Of a stretch of 64,000 bases of DNA, positions 1 to 64,000 are shown one piece after another (position 1 is the first letter of the stretch; every line of letters begins with the position of its first letter). The notes under the pieces were generated by a model. That model had not been told where the DNA came from, ran no database searches, and saw only the letters and a list, made by a program, of their open reading frames with translations. Made by a program: the position numbers and the translations under genes. The stretch comes from Catellatospora paridis (lineage in GTDB: Bacteria; Actinomycetota; Actinomycetes; Mycobacteriales; Micromonosporaceae): NCBI RefSeq assembly GCF_009720365.1, contig NZ_WBZD01000037.1:62001-126000 (forward strand), given 5' to 3'.

Positions 1-111
1 GGTCCGCCTGGACCGCCCGGACCGCAAAGTCGCCCCCGAACAGCGCGAAGGCCACCTCCCGCAGGTCCTCCAGCGCGGCCGCTGCCCCTGACCCCCGCGC
101 ACCCGGCGGAA
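1..111. other. Unresolved left edge, possible gene fragment
   Basis: The first 110 bases lie between the window edge and a hairpin beyond leuA. Two readings have coding-like G/C third positions. On the plus strand an open frame from base 2 ends at a TGA at 89-91 and would be the Arg-rich tail of a gene entering from the left. On the minus strand an open frame reads an alanine- and leucine-rich stretch (AALEDLREVAFALF) that looks more like real protein, but its only in-frame start near a purine-rich site is a GTG around base 50. I cannot decide which, if either, is real, and no function is assigned. Confidence 0.25.
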
Positions 112-165
112 CGAAGGAAGAGCACCTTCCACACGGACGTCCGTGTGGAAGGCGCCCTTCCTTCG
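112..165. terminator. Long hairpin beyond leuA (hairpin family copy 1)
   Basis: A near-perfect inverted repeat has outer arms CGAAGGAAG / CTTCCTTCG and inner arms CCTTCCACACGGA / TCCGTGTGGAAGG around a 2-base loop. It starts 6 bases beyond the leuA stop and probably ends leuA transcription. It shares the CACCTTC...GAAGG upper stem with the hairpins at 7010-7060 and 60819-60864. It has no clear T-tract, as is common for actinobacterial terminators. Confidence 0.65.
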
Positions 166-171
166 TCTTGG

Positions 172-1950
<1,779 letters not shown>

Positions 1951-2030
1951 CTATCAAGATTCGTTGAATCGGCAACTTCTGCCGAAAACCGAGAATGTGA
2001 GGGACCAGCGGGCGAGCGCACGTCGCTACT

Positions 2031-2067
2031 CCGCGACGAGGTGCCGGTCGGTCAGACCTCGTCGCGG
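2031..2067 (-). promoter_or_regulatory. leuA attenuator hairpin
   Basis: Perfect 12-bp arms CCGCGACGAGGT (minus strand 2067-2056) and ACCTCGTCGCGG (2042-2031) enclose a 13-base loop. The first arm lies inside the end of the Leu-rich leader peptide, so a ribosome stalled on the Leu codons would change its folding. A competing hairpin, CGTCGC / GCGACG around a 6-base loop, reuses the second arm just downstream. This mutually exclusive arrangement is typical of amino-acid attenuators. No T-tract follows, so whether it terminates transcription or blocks ribosome access is open. Confidence 0.65.
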
Positions 2068-2096
2068 CGGCGAAGCAGGAGGCTCACGCAGCACAT
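2052..2096 (-). CDS. leuA leader peptide (14 residues)
   Basis: A 14-codon reading frame, MCCVSLLLRRRDEV, starts at an ATG about 220 bases upstream of leuA on the same strand. It has three consecutive leucine codons using three different codons (CTC, CTG, CTT). CTT is rare in this DNA, which suits a translation-speed sensor. Its last codons form one arm of the attenuator hairpin. Leu-rich leader peptides upstream of leuA are known in Streptomyces; this one is inferred from position, the Leu run and the hairpin overlap. A clear ribosome site is not visible. Confidence 0.7.
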   Translation of the reverse strand: MCCVSLLLRRRDEV

Positions 2097-2167
2097 GATG
2101 TCGGCCACTGTACGCCCATAGACCTGCGTCTGGGCCCGATGTCCACGAAATGGGACACCGTGTCCCG

Positions 2168-3409
2168 TCAGGCAGGCACCGGGGCCGGCACGCTGGGCAT
2201 TTGCTCCCGGGAGCGGGCCGCGTGCCGGGCCGCGGGCCCGATGAGCAGTGCCGCCCCCAGGAAAAGCCCGGCGATGGCGAACCAGCCCCAGCCGCCGGAC
2301 GTCACCGCGAGCGCGATCAGCGACGCCGGGGCGATCATGGACTGGGCGGAGCCGCCCATCCGGAACGCGCCGATGTACTCACCGCGCCGGTCGGCCGGCG
2401 GCAGTTCCGCCATGAACGTCCACGAGCCTGCCGAGTGCCACAGCTCGGCCATGGTCAGCAGGATCGTCGCCACCACCAGCAGCACCATCGTGAGGACCCC
2501 GCTGGTGGCCCCGGTGAGCAGGTAGACCGGGCAGCCCAGTGCGGCGACCAGGCCTGCCCGGCGGGAGGCCGCCGCGGCGCCGCCGACGGTGTGCGCGCCC
2601 CGCGTCACCGCGACCTGCAGCGTCGTGGCCATGAGCGTGTTGGTCACCGTCATCACGCCCAGCCACCATTTCGGGGCGTCCGTGCGGTGCAGCAGCCACA
2701 GCGGGGCCACCTCCATCAGCACGGTCATGTAGCAGGTCAGCACGGCGCAGACCGCGGTCACCGCGAGGAACGGCCGGTCCGCGAAGACCGCGCCCACCCG
2801 CCGCCGGGCCGTCCCGGCCGCGGCCCGGGGCACCTCCGGCAGGCGGCTGATGAAGTACGCGTTGGCGAGCAGCAGTGCGCTGTTGAGCAGCACCAGCGTG
2901 TAGTACGCGGGAACGGTGTCGACGGCCAGCGCCAGCGCGGCCAGCCCGGCGCCCAGCGACCAGCCGACGTTCAGCCAGGAGCGGGAGAACGCCTGGGTGC
3001 GAACCCGCGTCTCCGGATCGAGCGCTTCGATCAGGTACACGTTGCGCCCGGCCTGCCCCACCGTGGCGACCAGTTCCAGGCAGGCGATGACGAGCAGGAA
3101 GCTCCAGAAGCCCCGGGCGAACGGCCACGCGGCGAACAGCAGGCCCTGGGCGACGACGCCGCCCGTCCACATCCGGTGCGCGCCGAACCGGTCGGTCAGC
3201 GCGCTCAGCGGCACCGCGGTGACCAGCGCGATCGCGGCGGCCAGCGACAAGCCGATACCGATCTCGTGCGGCCGCAGGCCGACCACGCGGGTGAAGAACA
3301 CCGCGCTGCCCGTGAGGAAGGTGCCCGCACCGACTCCGAAGAGGAGGTTCTGCGTGGCGAGGCGGCGGGGGAGTCCGGGCGGCGGGATGAGGTTGTCGCG
3401 TAGGGCCAT
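2168..3409 (-). CDS. MFS transporter
   Basis: A 413-residue polytopic membrane protein with about 12 hydrophobic segments and the major-facilitator loop signature LSALTDRFGAHRMW after the second segment. It probably exports or imports a small molecule by proton exchange; the substrate cannot be read from sequence. The ATG at 3409 (MALRDNL) is chosen because the first membrane segment begins shortly after it, and the upstream extension of 27 residues, rich in Cys and charge, is unlike an MFS N-terminus. The ribosome site (GGAATCGGGG) is weak. It lies 127 bases downstream of the lipoprotein gene on the same strand and 72 bases before the leuA leader peptide stretch, with no apparent functional link to leucine synthesis. 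Confidence 0.85.
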   Translation of the reverse strand: MALRDNLIPPPGLPRRLATQNLLFGVGAGTFLTGSAVFFTRVVGLRPHEIGIGLSLAAAIALVTAVPLSALTDRFGAHRMWTGGVVAQGLLFAAWPFARGFWSFLLVIACLELVATVGQAGRNVYLIEALDPETRVRTQAFSRSWLNVGWSLGAGLAALALAVDTVPAYYTLVLLNSALLLANAYFISRLPEVPRAAAGTARRRVGAVFADRPFLAVTAVCAVLTCYMTVLMEVAPLWLLHRTDAPKWWLGVMTVTNTLMATTLQVAVTRGAHTVGGAAAASRRAGLVAALGCPVYLLTGATSGVLTMVLLVVATILLTMAELWHSAGSWTFMAELPPADRRGEYIGAFRMGGSAQSMIAPASLIALAVTSGGWGWFAIAGLFLGAALLIGPAARHAARSREQMPSVPAPVPA

Positions 3410-3536
3410 GCCCCGATTCCAGCCGGAGTCGGCCGGATCTCTCCAGTCGATATCCACGATCCGGCGCTTTCCTTCACATGATTCACACAACGCCAGGCAC
3501 GGGACAGCGGGCCTCGTCCGCCTCTGCTAGGGCGCG

Positions 3537-4313
3537 TCAGGCCTTCGGCGACGGCGACGCGGACGAGCTGGCGGAGGGCTTCGGCGACGGCGGCGCGGTC
3601 AGCGGCAGCGGCTGGCCGGGCACGACCGGGCCGGGCAGCTGCACCGACGGCGGGGCGAGCCCCGGGGTGCCCTCCAGCAGCAGGGTGCCGAAGGCGACCT
3701 TGACCGCGGTGAGCGTGCCGTCGATCTCGTAGCAGTAGATGCCCGCGTCCAGCGGCAGCGTCAGGCTGGCTGCGGACGACTCCACCGAGTAGCACTTGCC
3801 GCGCGCCCCGGGCAGCGGGGCGACCTCGGCCACGGCGAGCGCGAGCCGCCGGTCGGTGAGCAGGTTCTGCCAGTCCGTGATCAGGTGCTGGATCTTCAGG
3901 TCGGCCTTGGCGGGCAGCGCCCCGGCGATCCGCACGCAGCCCGAGTACGGGTGGTTGCCCGCGGCCAGCGCGCACTGGTGCAGCGAGTTGGCGGCGAAGA
4001 CCAGCGCGATGTCGACCGCGCCGCTGTGTGCCCCGCCGGGCACGTCGATGCGCCAGGTGCCGTCGACGGCCCGGGTGACCACCACCCGGCGGTCCGGCCG
4101 CTTCGGGCTCTTGAACGTGTAGGCGGCCACCTGGCGCAGGTCCTTGGCGGCGGCCGCGCGGGCGGCGAGCTGCGCGCGGGGTTCGGTCGGCCCGGCCGCG
4201 ACGGTGGACAGCGGGGCAGCCGACGACGCCGCCGTCTCCGGCGTGCCGCCACCGCAGGCGGACACCGACCAGCAGGCGGCGATGAGACAGAGGGAGAGGA
4301 CAGCCCGGCGCAC
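3537..4313 (-). CDS. Putative lipoprotein
   Basis: About 258 residues. The N-terminus (VRRAVLSLCLIAACWSVSAC) is a lipoprotein signal peptide with lipobox VSAC followed by Gly residues, so the protein should be anchored outside the membrane. The middle is a mixed alpha/beta domain with four further cysteines, and the last 50 residues are Pro/Ser/Ala-rich and low complexity. I do not recognise a family. The GTG at 4313 is preferred because it puts two arginines directly before the hydrophobic core; an upstream in-frame ATG at 4352 would add a 13-residue acidic lead. It is divergent from lysC, with a 296-base shared upstream region. Confidence 0.7.
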   Translation of the reverse strand: MRRAVLSLCLIAACWSVSACGGGTPETAASSAAPLSTVAAGPTEPRAQLAARAAAAKDLRQVAAYTFKSPKRPDRRVVVTRAVDGTWRIDVPGGAHSGAVDIALVFAANSLHQCALAAGNHPYSGCVRIAGALPAKADLKIQHLITDWQNLLTDRRLALAVAEVAPLPGARGKCYSVESSAASLTLPLDAGIYCYEIDGTLTAVKVAFGTLLLEGTPGLAPPSVQLPGPVVPGQPLPLTAPPSPKPSASSSASPSPKA

Positions 4314-4609
4314 GCGCCCATTCTGACCCCTGCATGCGTCATCTTCGCCCATGACGCGCCTTGCGTCGCGCATGATCGGTGCTTGTCGAGGCAACCGCCG
4401 GTCTGTGGTGCGCGTCACAGCCGTTAAATCCTGCGGCGGCGATGCGGAGGGGGCGGGTGACTGCACGGCGCGGGCGGCCGTACGAAAGAGGATCTCGGAC
4501 TTCTCGGGCCACGCTGCCCGACAGCTGGGATCGACCCGACCGGGGCGGCGGAAGCCGCCGCTAAGCTGAAGCGTCCTTAGTCCCTGAGGTGGAGAGGAGC
4601 CGTGCAACC
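4314..4609. promoter_or_regulatory. Divergent upstream region of lipoprotein gene and lysC
   Basis: The 296 bases between the divergent genes should hold both promoters, but I see no convincing -35/-10 pair. A short GC hairpin, GCGGCGG-aag-CCGCCGC (4545-4561), lies about 50 bases before the lysC start and could fold in its leader. No lysine riboswitch is recognisable. Confidence 0.4.
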
Positions 4610-5875
<1,266 letters not shown>

Positions 5876-5939
5876 CCATGAACGATCTGATCGGGCGGCC
5901 ACGCCCGGCTCACCCCGACGACCGAAACGAGCCGACGGC

Positions 5940-7001
5940 ATGAGCCATAAGCTGCCCACCCTCGCCGTCGTCGGTGCCACCGGCGCGGTCGGCACGGTGA
6001 TGCTCGACATCCTCAGCAACCGCCGCAACGTGTGGGGCGACATCCGGCTCATCGCCTCCGCGCGCTCGGCGGGCCGCCGCCTGCTGGTGCGCGGCGAGGA
6101 GATCGAGGTCGTCGCGCTCACCGAGGAGGCGTTCGACGGCGTCGACGTCGCCATGTTCGACGTGCCCGACGAGGTCTCCGCCTACTGGGCGCCGATCGCG
6201 GCGGCCCGTGGCGTGATCGCGGTCGACAACTCCGGCGCGTTCCGGATGGACCCGGACGTCCCCCTGGTCGTCCCGGAGATCAACCCGGCGCAGATCCGCA
6301 ACCGGCCCAAGGGCATCATCGCCAACGCCAACTGCACCACGCTGGCGATGATCGTGGCGATCGCCCCGCTGCACAACGCGTACGGCCTCAAGGAGCTGGT
6401 GCTGGCCTCGTACCAGGCCGTCTCCGGGGCCGGCCAGGTCGGCGTGGACACGCTGCACGACCAGATCGCGAAGGTCGCCGGGGACCGCGTGCTCGGCACC
6501 CGGCCCGGCAACGTCCGCAACGCGGTCGGCGACGACCTCGGCCCGTTCGCCGCGCCCGTCGCGCTGAACGTGGTCCCGTTCGCCGGCTCCCTCAAGGACG
6601 GCGGCTGGTCCAGCGAAGAGCTGAAGATGCGCAACGAGTCCCGCAAGATCCTGGGCCTGCCCGACCTGAAGGTCAGCGCGACGTGCGTACGCGTCCCCGT
6701 GGTCACCGGCCACTCGGTCGCCGTGCACGCGGTCTTCGGCTCCGAGGTCGACGCCCCCGGCGCCCGCGAGGTCCTCCAGGGCGCCCCCGGCGTGATCGTC
6801 GTCGACGACCCCGCCGCCGGGGAGTTCCCCATGCCCATCGACGCCGTCGGCACCGACCCGTCCTGGGTCGGCCGCATCCGCCGCGCCGTCGACGACCCCC
6901 GCGCCCTCGACTTCTTCGTCACCGGCGACAACCTCCGCAAGGGCGCTGCCCTCAACACCGCCCAGATCGCCGAACTCCTGGCCGCCGAACTCCGCCACTG
7001 A
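5940..7001 (+). CDS. asd: Aspartate-semialdehyde dehydrogenase
   Basis: Reduces aspartyl phosphate to aspartate semialdehyde with NADPH, directly after LysC in the pathway. The 353-residue product opens with the nucleotide-binding loop [13 protein letters not shown] and has the active-site segment NANCTTLAM, which contains the catalytic cysteine, plus the downstream substrate histidine region VTGHSVAVH. The ATG at 5940 puts the Rossmann loop at residue 10, as expected; no strong ribosome site precedes it, so translation may be coupled to lysC. It ends 110 bases before the convergent diguanylate cyclase gene, with a long hairpin between. Confidence 0.95.
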
Positions 7002-7009
7002 CCAGCACG

Positions 7010-7060
7010 AAAGAGGGGCACCTTTCGTAACGCGGAGCGTTATGGAAGGTGCCCCTCTTT
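7010..7060. terminator. Bidirectional terminator-like hairpin (family copy 2)
   Basis: Arms AAAGAGGGGCACCTTtC and GAAGGTGCCCCTCTTT flank an inner stem TAACGC-gga-GCGTTA. The hairpin sits between the convergent asd and diguanylate cyclase genes and is flanked by A and T runs on its two sides, so it can serve both strands. It is clearly related to the hairpin at 60819-60864. Confidence 0.8.
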
Positions 7061-7110
7061 ACGTCCAACCTGCGTCGGGTCGGCGGGAAGGCGGAAGGTG
7101 CGGGCGGCTG

Positions 7111-8625
7111 CTAGGGGGCGGCGAGGCGCACGCCGTTGCGGCCGTTGCGCTTGACGGCGTAGAGGGCCTGGTCGGCGCGGTACATCGCGGCCTCCGGCGG
7201 CTCCAGCTCGCCCTGCACCGCCACCCCGACGCTGATCGTGCGCCCGGTCGCCCGGGCCGCCGCGACCAGGCGCTCGGCGACCAGCAGCGCCTCCGCGGCG
7301 CTGGGCACGTCGATCACCGCGACGAACTCGTCCCCGCCGACCCGGAACAGCTCGTCCCCGAGCCGTAGCGCCTGCTGCAGCGCGCTGGACATCTGCACCA
7401 GCACGCGGTCGCCCGCGGCGTGGCCGAGGGTGTCGTTGACCGCCTTGAACTGGTCGATGTCGATCGCGAGCAGCGCGGTCCGGCCGGGCGTGGCGTTGGC
7501 GAGGCGGTCGCCGAACGGCCCGCCGTGGCGCAGCCCCGTCAACGGGTCGGAGCTGGCCTGCAGGTGCAGGCGGCGCAGCGTGGCCAGCTTCTCCAGGCAG
7601 GTGCTGGCCTGCGCGGCCAGTAGCTCCAGCAGGTTCACCAGCGCGCTGTCCGGCACGATCGCGGTCTCGTCCAGCACCACCAGCGCGCCGACCGAGGAGG
7701 ACACCACGGGCGTGCCGGCCCCGAGCGGTACGGCGATCATGGTGCGCACCCCCGCGTCGGTGAGCGCTTCGAAACCGCGGGCGTCGAGCACCGCGGGATC
7801 GCCCAGGGTGTACGAGGCTCCGTACCGGCAGGCCTCGTCGAGCAGCGCGGCGAGCCGGTCGGGGTCGATCTGCGCCAGCCGGGCGACCAGTGGCCGGTCG
7901 CGGGGCTCCGGCGAGCTGGCCGCGACGACCACCCGCAGCTCCTGCTCGTCGGGCAGCAGGTCCGGGGCCGGGCGCAGCAGCACGGCGGCGGCCAGGCCGG
8001 TCACCTCGCGCGCCGCGCGACAGGCCCGGACCAGCACGTCGGCGTCGGTCTCGGCGTTGGTGAGCGCGAGCGCGTGGCGCAGCAGCTGCTCGCTGCGGGT
8101 CTCGGCCGGCGGGCCGCCGAGCTCGCTCAGGCGTGCCCCGAGCAGCCGCCCGGCCTCGGTGAGGGTCTCCTCCCAGCCGTCCAGCGGCTGCGCCTCGGCC
8201 CACTCGGCGTTGATCACGCCGACCGGGTGCCCGGTGCGGTCGATGATGGGCGTGCAGATCTCGGAGGTGATCGGGGGCCCGAGCCGGATGTAGTCCGGGT
8301 CGTTGGCGACATCCAGGATCGTGACGGGCTTGCCGCTGGCGTAGACCCGGCCGACCACGCCGTGGCCCAGCGGGACGGCGGAGAACACCTGCCAGGCGCC
8401 GCTCGCCGAGACGCACCGGAGCTGGTCCTTCACATGCAGCAGCGCCTCGATCAGGGCGGGAGTATGCCGGCTGAGCACGGAGACCGTGGCATTGCAGGCT
8501 TCTACCGCGCTGCGGGAGGTTCGCAGTGCTGCGGAAACATCATCAATGATGCGAGGAAGGGGCACGGGGCAGGATTTTCGCTCTTTGTCCGGGGTGAGGG
8601 GCTTACGGCGGCCAAGCTTACTCAC
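7111..8625 (-). CDS. GAF-GAF-GGDEF diguanylate cyclase
   Basis: A 504-residue soluble protein predicted to make cyclic di-GMP. Two GAF-like sensor domains fill roughly residues 30-170 and 185-330; a GGDEF domain follows (about 340-504), starting after SSDPLTGL. The catalytic motif is an intact GGDEF at residues 430-434. An intact product-inhibition site, RLGD at 421-424, lies exactly five residues before it. There is no EAL domain and no membrane segment, so it should respond to a cytoplasmic ligand or redox cue through the GAF domains. It stands alone, convergent with asd. A 9-bp inverted repeat (8666-8715) lies upstream. Confidence 0.92.
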   Translation of the reverse strand: MSKLGRRKPLTPDKERKSCPVPLPRIIDDVSAALRTSRSAVEACNATVSVLSRHTPALIEALLHVKDQLRCVSASGAWQVFSAVPLGHGVVGRVYASGKPVTILDVANDPDYIRLGPPITSEICTPIIDRTGHPVGVINAEWAEAQPLDGWEETLTEAGRLLGARLSELGGPPAETRSEQLLRHALALTNAETDADVLVRACRAAREVTGLAAAVLLRPAPDLLPDEQELRVVVAASSPEPRDRPLVARLAQIDPDRLAALLDEACRYGASYTLGDPAVLDARGFEALTDAGVRTMIAVPLGAGTPVVSSSVGALVVLDETAIVPDSALVNLLELLAAQASTCLEKLATLRRLHLQASSDPLTGLRHGGPFGDRLANATPGRTALLAIDIDQFKAVNDTLGHAAGDRVLVQMSSALQQALRLGDELFRVGGDEFVAVIDVPSAAEALLVAERLVAAARATGRTISVGVAVQGELEPPEAAMYRADQALYAVKRNGRNGVRLAAP

Positions 8626-8665
8626 CGTAGGCGGGTACAGCGGCCATTATGAAAATCGTTCGCCG

Positions 8666-8715
8666 GGCGTGACCATCGGATGAGTGGGTACCCTGTGCTG
8701 CTCACCGGTCACGCC
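8666..8715. repeat. Inverted repeat upstream of the diguanylate cyclase gene
   Basis: GGCGTGACC (8666-8674) and GGTCACGCC (8707-8715) form perfect 9-bp arms 32 bases apart, about 40-90 bases upstream of the diguanylate cyclase start. It could be a pair of operator half-sites or a hairpin. No regulator can be named. Confidence 0.35.
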
Positions 8716-8873
8716 TGACGTGATCCACGCCTCTTCGTCCCATACACCGGGACATCGGCGACCATATGGGCTGATCATCGACAGGGCGCGATGTTCGACG
8801 GTCTGTCACCGGCCGTGATCGACAGCGCGGGGTTCACTCGTTTGGGTGACAACATCGAGACCGCCCGGGAAGT

Positions 8874-9125
8874 TCAATCCTCGGTTTCGATGATCTCGGT
8901 GAAGTGGGTGTTGCGCCACATCTCGTGATCGCGCAGCAGCAGCGCGAGCGCGTGGACGGCGAAGTTGATCAGCCCGATGCCGAGCAGCACGCCGCCGAGC
9001 ATCAAGCCCGCGGGGACAAGATCGGTGTCCTGCCCGGACAACGCCGCGACGACGCAGATCAGGCCGAACAAGGTGAAAACGACCGCGACATAAAAGAATC
9101 GGCCGGTCTGTGCCGGATGGCGCAC
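8874..9125 (-). CDS. Small two-helix membrane protein
   Basis: An 83-residue protein with two hydrophobic segments (about residues 9-29 and 37-63) joined by a short acidic loop, and a charged tail ending in Glu and Asp. The GTG start at 9125 has a strong ribosome site, GAGGAGG, 4 bases upstream, which supports it being expressed. I do not recognise the family. It lies between the acetyltransferase gene (62 bases upstream on the same strand) and the diguanylate cyclase gene, and could be co-transcribed with the former. Confidence 0.65.
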   Translation of the reverse strand: MRHPAQTGRFFYVAVVFTLFGLICVVAALSGQDTDLVPAGLMLGGVLLGIGLINFAVHALALLLRDHEMWRNTHFTEIIETED

Positions 9126-9187
9126 GTCGCCTCCTCAAGGCGGAAACTGCGCGCAGCGTACGACAGCACGGCCAGTCGTAGGGGGCG

Positions 9188-9760
9188 TCAGCCGGCCGCC
9201 GCCGTGGCTCGTGCCCGCCACTCGCGGGCCAGCACCGCGAAGACGAGTTGGTCGGCCCACTCGCCGCCGAACAGGTAGCTCTCGACGTTGTGCGCCTCCT
9301 GGCGCATGCCGAGCCGGCTCATCAGGCGGGCGGAGGCCTCGTTGCGGCCGTGGCACCGAGCGAAGACGCGGTGCAGCCCGAACTCGCCGAAGCCCCAGTC
9401 CAGCAGCGCCGTGGCGGCCTCCGTGGCCAGCCCGCGACCTCCGTGGTCGGGGTGGAAGACGTAGCCGAGTTCGGCCGTCCGGTCTTCTTCGCTGCGCCAG
9501 ACCAGCTCCACGGTTCCGATCACCCCGGCGTCGGTCGTCGCGGCCAGGGTCAGGCAGTCGCCCACCGCACGCAGCGCGTCCTCGCCTGCCATGGCGGTCA
9601 CCGACGACCGCGACTGCTCCCGGGTGCGGGGGCCGGTGCCGAGCATCCAGCGGACGACGTCGGGCCGGCTCTGGTACGCGTACACGTCGTCGAGGTCGTT
9701 CAGCGTGACCGGGCGCAGCGTGAGGCGGGGCGTGCGGATCGGATACGTCGGCTGGGGCAT
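9188..9760 (-). CDS. GNAT acetyltransferase (RimJ/RimL-like)
   Basis: A 190-residue GNAT-fold protein that should transfer acetyl from acetyl-CoA to an amine. It begins with the typical RTPRLTLRPVTLNDLDDV strand, contains the ELGYVFHPDHGGRGLATEA acetyl-CoA-binding loop (motif A, about residues 97-116) and the later HRVFARCHGRNEASARLM segment. These features place it with the ribosomal-protein N-acetyltransferase-like group, where actual substrates vary widely, so the target is unknown. It is divergent from the sigma-factor gene with 180 bases between. Confidence 0.85.
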   Translation of the reverse strand: MPQPTYPIRTPRLTLRPVTLNDLDDVYAYQSRPDVVRWMLGTGPRTREQSRSSVTAMAGEDALRAVGDCLTLAATTDAGVIGTVELVWRSEEDRTAELGYVFHPDHGGRGLATEAATALLDWGFGEFGLHRVFARCHGRNEASARLMSRLGMRQEAHNVESYLFGGEWADQLVFAVLAREWRARATAAAG

Positions 9761-9940
9761 CAGGCGATCCTAGGGGAGGCCTGAGCCCGTGCCATCGGGC
9801 ATTTACGGCTTGCGGTCGCAGTCGACCCTCGGCCATTTCCGCGAACGCCTCCTCCAGCGGCCAGGACGGATCTGATCGGCTGCTGCGTTAACCTCACCGG
9901 CCCGTCGGCGCGTTCAGGTGGTGGGGAGGTTCAATCACAC

Positions 9941-10462
9941 ATGCAACGACCCTGGGAACTGACGCCGCCGGAGGGCTTCGCCCCGTTCGTCGCGGCGCGC
10001 TCCGAAGCGCTGCTGCGTTCGGCCTGGCTGCTCACCGGTGACGTCGGCCGGGCTGAGGACCTGTTACAGACGGTCCTGGTCGAGGTCTGGCGGCGCTGGG
10101 CCACCATCACTGCCGGCGGGCATCCCGAGGCGTACGCACGCAAGGCCCTGTTCACCACGTATGTCTCCTGGTGGCGGCGGCGCTGGCGCGGCGAGATTCC
10201 CAGCGAGCCGCCGGACAGGTCCGGAAACGGCGACCTGGCCGCGGAGTACGCGGACCGGGACGCGGTACGCCGCGCCCTGGCCCGGCTCAGCCGGCAGCAG
10301 CGGGCGGTCGTGGTGCTCCGCTACGTCGAGGACCTGTCGGTGCAGCGGACCGCGGAAGTGCTCGGCTGCTCGGACAACACGGTCAAGGTGCAGGCCTCCC
10401 GTGCCCTGCGGGTTCTTCGTGCCGATCCGAACCTTGAGCTGTTCGCCGCCTGGAGGTCATGA
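9941..10462 (+). CDS. SigE-family ECF RNA polymerase sigma factor
   Basis: A 173-residue ECF sigma factor. Region 2 spans about residues 15-80, with RSAWLLTGDVGRAEDLLQTV matching the core-binding helix. Region 4 spans about 115-170, with LSRQQRAVVVLRYVEDLS followed by the helix-turn-helix VLGCSDNTVKVQASRALR. It belongs to the actinobacterial SigE/SIG-7-like group, whose members direct RNA polymerase to stress or envelope regulons. The ATG at 9941 begins the conserved region directly. The next gene starts 2 bases after its stop and encodes a membrane protein, the usual arrangement of sigma factor and partner. Confidence 0.92.
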   Translation: MQRPWELTPPEGFAPFVAARSEALLRSAWLLTGDVGRAEDLLQTVLVEVWRRWATITAGGHPEAYARKALFTTYVSWWRRRWRGEIPSEPPDRSGNGDLAAEYADRDAVRRALARLSRQQRAVVVLRYVEDLSVQRTAEVLGCSDNTVKVQASRALRVLRADPNLELFAAWRS

Positions 10463-10463
10463 G

Positions 10464-11537
10464 ATGACGCACGAGGACGAGGACATCAGACGCCTGCTGA
10501 CCGACGCCGTACCTCCCCTGCCCCCGCCGGAGGACCGGCTCGGCGCGGTGGCCGCGCGGGTCCGCCGGCGCCGGCGGCGCGTGCTGGCGAACAGCACGCT
10601 CGCCATCGCGCTGGCTGTGGGGCTGGGCATCGGCGGGGGCCGGCTGCTCACCGGCGACGACCAGACCCCGCCACCCCCTGCTGCCGGACCGGATCGCTGG
10701 ACCTCGTGCGCGGTGAAGGATGCGCAGTGGGCCGAGGCACGCAACCGCCCCACGGCATCCCCACCGGCGCCGCCGCTGCGGCTCGGCGACGACATCGCCC
10801 CGGTCTCGGTGGTCATTTGCGACGAACTGACACAGCAGCGCAGCGACGGCGGCACGGACCGGGTGGGCAGGGAACGCCGTACCGACGACGTGGCTGCCCT
10901 CGTCGCCGCACTTCGCCTCCCGGACGAGCCGAGGACGACAGGCGGGTGTTTCCTCATGGAGGTCGTGCCGCCCTGGCTCGCTGTCATCGACGCCGACGGC
11001 CGGTGGATGCAGCCTGCGGTACCCGTCGACTCGTGCCATAAGCCACGGCAGGAATTCTCCCAAGCTGTCCAAGCCACGCCGTTCACGACGGTGTCGACCT
11101 GGACGATCGAACAGCTCGAATCGGCCGAGGCGGCCGCGGCCCGCTGCGGCCAGAAGATCAAGCACGTGATCGCGCTGGAGGGACCGGCGAACACGGTCGG
11201 CCGCCGGAGCGTCCTCCGCGAGCCGTTCCCCGCCGGGCGCGAGATCCGGCTCTGCGTCTACGCCACGTCGAACAGTGACTGGGGGACCGGCGAGTTCGTG
11301 CACGGTACGGTGCTGCCGGCGAACCGCCGTACCGCGATCGAGCGGGCGTTGCGGGCAGCCGGGGCCGCGAAGCCCTGCAACACCCGGGCCAGCCGCTTCG
11401 CGATGCTGCAGCCGGTCGGGGGCGGCCTCGACATCTACGTCGAACTCGACAACTGCCACCGCGTGCTCACCTACAGCGGCGGCACGGTCTTTGCGCAGGG
11501 CAACGCCGCACTCGCCACGCTGCTGGACAAATCGTGA
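10464..11537 (+). CDS. Membrane-anchored partner of the ECF sigma factor (putative)
   Basis: About 357 residues. An acidic N-terminus (MTHEDEDIRRLLTDAVPPLP) precedes an arginine cluster and one membrane segment (about residues 44-63); the remaining 290 residues should lie outside the membrane and contain several cysteines. GGAGG at 10452-10456, inside the end of the sigma gene, lies 7 bases before the ATG, so the two are translationally coupled. The layout fits a membrane protein paired with a SIG-7-type sigma factor and possibly acting as anti-sigma factor, but no zinc anti-sigma motif (HxxxCxxC) is present. The external domain is unrecognised. Confidence 0.7.
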   Translation: MTHEDEDIRRLLTDAVPPLPPPEDRLGAVAARVRRRRRRVLANSTLAIALAVGLGIGGGRLLTGDDQTPPPPAAGPDRWTSCAVKDAQWAEARNRPTASPPAPPLRLGDDIAPVSVVICDELTQQRSDGGTDRVGRERRTDDVAALVAALRLPDEPRTTGGCFLMEVVPPWLAVIDADGRWMQPAVPVDSCHKPRQEFSQAVQATPFTTVSTWTIEQLESAEAAAARCGQKIKHVIALEGPANTVGRRSVLREPFPAGREIRLCVYATSNSDWGTGEFVHGTVLPANRRTAIERALRAAGAAKPCNTRASRFAMLQPVGGGLDIYVELDNCHRVLTYSGGTVFAQGNAALATLLDKS

Positions 11538-11651
11538 CCGTCCGGCGGGGGCGTTCCGACGGCCTCGCCGCTCGCAACCTCCGACTTGCTGTGGACCAGC
11601 GCGTACTTGACCGCCTTCTGGGGAGCGGAGCGGCACTCGCCGACCGCCCGA

Positions 11652-11694
11652 TTTCAAGATCTTTCCCAGAATTCTCCCAGAACTGATCTTGAAA
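11652..11694. repeat. Inverted repeat next to attL
   Basis: TTTCAAGATC (11652-11661) and GATCTTGAAA (11685-11694) are perfect 10-bp arms around a loop with the tandem TCCCAGAATTC / TCCCAGAAC. It is markedly AT-richer than its surroundings and sits just outside the attachment repeat. Confidence 0.5.
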
Positions 11695-11696
11695 CC

Positions 11697-11737
11697 AGTG
11701 AGGGCCGGTCTCCCTTGGCGGAAGACCGGCCCTCACT
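11697..11737. terminator. Terminator hairpin outside attL
   Basis: Perfect 15-bp arms AGTGAGGGCCGGTCT / AGACCGGCCCTCACT with an 11-base loop. It lies 13 bases outside the left attachment repeat, on the chromosomal side. Before integration it would have followed the 3' end of tRNA-Pro directly, so it is probably the original tRNA terminator, now separated by the element. Confidence 0.75.
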
Positions 11738-11749
11738 TGCACTTACTCT

Positions 11750-11795
11750 GGTCGGGGTAGCCGGATTTGAACCGACGGCCTCTTCGTCCCGAACG
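11750..11795. repeat. attL: 46-bp attachment repeat
   Basis: Identical over 46 bases to 18629-18674, which is the 3' part of the tRNA-Pro gene up to the anticodon stem. Here the match stops at GAACG and the 5' half of the tRNA is missing, so this copy is the displaced chromosomal 3' end and not a functional tRNA. Confidence 0.92.
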
Positions 11796-11943
11796 CGACC
11801 ATCGTGCTCGACTGCGATGGTCCAGTGCCGTCGTTCGCCCCGGCAACTCGCCGCCGACGGTGTCTGCTGTCGTCCGCTGATGGCCACTTCGCTCAGCTGT
11901 TGCTGCCTCCATGCTGCCTGCGCGGCGCGCCAGGAAGTACCGT

Positions 11944-12456
11944 GTGTCCGTGCTCGATCCCTCGACCATCTTCGACAACTCCGACCCCTTTGAGGACCCG
12001 CTCACAGACGAGGTCTTGCAAGCTGTGGAGGCACAGCTCGGGCTACGGCTGCCACGTGCCTACGTCGACCTGGCTCGTCGTCACAACGGAGGCTGGCTTG
12101 CTCGCGACGCCCATCCTGCGCCCTCTCGGACGAGCTGGGCTGAGGACCACGTCGGGGTGGTTTCGCTAGCCGCAATCGGCCGAACCGCGAGCTATAGCCT
12201 GTGCGGGACGCGCGGTAACGCCTTCTGGGTGGCCGAGTGGGGGTATCCCGACATCGGCGTCTACATCGCGCAGTGCCCCTCGGCTGGGCACGACATGATC
12301 GCTCTCGACTATCGCTCACCAGGCGAGCCAACCGTGGTCCACGTCGACCAGGACTGGGACTACCAGATCACGGCCATCGCCACCGACTTCGAGTCCTTCG
12401 TGCGTGGGCTCGTCGACGAGTCGGAGTACGCAGTAGGGGACGTTCCTCCGGGGTGA
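11944..12456 (+). CDS. SMI1/KNR4 (SUKH) family protein
   Basis: About 170 residues with the SUKH fold pattern: LTDEVLQAVEAQLGLRLPRA near the N-terminus, YVDLARRHNGGWL, then GNAFWVAEWGYPDIGVYI and HDMIALDYR. SUKH proteins often act as immunity proteins against contact-dependent or polymorphic toxins. Here the gene is cargo of the integrated element, with no toxin gene beside it. The GTG at 11944 is preferred because AGGAAG lies 6 bases upstream; an ATG at 11911 would add 11 arginine-rich residues. It faces the unknown gene at 12609-13247, with 150 bases between their ends. The immunity role is inferred from the family. Confidence 0.8.
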   Translation: MSVLDPSTIFDNSDPFEDPLTDEVLQAVEAQLGLRLPRAYVDLARRHNGGWLARDAHPAPSRTSWAEDHVGVVSLAAIGRTASYSLCGTRGNAFWVAEWGYPDIGVYIAQCPSAGHDMIALDYRSPGEPTVVHVDQDWDYQITAIATDFESFVRGLVDESEYAVGDVPPG

Positions 12457-12608
12457 GTTGATCAGAGGTTGAGGCGGTTTGCGGACCGTTCAGAGCTTGC
12501 CGCTATGCCTCTCCGGCCAGCTCCTACCTGGGGTTGCGAGCTCTCGACAGTCTGCGAGTCATCGTCGGCGCTTCAGATCTCGGTGTGCCTCTGCTGTGCA
12601 CCAGGAGT

Positions 12609-13247
12609 TCAGTCCGGCACTCGTGCCAAGACGAGTTGGCCACGCACGATGGCATCGGTAGGCATGCCCCACACCACGTCAAGGCTGATCGTCTCCGCCA
12701 CCTTCTGAGCCGAGCACGCGAACTCGAACTCGCCGATGTCGTCGCTCATGTCGTCGTCATCGCCGTGGTCTTCTGGCCGACCTGGGATGTTGAACTGATC
12801 AAGGTAGTGCTGCTCGATCGGGAGCGGGTCGCCCAACGATGTCCAAGTGGCAAGGCTGTTGTAACGGCGCACGGTGCGGCCGTCACGAGCGACGAGCCAG
12901 GCAGACGCGCCGCCCTGCGCATCCCAGTAGAAGGCATGAGCTTCGCCGTAGGTCCCACTCAGCGCCTCGACAAGTAGCCGCACTTCTTCCCGGCGGCTCG
13001 GGCTGGCGGGATCGCACCAGGGACCAACTACGGCAGTCCATCCGTTGATCTCGCCCGTCACGCACACCAATCCCGCGTCCTTGCCGTGACTGGCGTCGTC
13101 CACCACTTCCCTGGCGAGCGCGTAGGTCGTCGGTTGTGGGTCGGTCAATCCGAGCATCGCCATGATGCCTGCCTGGTCACCACCCGCGACGCAGAGCCAG
13201 TAGTTCCAGCAGGAGTCAAGCGACAGAGGACGATCGTCAACGCTCAC
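12609..13247 (-). CDS. Unknown cargo protein of the integrated element
   Basis: About 212 residues, soluble, no signal or membrane segment. Conserved-looking stretches are LDSCWNYWLCVAGGD, INGWTAVVGPWCDP, and EAHAFYWDAQGGASAWLV followed by RDGRTVRRYN. An acidic patch (EDHGDDDDMSDD) lies near residue 170. The Trp-rich, GGASAW-type pattern resembles small actinobacterial proteins of the immunity-like class, but I cannot name a family and assign no function. Start choice is uncertain: GTG at 13247 or TTG at 13298, neither with a good ribosome site. Its codon use is less G/C-biased than the host genes, consistent with transfer. Confidence 0.6.
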   Translation of the reverse strand: MSVDDRPLSLDSCWNYWLCVAGGDQAGIMAMLGLTDPQPTTYALAREVVDDASHGKDAGLVCVTGEINGWTAVVGPWCDPASPSRREEVRLLVEALSGTYGEAHAFYWDAQGGASAWLVARDGRTVRRYNSLATWTSLGDPLPIEQHYLDQFNIPGRPEDHGDDDDMSDDIGEFEFACSAQKVAETISLDVVWGMPTDAIVRGQLVLARVPD

Positions 13248-13401
13248 GCCAGGAAGGTAGCCGCGTTCCGCTGGTGTAGGGAAGCCGTACGAACCCAATG
13301 TGCTGGCAGCGGGGTGGGAACTGGTTCGTCACGTGGCTACCGCCGGCCACGCAACCTTGCCATCCCGTCCGCCGTCGACCCACACGCAGTGGACGCGGGT
13401 T

Positions 13402-13461
13402 CTGGCTCCCTGGTCAAGGTGGAGCCCCCAACCGGAGGAACGACCTTGACCAGGGAGCCAG
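13402..13461. repeat. 19-bp perfect inverted repeat
   Basis: CTGGCTCCCTGGTCAAGGT (13402-13420) pairs perfectly with 13443-13461 across a 22-base spacer, and the pairing continues imperfectly outward (ACGCGG motif). It lies in the 620-base stretch between the unknown cargo gene and the GntR gene, where no gene is apparent. It could be a terminator or a small palindromic insertion. Confidence 0.7.
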
Positions 13462-13585
13462 GTTCCGCGTAGGCATCGCCTGGGTCGGCGGTGGGCGGGA
13501 TGGCCCCACCCCACCAATCTTCGGACCGCAAGACGCAGAAGACTCCTCATCCATCCCGGGGCCGGGGCGGCCCCCGCCGGAGGCG

Positions 13586-13660
13586 CTAGCTCTAGCAGCC
13601 GGGACTGCCTAGGTCTAGCACTCGTGCTAGCCCTGATCTGATGTGCAGGCTGCGATCTAG
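13586..13660. repeat. CTAG-rich cluster with palindrome
   Basis: Six CTAG tetramers fall within about 75 bases, including a perfect palindrome CTAGCAC-tc-GTGCTAG at 13615-13630 and the overlapping GCTAGC and CCTAGG. CTAG is otherwise scarce here. The block lies in the gene-free stretch of the element downstream of the GntR gene and may be an operator array or part of a replication region. The rest of 13248-13870 shows no gene. Confidence 0.45.
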
Positions 13661-13870
13661 CGGTTTACGGTGTCACGCTGGAGCGGCCGTAAATAGCCCT
13701 GGGAGGCTCTGGCGAGGGTTCCGAGTGTCGCTAGAGATCTGAGGGAAGTGCGTCGGTGCGGGGCGCCGCCCTCCCCCGCGCGGGCCGGAGGCAGAGCGCG
13801 GGGGGAAGGGCGAGCGCCCACGGTGCGGCGCTTCAGCGCCGCCTTGATCCCATAGAGACTAATTCGGCAA

Positions 13871-14644
13871 TCACTCGGCTAGAGCCGGAACCGGGATCGT
13901 GTACGTCAGCTCGTAGCGGTCACCGGGAAACACGATGTCGCAAGCCTCAACGGCGAGATCACCGGCATAGTGCGTGCGCTCGATGACCATCACGTAGGCA
14001 CCACGTCCGGATAGAGCAAGGCGTTCCGACTCGGCTGCCGTAGCCGCTCTGGCGGTCACCTTCTCAACCACTCGATCAACGTGGATGCCAATGCTGTCCA
14101 TTCTGGCGATCACACCGGTTGTAGGCCCATCTTCGGGCAGCACGATTGGCGTGCCGCGCGTTATCGCGAGGGGTTCCCACGACCAGGACAGCTGAACCGG
14201 CCGATGATCGGAGAAGAACCGGTAGACGGTCTCCATCACAGGTTCGCCCAGCGCAACCCCCAACATCTGGGCAACACGGCCGGTGGCTGGCTTCTCCGCG
14301 CTCTCGTGGTCCCAGTTCGCCTGTTGGCCGGAGTTCGTGGTGTCGGCCTTGAACTGTGAGGTACTGACCGCCTTTCGGGAGTACCGGCCCATGCTGTCGC
14401 GAACCAGGCGCTTCCGGGAGGTGACGAACACCCCGGCTCCCTGTCGCGCGATGGCGATTCCCTCGTGCCGGAGCACGGCAAGCGCGTCGCGGGCGGTCAT
14501 CCGCGCGACCGCGTATCGCTGCATGATCGTGTTCTCGCCCGGAAGCCTGTCGCCTTCCCGGTACTCCCCCCGCATGATCGCTGCCCGCAGGTCGTTCGCG
14601 ATCTCCTCGTACCGGTGTTGGGCACGGTCAGGTGTTTCGGCCAT
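13871..14644 (-). CDS. GntR-family repressor of the element (Kor-like)
   Basis: A 257-residue regulator. Residues about 8-72 are a GntR winged helix (RYEEIANDLRAAIMRGEYRE, then MTARDALAVLRHEGIAIARQ). Residues about 95-250 resemble a UTRA effector-binding domain. The ATG at 14644 follows GAGGAAG by a few bases. In pSAM2-like elements a GntR protein (KorSA) represses its own gene and the replication/transfer genes. Here three CTCTAGAG palindromes fill the region between this gene and the divergent rep operon, so it probably represses both directions. Its ligand, if any, is unknown. Confidence 0.88.
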   Translation of the reverse strand: MAETPDRAQHRYEEIANDLRAAIMRGEYREGDRLPGENTIMQRYAVARMTARDALAVLRHEGIAIARQGAGVFVTSRKRLVRDSMGRYSRKAVSTSQFKADTTNSGQQANWDHESAEKPATGRVAQMLGVALGEPVMETVYRFFSDHRPVQLSWSWEPLAITRGTPIVLPEDGPTTGVIARMDSIGIHVDRVVEKVTARAATAAESERLALSGRGAYVMVIERTHYAGDLAVEACDIVFPGDRYELTYTIPVPALAE

Positions 14645-14668
14645 GGCTCTCTTCCTCGGGAGCAACCT

Positions 14669-14790
14669 CTCTAGAGCACAGGCTACGGATGCCCGGCCTG
14701 AACGGGAACCAACCCCACGGGTTGGCACAGATTTCCGCGAGATCTCTAGAGAAGTGGTGGTACGGTTGGGACAGGTGAGCTTCTCTAGAG
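14669..14790. promoter_or_regulatory. Three CTCTAGAG operator palindromes
   Basis: The palindrome CTCTAGAG occurs at 14669-14676, 14744-14751 and 14783-14790. The second and third have longer symmetric contexts, TCTCTAGAGA and TTCTCTAGAGA. The sites occupy the divergent region between the GntR gene and the rep operon. The spacing (75 and 39 bases, start to start) would let sites 2 and 3 bracket a promoter for the plus-strand operon. Binding by the adjacent GntR protein is inferred from position and symmetry. Confidence 0.7.
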
Positions 14791-14810
14791 AGGTTCGCGA
14801 AGACAAATAA

Positions 14811-14842
14811 AGGCCCCGGTGAGCTGGAACTCGCCGAGGCCG
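14811..14842 (+). promoter_or_regulatory. Leader hairpin before the rep operon
   Basis: GGCCCCGGTGAG and CTCGCCGAGGCC can pair with two mismatches across a 6-base loop, just after an AT-rich AAATAAA stretch and before the start of the small Cys-rich gene. It may be a leader hairpin or an attenuator of the operon. Confidence 0.4.
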
Positions 14843-14872
14843 ACGCAACGAGTCCTTTCGGAGAGGATCACG

Positions 14873-15220
14873 ATGCACACCCAGACTACCGCCCCTGCGG
14901 GGGTTGTCCTCAAGCCCGTTCGGCTGAACTTCGCCCAGTTCTGCCTCTGGTGCGGCGACCGCTGGTGCCAGTCGCCCAAGTGCGTGGACCTGCACGACCA
15001 GTCGGTGTGGCAGCTCTGCTCGGAGTGCGACGGTTCCCAGGTCGGCGGGTGCCCGTGCGCGGGCGGCCTGATGGAGGTCCCGGCTCCGTCGTCGCGGGTC
15101 GCGCAGCTGCTGGCCGAGGCCCAGAACACCCAGCCCGCCCCGAAGCCGGTGGGCCGTCCGGAGCTGGTCTGCTACGGCAGCGACGCCGATGACCTGCTGT
15201 ACGTGTGGGAACTGCGGTGA
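14873..15220 (+). CDS. Small Cys-rich protein upstream of rep
   Basis: A 115-residue protein with eight cysteines clustered between about residues 24 and 62 (FCLWCGDRWC, PKCVDL, LCSECDG, GCPCAGG), suggesting one or two zinc-binding knuckles, followed by a Pro/Ala-rich linker and an acidic tail. The ATG at 14873 follows GGAGAGG. Its TGA overlaps the GTG of rep (GTGA), so the two are translationally coupled. Small Cys-rich genes are common just before RepSA-type initiators; a role in replication control is inferred from position only. Confidence 0.75.
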   Translation: MHTQTTAPAGVVLKPVRLNFAQFCLWCGDRWCQSPKCVDLHDQSVWQLCSECDGSQVGGCPCAGGLMEVPAPSSRVAQLLAEAQNTQPAPKPVGRPELVCYGSDADDLLYVWELR

Positions 15221-16968
15221 CCACACCCACCGAACCAGTCGCACGTGACCCTGAGCCTGTGCGGCCGGGGTCGCGCGCCGACCGGTTGGCTATGCCGATC
15301 GCGCGTGAGGTCCTGGTCACCCTCGCCGAGCACAACGGCGTCTGCGTCCGACCCCTCGCGATCCGGCGCACCGACCTGGAGACGGGCCGGACCGAGGTCA
15401 TCGACGTGCCGTGCGGGGCGCGGCTGGCTTCCAAGTGCAAGCCCTGTGCCGAGCGTGCGCGCAAGCTGCGCCGTCAGCAGATCCGCGAGGGCTGGCACCT
15501 CGAAGACGAACCCACGGTGCCGGTGGAGGCTCCGGCTGATGACGTGGTGGCGCTGGTGACCACGCGGGCGCATCTGGAGTTCGACCGCGCCGCCCTGGCC
15601 TACGAGCAGCTGCCCCCGGTCGAGCGGGCCGCGCAGCTGGCCGACATCGACTCCGCCGTGGCCGACATCGACGCCCAGCTAGCGGAGTGCCGCATCCGTG
15701 GAGCCCTGGTCCCCGCCGCCGACGCCACCCCGAAGCGCGTCCGCTCGACCCGCCGCCGCGCTGACGCGATCGACCTGCCGAAGCTGCCGGTGCAGGCCAA
15801 GACGGTCGGCAGGGTCTACCGCGGTAAAGACGGCAAGACACACCGCCCGTCGACGCTGCTCACCCTGACGCTCGGGTCGCATGGTCCGGTGCACTCGGCC
15901 CGCCGTCGCGGCAGCTGGGTCGCGCCGTGTGAGTGCGGTCGGCTGCACGCCGAGTTCGACCCGCTGATCGGCACCCCCGTCGACCCCGACACCTACGACT
16001 ACCGGCGCGCTGCCCTGGACGCGATCCACTTCGCGAAGGTCCTGGACCGGTTCTGGCAGAACCTGCGCCGGGCCGCCGGCTGGAACGTCCAGTACGCCGG
16101 AGCAGTCGAGCTACAGAAGCGCTTCGCCCCACACGCCCACTTCGCCGTACGCGGCACTGTGCCGCGTGCACTGATGCGCCAGGTAGCCGCCGCGACCTAC
16201 CACCAGGTCTGGTGGCCCCACTTCGACGCCCCGGTCTACGACGTTGGCGGCAAGGTCCCTGTCTGGAGTCCGGAGGTCGGCGAGTACTGCGACCCGGCCA
16301 CCGGCCAGCCGCTCACGAGCTGGCAAGCCGCCCTGGACGCCCTGGACGACGAGCACGCCACCCCCGGCGACGTGATCCGCCTCGGCAGGGTTGACGCACG
16401 CGGAATCGAGCACGGCACCAAGGACGCCGAGCGGGCCATCCGGTACGTGACCAAGTACCTGACCAAAGACCTGGTCGACACCACCCACCCGCGCACCGAC
16501 CCGCAGCAGGCCCACTTCGACCGCCTCCACGCCGAACTCGCTGTGCTGCCCTGCTCTCCGACATGCGCCAACTGGCTGCTCTACGGCGTCCAGCCGGACG
16601 CAGCCAAGCCGGGCCTGGTGCCGGGCCGCTGCTCGGGCAAGGTCCACCAACGGACCACGCTCGGGTTCACCGGTCGCCGGGTCCTCGTATCGCGGCAGTG
16701 GTCGGGTAAGACCCTGGCCGACCACCGCGCTGACAACCGCGCCTGGGTCCGCACCGTCCTTGCCGGCGCACTCGCCGACGACGAGACGGCCCCGGCCGAG
16801 GATGCCCGGCGCTACTCGTTCGAGCTGGCCCGGCCGGAAGACCCCGACGTGAGCAGCCTCGCCGTCCGGCTCATGCGCGCCGTCTCCGAACGCCGCCGCT
16901 GGCACACCGAACTTGAACATGCCCGCAACACCGCACTACCGCCCACAGCCCTTGCCCTGGCCGCCTGA
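15217..16968 (+). CDS. RepSA-like replication initiator
   Basis: A 583-residue initiator for extrachromosomal replication of the excised element, probably by a rolling-circle mechanism. An N-terminal Cys pair with basic run (CKPCAERARKLRR) is followed by the rolling-circle metal motif PHAHF (H306 and H308) and the catalytic-type motif YVTKYLTKD (Y410, Y414). Length and layout fit the pSAM2 RepSA family. The GTG at 15217 overlaps the preceding stop as GTGA; an earlier in-frame GTG at 15205 is less likely. The downstream helix-turn-helix gene starts 16 bases after its stop. Rep, the two small genes and int form one operon. Confidence 0.9.
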   Translation: MTTPTEPVARDPEPVRPGSRADRLAMPIAREVLVTLAEHNGVCVRPLAIRRTDLETGRTEVIDVPCGARLASKCKPCAERARKLRRQQIREGWHLEDEPTVPVEAPADDVVALVTTRAHLEFDRAALAYEQLPPVERAAQLADIDSAVADIDAQLAECRIRGALVPAADATPKRVRSTRRRADAIDLPKLPVQAKTVGRVYRGKDGKTHRPSTLLTLTLGSHGPVHSARRRGSWVAPCECGRLHAEFDPLIGTPVDPDTYDYRRAALDAIHFAKVLDRFWQNLRRAAGWNVQYAGAVELQKRFAPHAHFAVRGTVPRALMRQVAAATYHQVWWPHFDAPVYDVGGKVPVWSPEVGEYCDPATGQPLTSWQAALDALDDEHATPGDVIRLGRVDARGIEHGTKDAERAIRYVTKYLTKDLVDTTHPRTDPQQAHFDRLHAELAVLPCSPTCANWLLYGVQPDAAKPGLVPGRCSGKVHQRTTLGFTGRRVLVSRQWSGKTLADHRADNRAWVRTVLAGALADDETAPAEDARRYSFELARPEDPDVSSLAVRLMRAVSERRRWHTELEHARNTALPPTALALAA

Positions 16969-16983
16969 TCGGAGGACCGCATC

Positions 16984-17169
16984 GTGAACCACACCGACCG
17001 CGCAACCTTGCCCCTGCTCCTGGAGGTCACCGCTGCCGCAAGGCTGCTGGGCATCTCTCGCTCCGCCGCCTACCGGGCCGCGAACAGCGGCGAACTGCCC
17101 TCCCGTCGCCTCGGCGGACGGGTCTACCTGGTCACCGCCAAGGTGCTCGATCTCGTGGAGGAAGCGTGA
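16984..17169 (+). CDS. Excisionase-like helix-turn-helix protein 1
   Basis: A 61-residue protein that is almost entirely a MerR-like helix-turn-helix domain: EVTAAARLLGISRSAAYRAA followed by GELPSRRLGGRVYL. This is the form of excisionases (Xis) that steer the integrase toward excision. The GTG start at 16984 has GGAGGA about 7 bases upstream. Its TGA overlaps the start of the next gene as GTGA. It could alternatively be a transcription factor for the element. Confidence 0.8.
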   Translation: MNHTDRATLPLLLEVTAAARLLGISRSAAYRAANSGELPSRRLGGRVYLVTAKVLDLVEEA

Positions 17170-17486
17170 AAACCGCCGCCGTCCCGTCCGTCCGCGCCGT
17201 CCCCATGATCGTCCCCGGTCGTCCCACAGCCGTCCCGTCGCAGTACAGAAGACGGCTCGCCCCCGAGGTCTACACCGTCGCCGAGGTCGCCGACCTGCTC
17301 GGCCTCGCCCTCGGCGGTGCGTACGAACTCGTCCGGGACGGCACGATCCCCGCGCGCAAGCTCGGCGGGCGCTGGGTCATCCCGAAGAACCGCTTCCACG
17401 CCTGGCTCGACAGCGAGGACCAGGGCGACGAGCCCGACGCTGTTTCGGCAACCCGTGATCGCGACCGGACCGGAGGTCGCCGGTGA
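17166..17486 (+). CDS. Excisionase-like helix-turn-helix protein 2
   Basis: A 106-residue protein with a second helix-turn-helix domain (YTVAEVADLLGLALGGAYEL, then IPARKLGGRWVIPKNRFHAW) after a 38-residue Pro/Val-rich lead, and a charged tail. It overlaps the gene before it and the integrase gene after it by four bases each (GTGA in both), so all three are translationally coupled. Two consecutive excisionase-like genes suggest either one Xis plus one regulator, or a Xis pair. Which one acts in excision cannot be decided here. Confidence 0.8.
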   Translation: MKTAAVPSVRAVPMIVPGRPTAVPSQYRRRLAPEVYTVAEVADLLGLALGGAYELVRDGTIPARKLGGRWVIPKNRFHAWLDSEDQGDEPDAVSATRDRDRTGGRR

Positions 17487-18550
17487 GCTTCATCCGCAAG
17501 ACGCCCAGCGGCAAGCACAAGGCGTTCTGGCGAGACCCCGCCGGTAGCCAGCGCTCCAAGACGTTCCGGACGAAGAAGGAGGCGTCGGCCTTCCTCTCCG
17601 AGGTGGAGGCGGCCGTGAACCGCGGCACCTACGTCTCGCCGTCAGCGGGAAAGCTGCGCTTCGCCGACTACGCCGTCAAGTGGCTGAGCGCCCGGAACGA
17701 CGAGCGGGCGACCGCAGCCCGTGACGCCTCGATCATGCGAAACCACGTGGTCCCGCGCTGGGGCGCGCTGCCGCTGGCCCGCGTTGAGCACTCCGACGTG
17801 CAGGCGTGGGTCACGGAGCTGGGGGAGAGGTTGGCCCCCGCCAGCATCGCCGAGTGCTTGCGGCTCACCTCGGGCGTGCTGCGCTCGGCGGTCCGCGACC
17901 GCCTGATCGGGTTCAACCCCTGCGAGGGTGTCCGGCTACCTGCACGACGACGGAAGGACACCGATGATCTGACCCTCAGCCTGGACGAACTCACGGCGAA
18001 GCTTCTTCCGGCAACGCCTGATCGTTACCGCGCGATCGTGGCCCTTGCCGGCGGAACCGGGCTGCGCTGGGGTGAGTGCGCCGGGCTGCGGACCGATGCC
18101 CTCGACCTCGCTGCGGGGATGGTGCGCGTGATCCGGGTCGCGGAGGAGATCTCCGGGCATGTCAGCCTCAAGCCCTACCCGAAGTCGCGGGCCGGTCGGC
18201 GCTCGGTCCCGCTGCCGCCGTTCGTGCGAGAGCTGCTGACCTTGCACCTGCGGGACTACCCGGTCGGGAGTGACGGCCTGGTCTTCGTGGCCAGGACAGG
18301 CGAGCCGCTCAAGCGGGGCACGTTCCGCGCCCGCGTGTGGAAGCCGTCGTTACGGCGGGCCGGACTGCCCGAGGCGCTCCGCTTCCATGACCTGCGTCAC
18401 TCATACGCGACGTGGCTCGTCTCCGATGGTGTGCCGATCAACGACGTGGCGGCGGTACTCGGACACGAGCAGACATCCACGACTCTCGACCGATACGTGC
18501 ACCCATCGCGAGAGCGGGACAGCAGGGTCCTGCGGTCCTTCGCTGCCTAA
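17483..18550 (+). CDS. int: Tyrosine integrase of the element
   Basis: A 355-residue phage-type tyrosine recombinase that integrates and excises the element at tRNA-Pro. An N-terminal arm-binding domain and a core-binding SAM-like domain (about residues 60-150) precede the catalytic domain. The catalytic residues are R195 (GTGLRWGE), H302 and R305 (FHDLRHSYATW), H328 (LGHEQ) and the nucleophile Y338 (TTLDRYVH). All are present, so the enzyme looks intact. The gene ends 79 bases before the right attachment repeat, as expected for an AICE, and begins by GTGA overlap with the gene before it. Confidence 0.95.
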   Translation: MSFIRKTPSGKHKAFWRDPAGSQRSKTFRTKKEASAFLSEVEAAVNRGTYVSPSAGKLRFADYAVKWLSARNDERATAARDASIMRNHVVPRWGALPLARVEHSDVQAWVTELGERLAPASIAECLRLTSGVLRSAVRDRLIGFNPCEGVRLPARRRKDTDDLTLSLDELTAKLLPATPDRYRAIVALAGGTGLRWGECAGLRTDALDLAAGMVRVIRVAEEISGHVSLKPYPKSRAGRRSVPLPPFVRELLTLHLRDYPVGSDGLVFVARTGEPLKRGTFRARVWKPSLRRAGLPEALRFHDLRHSYATWLVSDGVPINDVAAVLGHEQTSTTLDRYVHPSRERDSRVLRSFAA

Positions 18551-18589
18551 CCGCTGCCTCCGGCCGGAGAATCTGGCCCAGAACGCACC

Positions 18590-18625
18590 GAAGGCCCAGA
18601 TCAGATTTCTCTGACCTGGGCCTTC
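18590..18625. terminator. Terminator between int and tRNA-Pro
   Basis: GAAGGCCCAG-a-TCAGA pairs with TCTGA-c-CTGGGCCTTC around a 4-base TTTC loop. It lies between the convergent int and tRNA-Pro genes, 5 bases from the tRNA 3' end. The element thus brings its own terminator for the tRNA it occupies. Confidence 0.8.
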
Positions 18626-18628
18626 TCG

Positions 18629-18704
<76 letters not shown>

Positions 18705-18719
18705 AAGCGGTGCTCCGAA

Positions 18720-18748
18720 ATACTAGCTGACCCGGTTCCCGTCGCCAA
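18720..18748 (-). promoter_or_regulatory. Promoter of tRNA-Pro
   Basis: On the minus strand TTGGCG (18748-18743) and TAGTAT (18725-18720) are separated by 17 bases, a good housekeeping -35/-10 pair. Transcription would begin a few bases before the tRNA 5' end at 18704. Confidence 0.65.
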
Positions 18749-18762
18749 AACGGGTATCCCCC

Positions 18763-19638
18763 TCAGCGTGGGATGAGCGTCAGCAGGGTCGCCTCCGGGC
18801 GGCATGCGAAGCGCACGGGAGCGGTCGGATGCGTGCCCAGACCCGCGGAGACATGCAGCCAGGCGCGGTCCCAACGGTGCAGCCCGCGGGCCAGCTTGCG
18901 GTCCAGCCCGCAGTTGGTGACCAGCGCCCCGACGCCCGGCACCCGCACCTGGCCGCCGTGGGTGTGGCCGGCCAGCAGCAGCTCGAAGCCGTCGGCGGCG
19001 AACGCGTCGAGGATCCGGGGCTCCGGGGCGTGGCTGAGGGCGATGCGCACCGCGGCTGCCGGGTCGGCCGGGCCGGCGGGGTAGGCGTCGAGGTCGATGT
19101 GGGGGTCGTCGACCCCGGCCAGGTCGACGACGCGGCCGCCGGCCTTGAGCGTGGCACGGTTGTTGTTGAGGTCGACCCAGCCGGCGTCGAGGAAGGCCGC
19201 GCGCAGGTCCTCTGTGGGCAGCTCCACGCCGTGCTCGTACTCGCGGTCCTCGCGGAAGTAGCCGAAGGGGTTCTTGAGCACCGGGCCGCTGTAGTCGTTC
19301 GAGCCGAAGACGAAGGCGCCGGGCAGCTCCAGCAGCGGCTCGTACGCGGCGAGCACGCCGGGCACCGCGTCCGGGTGGCCCATGTTGTCGCCGGTCACCA
19401 CGACCAGGTCGGGGTCGAGGCCGGCCAGCTCGCGCACCCAGCGCTGCTTGCGCAGCTGCTTCGGGGTGAGGTGGAGGTCGGACAGGTGCAGCACGCGCAG
19501 CGGCTCGGCCTCCGGCGCGAGCAGCGGCACGTCGTAGCGGCGCAGCGTGAACCAGTTGCGTTCGATCAGCGTGCCGTATGCCAGCGCGCCCGCGCCGACG
19601 ACGGCGGCGCCCAACACGATTTTTCCGAGCGGACCCAT
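18763..19638 (-). CDS. Membrane-anchored metallophosphoesterase
   Basis: A 291-residue calcineurin-like phosphoesterase. An N-terminal hydrophobic anchor (about residues 4-22) is followed by the metal motifs LHLSDLHL (DxH), VVTGDN (GDxx), GSNDY (GNxx-type), SHAPE and AGHTHGGQ (GHxH). It should hydrolyse a phosphomonoester or diester, possibly a lipid or peptidoglycan-related substrate. It corresponds in position to M. tuberculosis Rv3683, next to the PBP gene. The ATG at 19638 begins the hydrophobic anchor. It is divergent from the YqeY-like gene by 72 bases. Confidence 0.9.
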   Translation of the reverse strand: MGPLGKIVLGAAVVGAGALAYGTLIERNWFTLRRYDVPLLAPEAEPLRVLHLSDLHLTPKQLRKQRWVRELAGLDPDLVVVTGDNMGHPDAVPGVLAAYEPLLELPGAFVFGSNDYSGPVLKNPFGYFREDREYEHGVELPTEDLRAAFLDAGWVDLNNNRATLKAGGRVVDLAGVDDPHIDLDAYPAGPADPAAAVRIALSHAPEPRILDAFAADGFELLLAGHTHGGQVRVPGVGALVTNCGLDRKLARGLHRWDRAWLHVSAGLGTHPTAPVRFACRPEATLLTLIPR

Positions 19639-19710
19639 GAGGCTAAGAGTAGTTTCATCGCCCGAGGGCAACACAGTGCCGTCGGATGTGCGGAGCACGG
19701 AGAGGTGGGT

Positions 19711-20166
19711 ATGGGCACCCTGAAGGAGCGCCTGACCGAGGACATGCGCTCGGCCATGAAGGCGCGTGACGAGGTGGTGACGGGCACGCTGCGCATGGCG
19801 CTGGCGGCTGTCGGCGTCGCCGAGGTCGCCGGGAAGGCCAAGCGTGAGCTGAACGACGAGGAGGTGCTCGCGGTGCTCGCCAAGGAGGCGAAGAAGCGCC
19901 GGGAGGCCGAGACGGCGTTCGCCGACGCGGGCCGCGCCGAGCAGGCCGCGAAGGAGCGGGCCGAGGAGGAGGTGCTGGCCCGGTATCTGCCGAAGCAGCT
20001 CACCGATGACGAGATCGCCCAGCTGGTGTCGCAGACGCTGGCCGCGGGTGGTTTCAGCGGTATGGGCGCGATGGGCCCGGCCATGAAGGCCGTGCAGGCC
20101 GCGGTGGCCGGTCGCGCCGAGGGCGGCAAGGTCTCCGCGGAGGTACGCCGCCAGCTGGCCGCCTAG
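19711..20166 (+). CDS. GatB/YqeY-domain protein
   Basis: A 151-residue protein of the YqeY family: MGTLKERLTEDMRSAMKARD at the start, the helical KEAKKRREAETAFADAGR segment, and the C-terminal YLPKQLTDDEIAQLV domain shared with the tail of GatB. In GatB that tail helps bind tRNA; the stand-alone YqeY proteins have no settled function. The ATG at 19711 follows GAGAGG. It converges with the PBP gene across a strong hairpin. Confidence 0.9.
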   Translation: MGTLKERLTEDMRSAMKARDEVVTGTLRMALAAVGVAEVAGKAKRELNDEEVLAVLAKEAKKRREAETAFADAGRAEQAAKERAEEEVLARYLPKQLTDDEIAQLVSQTLAAGGFSGMGAMGPAMKAVQAAVAGRAEGGKVSAEVRRQLAA

Positions 20167-20212
20167 CGCGCCTAGCGCGGTCTGCGGCCCGCCGGAGCGG
20201 GCGCACAGACGG

Positions 20213-20249
20213 GCGAGGCCCCGTCCGCGGTGTGCGGACGGGGCCTCGC
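20213..20249. terminator. Bidirectional terminator (yqeY-like / PBP)
   Basis: Perfect arms GCGAGGCCCCGTCCGC / GCGGACGGGGCCTCGC with a 5-base loop, between two convergent genes. Confidence 0.85.
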
Positions 20250-20257
20250 TGTGTCTG

Positions 20258-22663
20258 TCAGGCCCGTGGCGGCGGGGGCTGGCCCGGGCCGTTGCCGGGA
20301 CCGGTGCCCGGATTCGGCGCGCTCTTGCCGTTGCTGACCTCGATCTGGACCATGCCCTTGCGGATGGTTTTGCCGTTCGGGCTGGTGCCGGCCGCGGTGC
20401 CCTTGGGGCACTTGGAGTCGGTCTGCTCCGGTGCCACCTCGACGTCGAAGCCCTTGCCCCGCAGGATCGCCCTGGCCTCGTCGATCGTCTTGCATTCGAC
20501 GTTCGGAATGGAGATCTGGTCGCCATATGCGATCTTGGAGCTGGGCTTGGTGAACTGGATCGCCGGCTTGTTCTTCATGTAATCGCTCAGCGTCTTCTGC
20601 ACCGCCGGGTTGACCACGCCGTGCTCCATGTGTGAGTCATGGGCCCAGTCGGGGTTGGTGAGGAAGCCGGAGATGGTGAGCTGCTTGGTGGACAGGGTCA
20701 GCGTCGCCGATGCGCTGTTGTCGGTGGTTCCCGACTTGCCGGTGATCGGTTTGCCGACGATACGGCGGGAGTCGCCGTTGGTCGTGCCGCGGCACTCGCC
20801 GTAGGGGGATCTGTCGCCGCCCGGGCAGCGGCCGGCGTCGACGGCCGCGCGTGCCACGTCCGCCGTCATGACCTGCTTGCAGCGCTTCTCGGCGACGGAG
20901 AGCTCGTTGCCCTTGATGTCGGTGATCGACTGCACCGGGGTGGGCTCGCAGTACACCCCGTCGGCGACGACCGTGGCGTACGCGTTGGCCAGCTCCAGCG
21001 GAGTGGTCGCGGAGACGCCCAGCGTGAAGGCGCCCCACTGGCTGGCGTTGTTGGAGTAGCCCAGGTCGTCCTGGGTGGTGCCGGGCTCGTCGTGGAACGT
21101 GATGCCCATCTTCTTGGCGACGTTCACCGTGTTCTGGACGCCGGCCAGGATCGCCAGCGGCACGAAGTAGGTGTTGACCGAGCTGCCGAAGGCGGTCCAC
21201 ATGTTGTGCACGCCGCCGCCCTGACCGCTGGCGCAGTAGTAGCCGCCGCAGTTGGCGTTGGGGCCGCTGATCGGGAACTTGGTGACGAACACCTTCTTGG
21301 TCGCCATCGTGAAGTCGAGCGGATAGCCCTTCTCCAACGCGGCGACCAGGCTGAAGAGCTTGAACGCCGAACCCGCCTGGTAGCCGGTGAACCCGTCGCC
21401 GCCGGTCATCAGCGGGTTGGTGGTGTTCGGGTAGGTGCCGAGCAGGCCCCTGCGCTTCTTGGCCGGGTCGGAGTTGAGCTTGTTCTTCGGGTTGTTCTTG
21501 TCGTCGAGTTTGAAGTTGCGGTTGACGGCCAGCGCCCGGACCTTGCCGCTGCCGGGCTCGACGGCGGCCAGCATCAGCGCCTTGTCGTTGTTGACCGAGA
21601 TCTGGCCCCGGATGTTCTTGTCCGCCGCGTCCTGGGCGACCGGGTCGAGCGAGGTGACGATGCGGAAGCCGCCCGACTTCAGTGAGCGCTCGCGGTCGTA
21701 CGCGGTGGCGCCGAACACCTCCTGGTCGTTCCACCAACGCTGGAAGTAGTCGCAGAAGAAGCCCCAGGTGTTCTTGGTGGCCTGCACGCAGCCGTTCGGG
21801 GTGATCTTGCCGACGATCTTCAGCGGCTCGGCCTTGGCCAGCGTGGCCTGCTGCTCGGTGAGCGCGCCGGTCTGCACCATCTCGCCCAGCACGTAGTTGC
21901 GCCGGTCCACGGCGGTCTTCTCGCCGGAGCCGGTCTCGACGCTGTAAGTGCCGGGGAACTTCACCAGCGCGGCCAGGAACGCGGCCTCGGCGGCGGTCAG
22001 CGTCTTCGGCTCCTTGGCGAAGTAGACCTGCGACGCGGCGTAGATGCCGTATGCCCGGTTGCCGAAGTATGCGGTGTTGAGGTAGCCCTCGAGGATCTGG
22101 TCCTTGGTCATCCGCTGCTCGATGGCCATCGCGTAGCGCATCTCGCGGACCTTGCGCTTGCTGGTGTCCTCGGTCGCGTCGACGACCTCCTGCGCGGTGT
22201 CGGCCGAGTAGGAGATGGACAGTCGGACGAACTGCATGGTCAGCGTCGAGGCGCCCTGCTCCACGTCACCGGCCTGCTTGTTGGCCACGAACGCGCGGGC
22301 GATGCCCATCACGTCGACGCCGTTGTGCTCGTAGAACTTCTGGTCCTCGGCGGCGAGGATGGCCTGCTGGACGATCTTGGGCATCTCATCCAGCGGCAGG
22401 TCGCGCCGGTTCTCGTCGTACATCGTCGCGATGAGCGTCTTGCCGTCGTTGGCGTAGACGTAGCTGATCTGGGGGGAGCGCTTGACGACCAGCTCGTCGG
22501 GGAGCTGGCCGAAGGCTTCACCGCCCGCCTTGGCGGCCAGTCCGGACAGTGCCACCGCCGGGAACGCGGCCGCAGCCACCACCACGCCGGCGAGCAAGCC
22601 GCAAATCAACAGAGATGCGGCGTTGGCCAGTATGTTGTGGTCGCGTTTGCGCATCAGGGTCAC
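20258..22663 (-). CDS. Bifunctional class A penicillin-binding protein (PonA2-like)
   Basis: Polymerises glycan strands and cross-links peptides in peptidoglycan, outside the membrane. The 801-residue protein has one N-terminal membrane segment (about 15-45). A GT51 transglycosylase domain follows, with EDQKFYEHNG (catalytic E106). The transpeptidase has SAFK (S432, K435), SVN (495-497) and KSGT (643-646). A PASTA domain (about 715-785) precedes a Gly/Pro tail. All catalytic residues are present. The GTG at 22663 is preceded by TGAGG. The PASTA domain, and the whiB4-like gene and ArsA pair beside it, match M. tuberculosis ponA2 (Rv3682). Confidence 0.95.
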   Translation of the reverse strand: MTLMRKRDHNILANAASLLICGLLAGVVVAAAAFPAVALSGLAAKAGGEAFGQLPDELVVKRSPQISYVYANDGKTLIATMYDENRRDLPLDEMPKIVQQAILAAEDQKFYEHNGVDVMGIARAFVANKQAGDVEQGASTLTMQFVRLSISYSADTAQEVVDATEDTSKRKVREMRYAMAIEQRMTKDQILEGYLNTAYFGNRAYGIYAASQVYFAKEPKTLTAAEAAFLAALVKFPGTYSVETGSGEKTAVDRRNYVLGEMVQTGALTEQQATLAKAEPLKIVGKITPNGCVQATKNTWGFFCDYFQRWWNDQEVFGATAYDRERSLKSGGFRIVTSLDPVAQDAADKNIRGQISVNNDKALMLAAVEPGSGKVRALAVNRNFKLDDKNNPKNKLNSDPAKKRRGLLGTYPNTTNPLMTGGDGFTGYQAGSAFKLFSLVAALEKGYPLDFTMATKKVFVTKFPISGPNANCGGYYCASGQGGGVHNMWTAFGSSVNTYFVPLAILAGVQNTVNVAKKMGITFHDEPGTTQDDLGYSNNASQWGAFTLGVSATTPLELANAYATVVADGVYCEPTPVQSITDIKGNELSVAEKRCKQVMTADVARAAVDAGRCPGGDRSPYGECRGTTNGDSRRIVGKPITGKSGTTDNSASATLTLSTKQLTISGFLTNPDWAHDSHMEHGVVNPAVQKTLSDYMKNKPAIQFTKPSSKIAYGDQISIPNVECKTIDEARAILRGKGFDVEVAPEQTDSKCPKGTAAGTSPNGKTIRKGMVQIEVSNGKSAPNPGTGPGNGPGQPPPPRA

Positions 22664-23180
22664 CGCCTCAGGTTACGTGAGCGATTTTCGGTGTCGAGTG
22701 CCGCACCATACCGGGCCAGGCTGCGTGGGCACGGTGCGTCGCAGTGACGCCCCCGTCGCCCGCAACCGTTCCGGGCATGTGTTCGTTGTCCAAGACGCAC
22801 GACCCCTGGCGTGTGGTTGCGTTGCCACGGTCACGAGATGTCCCCCCGGACATCGTGGCCGCCCCGTTACTCGCAAAACGACGCTCCGCCGCGGGCCGCC
22901 GGACCCCCGTCCCGGCCCGCGGGCGGACGTCACCCCCGGCGCGCGTACTCGCTGCTCAGGTACTGGCTCAGCGCAGTTAAAGACCTTTTTCCGCCATTTT
23001 GGCTGACAACGTTGCGTAATCGTCTGACTACGGAGCATGATGGGCGGGCGAGTAACGCACACCGTTCGCGTCGGTTCGGGGGAACCATCGGGGGGATGTG
23101 TCCTGCTCAAACGACCCTCGGGTCGGGCGGGCCGGGCAGGTCGCGAGCGGTGAGGGGAACGTCAGGGGGGACGTGGACAC
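22664..23180. promoter_or_regulatory. Divergent region between PBP and wblA
   Basis: 517 bases without a credible gene. It should contain both promoters and a long wblA leader. Two small palindromes stand out: ATGTCC-cccc-GGACAT near 22837-22852 and GGTTC-gggg-GAACC at 23073-23086, the latter about 95 bases before wblA. An AT-richer stretch near 22978-23030 is the most likely promoter area, but no clean -35/-10 pair is evident. Confidence 0.4.
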
Positions 23181-23477
23181 ATGGGCATGGTCAACGATTG
23201 GCCCAGTCTCGCGGCGTGCCGGAACGGAGATCCGGACGCGCTGTTCGTTCAGGGCGCGGAGCAGAACGTCGCCAAGAGAGTCTGTCGCGGGTGCCCGGTG
23301 CGGTACGAGTGCCTGGCGGACGCACTCGACAATCGCATCGAGTTCGGCGTCTGGGGCGGCATGACCGAGCGGGAGCGCCGCGCACTGCTGCGCCGGCACC
23401 CGCACGTGGCCAGCTGGAAGCGCGCCTTCGAGGTCGCCATGCAGGAGCAGGACCGCCGTGAGCTGGTCCGTGTCTGA
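23181..23477 (+). CDS. wblA: WhiB-family iron-sulfur regulator (WblA/WhiB4-like)
   Basis: A 98-residue WhiB protein with the four iron-sulfur ligands C13, C35, C38 and C44 (CRGCPVRYEC), the GVWGGMTERERR turn, and a basic C-terminal DNA-binding region. It binds a 4Fe-4S cluster and controls redox response or development; in Streptomyces WblA affects differentiation and antibiotic production, in mycobacteria WhiB4 controls oxidative-stress genes. Identification as the WblA/WhiB4 member rests on its position between ponA2-like and two ArsA-like genes, as I recall for SCO3579 and Rv3681c. GGGGGG lies about 10 bases before the ATG. Confidence 0.93.
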   Translation: MGMVNDWPSLAACRNGDPDALFVQGAEQNVAKRVCRGCPVRYECLADALDNRIEFGVWGGMTERERRALLRRHPHVASWKRAFEVAMQEQDRRELVRV

Positions 23478-23499
23478 CTGATACCACCCATCTTGTTAT

Positions 23500-23540
23500 C
23501 GAAGGGCCGTTTCTGCCGAATTGGTGGGAACGGCCCTTCG
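23500..23540. terminator. Bidirectional terminator (wblA / ATPase)
   Basis: Perfect 12-bp arms CGAAGGGCCGTT / AACGGCCCTTCG with a 17-base loop between convergent genes. Confidence 0.8.
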
Positions 23541-23555
23541 GTCACCCGATGGCGG

Positions 23556-24680
23556 TCATTCGGGACGTGCGGCCAGGGCCGCGCCGATGGCCCGCAGGCC
23601 GACCAGGTCGTGCACATCGGTCGGCTGGGCCGGCACGTAGGCGACCGGCACCTGCGGGAACTCGTCGGTGAAGCCCGTCGACACGTCGGTCTCCCGGGCC
23701 ACCTGCCGCATCAGCAGGGCGTGCACCTGCAGCGCCTGAGCTGTCAGCGCGTGCTCGGCGTGCTCGGCGGACAGCTTCTCGGCCGCCTCCGCGCTGTCGG
23801 CCGCCGACAGCTCCGGCAGCTCGGACCGGTGCACCCGGTTGAGCACCAGCCCGGCCAGCGGCATGCGTTCCGCGCCGAGCCGCTCGGCGAAGTACGTGGC
23901 CTCCCGCACGGCGTCCGGCTCCGGCGCGGCCACCACCAGGAAAGCGGTCTGCGGATCCTGCAGCACCCGGTAGGTGCGGTCGGCCCGCTCCCGGAATCCG
24001 CCGAAGGTCGAGTCCAGCGCCGATACGAAGCCGGACAGGTCGGTCAGCAGCTGCGCGCCGAGGATCTTCTGCACCGCCTTGGAGAACACCCCGAACGAGG
24101 CGGTGACCAGGTTGAACATGCTCCTGCCGCCGGCCCGCGCGGGAACCATCAGCAGGCGCAGCATCCTGCCGTCCAGGAAGCGGCCCAGCCGGGCGGGCGC
24201 GTCCAGGAAGTCCAGCGCCGACCGGGACGGCGGGGTGTCCACCACGATGAGGTCCCACCGGTCGGTCGCCCGCAGCTGGCTCAGCTTCTCCATCGCCATG
24301 TACTCCTGCGTGCCGGAGAACGTCGAGCTCATGGCCTGGTAGAAGGGGTTCGCGAAGATCTCCTTCGCCCGCTCGGGCGCGGTGTGGCTCAGCACCACCT
24401 CGTCGAAGGTGCGCTTCATGTCCAGCATCATCGCGTGCAGGTCGCCGTCGCCGGACAGCCCTTCCACCGGGCGCGGGGTGTTGTCCAGCTCGGTGAGGCC
24501 GAGCGACTGGGCCAGCCGCCGGGCCGGGTCGATGGTCAGCACGACGGTGCGACGGCCGTGCTCCTCGGCGGCTCGCACTGCCAGCGCCGCGGCGGTGGTC
24601 GTCTTGCCGACCCCGCCCGAACCGCAGCAGACCACGATGCGTACGCCGGGATCAGCCAGCAGGGCGTCCACGTCGAGCAT
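23556..24680 (-). CDS. ArsA-like P-loop ATPase 1
   Basis: A 374-residue ArsA/GET3-family ATPase with the deviant Walker A CGSGGVGKTTTAAALAVR (about residues 19-36), the switch LTIDPARRLAQSLGL, and the Walker B-like WDLIVVDTPPSRSALDFLD. It corresponds to Rv3680. In mycobacteria the Rv3679-Rv3680 pair forms a complex and has been linked to survival and glycerol handling; the biochemical role is not settled. Its start lies 9 bases downstream of the stop of ATPase 2, so the pair is one operon. Confidence 0.9.
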   Translation of the reverse strand: MLDVDALLADPGVRIVVCCGSGGVGKTTTAAALAVRAAEEHGRRTVVLTIDPARRLAQSLGLTELDNTPRPVEGLSGDGDLHAMMLDMKRTFDEVVLSHTAPERAKEIFANPFYQAMSSTFSGTQEYMAMEKLSQLRATDRWDLIVVDTPPSRSALDFLDAPARLGRFLDGRMLRLLMVPARAGGRSMFNLVTASFGVFSKAVQKILGAQLLTDLSGFVSALDSTFGGFRERADRTYRVLQDPQTAFLVVAAPEPDAVREATYFAERLGAERMPLAGLVLNRVHRSELPELSAADSAEAAEKLSAEHAEHALTAQALQVHALLMRQVARETDVSTGFTDEFPQVPVAYVPAQPTDVHDLVGLRAIGAALAARPE

Positions 24681-24689
24681 GTGCTCAGC

Positions 24690-25676
24690 CTAAGGGGCGG
24701 AGCGCAACAGTCCGGCAAGGTGCTGCACACCGGCCAGATCCACCCCGTCCGGCAGCAGCGGCAGCTCGACCACGGGCCGGCCCAGCGTCTCCAGCTCGCC
24801 GCGCAGTTCCTCCTCCAACGCGCGCCGCGCCTGGTGGTCGCGCGACTCGTCGAGCAGAGCCGTCACCGTACGCCGGTCGGTCGGCAGACCTGCTGCGGCC
24901 AGCCCGCGCTTGAGCTCGGCCTGAGTGACCCTGCCCTCGTCGAGCAGCGGTGGGCGGGCGCAGTTCACGATGATCCTCCCGACACTGATGTTGAGCGCGG
25001 TCAGCTCGCGCAGCGCGTCGGCGGTCTCCTGCACCGGCATCTCCTCCAGCAGGGTGACCAGGTGCACCGCAGTCATCGGCGAGCGCAGCAGCGCGGCGAC
25101 GCCCTCGCTCTGCGACTTGATCGGGCCGAGCTTGGCCAGCTTCGCGGCCTCCGCGGTGACGTTCAGGAAGCGCCCGATCCGGCCGGTGGGCGGCGCGTCG
25201 AGCACCACCGACCGGTACACCCGCCGGCCGCTGTCGTCGGTGCGGGTGGTCGCCTCCTTCACCTTGCCGGTGAGCAGGATGTCGCGCAGGCCGGGGGCGA
25301 CGGTGGTGGCGAAGTCGATCGCGCCCAGCTTGCGCAGCGCCCGCCCGGCCGCGCCCATCCGGTAGAACAGCTCCAGGTATTCCAGCAGCGCCTCCTCGGG
25401 GTCGACGGCAAGCAGCCGCACGTCCACGCCGACCTCGCCGAGCCGGCGCTCGGCGTACGGCAGCGGTTCCAGTTCGAACAGCTGGGCCAGGCCCTGCCGC
25501 CCCTCGACCTCCACCAGCAGCGTGCGCTGCCCGCCCGCGGCCAGCGCGAACGCCAGCGAGGCGGCGACGGTGGTCTTGCCGACCCCGCCCTTGCCGGTCA
25601 CCACATGCAGACGGGCCGGCCAGGCAGTGTCATGTGCACTGCGCCGGGCCGGCCCGTCACTACCGTCGTTCAGCAC
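24690..25676 (-). CDS. ArsA-like P-loop ATPase 2
   Basis: A 328-residue partner of the preceding ATPase. Deviant Walker A TGKGGVGKTTVAASLAFALA lies at about residues 27-46; VVLDAPPTGRIGRFLN is the Walker B-like segment. It corresponds to Rv3679. The GTG at 25676 gives a 20-residue lead before the first strand, with GAGGG directly before it; no better in-frame start is apparent. It lies 20 bases downstream of the Pro-rich membrane protein gene, so the three minus-strand genes may be co-transcribed. Confidence 0.9.
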   Translation of the reverse strand: MLNDGSDGPARRSAHDTAWPARLHVVTGKGGVGKTTVAASLAFALAAGGQRTLLVEVEGRQGLAQLFELEPLPYAERRLGEVGVDVRLLAVDPEEALLEYLELFYRMGAAGRALRKLGAIDFATTVAPGLRDILLTGKVKEATTRTDDSGRRVYRSVVLDAPPTGRIGRFLNVTAEAAKLAKLGPIKSQSEGVAALLRSPMTAVHLVTLLEEMPVQETADALRELTALNISVGRIIVNCARPPLLDEGRVTQAELKRGLAAAGLPTDRRTVTALLDESRDHQARRALEEELRGELETLGRPVVELPLLPDGVDLAGVQHLAGLLRSAP

Positions 25677-25696
25677 CCCTCGATGGTGCCAGGTGG

Positions 25697-26686
25697 CTAC
25701 TTCACCTCGCAGACGAACCAGCCCTCATGCTTGACGAGGGTCAATGTGAGCTTCTGCTCGGACATCTTCTCGTCGCTGGTGACCAGCTTGACGGTGACCT
25801 CGGCGGTCGCCTGGGTCGCCGTCTCGCCGGAGATCTTCGGGCTCTCCCAGGTGAAGTTCGGGCCCTTGAGCTGCGCCGTCTGGGACTTGATCTCGGCGAT
25901 CTTCGCCTCGATCTCCTTGCGGTCGCGGGCGTCACCGCAGACCAGCTTCTCGGCGGCCGCGGCGTTGCCGCCGCTCTTGTAGACGGCCGTGAGGAAGCTC
26001 TGCGTGGCGTCCTTGGCCGACGTCGCGCCGGTGCCCTCGGTGTTGCGGGTCAGCAGCACGTACGCGCCGATGCCGCCACCGCACAGCAGCAGGAGCAGGC
26101 CGAGCACGATGCCGATGATCAGCGGAGCCTTGCTCTTCTTGGCCGGCGCGCCGGGCACCCCGGGCGTGCCCGGGTAGGTCATGCCCGGGTAGGCGGGCTG
26201 GCCGGACACGGGGTACGCGGGCTGGCCCGAGACCGGATACGCAGGCTGGCCCGAGACCGGATATGCGGGCTGGCCCGAGGTCGGGTATGCGGGCTGGCCC
26301 GAGACCGGGTAGCCGGGCTGCGCGGGGTACGCGGGCTGGCCGGAGACCGGGTAGCCGGACTGCGGCACGGTCGGGTACGCCGCGGTCGGCGGCGGGGTGG
26401 GGAAGGCCGGTGCGGGAGTGCCCGAGACCGGGGCGGGGGCGCCGGACGCCGGCGAGGCCGGCGGGTCCTCCGCGATCGGCAGCGTGGCCGGAGTCGGCGT
26501 GGCCGGGGTCGGCTGCGTGGCCGGCTGGGCCGGGGTCGGCTCCGCCTCGGGCGGCAGCGGCACCGCGGGCTGCGGCGCGGTCGGCGGCGTCACCGTCGCC
26601 GACGCGAACGGGTCGGCCGGCGGCGGGTACGCGGGCTGCGTCGGTTGCGGCGCGGTCGGCTGCTGCTCGTCGTGCGGCTGGGTCAT
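25697..26686 (-). CDS. Pro-rich repeat membrane protein with external domain
   Basis: A 329-residue protein in three parts. The N-terminal half is cytoplasmic and low complexity: Pro/Ala/Thr-rich, then about six copies of an unit like YPVSGQPA. One membrane segment follows (about residues 205-230, IIGIVLGLLLLLCGGGIGAY). The last 100 residues form an external domain with a Cys (KLVCGDA) resembling DUF4878-type or lumazine-binding-like domains of actinobacterial membrane proteins. Function is unknown. A weak GGGGAG site precedes the ATG at 26686. It is divergent from the DUF4177-like gene. Confidence 0.75.
   Translation of the reverse strand: MTQPHDEQQPTAPQPTQPAYPPPADPFASATVTPPTAPQPAVPLPPEAEPTPAQPATQPTPATPTPATLPIAEDPPASPASGAPAPVSGTPAPAFPTPPPTAAYPTVPQSGYPVSGQPAYPAQPGYPVSGQPAYPTSGQPAYPVSGQPAYPVSGQPAYPVSGQPAYPGMTYPGTPGVPGAPAKKSKAPLIIGIVLGLLLLLCGGGIGAYVLLTRNTEGTGATSAKDATQSFLTAVYKSGGNAAAAEKLVCGDARDRKEIEAKIAEIKSQTAQLKGPNFTWESPKISGETATQATAEVTVKLVTSDEKMSEQKLTLTLVKHEGWFVCEVK
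26190..26358. repeat. Tandem coding repeats in the Pro-rich protein
   Basis: Imperfect 30-33-base direct repeats built on GGCTGGCCCGAGACCGG encode the YPVSGQPA units. They are in frame, vary at third positions and have no unique spacers, so they are protein repeats and not a CRISPR array. Confidence 0.8.
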
Positions 26687-26821
26687 GCGATCTCCCCTGG
26701 TCTTCTCTAACGAGGCCGCGACACTCAGCTGCCCCCGCGGCGGCTCAGCTTAACCGCACCTCGCACCCTGTCGCAGCAGGGATCGACCGGGCGGATCTTC
26801 CCGGCACGTTAGGTTATGCCC

Positions 26822-26980
26822 ATGACGAAGTGGGAGTACGTCACCGTGCCTCTGCTGGTCCACGCGACCAAGCAGATCCTCGACAACTGGGGTGCCGACG
26901 GCTGGGAGCTGGTCCAGGTCGTGCCCGGCCCCAACCCCGAGCAGCTGGTGGCCTACCTGAAGCGGCCGAAGTCCGCCTGA
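26822..26980 (+). CDS. DUF4177-like small protein
   Basis: A 52-residue protein, MTKWEYVTVPLLVHATKQIL followed by DNWGADGWELVQVVPGPN and a basic tail. The KWEYVTV...LDNWGADGWELV pattern is typical of the DUF4177 group. It lies 37 bases before ridA on the same strand. A small gene at this place, between the ArsA pair and the RidA gene, is also known in mycobacteria (Rv3678A). Function is unknown. Confidence 0.85.
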   Translation: MTKWEYVTVPLLVHATKQILDNWGADGWELVQVVPGPNPEQLVAYLKRPKSA

Positions 26981-27017
26981 GCACAACCCCGCGGATCCCG
27001 CGGTGAAGGAGACAAAG

Positions 27018-27479
27018 ATGTCTGACCCGTACGAAAAGCTTGCTGAGCTGGGCCTGAAGCTGCCCGAGGTGGTCCCGCCCGTGGCGGCGTACGTGCCCGC
27101 GGTGCGCTCCGGCAACCACGTGTACGTCTCCGGCCAGCTGCCCATGGCCGACGGCAAGCTGCTGGCCACCGGCAAGGTGGGCGCCGAGATCAGCGCCGAG
27201 CAGGCGAAGGAGCTGGCCGCTCGGTGTGCGCTCAACGGCCTGGCCGCACTCGAATGGCTGGTCGGCCTGGACAAGGTCGTCCGAATCGTCAAGGTGGTGG
27301 GTTTCGTGGCCTCCGCCCCCGGCTTCACCGGTCAGCCCGGCGTCATCAACGGCGCGTCGGAGCTGTTCGGTGCGGTCTTCGGTGAGGCGGGCAAGCACGC
27401 CCGCAGCGCCGTCGGCGTCGGCGAACTGCCGCTGGGCTCCCCGGTCGAGGTGGAGCTGATCGCCGAGGTCCGCGACTGA
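27018..27479 (+). CDS. RidA-family protein
   Basis: A 153-residue member of the RidA/YjgF/LPSP family. Members hydrolyse reactive enamine/imine intermediates of PLP enzymes, though this longer subgroup (with GQLPMADGKLLATGKVGAEI and NGLAALEWLVGLDKVVR) lacks the usual catalytic Arg environment in part and may have another substrate. The ATG at 27018 is chosen because AAGGAG lies 6 bases upstream; the GTG at 27003 precedes that site. It corresponds to Rv3678c in the conserved block and is probably co-transcribed with the DUF4177-like gene. Confidence 0.9.
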   Translation: MSDPYEKLAELGLKLPEVVPPVAAYVPAVRSGNHVYVSGQLPMADGKLLATGKVGAEISAEQAKELAARCALNGLAALEWLVGLDKVVRIVKVVGFVASAPGFTGQPGVINGASELFGAVFGEAGKHARSAVGVGELPLGSPVEVELIAEVRD

Positions 27480-27510
27480 CCCGGGTTCACCGCCCCGCAC
27501 TTCAATAGGC

Positions 27511-27563
27511 GTCGGCCTATCTGGATGAGTTCGATCGCGAATTTCTCATCCAGATAGGCCAAC
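27511..27563. terminator. Hairpin downstream of ridA
   Basis: Perfect 16-bp arms GGCCTATCTGGATGAG (27514-27529) and CTCATCCAGATAGGCC (27545-27560) around a 15-base AT-richer loop, extended outward as CGTnGGCC / GGCCnACG. It lies 35 bases after the ridA stop and fits a terminator, though its base composition differs from the other hairpins here. Confidence 0.7.
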
Positions 27564-27655
27564 GTTTATGTCAAGCCGGGGCGGGCGGCCAGTGGGATGA
27601 AAGCTGACCGCCGCGGGAGCGGGCGACGCGCCCCGGGCTCAGTAGAGTTCTCGGC

Positions 27656-28357
27656 ATGACGGCGCGGCTGACCTCGGAGCTCCTCCCGGCGTGGGTGACC
27701 TGGCTACGGGCACCCAACCCCGGCCCGATGACCCTCGACGGCACGAACACCTGGCTGCTCGACGACGGCACCGTCATCGACCCGGGCCCCGACGACCCCG
27801 CCCACCTCGACGCGATCGTCGCGGCCGGGCCGGTGCGCCGCATCCTGGTCACCCACGGCCACCACGACCACGTCGAGGGCGTGGCCAGCCTGGCCGCGAT
27901 GACCGGCGCGAGCGTCGGCGAAGCGCCGGACTGGCTGACCGTCCTGGACAGTCCGGGACATACCGCCGATTCGGTATGTTTCCTCGCGGAGCGCGACGGA
28001 ACACGCGTCGTGTTCACCGGCGACACCGTCCTCGGCCGCGGCAGCAGTGTGGTCGCCTGGCCCGACGGCGACGTCGGGGCATACCTGGCCAGCCTGGACA
28101 CGTTGACCGGCTACCCCGTGCCGGGTCTGCCCGGACACGGGCCGGTGCTGCCGAACTGTGCGGTGGCCGCGGCCTGGCTGCGCGCCCACCGGCTGGAACG
28201 CCTCGACCAGGTGCGCGCGGCGCTGAAGCAGGGCGCCCGCACCCCCGAGGACGTGGTGAACATCGTCTACGCCGACGTCGAGCCGGGGATCCGGTTCGCG
28301 GCCGAGTGGACCGTGCGGGCACAACTGGCGTACCTCGCGACGTTGAGCGAGCTGTGA
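27656..28357 (+). CDS. MBL-fold metallo-hydrolase
   Basis: A 233-residue metallo-beta-lactamase-fold hydrolase with the dinuclear zinc motif THGHHDH (H67, H69, D71, H72), the DSPGHTADS metal histidine loop, FTGDTVLGRG, and LPGHGP. The LACTB2-like layout, with a C-terminal winged-helix-like region, suggests a thioester or nucleic-acid substrate; M. tuberculosis Rv3677c holds the same place. The ATG at 27656 gives the full fold. The cyclase gene follows after 7 bases, so they may be co-transcribed. Confidence 0.9.
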   Translation: MTARLTSELLPAWVTWLRAPNPGPMTLDGTNTWLLDDGTVIDPGPDDPAHLDAIVAAGPVRRILVTHGHHDHVEGVASLAAMTGASVGEAPDWLTVLDSPGHTADSVCFLAERDGTRVVFTGDTVLGRGSSVVAWPDGDVGAYLASLDTLTGYPVPGLPGHGPVLPNCAVAAAWLRAHRLERLDQVRAALKQGARTPEDVVNIVYADVEPGIRFAAEWTVRAQLAYLATLSEL

Positions 28358-28364
28358 AGCCGTC

Positions 28365-31300
28365 ATGACGTGTCCTGTCTGCGGCACCGTGCCGGTGCCC
28401 GCCGCCCGCTTCTGCCACCACTGCGGCGCGGCCCTGCCCGCGGCGGCGACGCTGCCCGCCACCGAGCGGCGCGTCGTCACCGTGCTCTTTGGCGACCTCT
28501 CCGACTTCACCTCGTGGTCGGAGGAGCTGGACCCGGAGCGGGTCGGCGCGGTCACCGACCGGGTGCTGTCCGCGCTGGCCGGCGCGGTGAAGACGTTCGG
28601 CGGGCACGTGGACAAGCTGACCGGCGACGGCATCATGGCCGTGTTCGGGGCCCCGGTGGCGCACGAGGACGACGCCGAGCGGGCGGTGCGGGCCGCGCTG
28701 TCGATGCAGCGCGCGGTGCGCCGGGTGCTCGACGACGAGCGCGGCGGCGGCGCGCCGACCGGCCTGCGGCTGGGGCTGAACACCGGGCCGGTGGTCGCGG
28801 GCGTGCAGGCCGGGCTGGAGTACACGGTCATCGGCGACACCGTGAACACCGCCGCCCGGTTGGCCGACGCGGCTGCCGTGGGCGCGGTCTACGCGGGGGC
28901 GCGCACGGTCGCGGCGACCGGTTCCGTGGCCGGCTGGCGCAACCTGCGGCCGCTGCGGCTGAAGGGCAAGCGCGAGCCGGTCGAGACGTACGAGCTGCTG
29001 GGCCTGCACGATGCCCGGGGCAGCCGGGCCGGGCTGGGCGAGGAGGGCCCGTTCGTTGGCCGCGAGCCCGAACTCGGTCGGGTCGCCGGCCGGCTGGCCG
29101 AGGTCGTGGACCGCGACGAGCCGCGGGTGCTGGTGTTCACCGCCGAGGCGGGCATCGGCAAGACCCGGTTCGCCACCGAGGTGGAGCGCTTCGCCAACGG
29201 GTATGAGGTCAGCGCGGGCCGCTTCGCGGCGCGTACCCAGGCGCGGGTGCTGCCGGTGCGGTGCGCCGCGTACGGCGAGCGCCGCCGCCTCGCGCCGCTG
29301 TCCGACCTGGTCAAACTTGCCATCGGCCTGCCCGCCGACTCCGCCACGGCGGTCACCCGGCAGGTCGCCGAGGAGCGGCTGCGGCGGTTGACCACCCGGC
29401 TGACCCAGCGCAGCGAGCCAGGCAAGCCGGTCAGCGTGGACGTCGACGCGCTGCTGTCGCTGCTCGGCTACGCCGACCCGAACGAGCTGGCGCAGTGGCA
29501 CGGACTGTCCGGGGACGACCCCGAGCAGCCCGGCCGGGAGACCGCCACGCTCGCGGTCGCCGTGGCGCGGCTGCTGGACGCGCTGGCCACCGAGTCGCCG
29601 CTGGTCGTGATCGTGGACGACCTGCACGACGGCACCCCGGAGACCCTCGACGCGCTCGGCTTCGCGCTGGAGGAACTGACCGGGCCGGTGCTGGTGATCC
29701 TGCTGGGCCGCCCCGAACTGGTGCGCCGGGCCGGGCAGCTGACCCGGGTCGCCGACGCCGAGGCCAACACGCTGCCGCCGCTCCGCGGTGCGGACGCCGC
29801 ACGGCTGCTCACCGCATACCTCAAGGGCGGACGGCTGCCGCAGGCCGACGAGGACCGGCTGCTGACCACCGCCCAGGGCAACCCGTTCTACCTGGCGGAG
29901 CTGACCACGCTGCTGATGGAGCGCGGCGCCCTGACCAAGGCCGGCGCGCAGTGGCGGCTCACCCCCGGCTCGCTGGGCAACCAGCTGCTCTCCCGGGACC
30001 TGGCCGCGGTGCTCGCGGCCCGCATCGACGCGCTGCCCACCGAGGCGCGGGCGGTGCTGCGCGACGCGGCCGTGGTCGGCGACACCGTGCCGACCGGCGC
30101 GCTGGAGGCGCTGCGCGAACGCCGTTCCGGCCGGGACGGGCGGCCCGCCGCCGTGGTCGCCGTCGAGCTGGAACGGGCCGTCGACGAGCTGCTGCAGCGC
30201 CGCATGCTGCGCCGGGTGCGGGGCGGGTTCGCCTTCGCCACCCCGCTGCTGCGCGAGGCCGCGTACGGCGGCGTCGGCAAGGCCGACCTCGCCGACCGGC
30301 ACGCCTTCCTGGCCCGCTGGGCGGCGCCCGGCGAGCCGCCGGTGCAGGTCTCCTCGGGCCGCACCGTGCCGGGCCTCACCGGGGTGGACGAGGCGATGCG
30401 CGACGCCTTCGTGGCCGAGCACGCCGAACGCGCCACCCGCCTGGCCGACGCCGTACGGCTGCGCCCGGACGTGCCCGCCCGCCAGGTCGCGCCGCTCGGC
30501 GTGGCCGCGCTGGGCCGGGCCGCGCGCCGCGCGGGACAGTCCGGCGAACCCGCCGAGGCCGTCGGCTACGGCGAGCGCGCCGCGCGGCTGGCCCCCGGCG
30601 CGCTGCCGCTGCCCGACCGGCTCGTGCACGCCCGCTCGCTGCTGCAGTACGGCCGGATCGCCGAGGCGCTGCACGACGCCGAGAAGCTGGTCGCCGACGC
30701 CACCGAGGAGCCGCGCACCCGCGCCGGGGCGCTACTGCTGGCGGGCCGGGCACAGGTGGCGCAGGGTGACCCGCACCACGCCTACCGGCTCTGGTCGGAG
30801 GCGCTGACCACGGCCACCGACGCCGAGCTGCCCGGCGAGCGCGCCGAGGCGATGCGCCGGCTGGGCATGGCCGACTTCCTCGGCGGGCGGCTGGGCGACG
30901 CGTCCAGCCGGTTCGCCGGGGCGTACCAGATCGCGGTCACCGCGGGCGACCGCAAGTCGCAGGCCTGGTCGCTGCAGAATCTGGCCTGGGTGACCACCAC
31001 CCGCGGCGACTTCGCCGGCGCGGACGCGGCGCTGGCCCGCGCGGCCAGGCTGTTCGCCGAGGCCAAGGACCCGGTGGGCCGGGCCTGGCTGCGCGGCACC
31101 ACCGCGTTCGCCCGGCTGCTGTCGGGCCGGCTCAACGAGGCGCTGCGCCTGGCGCACGTGTTCCTGCCGTTCGGGGAGCGGGTCGGCGAGGCCTGGGCGG
31201 TCGGCACTCTGCGCGCGGTCGCCGCGTTCGCCGCCGCCGAGCTGGGCGAGCTGGGCGAGGCCGACCGGGAGGCACGCCGCGCCTACCGCGACTTCGCCGC

Positions 31301-31976
31301 CGCCAAGGACGTCTGGGGGCGCGGCTTCGCGCTGGTCGCCCGGGGCGTCGTGGCGCGCGGGCTGGGCGAGTACGGCCACGCCGAGGACCTGCTCGGCGAG
31401 GCGCTGGAGGAGGGCGAGAAGGTCGGCCACCCGCTGCTGGTGGGCATGGCCGGCACGGTCCGCGGCTTCGTGGCGCTGGACCGCGGCGATTTCGAGGCCG
31501 CCGAACTCGACGCCCGGTCCGTGCTGACCATGGTGTCGCCGTACGGCGTGCTCGACCCGGCGCGGGTCGGCCCGCGGGCGCTGCTGGGCGCGGCCCGGCT
31601 GGCCGCGGGCGACACCGCGATGGCGATCCGCCTGCTGACGCCGGTGGCGGCCGCGCCGCACGCGCCGTCCATGCTCTACTCCCGCCGCCAGGGCGTCGCC
31701 CTGTACGCCGAAGCACTGCTCGCCGCAGGGCAGATCGAGGAGGCGCTGGCCGCCGCCGAGCTGGCCGAGTTGCTGCCCGCGGTGGACGTGCGCAGCCTGG
31801 TGCGCTCCGCCGCGGTGTACGCCCGGGTGCTCGCCGCGGCCGGGCGGGACGAGCAGGCGCTGGTCGCAGCCGAGCGGGCCCGGGCGCTGGCGGACGGGAC
31901 CCAGCAGACGAGTGAGCGCGCCGTTGCATTGGCGACATGGGGTGCCGTCACGTCGGGGCGAGGCGCTACCGTCTAG
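28365..31976 (+). CDS. Adenylate cyclase-AAA ATPase-TPR signalling protein
   Basis: A 1203-residue multidomain protein. A zinc ribbon (CPVCG and CHHCG, residues 3-21) comes first, then a class III cyclase domain (about 34-200). It has metal aspartates D44 and D88, substrate-specificity residues K84 and D158, and transition-state N161 and R165, all intact and of the ATP type, so it should make cAMP. An AAA_16/STAND-like ATPase follows, with EAGIGKTRF (261-269) and VVIVDDLHDG. The C-terminal 500 residues are Ala-rich TPR-like helical repeats. The architecture resembles mycobacterial cyclase-ATPase fusions. The Crp gene lies 6.5 kb downstream. Confidence 0.93.
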   Translation: MTCPVCGTVPVPAARFCHHCGAALPAAATLPATERRVVTVLFGDLSDFTSWSEELDPERVGAVTDRVLSALAGAVKTFGGHVDKLTGDGIMAVFGAPVAHEDDAERAVRAALSMQRAVRRVLDDERGGGAPTGLRLGLNTGPVVAGVQAGLEYTVIGDTVNTAARLADAAAVGAVYAGARTVAATGSVAGWRNLRPLRLKGKREPVETYELLGLHDARGSRAGLGEEGPFVGREPELGRVAGRLAEVVDRDEPRVLVFTAEAGIGKTRFATEVERFANGYEVSAGRFAARTQARVLPVRCAAYGERRRLAPLSDLVKLAIGLPADSATAVTRQVAEERLRRLTTRLTQRSEPGKPVSVDVDALLSLLGYADPNELAQWHGLSGDDPEQPGRETATLAVAVARLLDALATESPLVVIVDDLHDGTPETLDALGFALEELTGPVLVILLGRPELVRRAGQLTRVADAEANTLPPLRGADAARLLTAYLKGGRLPQADEDRLLTTAQGNPFYLAELTTLLMERGALTKAGAQWRLTPGSLGNQLLSRDLAAVLAARIDALPTEARAVLRDAAVVGDTVPTGALEALRERRSGRDGRPAAVVAVELERAVDELLQRRMLRRVRGGFAFATPLLREAAYGGVGKADLADRHAFLARWAAPGEPPVQVSSGRTVPGLTGVDEAMRDAFVAEHAERATRLADAVRLRPDVPARQVAPLGVAALGRAARRAGQSGEPAEAVGYGERAARLAPGALPLPDRLVHARSLLQYGRIAEALHDAEKLVADATEEPRTRAGALLLAGRAQVAQGDPHHAYRLWSEALTTATDAELPGERAEAMRRLGMADFLGGRLGDASSRFAGAYQIAVTAGDRKSQAWSLQNLAWVTTTRGDFAGADAALARAARLFAEAKDPVGRAWLRGTTAFARLLSGRLNEALRLAHVFLPFGERVGEAWAVGTLRAVAAFAAAELGELGEADREARRAYRDFAAAKDVWGRGFALVARGVVARGLGEYGHAEDLLGEALEEGEKVGHPLLVGMAGTVRGFVALDRGDFEAAELDARSVLTMVSPYGVLDPARVGPRALLGAARLAAGDTAMAIRLLTPVAAAPHAPSMLYSRRQGVALYAEALLAAGQIEEALAAAELAELLPAVDVRSLVRSAAVYARVLAAAGRDEQALVAAERARALADGTQQTSERAVALATWGAVTSGRGATV

Positions 31977-31979
31977 CCC

Positions 31980-32897
31980 GTGAAGCACACGCCCGCCTTC
32001 CCGGAGATCCCCGGACTCACGGATCTGTCGCTGCTCGCCATCGGCGGCTACGCGACGATCTTCCGTGCCGTGCAGGGGTCGGTCGGGCGTGAGGTCGCGG
32101 TCAAGGTGGAGAACCGCACCATCGACAGCGACCGGGACCGGTCGCGTTTTCTGCGCGAGGCGCGGGCCGCGGGCAAGATGTCCGGCCACCCGCACGTGGC
32201 CGACCTGTTCGACGCGGGGGTGACCGCGGACAACCACCCCTACCTGATCATGGAGTTGTACGCGGGCTCGTACCAGGACCGCATGCCGCTGCGCCCGCAC
32301 GAGGTGCGCGACCTCGGCGTGAAGATCGCCGACGCGCTCGCCGACGCGCACGAGCGGGGCGTGGTGCACCGCGACGTGAAGCCGGCGAACATCCTGATCA
32401 GCCACTTCGGCGAGCCGGCGCTGGCCGACTTCGGGCTGGCCATCCTCGCCGAGATCCGCGACCCCGACATCACCCTCGACGTGATGACCCCGGCGTACGC
32501 GCCGCCCGAGGCGTTCCGCCGCGCCGAGCCCGCGCCGCCCGGCGACGTGTACGCGCTCTGCGCCACCCTGTACGCCCTGCTGCGCGGCGCCCCGCCGCGC
32601 TGGGAACGCGACCACCCGCCCGGCCTGCTCACGCTGATCGAGATGTTCGCCCAACCGGTGCCGGACCTGCCCGAGGTGCCCGCCGCGCTGTGCGCGATCC
32701 TGCGCCAGGGCATGGACAACGATCCCGCCGCCCGGCCCACCGCGCGGGCGCTGGAGGAACTGCTGGCCGACGTCGACCTGGACGGCCCGGCGCAGGAGAA
32801 CCAGTCGACGGTGGACGTGTCGAACGTCGCCGGGCCCGAGATCCCGGCCCAGCGCCAGGGCTTCTTCGGCAACCTCATCGACAAACTGTTCCAGTGA
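31980..32897 (+). CDS. Soluble serine/threonine protein kinase
   Basis: A 305-residue Hanks-type kinase. Gly-rich loop IGGYATIFRAV (21-31), K42 in VAVKVE, HRDVKPANIL (catalytic D132) and DFGLA (metal D150) are all present, so it should be active. It ends 50 residues after the kinase domain with no membrane segment or external sensor, unlike most actinobacterial PknB-type kinases. The GTG start lies 3 bases after the cyclase stop, so the two are co-translated; the kinase and cyclase probably act in one signalling module. Confidence 0.93.
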   Translation: MKHTPAFPEIPGLTDLSLLAIGGYATIFRAVQGSVGREVAVKVENRTIDSDRDRSRFLREARAAGKMSGHPHVADLFDAGVTADNHPYLIMELYAGSYQDRMPLRPHEVRDLGVKIADALADAHERGVVHRDVKPANILISHFGEPALADFGLAILAEIRDPDITLDVMTPAYAPPEAFRRAEPAPPGDVYALCATLYALLRGAPPRWERDHPPGLLTLIEMFAQPVPDLPEVPAALCAILRQGMDNDPAARPTARALEELLADVDLDGPAQENQSTVDVSNVAGPEIPAQRQGFFGNLIDKLFQ

Positions 32898-32947
32898 TCG
32901 AACCGGGTTCCGGGCCGTCCCGGCGGCCCGTCCGGGGCCTCGATCAC
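32894..32947 (+). terminator. Hairpin after the kinase gene
   Basis: GTGATCGA (32894-32901, including the kinase stop) pairs with TCGATCAC (32940-32947), with further GC pairing inside. It probably ends the cyclase-kinase transcript before the carboxylase genes. Confidence 0.5.
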
Positions 32948-33052
32948 CCCCGGGTGTAAGTCACGACGCGCCGTCGGGCGCGTGTCGCCCTCCTTGAACC
33001 ACTCGTTGCTCTGGTGTCAACAAGCGGTGGAGCACCGAGGAGCAGGTTCACC

Positions 33053-34330
33053 ATGGCGACTCTCGACACCGCGCTGGACCCCCGCGCGCCCTCGTTCCTG
33101 GACAACCGAAGCACCGCCCAGGCGGCCCTGCGTGCGCTGGAACAGGCGCACGGGCAGGCCCGTGACGGCGGCGGCGAGAAAGAGGTCACCCGGCACCACG
33201 CCCGTGGCAAACTGCTGCCCCGCGAGCGCATCGAGCTGCTCGTGGACTCCGACACGGCGCTGCTGGAACTCGCCGCGACGGCGGGCCGCGAGGCCGGCGA
33301 GCCGGTCGGCGCCGGGCTGGTGACCGCGCTGGGCGTGGTCGACGGCATCGAATGCATGCTCATCGCCAACGACCCGACCGTGTACGTCGGCGGACCGGCC
33401 CAGGCGGGACGGGCGAAGTTCGCCCGCGCCGTCGAGCTGGCCGACCGGCACCTGCTGCCGCTGGTGCTGCTGCTGGAGTCGACGCCGGAGGAGCCGGGCC
33501 GCTTCGGCGTGCCCGATCCCTGCTTCGCGCGGCTGGGGCGGATGGCCGCACCGGTGCTCTGTGCCGTGTTCGGCCCGCTGGACGCCTGGCTCGGCCCGCT
33601 GCCCGACCTGGCCGACCACACCATCACGGTGCGCGGGCGCGGGGATGCGGCCCGGATGGACATGGTCGCCGAGGACGAGCGCGACGCGCTGCGCATGGTG
33701 CGTCAGACGGTGCGCCGGCTGGTCACCTACCAGCACGGGGCGCAGCCGAGTGCGGTCGAGCCGCCGCGGTACGAGGTGGAGGAGCTGCTGGCCGTCGCCA
33801 GCGCGGACCCGGCCGCGGTGACCGAGCCGCGCGAGGTGCTGGCCCGGGTGCTCGACGGCTCCGACCTGGACGAGTTCCGTCCGCAGCGGGGCGGTGCGCT
33901 GCTGGCCGGGTTCGGCGCGGTGCACGGCCACCCGGTGGCGGTGCTGGCGGCGACCGGTCCGGCGATCGACCCCGACAGCGCCGACAAGGGCGTGGAGCTG
34001 GTCCGGCTGGCCGGCAAGGCGGGCGTGCCGGTGCTGGTGCTGGCCAACCCGGCCGGGCACACCCTGCCGGACAGCTCCGCGCTGCTGCTGCGGGCGCTGG
34101 CGCAGGCCGACCGGATCACCCTGGTGCTGGGCACCTCGCCCGGCTCCTGGGCACTGGCCGGGCCGGGCTTCCGGTTCAGCTGGCCGGTGGGCGAGGGGTC
34201 CACTGAGCCGTACGACGGCGTGATCGACCCGCGCGACACCAGGACCGTGCTGGGCATCTGCCTATCGGTGAGCGCGTCGCCGGCCCGCAAGGCACCGGGC
34301 AACGCGCCAGAGCGTGAGGTGGCGTCATGA
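33053..34330 (+). CDS. Acyl-CoA carboxylase beta (carboxyltransferase) subunit, short form
   Basis: A 425-residue carboxyltransferase that would move carboxyl from biotin to an acyl-CoA. It begins with the usual lead (ARGKLLPRERIELLVD), but is about 100 residues shorter than typical AccD/PccB proteins (about 520). The usual GGAR-type glycine loops that bind the CoA and carboxyl groups are not obvious (AGFGAVHGHPVAVLAATGPA is the nearest). The substrate is therefore uncertain. The ATG at 33053 follows GAGGAGCAGG. Its stop overlaps the alpha subunit start as ATGA, showing tight coupling. Confidence 0.82.
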   Translation: MATLDTALDPRAPSFLDNRSTAQAALRALEQAHGQARDGGGEKEVTRHHARGKLLPRERIELLVDSDTALLELAATAGREAGEPVGAGLVTALGVVDGIECMLIANDPTVYVGGPAQAGRAKFARAVELADRHLLPLVLLLESTPEEPGRFGVPDPCFARLGRMAAPVLCAVFGPLDAWLGPLPDLADHTITVRGRGDAARMDMVAEDERDALRMVRQTVRRLVTYQHGAQPSAVEPPRYEVEELLAVASADPAAVTEPREVLARVLDGSDLDEFRPQRGGALLAGFGAVHGHPVAVLAATGPAIDPDSADKGVELVRLAGKAGVPVLVLANPAGHTLPDSSALLLRALAQADRITLVLGTSPGSWALAGPGFRFSWPVGEGSTEPYDGVIDPRDTRTVLGICLSVSASPARKAPGNAPEREVAS

Positions 34331-36348
34331 TCCGCAGACTGCTGGTGGCCAACCGGGGCGAGATCGCCCGTCGCATCTTCGCGACCTGCCGCGCGGTCGG
34401 GGTGGAGACCGTCGCGGTCTACTCGATCGCCGACACCGACTCCCCGTACGTCGCCGAGGCCGACTACGCCGTACAGCTGCCGGGTTCCGCCCCGAGCGCG
34501 ACCTACCTGCGCGGGGACCTGATCCTCGCGGCCGCCCGCAAGACCGGTGCGGACGCGATCCACCCCGGCTACGGCTTCCTCGCCGAGAACGCCGACTTCG
34601 CCGCGATGGTGGCCGACGCCGGGCTGACCTGGGTCGGCCCGCCCGCCAAAATCATCTCGGTGATGGCCTCGAAGATCGACGCGAAGGCGCTGCTGGCCGA
34701 GGCCGAGGTGCCGGTCCTGCCCAGCTGGACCGATCCGTCCGCGGTGGACGAGTATCCGGTGCTGGTCAAGGCGGCCATCGGCGGCGGCGGCCGCGGCATG
34801 CGCATCGTGCGTGACGCCGAATCACTGGGCGAGGCGGTCTCCTCGGCCCGGCGGGAGGCGTTCGGCGCCTTCGGCGACTCCACGGTGTTCTGCGAGCGCT
34901 ACGTCGAGCAGGCCCGCCACATCGAGGTGCAGATCGTCGCCGACCAGCACGGCAACATCGTGACGCTGGGCGAGCGCGAGTGCTCCATCCAGCGCCGGCA
35001 CCAGAAGATCATCGAGGAGGCGCCGTCGCCGGCCGTCTCCCCGGAACTGCGCGAGAACCTGTGCGCCGCGGCCGTGCTGGTCGCCGAGGCCATCGGCTAC
35101 GTCGGCATCGGCACGGTGGAGTTCCTGCTCAGCCCGGACGGGGAGTTCTACTTCCTGGAGATGAACACCCGGCTGCAGGTCGAGCACCCGGTCACCGAGT
35201 GCGTCACCGGATTCGACCTGGTCCGGCTGCAGATGTACCTGGCCGAGGGCGGGCAGCTGCCGTTCGCGTCCGCGCCGCCCATGCGCGGGCACTCGATCGA
35301 GGTGCGGCTGTGCGCCGAGGACCCGGCCAGCAACTGGCTGCCCGCCACCGGGCAAGTGCACCGGTTCGAGGTGCCCGAGGTCTCGGCCCAGTTCCGGCCC
35401 ATGCTCCAGCCCGGCATCCGGGTCGACTCCGGCGTCGAGCCCGGCACCGTCGTCGGCGTGCACTACGACTCGCTGCTGGCCAAGCTCGTGGCCTGGGCGC
35501 CCACCCGCTACGAGGCCGCCCGCATGCTGGCCGGCACGCTGGCGCGGACCCGCATCCACGGCCTGGTCACCAACCGCGACCTGCTGGTCCGGGTGCTGCG
35601 GCACCCGGCGTTCCTCACCGGCCAGATCGACACCGGCCTGCTGGACCGGCAGCCCGAGGTGTTCGCGCCGCTGCTGTCCTCGGTGGAGGCGGTCCGGCTC
35701 AGCTGCCTGGCCGCGGCCCTGGCCGCCGCCGCCGGGCGGCGGGCGGCGGCCCCGGTGCAGCGCGGCATCCCGTCCGGCTGGCGCAACGTGCCGACCGGTG
35801 CACAGACCGTGGTGTACGACGGACCCGCCGGCCCGGTCGAGGTCGGCTACCGCCTCGACGGCACCGGCGCGCTCGCGCAGTGGTGGGTCCGCGCGGTCGA
35901 CCCCGAGGAGCTCGACCTCGCCGGGCTGGGCCAGGTCGGCCCGGTCGACGACCACCCGCCCGTCGCAGTCGTCTCGGCCGCCCCGGACGAGGTCGTGCTC
36001 GACGTGGCCGGCATCCGGCTCGCCCTGCACGTGCACGAGGTCGGCGAGACCGCGTACGTCGACAGCGCCGAGGGCTCGCTCGCCCTGCGCCGGCTGCCCC
36101 GCTTCCCGGAGCCGGTGCAGGAGCTGGAGGAGGGCTCGCTGACCGCGCCGCTGCCCGGTGCGGTGGGCCGGGTGCTGGTCGCGCCCGGCCAGCGCGTCGG
36201 TGCCGGCGACCTGCTGCTGACCCTCGAGGCGATGAAACTGGAGCACCCGGTGCACGCCCCCGCGGACGGCGTGGTCGCCGTGGTCACGGTCCGCCCCGGC
36301 GTACTCGTCGACACCGGCGCCCTCCTCGCCGTCCTCACCCCGGCCTGA
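34327..36348 (+). CDS. Acyl-CoA carboxylase alpha subunit (biotin carboxylase-BCCP)
   Basis: A 673-residue biotin carboxylase fused to a biotin carrier. The carboxylase domain has the ATP-grasp glycine loop KAAIGGGGRGMRIV, ERECSIQRRHQKIIEEAP and EMNTRLQVEHPVTE. The C-terminal 70 residues are a biotinyl domain with EAMKLEHPV, where the lysine carries biotin. It carboxylates biotin for the beta subunit encoded by the overlapping upstream gene. Together they should make malonyl- or methylmalonyl-type CoA, or act in amino-acid breakdown; the acyl substrate cannot be told. Confidence 0.95.
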   Translation: MIRRLLVANRGEIARRIFATCRAVGVETVAVYSIADTDSPYVAEADYAVQLPGSAPSATYLRGDLILAAARKTGADAIHPGYGFLAENADFAAMVADAGLTWVGPPAKIISVMASKIDAKALLAEAEVPVLPSWTDPSAVDEYPVLVKAAIGGGGRGMRIVRDAESLGEAVSSARREAFGAFGDSTVFCERYVEQARHIEVQIVADQHGNIVTLGERECSIQRRHQKIIEEAPSPAVSPELRENLCAAAVLVAEAIGYVGIGTVEFLLSPDGEFYFLEMNTRLQVEHPVTECVTGFDLVRLQMYLAEGGQLPFASAPPMRGHSIEVRLCAEDPASNWLPATGQVHRFEVPEVSAQFRPMLQPGIRVDSGVEPGTVVGVHYDSLLAKLVAWAPTRYEAARMLAGTLARTRIHGLVTNRDLLVRVLRHPAFLTGQIDTGLLDRQPEVFAPLLSSVEAVRLSCLAAALAAAAGRRAAAPVQRGIPSGWRNVPTGAQTVVYDGPAGPVEVGYRLDGTGALAQWWVRAVDPEELDLAGLGQVGPVDDHPPVAVVSAAPDEVVLDVAGIRLALHVHEVGETAYVDSAEGSLALRRLPRFPEPVQELEEGSLTAPLPGAVGRVLVAPGQRVGAGDLLLTLEAMKLEHPVHAPADGVVAVVTVRPGVLVDTGALLAVLTPA

Positions 36349-36380
36349 TCCGGTCCTACCTGGCCCCACCTGCCGTAACT

Positions 36381-36429
36381 CTTAAAGACTCGCGCCCACA
36401 GGAGCTTCCTGTGGGCGCGAATCTTTAAG
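36381..36429. terminator. Long palindrome after the carboxylase operon
   Basis: Two 23-base arms, beginning CTTAAAGACTCGCGCCCACA and ending GCGCGAATCTTTAAG, pair with a single mismatch around a 3-base loop. It is 32 bases after the alpha-subunit stop and has AT-rich outer ends, so it can terminate transcription. Its outer motif recurs in tilS (54568-54633). Confidence 0.8.
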
Positions 36430-36503
36430 ACTTGTCGGGTGGCCGGGTGGCCGAGGGATCGGGACTGGGGCGGTTGTTGGGGGAGCGCCTGACGGGGGAC
36501 GAG

Positions 36504-36556
36504 AAAGGACGCCCCCCGGTGGACTGGATGGTGTCCGGTCCGGGGGACGTCCTTCG
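36504..36556. terminator. Hairpin downstream of the chaplin-like gene
   Basis: AAAGGACGCCCCCCGG and CCGGGGGACGTCCTT pair with one mismatch. It lies in the 366-base stretch 36349-36714, which has no credible gene, and probably serves the minus-strand chaplin-like gene. Confidence 0.55.
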
Positions 36557-36611
36557 GTGGTGCGTTGGTCAGCGCGGGTCTTCGGTCAGCGAAAGGGAGT
36601 CGCGCTGGTTG

Positions 36612-36710
36612 CCGGCCTGCCGGCGAGGTGAGGCGGGTGCAGTGTTTCGCCGGTTCCGGTCCGCGGGTGACTTCTCAAGTCATCGTGGGCCGTGCCCGCC
36701 GGCAGGCCGG
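36612..36710. repeat. 14-bp inverted repeat beside the chaplin-like stop
   Basis: CCGGCCTGCCGGCG (36612-36625) and CGCCGGCAGGCCGG (36697-36710) are perfect arms 71 bases apart, the right arm ending 4 bases before the chaplin-like stop codon. Confidence 0.5.
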
Positions 36711-36714
36711 ACGG

Positions 36715-37860
36715 TTACTGGTTGGCGGACGCGCCGCCGACGCTCCAGGCGGCCGCGTCACCCAGCACGCCCACGGCGACGCCGCTGACGTTGATCGGGA
36801 TCTGGATCGGCGCGTACACCTGGGTGCCGTTCAGGATGCCGTGGTTGCCGGCGCTGATCATCTTGACGTCACCGTCGTGCTGGTGGTGGCGACCCTGGTG
36901 GTTGTGGCTGTGGTCGTGACCGTGGTCCGGGCAGGGCTGCGGCCGCGGGCGCGGCTTGGGCTTCGGGTGGTGGTTGTTGCCGCCACCGTGACCGCCGCAG
37001 CCGCTGTTGCAGGTCGTGCCGTTGCCGCCGCCGTTGCCGCCGGTGCTGTTGTTGCCCTCGGTGGCGTCGCTCTCGGTGTCGAAGCGGCCCATGGTGCCGA
37101 CCGCGTCCAGCGCGCCGATGTCGATCGCGTCGGCGCCGCGCGCCACACCCTGGTTGCCCAGCAGGCCGCCGACCACCGGCAGTCCGCCCTTGGTCAGGTC
37201 GCCGACCAGCGGCAGGCCGCCGTTGCCGAGGCTGCCGACGAGCGGGAGACCGCCGTTGCCGAGGTTGCCGACCAGCGGGAGGCCGCCCTTGGTCAGGTCG
37301 CCCACCAGCGGCAGGCCGCCGTTGGCCAGGCCGCCCACCAGCGGCAGGCCACCCAGCAGGTCGCCGGACTCGGCCGACTCGCGACCGTACCCGTCGTGGT
37401 CGTCGTCGTGGTCGCAGCGGCTGTCGCACTGGTGCTTCTTCTTGTGGTGGTCGCCGTCGATGTCGGCGCTCGCGCCGCCGTCGCACCACGCCGAGGCGCT
37501 GCCGAGCACGCCCGCGGCCACGCCGCACACGTTGATCGGAGCCTGGATCGGCGCGAAGACCTGCGTGCCGTTCAGGATGCCGTGGTTGTTGGTGCTGATC
37601 AGACGGGCGTCGAAGACACCGTCGAGCTCGGCGGCGCTGCCGCCGGTGCAGCCGGCGACCGCGTCACCGCCCACGCTCGCGGCGACGCCGCAGAGGTTGA
37701 TCGGAGCCTGGATCGGAGCGAAGACCTGGGTGCCGTTGAGCACCCCGGTGTTGCCCGCACTGATGACGGTGGCCTCGGCGTACGCGGCGGTGCCGGTGGC
37801 CATGACCGCGCCGGCAGTGAGAGCGCCGGCCTTCAGTGAGCGTCGAACCCACGTGTTCAT
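36715..37860 (-). CDS. Chaplin-like secreted protein with three domains and internal repeats
   Basis: A 381-residue secreted protein. A signal peptide ends at about residue 28 (TAAYA). Three chaplin-like domains lie at about 31-72, 87-127 and 331-381, each with the pattern SAGNxGxLNGTQVxAPIQxPIN. Domains 1 and 2 have the cysteine pair (C57/C71, C112/C126); domain 3 has serine at both places. Between domains 2 and 3 lie a His/Asp/Cys-rich patch, six 11-residue GGLPLVG repeats, a Gly/Asn/Cys-rich patch and a His/Pro-rich tract. Chaplins coat aerial hyphae and spores with amyloid-like films, but this long internal region is unusual. The ATG at 37860 begins the signal peptide. Confidence 0.85.
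   Translation of the reverse strand: MNTWVRRSLKAGALTAGAVMATGTAAYAEATVISAGNTGVLNGTQVFAPIQAPINLCGVAASVGGDAVAGCTGGSAAELDGVFDARLISTNNHGILNGTQVFAPIQAPINVCGVAAGVLGSASAWCDGGASADIDGDHHKKKHQCDSRCDHDDDHDGYGRESAESGDLLGGLPLVGGLANGGLPLVGDLTKGGLPLVGNLGNGGLPLVGSLGNGGLPLVGDLTKGGLPVVGGLLGNQGVARGADAIDIGALDAVGTMGRFDTESDATEGNNSTGGNGGGNGTTCNSGCGGHGGGNNHHPKPKPRPRPQPCPDHGHDHSHNHQGRHHQHDGDVKMISAGNHGILNGTQVYAPIQIPINVSGVAVGVLGDAAAWSVGGASANQ
37161..37353 (-). repeat. Six tandem 33-bp repeats (GGLPLVG units)
   Basis: Six in-frame 11-residue repeats, GGLPLVGxLxx, the last reading GGLPVVGGLLG. Two spacer dipeptides (TK and GN) each occur twice, suggesting duplication of repeat blocks. They form the centre of the chaplin-like protein. 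Confidence 0.85.
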
Positions 37861-38482
37861 AGTGGTAGGGACCTCTTTCGATCGTCGGAGACATCCGACC
37901 GACCGATCGAGGCGGTGCAAGAGGTGTCCAGTTCGCCCAGGCACAGGCGAAAGGTCACCGCACGATCGGTCAATGTGGACACGTCTAGCCGCGCTCAATT
38001 TGCGAGGTTCGCGACCACTCGGACCAACGAAGTCCCACTGGGGCTGACATGTCAGCGACAAGTTCCCGACACTTTGACCAGCCAATATGTACAGGTTTGT
38101 CCGGATTTGACCACGATCCAGAAGGTTCCACGGACCACCCGCCGCAACACCTAACGACGCGGCCCCTCATCCGTCGCTCGGCTGCCCCACATCGTCCGAA
38201 CGTATGACCTCACCAGTCGCCACCCGCCGACGCTCACCCCTGCGCGGCCCCGGATGCGCCCACGCCGTGCCGCGCAAGATCATCCGACTTGCCCGGCAGG
38301 TGTGCGTATCTTGAGCGCGCATTCGCCCATGTGCCGGGCAAGCCGAGCGATCATGCCCGGCCCGGCGCGGTCCGGCGCGGTGCGCGGTCGTGGGTGGTCG
38401 TGGGGCATTGGGTGTGGACATGGTCGCGCCCACCGTCGCGTGCCGGTGGGCACGGGAGGTGGGCGCGGGGTGGTGCGGAAGG
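37861..38482 (-). promoter_or_regulatory. Upstream region of the chaplin-like gene and 3' region of crp
   Basis: 622 bases without a credible gene. The part near 37861-38160 should hold the chaplin-like promoter and leader; CGATCG repeats flank a small symmetric element at about 37877-37910. A hairpin at 38288-38342 (arms CTTGCCCGGCA / TGCCGGGCAAG) probably ends crp transcription. The stretch 38355-38395 has short CCGGCGCGG direct repeats. Confidence 0.4.
38288..38342 (-). terminator. Hairpin downstream of crp
   Basis: Perfect 11-bp arms CTTGCCCGGCA (38288-38298) and TGCCGGGCAAG (38332-38342), about 140 bases after the crp stop. Confidence 0.5.
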
Positions 38483-39160
38483 TCAGACGCGGGCGCGTCG
38501 GGCCAGGCGCTCCGGGTCCAGGATGATGACGCTCTTGCCGTCGAGGCGCAGCCAGCCGCGCGAGGCGAAGTCGGCCAGGGCCTTGTTCACCGTCTCGCGC
38601 GAGGCGCCGACGAGCTGCGCCAGCTCCTCCTGGGTGAGGTCGTGGGTCACCCGGAGCACGCCGCCGTCGCGGGTGCCGAATCGGCCCGCCATCTGCAACA
38701 GGTTCTTGGCGACCCGGCCGGGCACGTCGGTGAAGATGAGGTCGGCCAGCGCGTCGTTGGTGCGGCGCAGGCGGCGGGCCAGCACGCGCAGCAGCTGCTC
38801 GGCGATCTCGGGCCGGTTGTTCAGCCAGGGGCGCAGGGCCTGCTTGCGCAGCCGGGCCAGGCGCACGTCGGTCACCGCGGTGGCCGTGGCGGTGCGCGGG
38901 CCGGGGTCGAACAGGGAGAGCTCGCCGAGCATGTCGGAAGGCCCCATCACGGAGACGAGGTTCTGCCGGCCGTCGGCGGCGCGTCGGCCCAACTTGATCT
39001 TGCCGGAGAGTACGATATAGAGGCTGTCTCCAGGCTCACCCTCGTTGAACACGATCTCGCCCTTGCGGATCTCGATCGTTTCCATCTCACGAGCAAGTGC
39101 CTCGGCGGCCTCCGGGTCGACACCCTGGAAGATCCCGCTACGAGCCAGCACCTCGTCCAT
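38483..39160 (-). CDS. crp: cAMP-receptor-type transcription regulator
   Basis: A 225-residue Crp/Fnr regulator. The cyclic-nucleotide domain (about 20-130) has the phosphate-binding-cassette region [20 protein letters not shown] (R and T contact cAMP in Crp/GlxR). A long dimerisation helix leads to a winged helix with [20 protein letters not shown] as recognition helix. It is the actinobacterial Crp/GlxR type (M. tuberculosis Rv3676, same place before nth) and should bind TGTGA-N6-TCACA sites. The ATG at 39160 gives the usual N-terminus [11 protein letters not shown]. It is divergent from the CapA gene. Confidence 0.95.
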
Positions 39161-39333
39161 CGCCTACCTCCATCGACGCGGATCGTGGGCATACCGTGGA
39201 TTAACTCGTCGCTACACGTACGCCGCGCGAGGTCAGTCTAGGCGCACGCAGGTGGCAACCGGACGCCAACCCCCGTAATCCTGCGACCTCGGCCGGTGCC
39301 GGTCGTGGCACCGGGCGGGTAGAGTGCCCGGCG

Positions 39334-40584
39334 ATGTCCACACACCCCCTGAGCCGCCCCGATACCCCCGCATCGTCCGCGCAAACGCCGCCCCGCTCCA
39401 CCATGGACCGGGTGTTCGGGTCGCTTCGCGCGCGTCCGGGGGTCTCTGCCGCGGGCGCGATCGTGCTCCTTGTCACAGTCGTCGGCCTGGGCTTCTCGGC
39501 CCTGACCTCGCCGGCCGACGCCGTCACGGCGCAGTGGCACACCCCGGAGGGTGCCGCCGTCACGCCGACGACCGCCCCCGCCGAGCCCACCGCGGACCCG
39601 GCGGCCAACGCCATCAGTATGTCCGCGACCGGCGACATCATCATGGGCGACGCGCCGCAGGATCTTCCGCCGAACGGCGGCAAGGGCTACTTCGACAAGA
39701 TCAAGCCGTTGCTGCCCGCGGATCTGGTGATGGGCAACCTGGAGCAGCCGATCACGGACGAGACGGGCACCGGCAAGTGCCCGCAGCCCAAACCGGGCGA
39801 GCCGGTCAACTGCCACCAGTTCCGGGTGCCGCCGTCCTACGCCCAGCACCTGGTGGACGCCGGGTTCGACCTGCTCAATACGGCCAACAACCACAGCCGT
39901 GACTTCGGCAACGCCGGGTTCACCAACACCCAGCGGGCGCTGGACTCCGCCGGGCTCAAGCACACCGGGGCCACCAACCAGATCACCGTCGCCGACGTCA
40001 AGGGCGTGAAGGTCGCGGTGCTGGGCTTCTCCTCGTACGCCGGCAACAACCCCCTGCTCAACCTGACTGCGGCCAAGACGATCGTGGCGAAGGCCGCGGA
40101 GCAGGCGGACCTGGTCGTGGTGCAGGTGCACATGGGCGCCGAGGGTGCGGACAAGAGCCACGTCCGGCCGGGCACCGAGAACTTCCTGGGCGAGAACCGG
40201 GGCAATCCGCACGCCTTCGCCCGTGCCGTGATCGACGCCGGCGCCGATCTGATCATCGGGCACGGCCCGCACGTGGTGCGCGGCATGGAGTTCTACAAGG
40301 GCCGGCTCATCGCGTACAGCCTGGGCAACTTCGCCGGCGGCGGCCAGCTGCGCAGCGAGGGCCGGCTGGGCTGGGGCGGCGTGCTGAAGGTGACCCTGAA
40401 CCCGGACGGCGGCTTCGTCTCCGGGCAGTTCCACTCCACGATCTTCAGCGGCACGCACGGCGTCCCGCAGCCCGACACCAAGGAGCGGGCGCTCGGGCTG
40501 ATCACCCAGATGACCAAGGAGGACTTCGGCGCGAGCGGCGCGGTGCTGAGCGCGGACGGGGCGATCAGCGCACCCGCGACGTAG
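39334..40584 (+). CDS. CapA-family metallophosphatase-like protein
   Basis: A 416-residue protein. One membrane segment (about residues 33-55) anchors an external PGA_cap domain, a calcineurin-like fold with [48 protein letters not shown] and [14 protein letters not shown]. CapA proteins take part in poly-gamma-glutamate synthesis in Bacillus, but in actinobacteria without capBC their role is open; no capB or capC is seen here. A Thr/Pro/Ala linker joins anchor and domain. It lies 10 bases before nth and may lead that operon. Confidence 0.9.
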
Positions 40585-40594
40585 GCTCTCTGCC

Positions 40595-41335
40595 GTGGTA
40601 TCGGTGACGGGCGAGACCGACCTGGCGCGCAAGCGCCGGGTCCGGCGGATGGCGCGCGAACTCGCCGTCATCCATCCAGACGCGCACTGCGAGCTGGACT
40701 TCACTGACCCCCTCGAACTGGCGGTCGCCACCATCCTGTCGGCGCAGACCACCGACGTGCGGGTCAACCTGACCACCCCGGCCCTGTTCGCGAAGTACCG
40801 CACCGCCGCCGACTACGCCGGGGCGGACCGGGTCGAGCTGGAGGAGATGCTCCGCCCGACCGGCTTCTTCCGGAACAAGGCGGCCTCCCTGATGGGCCTG
40901 GGCCAGCAGCTCGTCGACCGGTTCGGCGGCGAGCTGCCGCGCACCCTGCCGCAGCTGGTGACGCTGCCCGGCATCGGCCGCAAGACCGCCAACGTGATCC
41001 TCGGCAACGCCTTCGGCGTCCCCGGCATCACCGTGGACACCCACTTCCAGCGGCTGGTCAACCGCTGGGCGTGGACGGCGGAGACCGACCCGGTGAAGAT
41101 CGAGCACGCGGTCGGGGCGCTGGTCGACAAGCGCGACTGGACGATGCTGTCGCACCGGGTGATCTTCCACGGTCGCCGGGTCTGCCACGCCCGCAAGCCC
41201 GCCTGCGGCGCCTGCCCGCTGGCGAGCATGTGCCCGTCGTACGGCACCGGCCCGACCGATCCCGCCGAGGCGGTCAAGCTGCTCAAGGGTCCGCGTGCCG
41301 CGGAGATCGCCGCCCTCGCCGGGGTCGGCGCATGA
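40595..41335 (+). CDS. nth: Endonuclease III
   Basis: A 246-residue base-excision DNA glycosylase/AP lyase for oxidised pyrimidines. The helix-hairpin-helix [13 protein letters not shown] carries the catalytic K130; D148 lies in TVDTHFQRL. The iron-sulfur loop C-x6-C-x2-C-x5-C ([17 protein letters not shown]) is intact. The GTG at 40595 gives a normal N-terminus. The TlpA-like reading frame begins at the overlapping ATGA. The gene order crp, nth, TlpA-like, Nudix, marP equals Rv3676-Rv3671c. Confidence 0.96.
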
Positions 41336-41394
41336 GCCTGCCCACCCAGCGGGCCCGCCGTCAGGGCCTGCACCAGGCCGCGCTTTCCGGGAAA

Positions 41395-42072
41395 ATGTCG
41401 CCACCCGCCGCCGTGAAGCGGCGTCTTTCCGTGACGGGCGCCCTGGCTGCGGCCGTGACCGCCGCGACCCTGCTGGCCGGGTGCACGGCTTCGGGCGCGG
41501 CGCAGCCCGATGAGCCGGTGCCGCAGCCGTTCGCGGCCTGCGCTCCGCTCATCGGCGGCCCGGCCGCCCCGAACGCGACCCTCCCGTCGAGCGACACCGC
41601 GGCACCCGGCGGCACGGCCGCCACCGCGTCCGGCGGGGCCGGTTCGGGCGGCGGCAAGACCCGCGTGATCCGGCTGCCGGACCTGTCCCTCGACTGCATG
41701 GCCGGGGGCGCTCCGGTGCGCCTGGCCGAGTTGCGCGGGCCGCTGGTGATCAACCTGTGGGCGTCCTGGTGCCCGCCGTGCCGCCAGGAGTTGCCCGCCT
41801 TCCAGCGGCTGGCCGAGAGCGGCCGGGTGCCGGTGCTCGGTGTGGTCACCGAGGACGGCCGCGACGCGGCGGCCTGGCTCGCCGACGAGCTGAAGGTGAG
41901 CCTGCCGACCGTGTACGACCGGTCCGGCGGGCTTAAGACCGCCGTCGGCGAGAACCTGCTGCCGCTGACGCTGTTCGTCGGGGCGGACGGCCGGGCGACC
42001 GTCTACCGCGACGTCGCGCTGACCGACCAGACCCTGGCGCAACGGGTCGAGCAGCACTTCGGCCGTGCATGA
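41395..42072 (+). CDS. TlpA-like thioredoxin-fold lipoprotein
   Basis: About 225 residues. The signal peptide ends in lipobox LLAGC, so the protein is anchored outside the membrane. An 85-residue Pro/Ala/Gly linker follows, then a TlpA/ResA-like thioredoxin domain with the redox motif WASWCPPC. It should reduce or isomerise disulfides of exported proteins and is the counterpart of Rv3673c. The ATG at 41395 (MSPPAAVKRRLSV) is preferred because it gives a normal signal peptide. An in-frame ATG at 41332 overlaps the nth stop as ATGA and could also be used through coupling, but would give a 50-residue signal peptide. Confidence 0.88.
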   Translation: MSPPAAVKRRLSVTGALAAAVTAATLLAGCTASGAAQPDEPVPQPFAACAPLIGGPAAPNATLPSSDTAAPGGTAATASGGAGSGGGKTRVIRLPDLSLDCMAGGAPVRLAELRGPLVINLWASWCPPCRQELPAFQRLAESGRVPVLGVVTEDGRDAAAWLADELKVSLPTVYDRSGGLKTAVGENLLPLTLFVGADGRATVYRDVALTDQTLAQRVEQHFGRA

Positions 42073-42094
42073 ACGGGCGCAACGAGGGGAAGTC

Positions 42095-42781
42095 ATGAGC
42101 GAAGTGGCCACCAGGCAGCCGCCGGCATGGTTCGAACCGCTGCTGACCCGGGTGCGCGCCGCGCGTGCCGTCGACTTCACCCGCATCCCGACCCCCGACG
42201 AGGGCGGCCGGCCCGCCGCCGTGCTCATCCTGCTGGCCGAGGGCGAGCAGGGCCCTGACGTGCTGATCATGCAGCGCTCCGCGACCCTGCGCAACCACGC
42301 GGGCCAGCCCGCGTTCCCCGGCGGCGCGGTGGAGCCGGAGGACGCCGACCTGACCGCGACCGCGCTGCGCGAGGCGAACGAGGAGGTCGGGCTGGACCCG
42401 ACCAGCGTCACCGTGCTGGCGCAGCTGCCCACGCTGTGGATCCCGGTCACCGACTTCCTGGTCACCCCCGTGCTGGCCTGGTGGCATGCGCCGCACCCGG
42501 TCGGCGCGCACGACCCGCGCGAGGTGGCGCACGTGGCCCGGCTGCCGCTGGCCGAGCTCGCGGATCCGGACCACCGGCTGCGGGTGCGCCACTCCAGCGG
42601 GTGGATCGGCCCGGCGTTCCAGTCGCGCGGCATGCTCGTCTGGGGTTTCACCGCCGGCGTGCTGTCCACGCTGCTCGAACTCGGCGGCTGGGCGCGGCCC
42701 TGGCCCACCGACCGGATCGAGGCCCTGCCCACCCCGCCCGCCACGCTTAGTGGCACCGCCGATGTCCCTTCCGTAGGCTGA
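42095..42781 (+). CDS. Nudix hydrolase (CoA pyrophosphatase-like)
   Basis: A 228-residue Nudix hydrolase. The combined signature LRNHAGQPAFPGGAVE followed by ATALREANEEVGLD is the CoA/NADH-type form (UPF0035) of the Nudix box, with the REANEEVG metal-binding helix intact. It probably cleaves CoA or a related dinucleotide. It corresponds to Rv3672c. The ATG at 42095 follows GAGGGGAAG. The marP gene begins 4 bases after its stop, so they are one operon. Confidence 0.92.
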   Translation: MSEVATRQPPAWFEPLLTRVRAARAVDFTRIPTPDEGGRPAAVLILLAEGEQGPDVLIMQRSATLRNHAGQPAFPGGAVEPEDADLTATALREANEEVGLDPTSVTVLAQLPTLWIPVTDFLVTPVLAWWHAPHPVGAHDPREVAHVARLPLAELADPDHRLRVRHSSGWIGPAFQSRGMLVWGFTAGVLSTLLELGGWARPWPTDRIEALPTPPATLSGTADVPSVG

Positions 42782-42785
42782 GCCG

Positions 42786-43964
42786 ATGTCGGTCGTCGAC
42801 GGTGTCCTGATCATCCTGCTGTTGCTGTTCGGTGTGAGCGGCTACCGGCAGGGTTTCGTGGTGGGCGTGCTCTCGTTCATCGGATTCTTCGGGGGCGCCC
42901 TGATCGGCCTCCAGCTCGGGCCGCTGCTCGCCGGGCTGCTCGACGACTCGGTGCTCAAGCTCGTGGTGTCGCTCATCGCCGTGTTCGGCCTGGCCGTGCT
43001 CGGCCAGTCGCTGGCCGGCTGGTGGGGCGGCAAGCTGCGGCGGGCGATCACCAACCGGGCCGGGCAGACCGTCGACGACCTGGGCGGCGCGGTGGTCTCG
43101 GTGCTCGCCGTGTCGCTGGTGGCCTGGCTGGTCGCGGTGCCGCTGAGCGACGCCGCGCAGCCCGGGCTGGCCAAGGCGGTGCGCAGCAGCAGCCTGCTCG
43201 CGGCGATCGACTCGGTGATGCCGGGCGAGGCGAAGGCGCTGACCGAGGCGCTGCGCGACACCGTCGACACGAACGGCTTCCCCGAGGTGTTCGGCGACCT
43301 GGTGCCGACCCAGGTCAAGGAGGTGCCTGCGCCGGATCCGAAGCTGAAGGGGTCGCAGGTCGTGCTGAACGCCAAGAAGTCCGTGGTGAAGGTGCTCGGC
43401 AGCGCGCCGAGCTGCAGCCGCCGCATCGAGGGCTCCGGCTTCGTCTTCGCCGACGAGCACGTGATGACCAACGCGCACGTGGTGGCCGGCACGAAGACGA
43501 TCCGGATCGAGCTCAACGGGGCCCGGCTTACGGGCAAGGTCGTGGTGTACGACCCCGAGCGCGACCTCGCCGTGATCCACGTGCCGTCGCTGAACGCGCC
43601 GGTGATGCGCTTCGCGAACTCGCCCGCCAAGACCGGCGCCGACGCGATCGTGCTGGGCTTCCCGCTGGACGGGCCGTACGACGCGCAGTCGGCGCGGGTG
43701 CGCGACGTCGGCGACATCACCGGCCCGGACATCTACGAGGACGGCACCGTCACCCGCGAGGTCTACACCATCCGCGGCCTGGTGCGCAGCGGCAACTCGG
43801 GCGGCCCGCTGGTCGCCGCGGACGGCAGCGTGCTCGGTGTGATCTTCGCGGCGGCCGCCGACGACCCCAACGTCGGCTACGCGGTCACCGCGGACGAGGC
43901 CTCCACGGTCGCGCTGATGGGCCGCACCCGCACCAGCGGGGTGGGCACCGGCAAGTGCGCCTGA
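42786..43964 (+). CDS. marP: Membrane serine protease of the MarP type
   Basis: A 392-residue protein with four CvpA-like membrane segments (about residues 5-20, 25-50, 57-80, 100-120) and an external trypsin-like protease. The catalytic triad is H231 (TNAHVV), D260 (ERDLAVI) and S338 (RSGNSGGPL). C210 and C391 correspond to the redox-sensitive disulfide pair of M. tuberculosis MarP, where the protease protects against acid and oxidative stress by cleaving a peptidoglycan hydrolase. The same role is inferred. It converges with the mycosin gene 62 bases downstream. Confidence 0.94.
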   Translation: MSVVDGVLIILLLLFGVSGYRQGFVVGVLSFIGFFGGALIGLQLGPLLAGLLDDSVLKLVVSLIAVFGLAVLGQSLAGWWGGKLRRAITNRAGQTVDDLGGAVVSVLAVSLVAWLVAVPLSDAAQPGLAKAVRSSSLLAAIDSVMPGEAKALTEALRDTVDTNGFPEVFGDLVPTQVKEVPAPDPKLKGSQVVLNAKKSVVKVLGSAPSCSRRIEGSGFVFADEHVMTNAHVVAGTKTIRIELNGARLTGKVVVYDPERDLAVIHVPSLNAPVMRFANSPAKTGADAIVLGFPLDGPYDAQSARVRDVGDITGPDIYEDGTVTREVYTIRGLVRSGNSGGPLVAADGSVLGVIFAAAADDPNVGYAVTADEASTVALMGRTRTSGVGTGKCA

Positions 43965-43967
43965 GCC

Positions 43968-44049
43968 GTCACCGGCCGTCGGGCGCCTGCTGAGGACTCA
44001 GCGGCTTCGGGCAGCCCGGCTCGGTGTCACCGGCCGTCGGGCAGCCTGC
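43968..44049. repeat. Direct repeat between marP and mycP
   Basis: GTCACCGGCCGTCGGGC occurs at about 43968-43984 and again at about 44026-44042, each followed by a CCTGCT motif. The second copy encodes the mycosin C-terminus and stop, so the first is a duplicate of that gene end. Confidence 0.6.
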
Positions 44050-45331
44050 TCGATTTGAGGTCCGCGCGGCGCAGCGCGGTGATCGCGCCGCCCGCCAGCG
44101 CGACGACCCCGACCAGGGCCAGGTTCAGCCCACCGCGCTCGCGGCGCGGCAGCGCCTCGGCGGTGGCCTCGGCCGTGGCGGACGGCGATGTGGCCGGCGA
44201 GGGGCTCCTCGTCTGGGCCGGTGCCGTGCCGAAGCCCGCCTTGCCCGGCGGCGGCGCGGTGTCCAGCGTGTTCGTCCGGACCGGTGTCACCTCGGCGGTC
44301 AGCGCGGCGACCGGATCGACCAGGCCGTAGCCGTACTCGTCGTCGCGTCCCGCCGGCCCGAGATCCTGCGCGGTCGTGATCAGGCGCTGCACCACCTCGG
44401 CGGCGGGCATGTCCGGCCAGCGGGAGCGGACCAGGGCTGCGGTCGCCGACACCAGCGGGGCGGCGAAGCTGGTGCCCTGCACCTTCCAGTAGCCGCCGGG
44501 CCGGGCGCCGACCAGGTCGGTGCCGGGCGCGGCCAGCACGGCCTGCTCGCCGGTGAGCGAGCCCTGCCAGAGCTGGTGTTGGGTGCCAGGAGCGATCGCG
44601 GTGACCGCGAGCACGCCCGGCTCGCGGGCCGGATACCAGATCTCGGTGGGGCCTCCGGTGCTCACGTTGCCGACGCAGGCGACCACGACGACGTCCTTGG
44701 CGAACGCGTAGTCGATGGCCTCGGCCAGCGCGTCGCTGGCGATGCCGCCGCCCAGGGACAGGTTCACCACGTGCGCGCCGTGGTCCACCGCCCAGCGGAC
44801 CCCTTCGGCGACCACCCGCGCGTCGTCGTACTTGTTGCCCTCGTCGAGCACCCGTACCGGCAGGATCTTCGCCTTCGGCGCGAGCCCGACGACCCCGCGG
44901 CCGTCGTCGGCGCGGCCGGCGATCAGCGCGGCGACCGTCGTGCCGTGGCCGACCGGGTCGTCGCGGCCGTCGCCGGAGTTGTCCACCAGGTCCAGGCCGT
45001 TCAGCACCTGGCCGTTCAGATCGGCATGGTCGCCGACGCCGGAGTCGACCACCGCGACGGTGACGCCCGCGCCGTCGGCCAGCTGCCACGCCCGCGTGGC
45101 GTGCAGCGTGGCCAGCTGCCACTGGTCGTCGGCGGTGCCGGCACGGGACGCGCGCTGCTCCGCGGCGCCTGCCCGCAGCTCTGCGACCTCGGGCGTGGCG
45201 GCGTCCTGCGGCGTGGTCGCGGCCAGGCTGCCCAACGCGGCCAGTATCAGCGCCCCCACGACGCGTAGCAGCGCCGTCGCATCTTTTCGCGGCACGGCGC
45301 TGACCAGGCGGGGAGTCCGGAGTCTGGACAC
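44027..45331 (-). CDS. mycP: Type VII secretion mycosin (subtilisin-like protease)
   Basis: A 434-residue membrane-anchored subtilase. A signal peptide/anchor near the N-terminus leads to a subtilisin domain with D96 (VVDSGVGDH), H129 (GHGTTVAAL), N222 and S288 (VQGTSFAAP). A Pro/Ser/Thr linker and C-terminal membrane segment (LALVGVVALAGGAI) follow. This is the MycP layout; mycosins stabilise type VII secretion complexes and process substrates. The GTG at 45331 is chosen since upstream residues are not signal-like, but its ribosome site is weak. It is followed in the same direction after eccD, 78 bases upstream. Confidence 0.9.
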   Translation of the reverse strand: MSRLRTPRLVSAVPRKDATALLRVVGALILAALGSLAATTPQDAATPEVAELRAGAAEQRASRAGTADDQWQLATLHATRAWQLADGAGVTVAVVDSGVGDHADLNGQVLNGLDLVDNSGDGRDDPVGHGTTVAALIAGRADDGRGVVGLAPKAKILPVRVLDEGNKYDDARVVAEGVRWAVDHGAHVVNLSLGGGIASDALAEAIDYAFAKDVVVVACVGNVSTGGPTEIWYPAREPGVLAVTAIAPGTQHQLWQGSLTGEQAVLAAPGTDLVGARPGGYWKVQGTSFAAPLVSATAALVRSRWPDMPAAEVVQRLITTAQDLGPAGRDDEYGYGLVDPVAALTAEVTPVRTNTLDTAPPPGKAGFGTAPAQTRSPSPATSPSATAEATAEALPRRERGGLNLALVGVVALAGGAITALRRADLKSSRLPDGR

Positions 45332-45409
45332 AGTGCCGCCATTCTCACACGGCTTTCCGCGCGGAGGAAGAATCGCCGCCCGTCTCACTGAGACGGGCCG
45401 ACGAGCCGA

Positions 45410-46861
45410 CTATGCCGCCCAGCCCTGGATCAGTCCGTAGATGCCCAGCACCCAGGCCGCCACCGGCACCACCGAGACGACCACCAGCAGGTCGAACAGG
45501 TCCGCGGCGCGGCCGACGTACGGCGAGGGGGCCTTGCGGGACCAGGTCTGCCCGGCCAGCACGATCACCATGGCCAGCACCACGGTGCCGACCGCGAAGA
45601 ACGCCCGGGTGCTGCCCTCGGACAGCCACACCGCCGCGCCCAGCAGGAGCAGGTGGCCGAACAGGCCCGCGGCGACCAGCGGCACCCGCTGGCGCACCGT
45701 GACGAACAGGCGCGAGCGCAGCAGCAGCGCGGTCGCGCACACCGCGACCAGCACCCGGCCGGCGGTGCCGCCCGAGGTGACCAGGATCAGGCCGGCCGCC
45801 GCCATCAGCACGGCGTATCCGATCAGCATGCCCGTGAGCAACTCCTCCGAGCGTGCCACGGCGGCGAACACGCGGGAGCGGTCGGGCAGGTCCGTGGCGG
45901 CCCCGCGGCTCGCCGGCACCATCGCGAACGCGTTCTCGCCGTCGGCCGGGCGCGGCGGGGTGACCGAGGGCACCGGCACCTTGCCGAACCGGATGGCCAG
46001 CACCGGCACCAGGCCGATGCCGCAGACCAGGGCGCTGACCAGGACGGCGGCCGCACCGGCCGCGCCCAGCCCGGCCAGCAGCGCGGTCAGCGCGCCGAGC
46101 AGTCCGGCGGTGCCGCCCGCGGTGAACACCCGCAGGCCGTGGCCCACCCCCGCGGCGCCGAGCATCGCGAACAGCAGCACCGCCACGCAGCCGACCAGCA
46201 GCTGCGACGCGCCGAGCCAGGACGGCAGCCCCGGCGCGCCCGCGCCGTCCGCACCGCCGAGCACCAGTGCGCCACCCGCGAACGCGTACGGCAGGGCGAA
46301 GCCCGCCAGGGCGCTGCCGGTGACGCCGTCCCCGTACGCCCGGGACGCGAGCACGCCGCCGACCAGCAGCAGCACCGCCACGGTCAGGCCGAGGTAGCCG
46401 CCCGGCGTCCACTCCGGACCGCCGTGCACCAGTGCCAGCACCCCCGCCACCAGCAGCACGCCCGCGCCGACCAGGGTGGCCATCCGGGTGGCCGCAGGCG
46501 TCCACACCGTGCCGCGGCGGCGCGCGCCCTCGGCGATCGCCTCGACGACGTCGTCGTACTCCAGCTCCGGCCACTGTTCCTGGGCCGGGACCAGGTGCAG
46601 GATCTCACCGTCGCGCACCGACTGCTGCTGCAGCGACATGCTCTCGGTCAGCGGGCTGCCATCGGCCCGGCGCAGCACCCAGCCGCCGTGCTGCTCGCCG
46701 TCGTCGGCAAGGCCGACCCCGGCGTGGCGCAGCAGATCCGGCAGCAGATCCACGACGGTCACCTGCTCGGGCAGCGCCACGTCGACGCGGCGCTGCGGCG
46801 TGTGCAGCGTGATGCGGGCAAGGCCGGTGGGGGACGCGGTCGTGGCGGCGGGGTAGCTCAC
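45410..46861 (-). CDS. eccD: Type VII secretion membrane channel protein EccD
   Basis: A 483-residue protein: an N-terminal ubiquitin-like (YukD) domain (about 15-100, ARITLHTPQRRVDVALPEQ) followed by about 11 membrane segments. This is the EccD layout; EccD is the main membrane-spanning component of the ESX pore complex. It is divergent from eccC by 118 bases, which probably hold both promoters, and upstream of mycP. Together with EccC and MycP it marks a type VII system, though EccB, EccE and Esx proteins are not in the window. Confidence 0.92.
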   Translation of the reverse strand: MSYPAATTASPTGLARITLHTPQRRVDVALPEQVTVVDLLPDLLRHAGVGLADDGEQHGGWVLRRADGSPLTESMSLQQQSVRDGEILHLVPAQEQWPELEYDDVVEAIAEGARRRGTVWTPAATRMATLVGAGVLLVAGVLALVHGGPEWTPGGYLGLTVAVLLLVGGVLASRAYGDGVTGSALAGFALPYAFAGGALVLGGADGAGAPGLPSWLGASQLLVGCVAVLLFAMLGAAGVGHGLRVFTAGGTAGLLGALTALLAGLGAAGAAAVLVSALVCGIGLVPVLAIRFGKVPVPSVTPPRPADGENAFAMVPASRGAATDLPDRSRVFAAVARSEELLTGMLIGYAVLMAAAGLILVTSGGTAGRVLVAVCATALLLRSRLFVTVRQRVPLVAAGLFGHLLLLGAAVWLSEGSTRAFFAVGTVVLAMVIVLAGQTWSRKAPSPYVGRAADLFDLLVVVSVVPVAAWVLGIYGLIQGWAA

Positions 46862-46979
46862 CCGGTACGTCTACCACGTCGTGCCGCAGCGCGTCATCCC
46901 GCGCAGCCCGCGCACGGGCGGCCGAACGTGAGATGGCCTAGCATGACGGGCGGCCGACCGTCTTGGGGAGGGCGTCGCA

Positions 46980-49900
46980 ATGGGAACGGTGATCGTCAAG
47001 CGGGCGCCCCGGCGGCCCGCGCCGGAGATCCCGGCCGGGGAGCTCGTCATCGACGCGCCGCCGGAGATTCCGCAGGCCGCGGGCGGGCGGTGGCAGCAGG
47101 CCATGATGATCCTGCCGATGCTGGGCAGCGGCCTGGGCATGGCGATGATGGTCGGCCGCGGCAACGGCGACAAGATGTCCTATGTGGCCGGCGGCATGAT
47201 GGGCGTGTCCAGCCTCGGCATGATCGCCGCGAGCCTGATGAACGGCGCCGGCCAGCCGAAGAAGGCCGAGATGATGGCGGCGCGCCGGGAATACCTGCGC
47301 CACCTGGCGGGCCTGCGCCGCCGGGCTCGCCAAGCCGTCCAGCAGCAACGTACGGGCCTGTTCTACCGCCACCCCGACCCGCAGCGGCTGTGGTCCACGG
47401 TGGACAGTTTCCGGCTCTGGGAGCGCCGCCCGCACGACCCCGACTTCGGCATCGTGCGCGTGGGCCTCGGCCCGCAGTCGCTGGCCACCCCGCTGCTGCC
47501 GCCGGAGACCCGCCCGCTCGAGGAGCTGGAGCCGATGACGGCGGGGGCGCTGCGGCGCTTCCTCGACGCCTACTCCGTCGTCCCCGACCTGCCCGTGGCG
47601 CTGTCCCTGCGCGGCTTCGGCCGGGTGTTCCTGCGCGGCGACAGCGCCGCCCCGCGCCACGACGGCATGTACACCACCGGTTTCGCCGCCGACCACCGCG
47701 ACGGCGGCGACGTGCACGGCCTGGCCCGCGCGATGCTCGCGCAGCTGGCGGTGTTCCACGCGCCCGACGACCTGATCATCGCGATCTGCGGCTCGTCCTA
47801 CCGCCGCGAGGCGTGGGACTGGGCCAAGTGGCTGCCCCACCACCAGCACCCGAGCAAGGTCGACGCGCTGGGCCCGGCCCGGCTGTTCGCCACCTCCGCC
47901 CAGGAGATGGAGGGCCTGCTCGCCGAGGTGCTCGCGGGCCGGCCGCGCTTCGGCGCCGGCGAGGGCGCGCCGCACGTGGTAATCGTGCTCGACGGCGCGG
48001 ACATGGCCGGGGCTGGGCCGCTGGCCGTGCCCGAGGGCCTGTCCGGCATGACGATCCTGGACCTGGACTCCCCACCGCCGCGGCTGCTGGAGCGCGGCAT
48101 GCTGACCCTGGAGGTGCGCGGCCGGGAGCGGGCGCTGCACACCGTCACCTCCGCCTCGGTCGCCGAGGTCGGCGTCGCCGACCGGCTCAGCGTGGTGGAG
48201 GCCGAGGCGCTGGCCCGCCGGCTCGCCCCGTTGCGGCTGTCCGCCACGACCATCACCAGCAGCAACGCGATGACGTCCGAGAAGGGACTGGCCGACCTGC
48301 TCGGCATCCCCGACCCGGAGCGCTTCGACGTGGCGTACGGCTGGTCCCCGCGCGCGAACCGCAACATGCTGCGGGTGCCGCTGGGCGTCGGGCCGGACGG
48401 CTCACCGGTCGAGCTGGACATCAAGGAGTCGGCGCAGGACGGCATGGGCCCGCACGGCCTGCTCGTCGGCGCGACCGGCTCCGGCAAGTCGGAGCTGCTG
48501 CGCACGCTGGTGCTCGGCCTGGCCGCCACGCACTCCTCCGAGCAGCTCAACTTCGTGCTGGTCGACTTCAAGGGCGGCGCGACGTTCGCCTCGCTGGACC
48601 GGCTGCCGCACACCTCCGCGGTCATCACCAACCTGGAGGGCGAGAGCCACCTGGTCAACCGCATGGGCGACGCGATCACCGGCGAGGTGCTGCGCCGCCA
48701 GGAGCTGCTGCGGGCCGCGGGCAACTTCGCCAACCTCAAGGACTACGAGAAGGCGCGTACCGGCGGCGCGGCGCTGGCCCCGCTGGCCTCGCTGTTCATC
48801 GTCTGCGACGAGTTCTCCGAGCTGCTGACCGCCAACCCCGACTTCATCGACATCTTCGTCCAGATCGGCCGGGTCGGCCGGTCCATCGGCATCCACCTGC
48901 TGCTGGCCAGCCAGCGCCTGGAGGAGGGCCGCCTGCGCGGGCTGGACACCCACCTGTCGTACCGGATCGGCCTGCGCACCTTCTCCGCGATGGAGTCGCG
49001 CGCGGTGCTCGGCGTCGGCGACGCGTACGACCTGCCCAAGGCACCCGGCCACGGCTACCTGAAGTTCGGCTCGGAGCCGCTGCAGCGGTTCAAGGGCGCG
49101 TACGTGTCCGGCTCGTTCAAGAAGGCCGGCGAGACCGCCGCCGCCCGCCGGGTCGACGGCCGTGACCTGGTCTACGACTTCGGCAACCACTTCGTGCCGG
49201 TGCCGCAGCGCCCGGCCAACGCCGAGCCCGAGGTCAACTGGGACGTCAAGCCGGGCGAGAGCCTGATGGACGTCATGATCGAGCGCATGGTGGGCCAGGG
49301 CCCGCCCGCGCACCAGGTGTGGCTGCCGCCGCTGGACGTCTCCGAGCCGCTCGACCTCGCCTTCGGGCAGCTCGGCCTGGTCGAGGGGCGGGGCCTGACG
49401 GTGGCCAACCCGGATCTGCGCGGCGCGCTGCGGGTGCCGGTCGCCGTCGTCGACAAGCCCGCGCAGCAGCTGCGCGACCTGCAGTGGCTGCGGCTGGCCG
49501 ACGGCGCGGCGGGCCACGTCGCGATCGTCGGCGGTGGTCAGAGCGGCAAGTCCACCCTGCTGCGCACGCTGATCACCGGCCTGGCGCTGACGCACACGCC
49601 GCAGGAGGCGCAGATCTACTGCCTCGACTTCGGCGGCGGCTCGCTCGGCGCGCTGCGCGAACTGCCGCACGTCGGCGGCGTGGCCGGACGGCAGGACGCG
49701 CTGATGGTCCGGCGCACCGTCAGCGAGGTCGCGCAGCTGCTCAACATGCGTGAGACCCGCTTCGCCGAGCAGGGCATCGAGTCCATGGCGGCGTACCGGC
49801 GGCTGCGCGCGGCGGGGCGGTTCACCGACGACCCGTACGGCGACGTGTTCCTGGTCGTGGACGGCTGGAGCACGCTGAAGGAGAGCTACGAGGACCTGGA

Positions 49901-50975
49901 CCCGGTCATCACTGACTTCGCGACCCGCGGTCTGGCCTACGGCGTGCACGTCGTGGCGACCTCGCTGCGCTGGCGCGACTTCCGGGCCAACATCCAGGAC
50001 CAGTTCGGCAGCAAGCTCGAACTGCGCCTGGGCGACCCGAGCGACACCATCTGCCGGGTCCGCAAGATCGCGCCGCAGGTGCCGTCGCGCCCCGGTTTCG
50101 GCCTCACCCCCGACGGGCTGTTCTCGCTCGCGCTGCGGCCGGACGTGGACGCCGTCGGCCACCGCGACGACCTGATCCAGCACATCGCCAAGCACTGGGA
50201 CGGCATGCCCGCGCCGCGGGTGCGCATGCTGCCCAACGTGTACGCGTACGAGCGAATGCCCCTGGAGACCGGCGGCGAGTGGACGCTGCCGATCGGCCTC
50301 GCCGACGACCTCACCCCGGCGACCGTCGACTTCTACGCCGACGTGCACCTGACCGCGTTCGGGGAGAGCGAGAGCGGCAAGTCGACGCTGCTGCGCCAGA
50401 TCGCCCGGACGATCACCCAGCGGTACACCCCCGACCAGGCCAAGATGATCATCATCGACCCGCGGCGCAGCCTGCTCGGGGCGGTGACCACCGAACACCA
50501 GCTCGCCTACATCAGCAACCTGTCCCAGATCCGCGACTACGTCGAGGCGATCCGGGTCCGGATGGAGGAGCGGCGGCCGCCCGACGGCACCCGCCCGCAG
50601 GACATGCCGCTGCGGCCCTGGCTGGCCGGGCGCGGCGAGTTCTTCCTCATCGTCGACGACTACGACGTGGTCGTCTCCGGCGGCAGCCACCCGATCGAGC
50701 CGCTGGCGGACTTCCTCTTCCAGGCGCGCGACGTCGGCCTGCACCTGATCGCGGCCGCCGGCGCCAACTGGGGCGGCAACCGGTCGAGCTACGACACGGC
50801 GCTGTCGCGGCTCGCCGCCGCCAACGCGCCGTACCTGATGCTTTCCGCCGAGAACATCGTGACCGCGCCGTTCGGCAGCCGGATGAAGTACGACCGGATG
50901 CCGCCCGGCCGGGGCCGCCTCATCACCCGCCGCGGCTCGCGCCTGGTGCAGCTCGCCGAGCTGCCCGCGTTCTGA
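46980..50975 (+). CDS. eccC: Type VII secretion ATPase EccC (fused Ca/Cb)
   Basis: A 1331-residue FtsK/SpoIIIE-type ATPase that drives type VII secretion. Two membrane segments lie near residues 45-80. Three P-loop domains follow: GATGSGKS at 497-504 with an intact Walker B (FIVCDEFSELL), GGGQSGKS at 851-858 with a Walker B lacking the catalytic acid (FLVVDGWS), and GESESGKS at 1128-1135 with FLIVDDYD. As known for EccC, the first domain is probably the main active one and the last binds substrates. EccCa and EccCb are fused here. It is convergent with ppa across a strong terminator. Confidence 0.95.
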   Translation: MGTVIVKRAPRRPAPEIPAGELVIDAPPEIPQAAGGRWQQAMMILPMLGSGLGMAMMVGRGNGDKMSYVAGGMMGVSSLGMIAASLMNGAGQPKKAEMMAARREYLRHLAGLRRRARQAVQQQRTGLFYRHPDPQRLWSTVDSFRLWERRPHDPDFGIVRVGLGPQSLATPLLPPETRPLEELEPMTAGALRRFLDAYSVVPDLPVALSLRGFGRVFLRGDSAAPRHDGMYTTGFAADHRDGGDVHGLARAMLAQLAVFHAPDDLIIAICGSSYRREAWDWAKWLPHHQHPSKVDALGPARLFATSAQEMEGLLAEVLAGRPRFGAGEGAPHVVIVLDGADMAGAGPLAVPEGLSGMTILDLDSPPPRLLERGMLTLEVRGRERALHTVTSASVAEVGVADRLSVVEAEALARRLAPLRLSATTITSSNAMTSEKGLADLLGIPDPERFDVAYGWSPRANRNMLRVPLGVGPDGSPVELDIKESAQDGMGPHGLLVGATGSGKSELLRTLVLGLAATHSSEQLNFVLVDFKGGATFASLDRLPHTSAVITNLEGESHLVNRMGDAITGEVLRRQELLRAAGNFANLKDYEKARTGGAALAPLASLFIVCDEFSELLTANPDFIDIFVQIGRVGRSIGIHLLLASQRLEEGRLRGLDTHLSYRIGLRTFSAMESRAVLGVGDAYDLPKAPGHGYLKFGSEPLQRFKGAYVSGSFKKAGETAAARRVDGRDLVYDFGNHFVPVPQRPANAEPEVNWDVKPGESLMDVMIERMVGQGPPAHQVWLPPLDVSEPLDLAFGQLGLVEGRGLTVANPDLRGALRVPVAVVDKPAQQLRDLQWLRLADGAAGHVAIVGGGQSGKSTLLRTLITGLALTHTPQEAQIYCLDFGGGSLGALRELPHVGGVAGRQDALMVRRTVSEVAQLLNMRETRFAEQGIESMAAYRRLRAAGRFTDDPYGDVFLVVDGWSTLKESYEDLDPVITDFATRGLAYGVHVVATSLRWRDFRANIQDQFGSKLELRLGDPSDTICRVRKIAPQVPSRPGFGLTPDGLFSLALRPDVDAVGHRDDLIQHIAKHWDGMPAPRVRMLPNVYAYERMPLETGGEWTLPIGLADDLTPATVDFYADVHLTAFGESESGKSTLLRQIARTITQRYTPDQAKMIIIDPRRSLLGAVTTEHQLAYISNLSQIRDYVEAIRVRMEERRPPDGTRPQDMPLRPWLAGRGEFFLIVDDYDVVVSGGSHPIEPLADFLFQARDVGLHLIAAAGANWGGNRSSYDTALSRLAAANAPYLMLSAENIVTAPFGSRMKYDRMPPGRGRLITRRGSRLVQLAELPAF

Positions 50976-50991
50976 GCCACCCGGCAGCACG

Positions 50992-51037
50992 ACGAAGGGG
51001 CGCGGCGCGGAGAAACCCTCCGGCCGCGCCCCTTCGA
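50992..51037. terminator. Bidirectional terminator (eccC / ppa)
   Basis: CGAAGGGGCGCGGC-g-CGGAG pairs with CTCCG-g-CCGCGCCCCTTCG around a 5-base loop, between convergent genes. Confidence 0.8.
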
Positions 51038-51048
51038 CATGTCCGGCC

Positions 51049-51540
51049 TCAGTGGCCGCCGTCCTCCTTGGCGCGCGCGTAGGAGCGCACGATCTCCGCC
51101 TCGGCCTCGGTGCGGCCGACCCAGGTCGCGCCCTCGACGCTCTTGCCGGGTTCGAGGTCCTTGTAGACCTCGAAGAAGTGCTGGATCTCCAGCCGGTCGA
51201 ACTCGGCGACGTGATGGATGTCACGCAGGTGCTCCAGGCGCGGGTCGTCGGCCGGCACGCAGAGGACCTTGTCGTCGCCGCCCTTCTCGTCACGCATGCG
51301 GAACATGCCGATGGCACGGCACTTGATCAGGCAACCGGGGAACGTCGGCTCCTGGACCAGCACCAGCGCGTCGAGCGGGTCGCCGTCCTCGCCCAGGGTG
51401 TTCTCGATGAACCCGTAGTCCGCGGGGTACTGGGTGGAGGTGAAAAGGGTGCGATCCAGCCGGATCCGCCCGGTCTTGTGGTCGACCTCGTACTTGTTGC
51501 GCTGCCCCTTAGGGATCTCAACCGTGACGTCGAAATCCAT
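51049..51540 (-). CDS. ppa: Inorganic pyrophosphatase
   Basis: A 163-residue soluble family I pyrophosphatase that hydrolyses pyrophosphate to phosphate, pulling biosynthetic reactions forward. The metal-site motif [13 protein letters not shown] and the [15 protein letters not shown] and [11 protein letters not shown] segments are intact. It is the counterpart of Rv3628. The ATG at 51540 begins the usual [12 protein letters not shown]. It is divergent from the dacB-like gene; a TTCGCC-gacgtt-GGCGAA palindrome (51565-51582) lies about 25 bases upstream. Confidence 0.96.
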
Positions 51541-51564
51541 TTCACACTCCCATTGGCCTGTTAG

Positions 51565-51582
51565 TTCGCCGACGTTGGCGAA
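51565..51582. promoter_or_regulatory. 18-bp palindrome upstream of ppa
   Basis: TTCGCC and GGCGAA flank GACGTT in the 91-base region between divergent ppa and dacB. It sits where an operator or core-promoter element for ppa would be. No regulator can be named. Confidence 0.45.
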
Positions 51583-51631
51583 TTTTAGCTAGTCTCGCCT
51601 GGCTGGTTTCGGGCATTGGAGGAGGGCCGCG

Positions 51632-53617
51632 TTGGGGAGGCAAGGTTCACACTACGGGGCCGAACCCGGAGATGCCGCGGGTTCGCCGTCCGGCCCGCCG
51701 GGCGAGTGGGTGTGGAACGGCCAGGAGTGGGTCTGGCAGCTCCACAGCGGTTATCCACAGGCCCCGGACCAGGGGCGCAGTGGGTATCCACCGGCTTATC
51801 CACAGGACACGGCCCCGCGACCGGGTGTTTATCCACAGGATGTGCACAGCTCTCCCCAGGATCGCCAGCCCCACGGCGGCAATCCACAGGTCTACGGCAC
51901 CCCGCAGGGTCACGCCTCACCCGGCTACGGCTCGGCCCAGGCCCCGCAGGGCCAGTACGGCTCCGCCCAGGTCCCGCAGGGCCAGGCGTCGCCCGGCTAC
52001 GGCGCGCCCCAGGCGCCCCAGGGCCAGTACGGCTCGGCCCAGGTCCAGCAAGGACCCGGGGCCGCGTCCGGGTTCGGCGCGCCGCCCGCTGGCCAGAGTG
52101 CGCAGCCCCGCCCCGCTGAGTACGGCCGCCCGGCCGAGCCCTCGCCCGCCGGTGCCAAGGCCGGCAAGCCCCGCAAGCGCCGCAAGGGCGTGCTCGTCAC
52201 CGTGCTGGCGCTGGTGGTCGCGCTCGGCGCGGGCCTCGGCGGGGTCGCCGTGTTCAAGCCGGACCTGATGTCGAGCCTGCTGGCCGCGCCCGACTGGCAG
52301 TCGCCCAGCGCGGCTCCACCCGCGGAGCCCGCGGCCGCGCCGGTGCTGGCCGCGCTGACCGGTGCCCCGGTGCCGGACGCCGCGCTGCTCAAGCAGGTGC
52401 TCGACCCGCTGATCGCCGGTTCGCCGCTGGGCAGCAAAGTCAGCGCCTCGGTGGTCGACGTCGGTACGGGCGAGGTCCTCTACGAGCGCACCCCCACCGC
52501 GATGATCACTCCGGCGTCGAACACCAAGCTGGTGACGGCGGCGGCCGTGCTCACCACCCGGGGTCCCGACTACCGGATCACCACCCGCGTGGTGGCCGGG
52601 CCGAACCCGGGCGAGGTCGTCCTGATCGGCGCGGGCGACGCCACGCTCGGCGTGACCGCGAAGAAGTTCTACGAGGGCGCGGCCCAGCTCGACGACCTGG
52701 CGGCGCAGGTCAAGAAGGCGATGGGGACCACCCCGATCACCAAGGTGAGCACCGACGGAAGCCTGTTCACCGGGCCTGTCACGTCGCCCGACTGGCCGGC
52801 GGACACCCTGAGCGAGGGCACCGTCTCCCGGATCACCGCGTTGATGATCAACGGTACGCGTTCCAACCTCAAGCAGCAGGTGATGCCGTTCACGTGGTAC
52901 AGCGATCCCGAGCGCGCCGCCGGCGACGCCTTCGCCAAGCTGCTCGGGCTGACCGTCAGCGCCAAGGGCCAGGCGCCCGCGACGGCGTCCACCGGCTCGG
53001 CAGCCCCGTCTCCACAGGGCAGCGCGGCCGCGGCCGGACCTCCGGCGCCCGGCACGGAATTGGGCTCGGTGCGTTCGGCGCCGCTGCTGCGCCAGGTCGA
53101 GCAGATGCTGACCGAGAGCGACAACACGCTGGCCGAGGCGCTGGCGCGCCAGGTGGCGCTGGCCAAGGGCCAGCCCGCCTCGTTCGCTGGGGCTGTCACC
53201 GCGATGGAGCAGGTGGTGACCGAGCTCGGGCTCGACGCGACGCAGAGCGACCTGCTGGACGGGTCCGGCATGTCGCCCAAGAACAAGATCTCGCCGAAGG
53301 TGCTGACCGACCTGCTGGTCAAGTCCGCGGGCGGCACCGACTCGCACCTGTCCGACTTCTTCAACGGCCTGCCGGTGGCCGGCTGGTCGGGCACGATGGG
53401 CGCGCGCTTCGCCAAGTCGAAGGCGGGATTCGGTGTGGTGCGGGCCAAGAGCGGCACCCTCAACGGCGTCAACGCGCTGGCCGGTGTCGTGCAGACCGCC
53501 GACGGGCGACTGCTGGCCTTCGCGGTGCTGGCCGACGATGTCCCGGTAGACCGGGATCCCGCCCAGAACGCGCTCGACAAGATCGCCGCGGCGATCGCGG
53601 TGTGCGGCTGCCGCTGA
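51632..53617 (+). CDS. dacB: D-alanyl-D-alanine carboxypeptidase/endopeptidase (PBP4 type)
   Basis: A 661-residue peptidoglycan hydrolase of the S13 (PBP4) family. The N-terminal 180 residues are cytoplasmic, Gln/Pro/Tyr/Gly-rich with GYPQ-type repeats, followed by an anchor (about 187-210) and an external catalytic domain with SNTK (S296, K299), SDN (496-498) and KSGT (606-609), all intact. It trims or opens stem-peptide cross-links. It is the counterpart of Rv3627c. The TTG at 51632 has GGAGGAGGG about 5 bases upstream. The 5' coding part contains three perfect DnaA boxes. Confidence 0.93.
   Translation: MGRQGSHYGAEPGDAAGSPSGPPGEWVWNGQEWVWQLHSGYPQAPDQGRSGYPPAYPQDTAPRPGVYPQDVHSSPQDRQPHGGNPQVYGTPQGHASPGYGSAQAPQGQYGSAQVPQGQASPGYGAPQAPQGQYGSAQVQQGPGAASGFGAPPAGQSAQPRPAEYGRPAEPSPAGAKAGKPRKRRKGVLVTVLALVVALGAGLGGVAVFKPDLMSSLLAAPDWQSPSAAPPAEPAAAPVLAALTGAPVPDAALLKQVLDPLIAGSPLGSKVSASVVDVGTGEVLYERTPTAMITPASNTKLVTAAAVLTTRGPDYRITTRVVAGPNPGEVVLIGAGDATLGVTAKKFYEGAAQLDDLAAQVKKAMGTTPITKVSTDGSLFTGPVTSPDWPADTLSEGTVSRITALMINGTRSNLKQQVMPFTWYSDPERAAGDAFAKLLGLTVSAKGQAPATASTGSAAPSPQGSAAAAGPPAPGTELGSVRSAPLLRQVEQMLTESDNTLAEALARQVALAKGQPASFAGAVTAMEQVVTELGLDATQSDLLDGSGMSPKNKISPKVLTDLLVKSAGGTDSHLSDFFNGLPVAGWSGTMGARFAKSKAGFGVVRAKSGTLNGVNALAGVVQTADGRLLAFAVLADDVPVDRDPAQNALDKIAAAIAVCGCR
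51751..51837 (+). promoter_or_regulatory. Cluster of three perfect DnaA boxes inside dacB
   Basis: TTATCCACA occurs at 51751-51759, 51796-51804 and 51829-51837, all in the same orientation and frame, 45 and 33 bases apart. Weaker relatives lie beside them (GTATCCACC at 51784, CAATCCACA near 51880, and CTCCACAG near 51740 in another frame). Each perfect box spells part of TAT-CCA-CAG (Tyr-Pro-Gln), while other Tyr and Pro codons nearby are mostly TAC and CCG/CCC. The boxes may bind DnaA; no origin genes (dnaA, dnaN) are near. Confidence 0.6.
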
Positions 53618-53620
53618 GCC

Positions 53621-54709
53621 TCAGCCGCCGGTCAGCTCACCCGACCGGCGGCGCACCGCGATCCCGCCGGGCAGCAGCGTCGCGCCCTGCCCGTGCCAGG
53701 CCGTGACCAGCGCGTCCAGGGCCGCGACGTGCCGGTGGGTCAGCGCCGCGCGGGGCGCGCCCAGCTCCGCGGCCCAGGCGTGCAGCACGCGGGTACGCAG
53801 CGCGGCAGGCAGTCCGCCCAGCGCGTCGGCGGACAGCCCGGCGGGGGTGCGGCAGCGGCTCAGCGCGTCGGCGGCCAGCTCGTCGAGCAGGTCGGCGTCC
53901 GCGCCCAGCAGGGCCGCGGACCGGGCCAGGTTGGCCACGACGCCCTCGCCGAGCGCGGCGACCAGGGCGGGCAGCGCGTCGGCCCGCACCCGCGACCGGG
54001 CGTACGACGGATCGGTGTTGTGCGGGTCCTCCCAGGGCGCCAGTTCCCGCGCCGCGCACGCGGCCCGGCAGGCCGCACGCGGCACGCCCAGCAGCGGCCG
54101 GCTGAACCGGGCACCCGCGTGCAGGCGATGTACGGGCATCCCCGCGAGACCGCGCGGCCCGGCCCCGCGCGCCAGCGCCAGCAGCACCGTCTCGGCCTGG
54201 TCGTCCCGGGTGTGTCCGAGCAGGACCGTCGTCGCGCCGAGCCGCCGGGCCGCCTCGGCCAGCGCCGCGTACCGCGCCTCCCGCGCTGCCGCCTCCGGCC
54301 CGCCCGGCCCGCCGACCTCGACCGTCGCGACCTCCACCAGGTCGAATCCCTGCTCCCGAGCCCATTGCGCGACCTGCTCAGCCCGCGCCGCCGACCCGTC
54401 CTGCAACTGATGGTCGACCGTCACCAACCCGACGCGCCACCCCAGCCGCGGCGCCACGAACACCGCGCCCGCCGCCAGCGCCAGCGAGTCCGCCCCACCC
54501 GAACAAGCCACCACCACCAGCGGCCGCCCATCCCCGGCGACCTCGCCCGACGGCCGCCCATCCCCCTGGCGCAACTCTTTGAGACTTGCGCCATCCGGAC
54601 CGTCCTGAGGCCGTGACTCTTCAAGAATTGCGGCAGGGACCGGCGGCAGGGTGGTCAGGGTGTGGCGGATCGCGGTGCGGATCGCGGCGACCGAGGGGTC
54701 GAGCCTCAT
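53621..54709 (-). CDS. tilS: tRNA(Ile)-lysidine synthase
   Basis: A 362-residue enzyme that puts lysine on C34 of tRNA-Ile(CAU) so that it reads AUA. The PP-loop SGGADS is at residues 70-75, followed by VTVDHQLQDGSAARAEQVA and LLGHTRDDQAETVL. It is the counterpart of Rv3625c. The PP-loop begins some 25-30 residues later than I would expect; residues about 28-60 (starting ILEESRPQ) look like an inserted stretch, and in the DNA contain a palindrome and a 14-bp direct repeat. The ATG at 54709 overlaps the stop of the metalloprotease gene as ATGA. Confidence 0.93.
   Translation of the reverse strand: MRLDPSVAAIRTAIRHTLTTLPPVPAAILEESRPQDGPDGASLKELRQGDGRPSGEVAGDGRPLVVVACSGGADSLALAAGAVFVAPRLGWRVGLVTVDHQLQDGSAARAEQVAQWAREQGFDLVEVATVEVGGPGGPEAAAREARYAALAEAARRLGATTVLLGHTRDDQAETVLLALARGAGPRGLAGMPVHRLHAGARFSRPLLGVPRAACRAACAARELAPWEDPHNTDPSYARSRVRADALPALVAALGEGVVANLARSAALLGADADLLDELAADALSRCRTPAGLSADALGGLPAALRTRVLHAWAAELGAPRAALTHRHVAALDALVTAWHGQGATLLPGGIAVRRRSGELTGG
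54522..54633. repeat. Palindromic element within tilS
   Basis: GGCGCAA-CTCTTTGAGAC-TTGCGCC is a palindrome at 54568-54592. A related motif GACTCTTCAAGAATTGCGG follows at about 54615-54633. Both resemble the outer motif of the intergenic palindrome at 36381-36429. A 14-bp direct repeat GGCCGCCCATCCCC (54522-54535 and 54552-54565) adjoins on the side of the PP-loop. All of it is translated in frame. Confidence 0.55.
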
Positions 54710-55788
54710 CCCCGGGTGTCGGCGGTGACCACGCGGGCCACCCACGCGTCGGGGTCGGCGATCTCGTCCAGGGTCGGCAGGGTCTGCGGGGACTCCCAGA
54801 TCCGGTTCAGGCCGTCCATGCCGACCCGGTCCAGCACCGACTGCACGAAGACCCGGCCCTCGGCGTACTGCCGCATCTTGATGTCGATGCCCAGCAGGCG
54901 GCGCAGATACTGCTCGACCGGGTTGCCCGGGTTGCGCTTGCGGTCGAACGCCGCGCGGATCGTCGCGACGCTCGGGATGACCTGCGGGCCGACGCCGTCC
55001 ATGACCACCTCGGCGTGCCCCTCCAGCAGGGTCAGCACCGCGGTGAGCCGGTCGAGCACGGCCCGCTGCTCGGGCGTCTGCACGGCCTCCAGCAGCGACG
55101 CGCCGCGGGTGCCCTCGGGCGCGCGGGCCGCCTTGATCGCCGCGCCGAACTGCTGGTAGGCCTGGCTGAGCAGGTTGGCCGTCGGCGGCTCGGTGGCCTC
55201 GATGAAGGCCCGCACCTCGCTGAGGAAGTGCGCGCGCAGCCACGGCACGGCGGTGAACTGGGTCCGGTGGGTGACCTCGTGCAGGCACACCCAGAGCCGG
55301 AAGTCGCGGGGGTCGGCCTTGATCCGGCGCTCCATGGCGACGATGTTCGGCGCGACCAGCAGCAGCTGCCCCGCCTGCACCGGACGGCCGGGCTCGGCGG
55401 GCGGCGCGGCGAAGATGTCGTACTGGCCGAGGACCTTGCCGGACAGGTAACCGAGCACCGCCCCGGCCTCCACGCCGGTCACCTTCGCGCCGACCAGGTT
55501 GCCGAGGAAGCCGACCTTCTCCTCGAGCTTGTCGGTCAGCGGCGTGATCACCGTACGGAGCCCCTGCACGTTGACGTCGGCCCAGGTGCGCCGATCGACC
55601 ACGCGCACCGGCGCGTCCGGCACCTGTGGCGTCATCTTCGTGTACTGCGCGACGTGGCCGATCGCCTCGTCGGCCAGCCGGCGTAGATCGGCGACGACCG
55701 CGGTGGCCTCTTCCAAGGTCACCGATGGTCCGATCGGGCCGAACCGCGCGGCGGTGGTCGAGGCGAGATCCCAGTCCACGAGAGCCAT
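54706..55788 (-). CDS. Zinc-dependent metalloprotease (DUF2342 type)
   Basis: A 360-residue protein with the zinc motif HEVTH at residues 170-174 (CLHEVTHRTQF) and a downstream acidic HAEVVMDGVG segment that may hold the third ligand. It belongs to the actinobacterial DUF2342 group, annotated as zinc metalloprotease or as an F420-biosynthesis-associated protein; no substrate is known. It is the counterpart of Rv3626c. The ATG at 55788 begins the conserved MALVDWDLA. Its stop overlaps the tilS start. It is divergent from the gamma-glutamyltransferase gene with 59 bases between. Confidence 0.9.
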   Translation of the reverse strand: MALVDWDLASTTAARFGPIGPSVTLEEATAVVADLRRLADEAIGHVAQYTKMTPQVPDAPVRVVDRRTWADVNVQGLRTVITPLTDKLEEKVGFLGNLVGAKVTGVEAGAVLGYLSGKVLGQYDIFAAPPAEPGRPVQAGQLLLVAPNIVAMERRIKADPRDFRLWVCLHEVTHRTQFTAVPWLRAHFLSEVRAFIEATEPPTANLLSQAYQQFGAAIKAARAPEGTRGASLLEAVQTPEQRAVLDRLTAVLTLLEGHAEVVMDGVGPQVIPSVATIRAAFDRKRNPGNPVEQYLRRLLGIDIKMRQYAEGRVFVQSVLDRVGMDGLNRIWESPQTLPTLDEIADPDAWVARVVTADTRG

Positions 55789-55847
55789 GACTAAGAACCT
55801 ACTCTCCCGTAGCCGCATCGCCCCGCGCCACGTGTTTGGATCTAGGG

Positions 55848-57431
55848 ATGCGACAAGCGGTGTACGCGCCCCAGGGAGTGGTGGCCACCAGCCAGCCACT
55901 GGCCGCCCAGGCGGGTCTGGCCATGCTGCGTGAGGGCGGTTCGGCGGTCGACGCCGCGGTGGCCGCAGCGGTGACCCTGACCCAGGTGCAGCCCGGCTCC
56001 AACGACCTCGGCGGCGACCTGTTCGCCCTGGTCTGGGACGGGAAAGAGCTGCACGGGCTGAACGCCTCCGGGCGCGCGCCGGCGGCGCTGAGCCTGGCCG
56101 CGCTGACCGAGGCCGCCAAGCCGCCCAACGGCGCCCTCGGCGGGGCGCAGGCACGGGCCCAGCTCGCCCCACCGGCCCGCGGCTGGCTGCCGGTGACCGT
56201 GCCGGGCGCCCCGGCGGGCTGGCAGGACCTGCACGCGCGGTTCGGGCGGCTGCCGTTCGAGCGGCTGTTCGCCGACGCGGTGCACTACGCCGAGCAGGGC
56301 TGGACGGTGTCGCCGACGGTCGCCCGGCGCTGGGCCGAGTCGGTGGAGGCACACCGCGCGCTGGACCACCCCGAGTGCCGGGCCTGGGCCGACGTGTACG
56401 CGCCGGACGGGCGCGCGCCGCGGGCCGGCGAGCTGTTCCGCAACCCGGGCGCGGGCCGGGCGCTGCGGTTGATCGGCGGCAGCCACGCCGACTCCTTCTA
56501 CCGCGGCGAGATCGCGCAGGCGCTGTCCGCGTACGCGGCGGACACCGGCGGCCTGCTCACCGCCGCCGACCTCGCCGAGCACACCAGCACCTGGGTCGAG
56601 CCGGTCAGCACGGACTACCGCGGGCACACCGTGTACGAGATCCCGCCCAACGGCCAGGGGGTGGCGGCCCTGCAGGCGCTCGCGCTGCTCGACGGGTTGC
56701 CGGGGCACGGGCTGCACGAGCAGATCGAGGCGATGAAGCTCGGCTTCGCCGACGCGCACGCGTACGTCGCCGACCCGGCCGCGTACCCGATGCCGGACCT
56801 GCTCGACCCCGCCTACCTGGCCACGCGGCGGGCGCTCATCGGGGACCGGGCCGGTGACCCGCCGCCCGGCGACCCGATGAAGGGCGGCACCGTCTACCTG
56901 GCCGCGGCCGACGCCGACGGCATGATGGTCAGCCTGATCCAGTCGACGTACCAGGGCTTCGGCTCGTTCGTGGTGCTGCCGGAGTACGGCTTCGGGCTGC
57001 AGAACCGCGGGGCCGGGTTCAGCCTCGACCCGGCCCACCCGAACGTGGCCGCGCCCGGCAAGCGCCCGTTCCACACGATCATTCCCGGGTTCCTGTTCCG
57101 CGACGGCGCGCCGCTGGGGCCGTTCGGCGTGATGGGCGGGCACATGCAGCCGCAGGGCCACCTGCAGCTGGTGCTGGCGACCGTGGACGACGGGCTGGGC
57201 CCGCAGGAGGCGCTGACCCGGCCGCGCTGGTACTGGCACTCCGAGCGGCAGGTCGAGGTCGAGCCGGAGTTCGACCCGGTGCTGGTCGAGCAGCTGCGGT
57301 CGCGAGGCCACGACGTCACCGTCGCCACCGACCGGTCCACGTTCGGCATGGGCCAGGCGATCTGGCGCATCCCCGGCGGCTACGTCGCCGGCTCCGAACC
57401 CCGCGCCGACGGCCAGGCCGCCGCCTACTGA
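55848..57431 (+). CDS. Gamma-glutamyltransferase family protein
   Basis: A 527-residue Ntn-hydrolase that would cleave gamma-glutamyl compounds such as glutathione, or related acyl amides. It has the family N-terminal pattern VVATSQPLAAQAGLAMLREG and GSNDLGGDLFALVW. The autoprocessing nucleophile is probably T348 in KGGTVYLAAAD, where classical enzymes have TTHFSV. No signal peptide is present, so it is likely cytoplasmic, unlike secreted GGTs. The ATG at 55848 is preferred; the TTG at 55836 is also in frame, and no ribosome site is visible, so it may be leaderless. Actinobacteria use mycothiol rather than glutathione, so the substrate is open. Confidence 0.88.
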   Translation: MRQAVYAPQGVVATSQPLAAQAGLAMLREGGSAVDAAVAAAVTLTQVQPGSNDLGGDLFALVWDGKELHGLNASGRAPAALSLAALTEAAKPPNGALGGAQARAQLAPPARGWLPVTVPGAPAGWQDLHARFGRLPFERLFADAVHYAEQGWTVSPTVARRWAESVEAHRALDHPECRAWADVYAPDGRAPRAGELFRNPGAGRALRLIGGSHADSFYRGEIAQALSAYAADTGGLLTAADLAEHTSTWVEPVSTDYRGHTVYEIPPNGQGVAALQALALLDGLPGHGLHEQIEAMKLGFADAHAYVADPAAYPMPDLLDPAYLATRRALIGDRAGDPPPGDPMKGGTVYLAAADADGMMVSLIQSTYQGFGSFVVLPEYGFGLQNRGAGFSLDPAHPNVAAPGKRPFHTIIPGFLFRDGAPLGPFGVMGGHMQPQGHLQLVLATVDDGLGPQEALTRPRWYWHSERQVEVEPEFDPVLVEQLRSRGHDVTVATDRSTFGMGQAIWRIPGGYVAGSEPRADGQAAAY

Positions 57432-57490
57432 GAGCAGGTCCGGCGGGGCTGCGCCAAGTCCAGGCCCTACGCGTAGTCGTTGACGCCACT

Positions 57491-60400
57491 GTGAAGATGG
57501 CGACTTTTGTCCGGATTAGCTGCGGGTTCGCCCTGGTGGCGGGCGCGGCAGTGATACCGGCGGGCGGCGGTGCGGCCGCGCCGGACGGCCCGCAGAAACT
57601 CCAACCGGCCTCGCGGATCACGGCCGGGCGCGCGCCCACCAGCCGGCTCGCGAAGACCGACCGCAGCCTGCTCGACCGCACCGACGGCGAGCGCATCCCG
57701 GTGCTGGTCAAGCTTGACCACGACGCGGTCGCCAGCTACGCCGGCGGGGTGCCCGGCCTGGCCGCGACGAGCCCGGCGGCCACCGGCACCCGGCTGCGCG
57801 GCGGCGACGCGGAGCAGGCCTACGAGCAGTACCTGGCAGAGCGTGAGCAGCAGTTCACCTCGGCGCTCGCGGCGAAACTGCCGTCGGCGACGGTCGGCCA
57901 GCGGCTGCGCACCGTGTACGGCGGGGTGGCGCTGACGCTGCCCGCCAACGAGGTCAAGAAGCTGCTCGCCGTCGAGGGCGTGGTGGCCGTGCAGCGTGAC
58001 GAGCTGCGCGAGCCGCTGACCGACTCGTCCAGCTCCTTCATCGGCGCGGACGTGCTGCAGAGCGGCGCGGGCGCGAACGGCGCGCCGACCAGCCAGGCGG
58101 GCAAGGGGGTCGTGGTCGGCGTGCTGGACACCGGCGCGTGGCCGGAGCACCCGTCCTTCACCGACCAGGGCGTGCTGGCCGCGCCCCCGGCCAAGACGGA
58201 CGGCTCGGCACGCCGCTGCGACTTCGGCGACAACCCGCTGACGCCCGCCAGGGACGTGTTCCGCTGCAACAACAAGCTGATCGGCGGAGCCGCGTTCCTG
58301 AAGGGCTACCTGGAGGCGTTCCCGGACGAGACCTACAAGTCGGCGCGCGACAGCGACGGGCACGGCACGCACACCGCCTCGACGACCGCGGGCGACGTGC
58401 TGGCCTCGGCGAAGGTGTTCGGCGTCGAGCGCGGACCCGTGCACGGGGTCGCGCCCGGCTCCTGGCTCAGCGTCTACAAGGTGTGCGGGGCGAACGGCTG
58501 CATGTCGTCGGACTCGGCGGCCGCGGTGGCGCAGGCGGTGCGCGACGGCGTCGACGTCGTCAACTTCTCCATCTCCGGCGGCACCGACCCGTTCAGCGAC
58601 CCGGTCGAGATGGCCTTCCTGGATGCGTACGCCGCAGGGGTCTTCGTGGCCGCCTCGGCGGGCAACTCGGGTCCGGACGCCGGCACGGTCAACCACCTCT
58701 CCCCGTGGGTGACCACGGTGGCCGCCTCCACCCAGCGCCGTGAGTTCAGCGCGGGCCTGACGCTGCAGTCCGGCACCGCGACCGCGCAGCTGAGCGGGGC
58801 CTCGCTGACCGCGGGCGCCGGACCGGCCCCGCTGGTGCGGGCCGGCGACGTCACCGGCTACAAGGGCGGCGCGACCTGCGCCAAGCCCGCGAAGAAGGGC
58901 CAGTTCACCGGGCAGATCGTCGTCTGCGAGCGCGGCGGCAACCCCCGCGTCGAGAAGGGCTGGAACGTACGCGAGGGCGGCGCCGTCGGCATGGTCCTCT
59001 ACAACCCGAAGCTGCAGGACGTGGAGACCGACAACCACTGGCTGCCCACGGTGCACCTGGCCGATCCGGCGGTGCTGGAGTTCCTCGACGCGAACACCGG
59101 CATCACCGCGACGATCACCGCCGGGCAGGCCAGCGCGGGCACCGGCGACGTGATGGCCGCGTTCTCCTCCCGCGGCCCGGGCGGCCTCGCGCTCAAGCCC
59201 GACGTGACCGCGCCGGGCGTGCAGATCCTGGCCGGACACACGCCGACCCCGGGCGCCACCGCGGGTGGCCCGGCCGGCGAGCTGTTCCAGGCCATCGCGG
59301 GCACCTCCATGTCGTCGCCGCACGTGGCCGGAGCGGCGGCGCTGCTGGCGTCCCGGCATCCGGACTGGACCCCGGGCGAGCTCAAGTCGGCCCTGATGAC
59401 CAGCGCCGTCACCGAGGTCACCACCGAGGACGGCAAGACCCCGGCCGGGCCGCACGAGATGGGCGCCGGGCGGATCGCGGTGGACCGCGCCGACCAGGTC
59501 ACGCTGACCGTGTCGGACTCGTCCTCCCGCATGATGACGCTGGCCGACGACGAGGTGCGCGCCGTCGACCTCAACCTGCCGTCGATCAACGCGCCGATCA
59601 TGCCGGGCCGGCTCTCCACGGTCCGCACCCTGCGCAACATGACCGACCGGACCATGACGTACGCCGTGGCGAGCACCGCGCCGAAGGACAGCTCGATCAG
59701 CGTCCCGGCGACGGTCACCGTGCCGGCCCGGGGCACCGCGCCGCTGCCCGTGACGATCTACTCCCGCGCGGTCGTGGACGGCTACCTGTCCGGCGAGATC
59801 CGGCTGACCGCGGCCGACGGCAGCCCGGCGCTGCACCTGCCGGTCGCCTTCCGGCCGTCCCAGGGGCAGGTGACGCTGGCCAGCACCTGCACCGCGAAGA
59901 AGGTGACGCTGGCCGGCACCGCGCAGTGCACGGTGACGGCCGCCAACACCGGCTACGACGACGCGCCGGTCGACCTCACCACCCGCCTGGACCCGGCGCT
60001 CGCCGTCGCCGGGGTCGACGGCGGGGCCAAGCTCGACGGCCCGCGCGAGGTCAGCCATGACACCACGCTGCGCGGCATCGAACCGGGTACGCCGGACGTC
60101 GCGGAGCTGGACGACCGGGTGTGGAAGCCGCTGGACGTCGCACCCGACGCGATCGGCGACGAGGAGATGATCCTTTACGACGTGCCCGGGTTCGGCTTCG
60201 CCGGTCAGACCTACCAGCGCATCGGCGTGGTCTCCAACGGCTACCTCGTGGTCGGCGGCGGCACCGCCCAGGACGTGCGGATCGCCCCGCCGGGCACCGA
60301 GGGCGAGCAGGCCCCCGACCCGGCCCGGCCCAACAACGTGCTGGCCCCGTACTGGGCAGACCTCGACGGCTCGACGGCCGACGGAGTGCGGGTGGCCGCC

Positions 60401-60790
60401 GTCGAGGGCGGCGGCGTGGAGTGGATCGTCGTCGAGTGGCGGGTGAACCGTTTCGGCACCGAGGACACCCAGCGTTTCCAGGTCTGGCTGGCCATCGGCG
60501 AGGACGAGGACATCCGGTTCGCGTACGACGCGAAGGACCTGCCCGGCGGCACGAAGGTGTTCGCGGTCGGCGCGGAGAACGCCCTCGGCAAGGGCCTCCT
60601 TCGCAGCGAGCAGCCCGGCCCGGACCTGCGGGTGCAGAGCACCGGCGGGCACCCGGGCGGGGTGGCGTCGTACACCGTGAAGCTGCGCGGCGTCATGCCC
60701 TCCGACGCGCGGGTGACCACGAGCATGACCAGCCCGGAGGTCCCCGGCACCACCGTCGTGCGCACCCGCATCCCGGTAGTCGCCCCGTAA
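57491..60790 (+). CDS. Secreted subtilisin-like serine protease with PA domain
   Basis: A 1099-residue secreted S8 protease. A signal peptide (about 1-30) and I9-type propeptide (about 65-175) precede the catalytic domain with D213 (GVLDTGAWPEH), H291 (SDGHGTHTAST) and S606 (AGTSMSSPHVAG). A PA domain is inserted between H and S (about 445-530, QIVVCERGGNPRVEKG). A Fn3-like domain and a C-terminal beta-rich region (about 870-1099) follow. No sorting signal or membrane anchor is seen, so it is probably released. The layout resembles plant and actinobacterial subtilases. The GTG at 57491 or the ATG at 57497 may start it; no ribosome site is obvious. Confidence 0.92.
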   Translation: MKMATFVRISCGFALVAGAAVIPAGGGAAAPDGPQKLQPASRITAGRAPTSRLAKTDRSLLDRTDGERIPVLVKLDHDAVASYAGGVPGLAATSPAATGTRLRGGDAEQAYEQYLAEREQQFTSALAAKLPSATVGQRLRTVYGGVALTLPANEVKKLLAVEGVVAVQRDELREPLTDSSSSFIGADVLQSGAGANGAPTSQAGKGVVVGVLDTGAWPEHPSFTDQGVLAAPPAKTDGSARRCDFGDNPLTPARDVFRCNNKLIGGAAFLKGYLEAFPDETYKSARDSDGHGTHTASTTAGDVLASAKVFGVERGPVHGVAPGSWLSVYKVCGANGCMSSDSAAAVAQAVRDGVDVVNFSISGGTDPFSDPVEMAFLDAYAAGVFVAASAGNSGPDAGTVNHLSPWVTTVAASTQRREFSAGLTLQSGTATAQLSGASLTAGAGPAPLVRAGDVTGYKGGATCAKPAKKGQFTGQIVVCERGGNPRVEKGWNVREGGAVGMVLYNPKLQDVETDNHWLPTVHLADPAVLEFLDANTGITATITAGQASAGTGDVMAAFSSRGPGGLALKPDVTAPGVQILAGHTPTPGATAGGPAGELFQAIAGTSMSSPHVAGAAALLASRHPDWTPGELKSALMTSAVTEVTTEDGKTPAGPHEMGAGRIAVDRADQVTLTVSDSSSRMMTLADDEVRAVDLNLPSINAPIMPGRLSTVRTLRNMTDRTMTYAVASTAPKDSSISVPATVTVPARGTAPLPVTIYSRAVVDGYLSGEIRLTAADGSPALHLPVAFRPSQGQVTLASTCTAKKVTLAGTAQCTVTAANTGYDDAPVDLTTRLDPALAVAGVDGGAKLDGPREVSHDTTLRGIEPGTPDVAELDDRVWKPLDVAPDAIGDEEMILYDVPGFGFAGQTYQRIGVVSNGYLVVGGGTAQDVRIAPPGTEGEQAPDPARPNNVLAPYWADLDGSTADGVRVAAVEGGGVEWIVVEWRVNRFGTEDTQRFQVWLAIGEDEDIRFAYDAKDLPGGTKVFAVGAENALGKGLLRSEQPGPDLRVQSTGGHPGGVASYTVKLRGVMPSDARVTTSMTSPEVPGTTVVRTRIPVVAP

Positions 60791-60818
60791 AAAGCCTGCT
60801 CCCTGGGTCGCGAGGTTG

Positions 60819-60864
60819 AGAAGGGCACCTTCTGCAACGCATGGCGTTGTGAAGGTGCCCTTCT
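60819..60864. terminator. Bidirectional terminator-like hairpin (family copy 3)
   Basis: AGAAGGGCACCTTC-t-GCAACGC pairs with GCGTTG-t-GAAGGTGCCCTTCT, between the convergent subtilase and AraC-type regulator genes. It shares nearly all of its stem with the hairpin at 7010-7060. Confidence 0.8.
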
Positions 60865-60869
60865 TCGTG

Positions 60870-61823
60870 TCAGCGGCTGCGGAAGGTCTGGCGGTAGGTG
60901 GCGGGGGTGGTGCCCACGCGGCGGTGGAAGTGGTGGCGCAGGGTGGCCGAGTCGCCGAAGCCGGCCCGGGTCGCCACCGACTCGACGCTCAGCTGCGTCT
61001 CCTCCAGCAGCCGCCGGGCCAGCAGCAGGCGCTGATGCGTGAGCCAGTCGTGCGGCGTCGCGCCCGTCTCCGCCCGGAACCGGCGCGCGAACGTACGCGG
61101 GGCCATGTGCGTGCGCGCCGCCAGATCCTCCACGGTCAGCTGCTCGTCCAGGTGGGTGAGCAGCCACTCCAGCAGCGGCTGCAGGGTGTCGCAGTCGACC
61201 TCGGCCGCGATCGGCGCCTCGATGAACTGCGACTGCCCGCCCGCCCGGTGCGGCGGCACCACCATCCGCCGGGCCAGCTTCGTCGCCACCGCCGCGCCCT
61301 GCTCCTGGCGCACCAGGTGCAGGCACGCGTCGATCCCGGCCGCGGTGCCCGCGCTCGTGATCACCCGCCCGTCCTGCACGTACAGCTCGTCCGGCGACAC
61401 CAGGGCCGTCGGATGCCGCTGCGCCAGCAGCGCCGCGTGTTTCCAGTGCGTCGTGCAGCGCCGCCCGTCGAGCAGCCCCGCCTGCCCCAGCAGGAACGCC
61501 CCCGAGCACACCGACAGGATCCACGCGCCCCGCTCGGCCGCCGCGACCAGCGCGTCCACCGCCGCCGGGGGCACCGCCGAGGTGAGCGGATGCGCCGGCA
61601 CGGCAACCAGATCGGCGCTCGCCAGCGGCGCCAGATCGGCGTGCGGCACGATGCTGAACCCCGACCGGGTGCGGATCGGCCCACCGTCCGGACTGCACAC
61701 CGCGAACTCGTACGACGGGAACCCGTCCGCGCTCCGATCGGTCCCGAAAACCTCGCACAGCACCCCGAGCTCGAACGGGGCGACGTCCTCCAGGCCGAGC
61801 ACGGCCACCCGATACAGCGACAT
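60870..61823 (-). CDS. GlxA-family AraC-type regulator with DJ-1/PfpI domain
   Basis: A 317-residue regulator. The N-terminal DJ-1/PfpI-like domain (about 5-185) has the nucleophile-elbow region SVCSGAFLLGQAGLLDGR. The C-terminal AraC domain (about 215-317) has two helix-turn-helix units (LTVEDLAARTHMAPRTFARR and SVESVATRAGFGDSATLRHH). Members sense small metabolites and control neighbouring or catabolic genes; the ligand is unknown. Both the GTG at 61832 and the ATG at 61823 are possible starts; the ATG gives the usual MSLYRVAVLGL. A 9-bp inverted repeat (61846-61880) lies just upstream and may be its operator. Confidence 0.92.
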   Translation of the reverse strand: MSLYRVAVLGLEDVAPFELGVLCEVFGTDRSADGFPSYEFAVCSPDGGPIRTRSGFSIVPHADLAPLASADLVAVPAHPLTSAVPPAAVDALVAAAERGAWILSVCSGAFLLGQAGLLDGRRCTTHWKHAALLAQRHPTALVSPDELYVQDGRVITSAGTAAGIDACLHLVRQEQGAAVATKLARRMVVPPHRAGGQSQFIEAPIAAEVDCDTLQPLLEWLLTHLDEQLTVEDLAARTHMAPRTFARRFRAETGATPHDWLTHQRLLLARRLLEETQLSVESVATRAGFGDSATLRHHFHRRVGTTPATYRQTFRSR

Positions 61824-61845
61824 GTGACTCACGCTACTCGATGAA

Positions 61846-61880
61846 TGGCAGGAAATCGAGGGACCCTGTCATTCCTGCCA
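61846..61880. promoter_or_regulatory. Inverted repeat upstream of the AraC-type regulator
   Basis: TGGCAGGAA (61846-61854) and TTCCTGCCA (61872-61880) are perfect arms 17 bases apart, about 23 bases before the regulator start. The position suits an autoregulatory operator. Confidence 0.5.
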
Positions 61881-61963
61881 CTGTCACCCGCGAACCGGAC
61901 AGGAGACACTTAATTCACTCCGGTGCGCACCGGCCCAAACCACTTCGAAACGGTGAGGCCGTC

Positions 61964-62086
61964 ATGGAGCAGTTCGTCTTCCTACTCGTGTTCCTGCTGG
62001 TCACCGGTGTCGCGGGCCAGCTCGGGATGATCGTCACCAATTCCGACCCCGACGTGCGGCAGAGCCCCTTCATCCGGCAGTCTTGA
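61964..62086 (+). CDS. Small single-pass membrane protein
   Basis: A 40-residue protein starting MEQFVFLLVFLLVTGVAGQL, almost entirely one membrane helix with a short polar tail (NSDPDVRQSPFIRQ). GGTGAGG lies about 6 bases before the ATG. It ends 4 bases before hpt and would be co-transcribed with it. No family is recognised; expression is inferred from the ribosome site and the membrane-helix character. Confidence 0.5.
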   Translation: MEQFVFLLVFLLVTGVAGQLGMIVTNSDPDVRQSPFIRQS

Positions 62087-62090
62087 CCAC

Positions 62091-62654
62091 ATGGGCTGGT
62101 ACGACGCGGACATAGACCGTGTGATCATCACTGAAGAGGAACTCCGCGGTAAGACCGCCGAGCTCGCCAAGCAGGTCGCCGCCGACTACGCGTCGGTCGA
62201 CGGCCTGCTTCTCGTCTGCGTCCTGAAGGGCGCGGTCATGTTCATGGCCGACTTCTCCCGCGAACTCGGCAAGGTCGGCGGCCCGCCCGTCGAACTCGAG
62301 TTCATGGCCGTCTCCTCGTACGGCCAGGGCACCACGTCCTCCGGCGTCGTACGCATCCTCAAGGATCTCGACCGGGACATCGCGGGCAAGCACGTGATCG
62401 TCGTCGAGGACATCGTGGACTCGGGTCTGACGCTCTCCTGGCTGCTCAAGTACCTGGAGTCGCGGTCGGCGAAGTCTGTCGACGTGGTGGCTCTGTTCCG
62501 GAAGCCTGAGGCGATCAAGGTGCCGGTGCCGGTGAAGTACGTGGGTTTCGACATTCCTACGGAGTTTGTCGTGGGGTACGGGCTGGATTACTCGGAGCGG
62601 TATCGCGAGGTGCCGTATGTCGGGATTTTGAAGCCTGAGGTTTATCAGCGCTGA
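62091..62654 (+). CDS. hpt: Hypoxanthine phosphoribosyltransferase
   Basis: A 187-residue purine-salvage enzyme that converts hypoxanthine or guanine and PRPP to IMP or GMP. The PRPP-binding loop is VIVVEDIVDSGLTLSWLL, and LLLVCVLKGAVMFMADFSRE is the family helix. The C-terminal DYSERYREVPYVGILKPEVY is typical. It is the counterpart of Rv3624c, which likewise follows tilS and precedes ftsH. The ATG at 62091 begins the usual MGWYDADIDRVIITEEEL. Terminator-like nested hairpins follow 20 bases after the stop. Confidence 0.96.
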   Translation: MGWYDADIDRVIITEEELRGKTAELAKQVAADYASVDGLLLVCVLKGAVMFMADFSRELGKVGGPPVELEFMAVSSYGQGTTSSGVVRILKDLDRDIAGKHVIVVEDIVDSGLTLSWLLKYLESRSAKSVDVVALFRKPEAIKVPVPVKYVGFDIPTEFVVGYGLDYSERYREVPYVGILKPEVYQR

Positions 62655-62674
62655 TTCGTGCGTGGTTTCGCTGC

Positions 62675-62752
62675 GCAGGGGGTGCCGCCGGGTTCGCTGG
62701 GGGCCGCCAAGAACGGGCGGCCCTTTACGCTCACTCCGGCGGCACCCCCTGC
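62675..62752. terminator. Nested palindrome 1, after hpt
   Basis: Outer 17-bp perfect arms GCAGGGGGTGCCGCCGG / CCGGCGGCACCCCCTGC enclose an inner hairpin GGGCCGCC-aagaac-GGGCGGCCC followed by TTTA. It probably terminates hpt and may fold as a double stem-loop. Confidence 0.7.
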
Positions 62753-62817
62753 TCCGCTCCGGTAGGAGTGGTTGCGGTGGGTGGGTTCGTGCGGGGTTTT
62801 TTGGGGTCTGCCAAGTC

Positions 62818-62897
62818 AGTTACGCCCCACACTTGGCTACTACCTAGCCCCACAGTCGCCACACGTGTCCTCAAGGACCGTCATGTGGGGCGTTACT
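62818..62897. repeat. Long-range inverted repeat
   Basis: AGTTACGCCCCACA (62818-62831) and TGTGGGGCGTTACT (62884-62897) pair at 13 of 14 positions across 52 bases. Confidence 0.55.
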
Positions 62898-63015
62898 CGT
62901 AGGGCGCAAGCAAGTCGCCGTGGTCTCCACGGGAGCCGTCAGGTTGTTACTTGGGTGGTGTGGTTACCGCTGTCGCTTTTCCGTAATTTGTGGAGCGTTC
63001 TGTAGTTTGCGTGGA

Positions 63016-63088
63016 GCGGGGTGGGGGTCGGGGGGGCGTGAGGGGCCGCCCGGTTTTGGCGGCCCAGCGCCCCCGACCCGCACCCCGC
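63016..63088. repeat. Nested palindrome 2, upstream of ftsH
   Basis: Outer 19-base arms GCGGGGTGGGGGTCGGGGG / CCCCCGACCCGCACCCCGC pair with one mismatch. The inner hairpin GGGGCCGCC-cggtttt-GGCGGCCC closely resembles the inner hairpin of nested palindrome 1. Confidence 0.6.
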
Positions 63089-63341
63089 GGAGCGCCCCCC
63101 GGAGGTAACCTCTACCCCTCACTCACCCCTCACTCAGCCGTAAGCGAACAGAGGTGTGATTTGTCCCGAATGCGGGGCACCTGAGCTGAGAAAACGCTGA
63201 ACGTTGTGCGATGGGGAGCACGCATCAGCCAACCGAAGGTTTCTACGGTGTACCGTCGACTAACCGGGCCGCGCCCGGGTGAGCTGACCGCCTCTATCGA
63301 TCAGGAGGACACGGGCGCGAACAAAAGCGTCCGGTAACAGC

Positions 63342-64000
63342 ATGGAGCGTACGCGTTTCTTCCGCCGGCCGATCTTCTGGATCTTCATCGTGGCCATCGG
63401 CGCGATCCTGCTCAGCCAGCTCTTCACCAGCGGCCCGAGCTACCAGCCCGTGGACACCTCGGTGGCGCTCGCCCAGCTCAACCAGGCTGGGCCGAACGCG
63501 ATCAAGGAAGTGCAGATCCGGGACAAGGAGCAGACGCTCCGGATCGACCTGGCCAATAAGAGCAAGTTCGACGATGTCGAGACCGACAAGATCGAGGCCC
63601 AGTACCCGGCAGCTGCCGGCCTGCAGATTTTCAACGAGGTCGACGCGGCCAAGAAGGCCGGCAAGATCTCCGGCAACTTCGACGCCGAGGTGACCGAGGA
63701 GAGCGTCTTCCTGTCGCTGCTGGTGAGCCTGCTGCCGATCGCCGTGCTGGTGATCCTGCTGCTGCTGTTCATGTCGCAGATGCAGGGCGGCGGCTCGCGG
63801 GTCCTGAACTTCGGCAAGTCGAAGGCCAAGCTCGTCAGCAAGGACACCCCGAAGACCACCTTCGCGGACGTGGCCGGCTCCGACGAGGCCGTCGAGGAGC
63901 TGCACGAGATCAAGGACTTCCTGCAGAACCCGGCGAAGTACCAGGCGCTCGGTGCCAAGATCCCGAAGGGCGTGCTGCTGTTCGGCCCGCCCGGAACGGG
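63342..64000 (+). CDS. ftsH: ATP-dependent zinc metalloprotease FtsH (N-terminal part)
   Basis: The first 219 codons of FtsH, a membrane AAA protease for quality control; the gene runs off the window. Two membrane segments (about 9-27 and 122-145) bracket the external FtsH_ext domain. The AAA domain begins with [20 protein letters not shown], and the Walker A motif FGPPGTG (from residue 214) is cut by the window edge. The ATG at 63342 gives the usual [10 protein letters not shown]. No strong ribosome site is close: AGGAGG lies 33 bases upstream. The order hpt, ftsH follows the mycobacterial arrangement, but with fewer genes between. Confidence 0.95.

Follow-up and report, generated by a model that had tools for sequence, protein, structure and literature searches.

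The clusters of DnaA boxes in Streptomyces are said to act by holding DnaA. According to reviews (PMC5742627, PMC4585315), clusters located near oriC repress untimely initiation of replication in both Bacillus subtilis and Streptomyces coelicolor. The eight regions readily detected in vivo in B. subtilis, which are the strongest ones, are listed as lying outside genes; for rplB, an internal site that is strong in vitro is reported as not bound in vivo, for which the authors suspect transcription (PMC4447404). Escherichia coli DnaA is described as favouring paired boxes with a gap of 2 or 3 bp, an example being purH, where a 7/9 box stands 3 bp ahead of a perfect box (PMC11317965). In the same organism, the datA site is reported to be regulated by transcription across it (PMC10950094), and the density of DnaA boxes peaks near oriC, over base composition, which has been argued to favour titration (Olivi et al. 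2025, PMC12371093).

The cluster of DnaA boxes within the dacB gene of Catellatospora paridis is a real and conserved element of a known kind, an oriC-near DnaA-box cluster, in a new setting, in frame inside a coding sequence. As described for S. coelicolor (Smulczyk-Krawczyszyn et al. 2006) and B. subtilis (Okumura et al. 2012), it has few, putatively high-affinity boxes and is placed outside oriC in the oriC half; it differs from the Streptomyces and Bacillus clusters in having its boxes inside protein-coding sequence. The box itself also differs, with the E. coli-type TTATCCACA in dacB and TTGTCCACA given as the high-affinity box of S. coelicolor (PMC4285127). Like E. coli datA, the dacB cluster is a group of boxes at a kept distance from oriC, whereas datA is non-coding and works with IHF; the few boxes in a fixed arrangement outside oriC also resemble E. 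coli DARS1 and DARS2, which are described as non-coding (PMC12371093), in contrast to the coding dacB cluster. Literature searches yielded no prior description of the dacB cluster, the publication matching dacB together with DnaA box dealing with MtrA and a different gene, dacB1, and nothing on Catellatospora together with DnaA.

The window, i.e. the whole 64-kb stretch of DNA analysed (positions 62001-126000 of contig C17 in a genome of 8.97 Mb), contains TTATCCACA three times, all on the plus strand and within 87 bp (51751-51837), and a scan of both strands of the window revealed no further one-mismatch copies. The three boxes start 119, 164 and 197 bases into dacB, towards the 5′ end of the open reading frame, and each is read in frame as Tyr-Pro-Gln (Table 1). 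The start context of the gene (GGGGAGGCA.GG.TCACA.TA) was kept in 14 aligned relatives, so the boxes are located in coding sequence. DacB is laid out as a low-complexity tail of about 180 residues, a predicted-looking membrane segment (judged by eye) and the catalytic part; the dacB relatives with 88-93% identity among the named genomes (four loci) were all from Catellatospora. The ppa-dacB intergenic stretch is without any DnaA box. To the left of ppa, a large ORF (window 46980-50975) shows three ATP-binding-like motifs and resembles, by eye, EccC of type VII secretion. The first-pass annotation had described three perfect boxes of one orientation, in frame within the 5′ coding region of dacB, with weaker relatives alongside, and this description was confirmed, the weaker relatives being GTATCCACC, ATGTGCACA and CAATCCACA. 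Its statement that the rest of the gene avoids the codons of the boxes held for TAT, as all four TAT codons of dacB fall in the cluster (three in the boxes and one in the weak box at 51784) vs 11 TAC codons elsewhere in the gene, but did not hold for CCA, with only four of the seven CCA codons in the cluster.

Table 1. Features of the dacB region, in positions of the window
Feature	Positions	Strand	Remark
ppa, inorganic pyrophosphatase	51049..51540	-	divergent from dacB, adjoining
dacB, D-Ala-D-Ala carboxypeptidase	51632..53617	+	Peptidase_S13 match; TTG start behind GGAGG
DnaA box 1, TTATCCACA	51751..51759	+	encodes Gly-Tyr-Pro-Gln; invariant in 13/13 aligned genomes (three genera); present in L047
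Weak DnaA box GTATCCACC	51784..51792	+	7/9 to TTRTCCACA; 3 bp ahead of box 2
DnaA box 2, TTATCCACA	51796..51804	+	invariant in 13/13 aligned genomes
DnaA box 3, TTATCCACA	51829..51837	+	invariant in 13/13 aligned genomes; inverted boxes instead in L047
Weak DnaA box ATGTGCACA	51840..51848	+	7/9 to TTRTCCACA; 2 bp past box 3; out of frame with YPQ repeat
Degenerate box CAATCCACA	51880..51888	+	7/9; place varies in alignment

Loci of dacB were read in 73 genomes from 39 genera of the Micromonosporaceae, and a cluster was called where at least two perfect boxes lay within 110 bp. Clusters were found at 18 of the 73 loci and in six of the 39 genera: in all 11 genomes of Catellatospora (g1), in the single genomes of g42, g17, g19 and g10, and in three of four from g39, whose fourth locus (L127) has just 184 bp upstream and is uninformative. 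No dacB cluster was seen in 33 of the 39 genera, and 55 of the 73 loci had none, three of these with a single distant box; upstream DNA was short at four of the 73 loci (L042, L079, L094 and L127), and a ppa-like start was recognised with a simple pattern in 58 of the 73, so that orthology is not established for every negative locus. Given the 33 genera that lack it at dacB, the cluster is not essential across the family. No sign of an actinobacterium-wide element at dacB was seen, none of 28 loci from other families (28 of 114 matched outside-family genomes) holding a perfect TTRTCCACA. In a tree of the catalytic part of DacB (29 chosen rows, eight with a cluster), g1, g42, g17 and g19 formed one clade (100/100) and g10 and g39 another (99/97). 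The distribution of the cluster on this tree needs two changes, and may reflect either one origin with losses or two origins.

The first-pass annotation had considered chance copies of the box improbable in this DNA. Genome-wide, 30 copies of TTATCCACA were counted in 8.97 Mb, in comparison with six for the reversed pattern used as control. Under random placement of those 30 copies, the expected number of cases with three starts inside 78 bp is about 9e-7, a simple estimate that ignores repeat expansion. Pairs of TTATCCACA 4-34 bp apart occurred 54 times in 14 genomes of the cluster-bearing clade and never with the reversed control. Triplets of perfect boxes separated by 24-38 and 20-28 bp were found in 20 of 354 genomes of the family (control, 0), and in 16 of these 20 the array was located at dacB (11 Catellatospora, G009, G017, G042, G080 and G039), whereas in four (G014, G097, G115 and G147) it lay outside this gene. 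The cluster is conserved beyond what chance and base composition would give.

The cluster contains two double DnaA boxes, i.e. pairs in one orientation separated by 3 bp (51784/51796) or 2 bp (51829/51840), whereas box 1 is without a 2- or 3-bp partner. With three perfect boxes in 87 bp and two 7/9 partners, it has the make-up of a high-affinity-type cluster. The layout of the 51784/51796 pair is that of the E. coli purH pair, the pair-spacing rule being borrowed from another species. At all 18 cluster loci, a weak box matching 7 or 8 of 9 positions stood at the GTATCCACC-type place ahead of at least one perfect box, and a 7/9 box was present at the ATGTGCACA place in 13 of 13 genomes of g1, g42 and g17. 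When the 56 perfect forward boxes of the 18 cluster loci were scanned for same-orientation partners of at least 7/9, these were found at offset −12 (3-bp gap) for 38% of the boxes and at +11 (2-bp gap) for 25%, vs a mean of 0.4% over offsets within 30 bp, ±11 and ±12 excluded. The −12 partner was present in six of six genera and the +11 partner in four of the six (g1, g42, g17 and g19); L047 has a perfect TTGTCCACA 2 bp past box 2. Repetition of the peptide cannot produce the +11 partner, which does not share the frame of the YPQ unit. Among close same-strand distances within the oriC-like region of this genome, the most frequent include 11 (four cases), 12 (three) and 21 (four). Of a further 26 perfect boxes in those stretches of the genome that were read, four had a partner at 11 or 12 bp, vs 12 partners summed over 56 other offsets, and the double-box geometry is therefore not general.

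The proposal of selection on the DNA in addition to the Tyr-Pro-Gln peptide was supported by the alignment of dacB orthologues, in which the boxes stayed while the residues between them drifted. Across the 11 genomes of Catellatospora, letters were invariant at 27 of 27 places in the boxes vs 28 of 60 in the spacers (p 3e-7, to be taken as a guide because of kinship), and at third codon positions the values were 9 of 9 in boxes and 8 of 20 in spacers (p 0.003, likewise a guide only for related sequences). Addition of g42 and g17 left the box letters invariant (27/27), vs 13 of 60 for spacers. The spacing of 45 and 33 bp was kept in 13 of the 14 genomes of the clade formed by g1, g42, g17 and g19, and no indels were found between the boxes of aligned relatives, whereas the tail behind them is full of indels. 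Other spacings were 33/33/15 in g10 and 33/33 in two g39 genomes (G080 and G039). In the fourteenth genome of the clade (L047), the 45-bp spacing is kept and followed 11 bp on by TTGTCCACA and then by two inverted copies of TTATCCACA; the inversion of boxes 3 and 4 alters the peptide to LVHTQPTGPVDNSAPVDN, with PVDN in place of YPQ, and the DnaA boxes stay.

Codon use was examined over all YPQ units, whatever their codons, of 16 cluster loci. TAT encoded 59 of 61 YPQ tyrosines vs 15 of 118 other tyrosines in the same tails, and 13 of these 15 belonged to the Tyr-Pro of near boxes. The box is preceded by any of several residues (G, A, V, T, S, P, R, L or D), and the codon ahead of YPQ nevertheless ended in T in 52 of 61 cases, vs 230 of 1766 fourfold third positions outside boxes. 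Counts restricted to perfect boxes (51 of 51 in-box tyrosines encoded by TAT, and a T ahead of the in-box YPQ in 51 of 51 cases) were dropped as circular, since they follow from the way in which boxes are picked. No orthologue was found to have kept YPQ while losing its boxes through synonymous codons; the nearest case is the partly eroded locus of G061 (L126), in which YPQ is kept with TAT-CCA-CAR codons together with two perfect and five one-mismatch boxes on that strand. Altogether, these patterns make selection on the DNA of the cluster very probable. Selection on the peptide may contribute too, boxes and peptide both being kept in most genomes. Synonymous codons can remove the boxes with the protein unchanged, which offers a clean test of a role of the DNA.

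The single DnaA_C match of the genome is on contig C12 of this assembly, and the dacB cluster on C17. In the six relatives with both on one contig, dnaA and the cluster were 202-251 kb apart (G071, 238 kb; G129, 233 kb; G118, 214 kb; G017, 245 kb; G009, 251 kb; G080, 202 kb), which places the cluster near oriC by way of these six genomes. In 12 genomes without a dacB cluster, the distance from dacB to dnaA ranged from 226 kb to 1.67 Mb, and in five of them it was 226-271 kb; nearness alone therefore does not bring boxes. An oriC-like region with 25 boxes of at least 7/9 in 510 bp was found on C12, between the dnaA ORF and a dnaN-like ORF. An origin inside dacB was rejected, since the oriC-like region, with its dnaA/dnaN neighbourhood, sits on C12.

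Boxes crowd towards oriC in the cluster-bearing relatives G129 and G071, as they do in E. coli (Olivi et al. 2025). The zone reaching up to 700 kb from dnaA held 25 of the 30 copies of TTATCCACA in G129 (4.7 expected) and 18 of 22 in G071 (3.6 expected), in comparison with 12 of 27 and 11 of 26, respectively, for TTGTCCACA; these counts include the boxes of oriC and the dnaA promoter, clustered boxes are not independent, and the main contig of G129 was treated as a circle. The copies of TTATCCACA were co-oriented with the replication fork in 25 of 30 cases in G129 and 16 of 22 in G071 (p 0.05), and box groups within 700 kb ran along the fork direction in 17 of 20 and 15 of 19 cases, whereas the bias by group over the whole genome was not significant (25/39 and 24/37). 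A lagging-strand preference of boxes is reported for E. coli, under a convention that may differ from the fork-direction bias given here (Olivi et al. 2025, PMC12371093). That study describes hundreds of scattered motifs in E. coli, in contrast to the approximately 30 perfect copies found here, many of them in conserved clusters. Pairs of TTRTCCACA were present in all 12 other or clusterless genomes of the family that were searched (102 rows; one control match); clusters near oriC are therefore customary in the family, with dacB as one of their sites.

Arrays also occur in other genes. In three of the four genomes with a triple box outside dacB, the boxes are again in frame with YPQ, in genes named by eye: an RDD-like gene in G115 (L167; five perfect boxes, with a dnaA ORF about 283 kb away where the contig begins), a large gene in G014 (L168; five perfect boxes, about 186 kb from dnaA) and the same large gene in G147 (L169; six perfect boxes). 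The fourth genome, G097, holds 13 copies of TTATCCACA in both orientations within about 290 bp (contig C40, L170:2179-2459), possibly its origin. In the C. paridis genome, a second YPQ-rich frame (C27:49905-50414; L012:3723-5111) with 12 YPQ and three perfect boxes gave no match in a Pfam scan, and its relatives in G129, G071 and G118 keep a box pair spaced by 33-36 bp, at a distance of 470-525 kb from dnaA. This gene was set aside as weaker, on account of its mixed codons and of boxes without 2- or 3-bp partners.

Further box groups were observed in the same genome. A 40-bp element with two copies of TTATCCACA 31 bp apart and a weak box between them (C12:63903-63942; L006:1904-1943) sits between ORFs that look by eye like gyrA and gyrB, and a near-identical element was found 8-10 kb from dnaA in eight of 12 other genomes of the family. 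Three perfect boxes lie just upstream of a dnaB-like ORF (by eye; C12:125562-125638; L008:5563-5639), also in G129 and G071. Four perfect boxes in the order −,+,+,− with the mirror spacing 32/13/32 (C18:30639-30724; L011:3640-3725) are likewise present in G129 (3551045-3551130).

Conservation of box letters, spacing and double-box geometry, together with closeness to oriC in relatives, characterizes the dacB cluster. From its sequence, the segment 51751-51848 is on balance best read as an oriC-proximal DnaA-binding cluster carried by the codons for the disordered tail at the N terminus of DacB, and probably titrating DnaA. Binding of DnaA to the cluster appears likely, with good confidence, and negative control of initiation through titration is the somewhat favoured main role. 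DnaA would bind as dimers on both double boxes (51784-51804 and 51829-51848), and the cluster would be one of several oriC-proximal reservoirs. The fork would reach it soon after initiation, doubling it along with the other clusters near oriC, and the extra high-affinity boxes would draw DnaA off oriC and so delay a second start. Its place in the transcribed dacB gene implies that the site may be emptied by transcription, as suspected for rplB in B. subtilis; by analogy with the transcription of datA, location in a gene may subject a site to regulation instead of silencing it, and dacB transcription might act likewise.

That the repeat unit expanded under selection on Tyr-Pro-Gln, or under none, leaving the boxes as a by-product, was the trivial alternative named in the first-pass annotation. 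The units do encode Tyr-Pro-Gln, 33 bp make 11 codons, and the YPQ-rich gene on C27 shows mixed codons, including TAT without boxes. Expansion nevertheless fails to explain the invariance of the boxes, weak boxes at exactly 3 and 2 bp, one of them out of frame, or the inversion in L047, and neither the TAT bias nor the T at the end of varied codons ahead of the boxes fits with it, which makes it very improbable. A similarly faint prospect, and the least probable, is that the motif is read by another protein organising the origin region. The fork-direction bias of box groups near oriC would suit such a protein, but over the whole genome that bias by group is not significant, and TTATCCACA fills the dnaA promoter region of this genome, with weaker forms in its dnaN-dnaA intergenic region.

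Two further readings keep DnaA as the binding protein and give it another task. As a transcription factor, DnaA bound 119-217 bp into the gene would block or tune RNA polymerase on dacB, linking the state of replication to a cell-wall enzyme. DnaA is described as a transcription regulator (PMC11317965), transcription of dacB itself runs over the boxes, and in each of the six genera it is the 5′ portion of dacB that holds the cluster; on the other hand, the intergenic stretch between ppa and dacB lacks boxes, most relatives have dacB without them, and in-frame arrays in unrelated genes of other genera point to the oriC neighbourhood rather than to dacB, so we regard this reading as unlikely. 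We give an equally low probability to a nucleotide-switch site that, like E. coli datA or DARS, would speed ATP hydrolysis or ADP release on DnaA and not just hold the protein. In E. coli, datA stimulates hydrolysis of DnaA-ATP with an IHF site between its boxes, and DARS promotes the release of ADP from DnaA, at DARS2 with IHF and Fis. A small fixed arrangement of few boxes at constant spacing is more than pure titration would need, although the arrangement differs in g10, g39 and g19, which argues against one strict complex. A bolder extension of the titration reading is that the codons of Tyr-Pro-Gln-rich disordered tails of Micromonosporaceae recurrently carry oriC-proximal DnaA reservoirs, and that RNA polymerase can clear the dacB array, so that dacB transcription would set the amount of free DnaA and tie cell-wall growth to replication starts. 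It is suggested by the in-frame arrays in dacB of six genera and in the genes of G115 and of G014 and G147, and we advance it only tentatively, as doubtful.

Replication-control sites are usually sought and described in non-coding DNA, and the dacB cluster indicates that reading frames can conceal sites of this kind and that the need for DNA binding can shape a disordered protein tail. It also brings the oriC-near DnaA-box reservoirs reported for Streptomyces and Bacillus into a second actinomycete family with large genomes. Because three perfect boxes are kept at fixed spacing in related bacteria, the DNA itself, and not just the protein that it encodes, is probably used to control the timing of chromosome copying.
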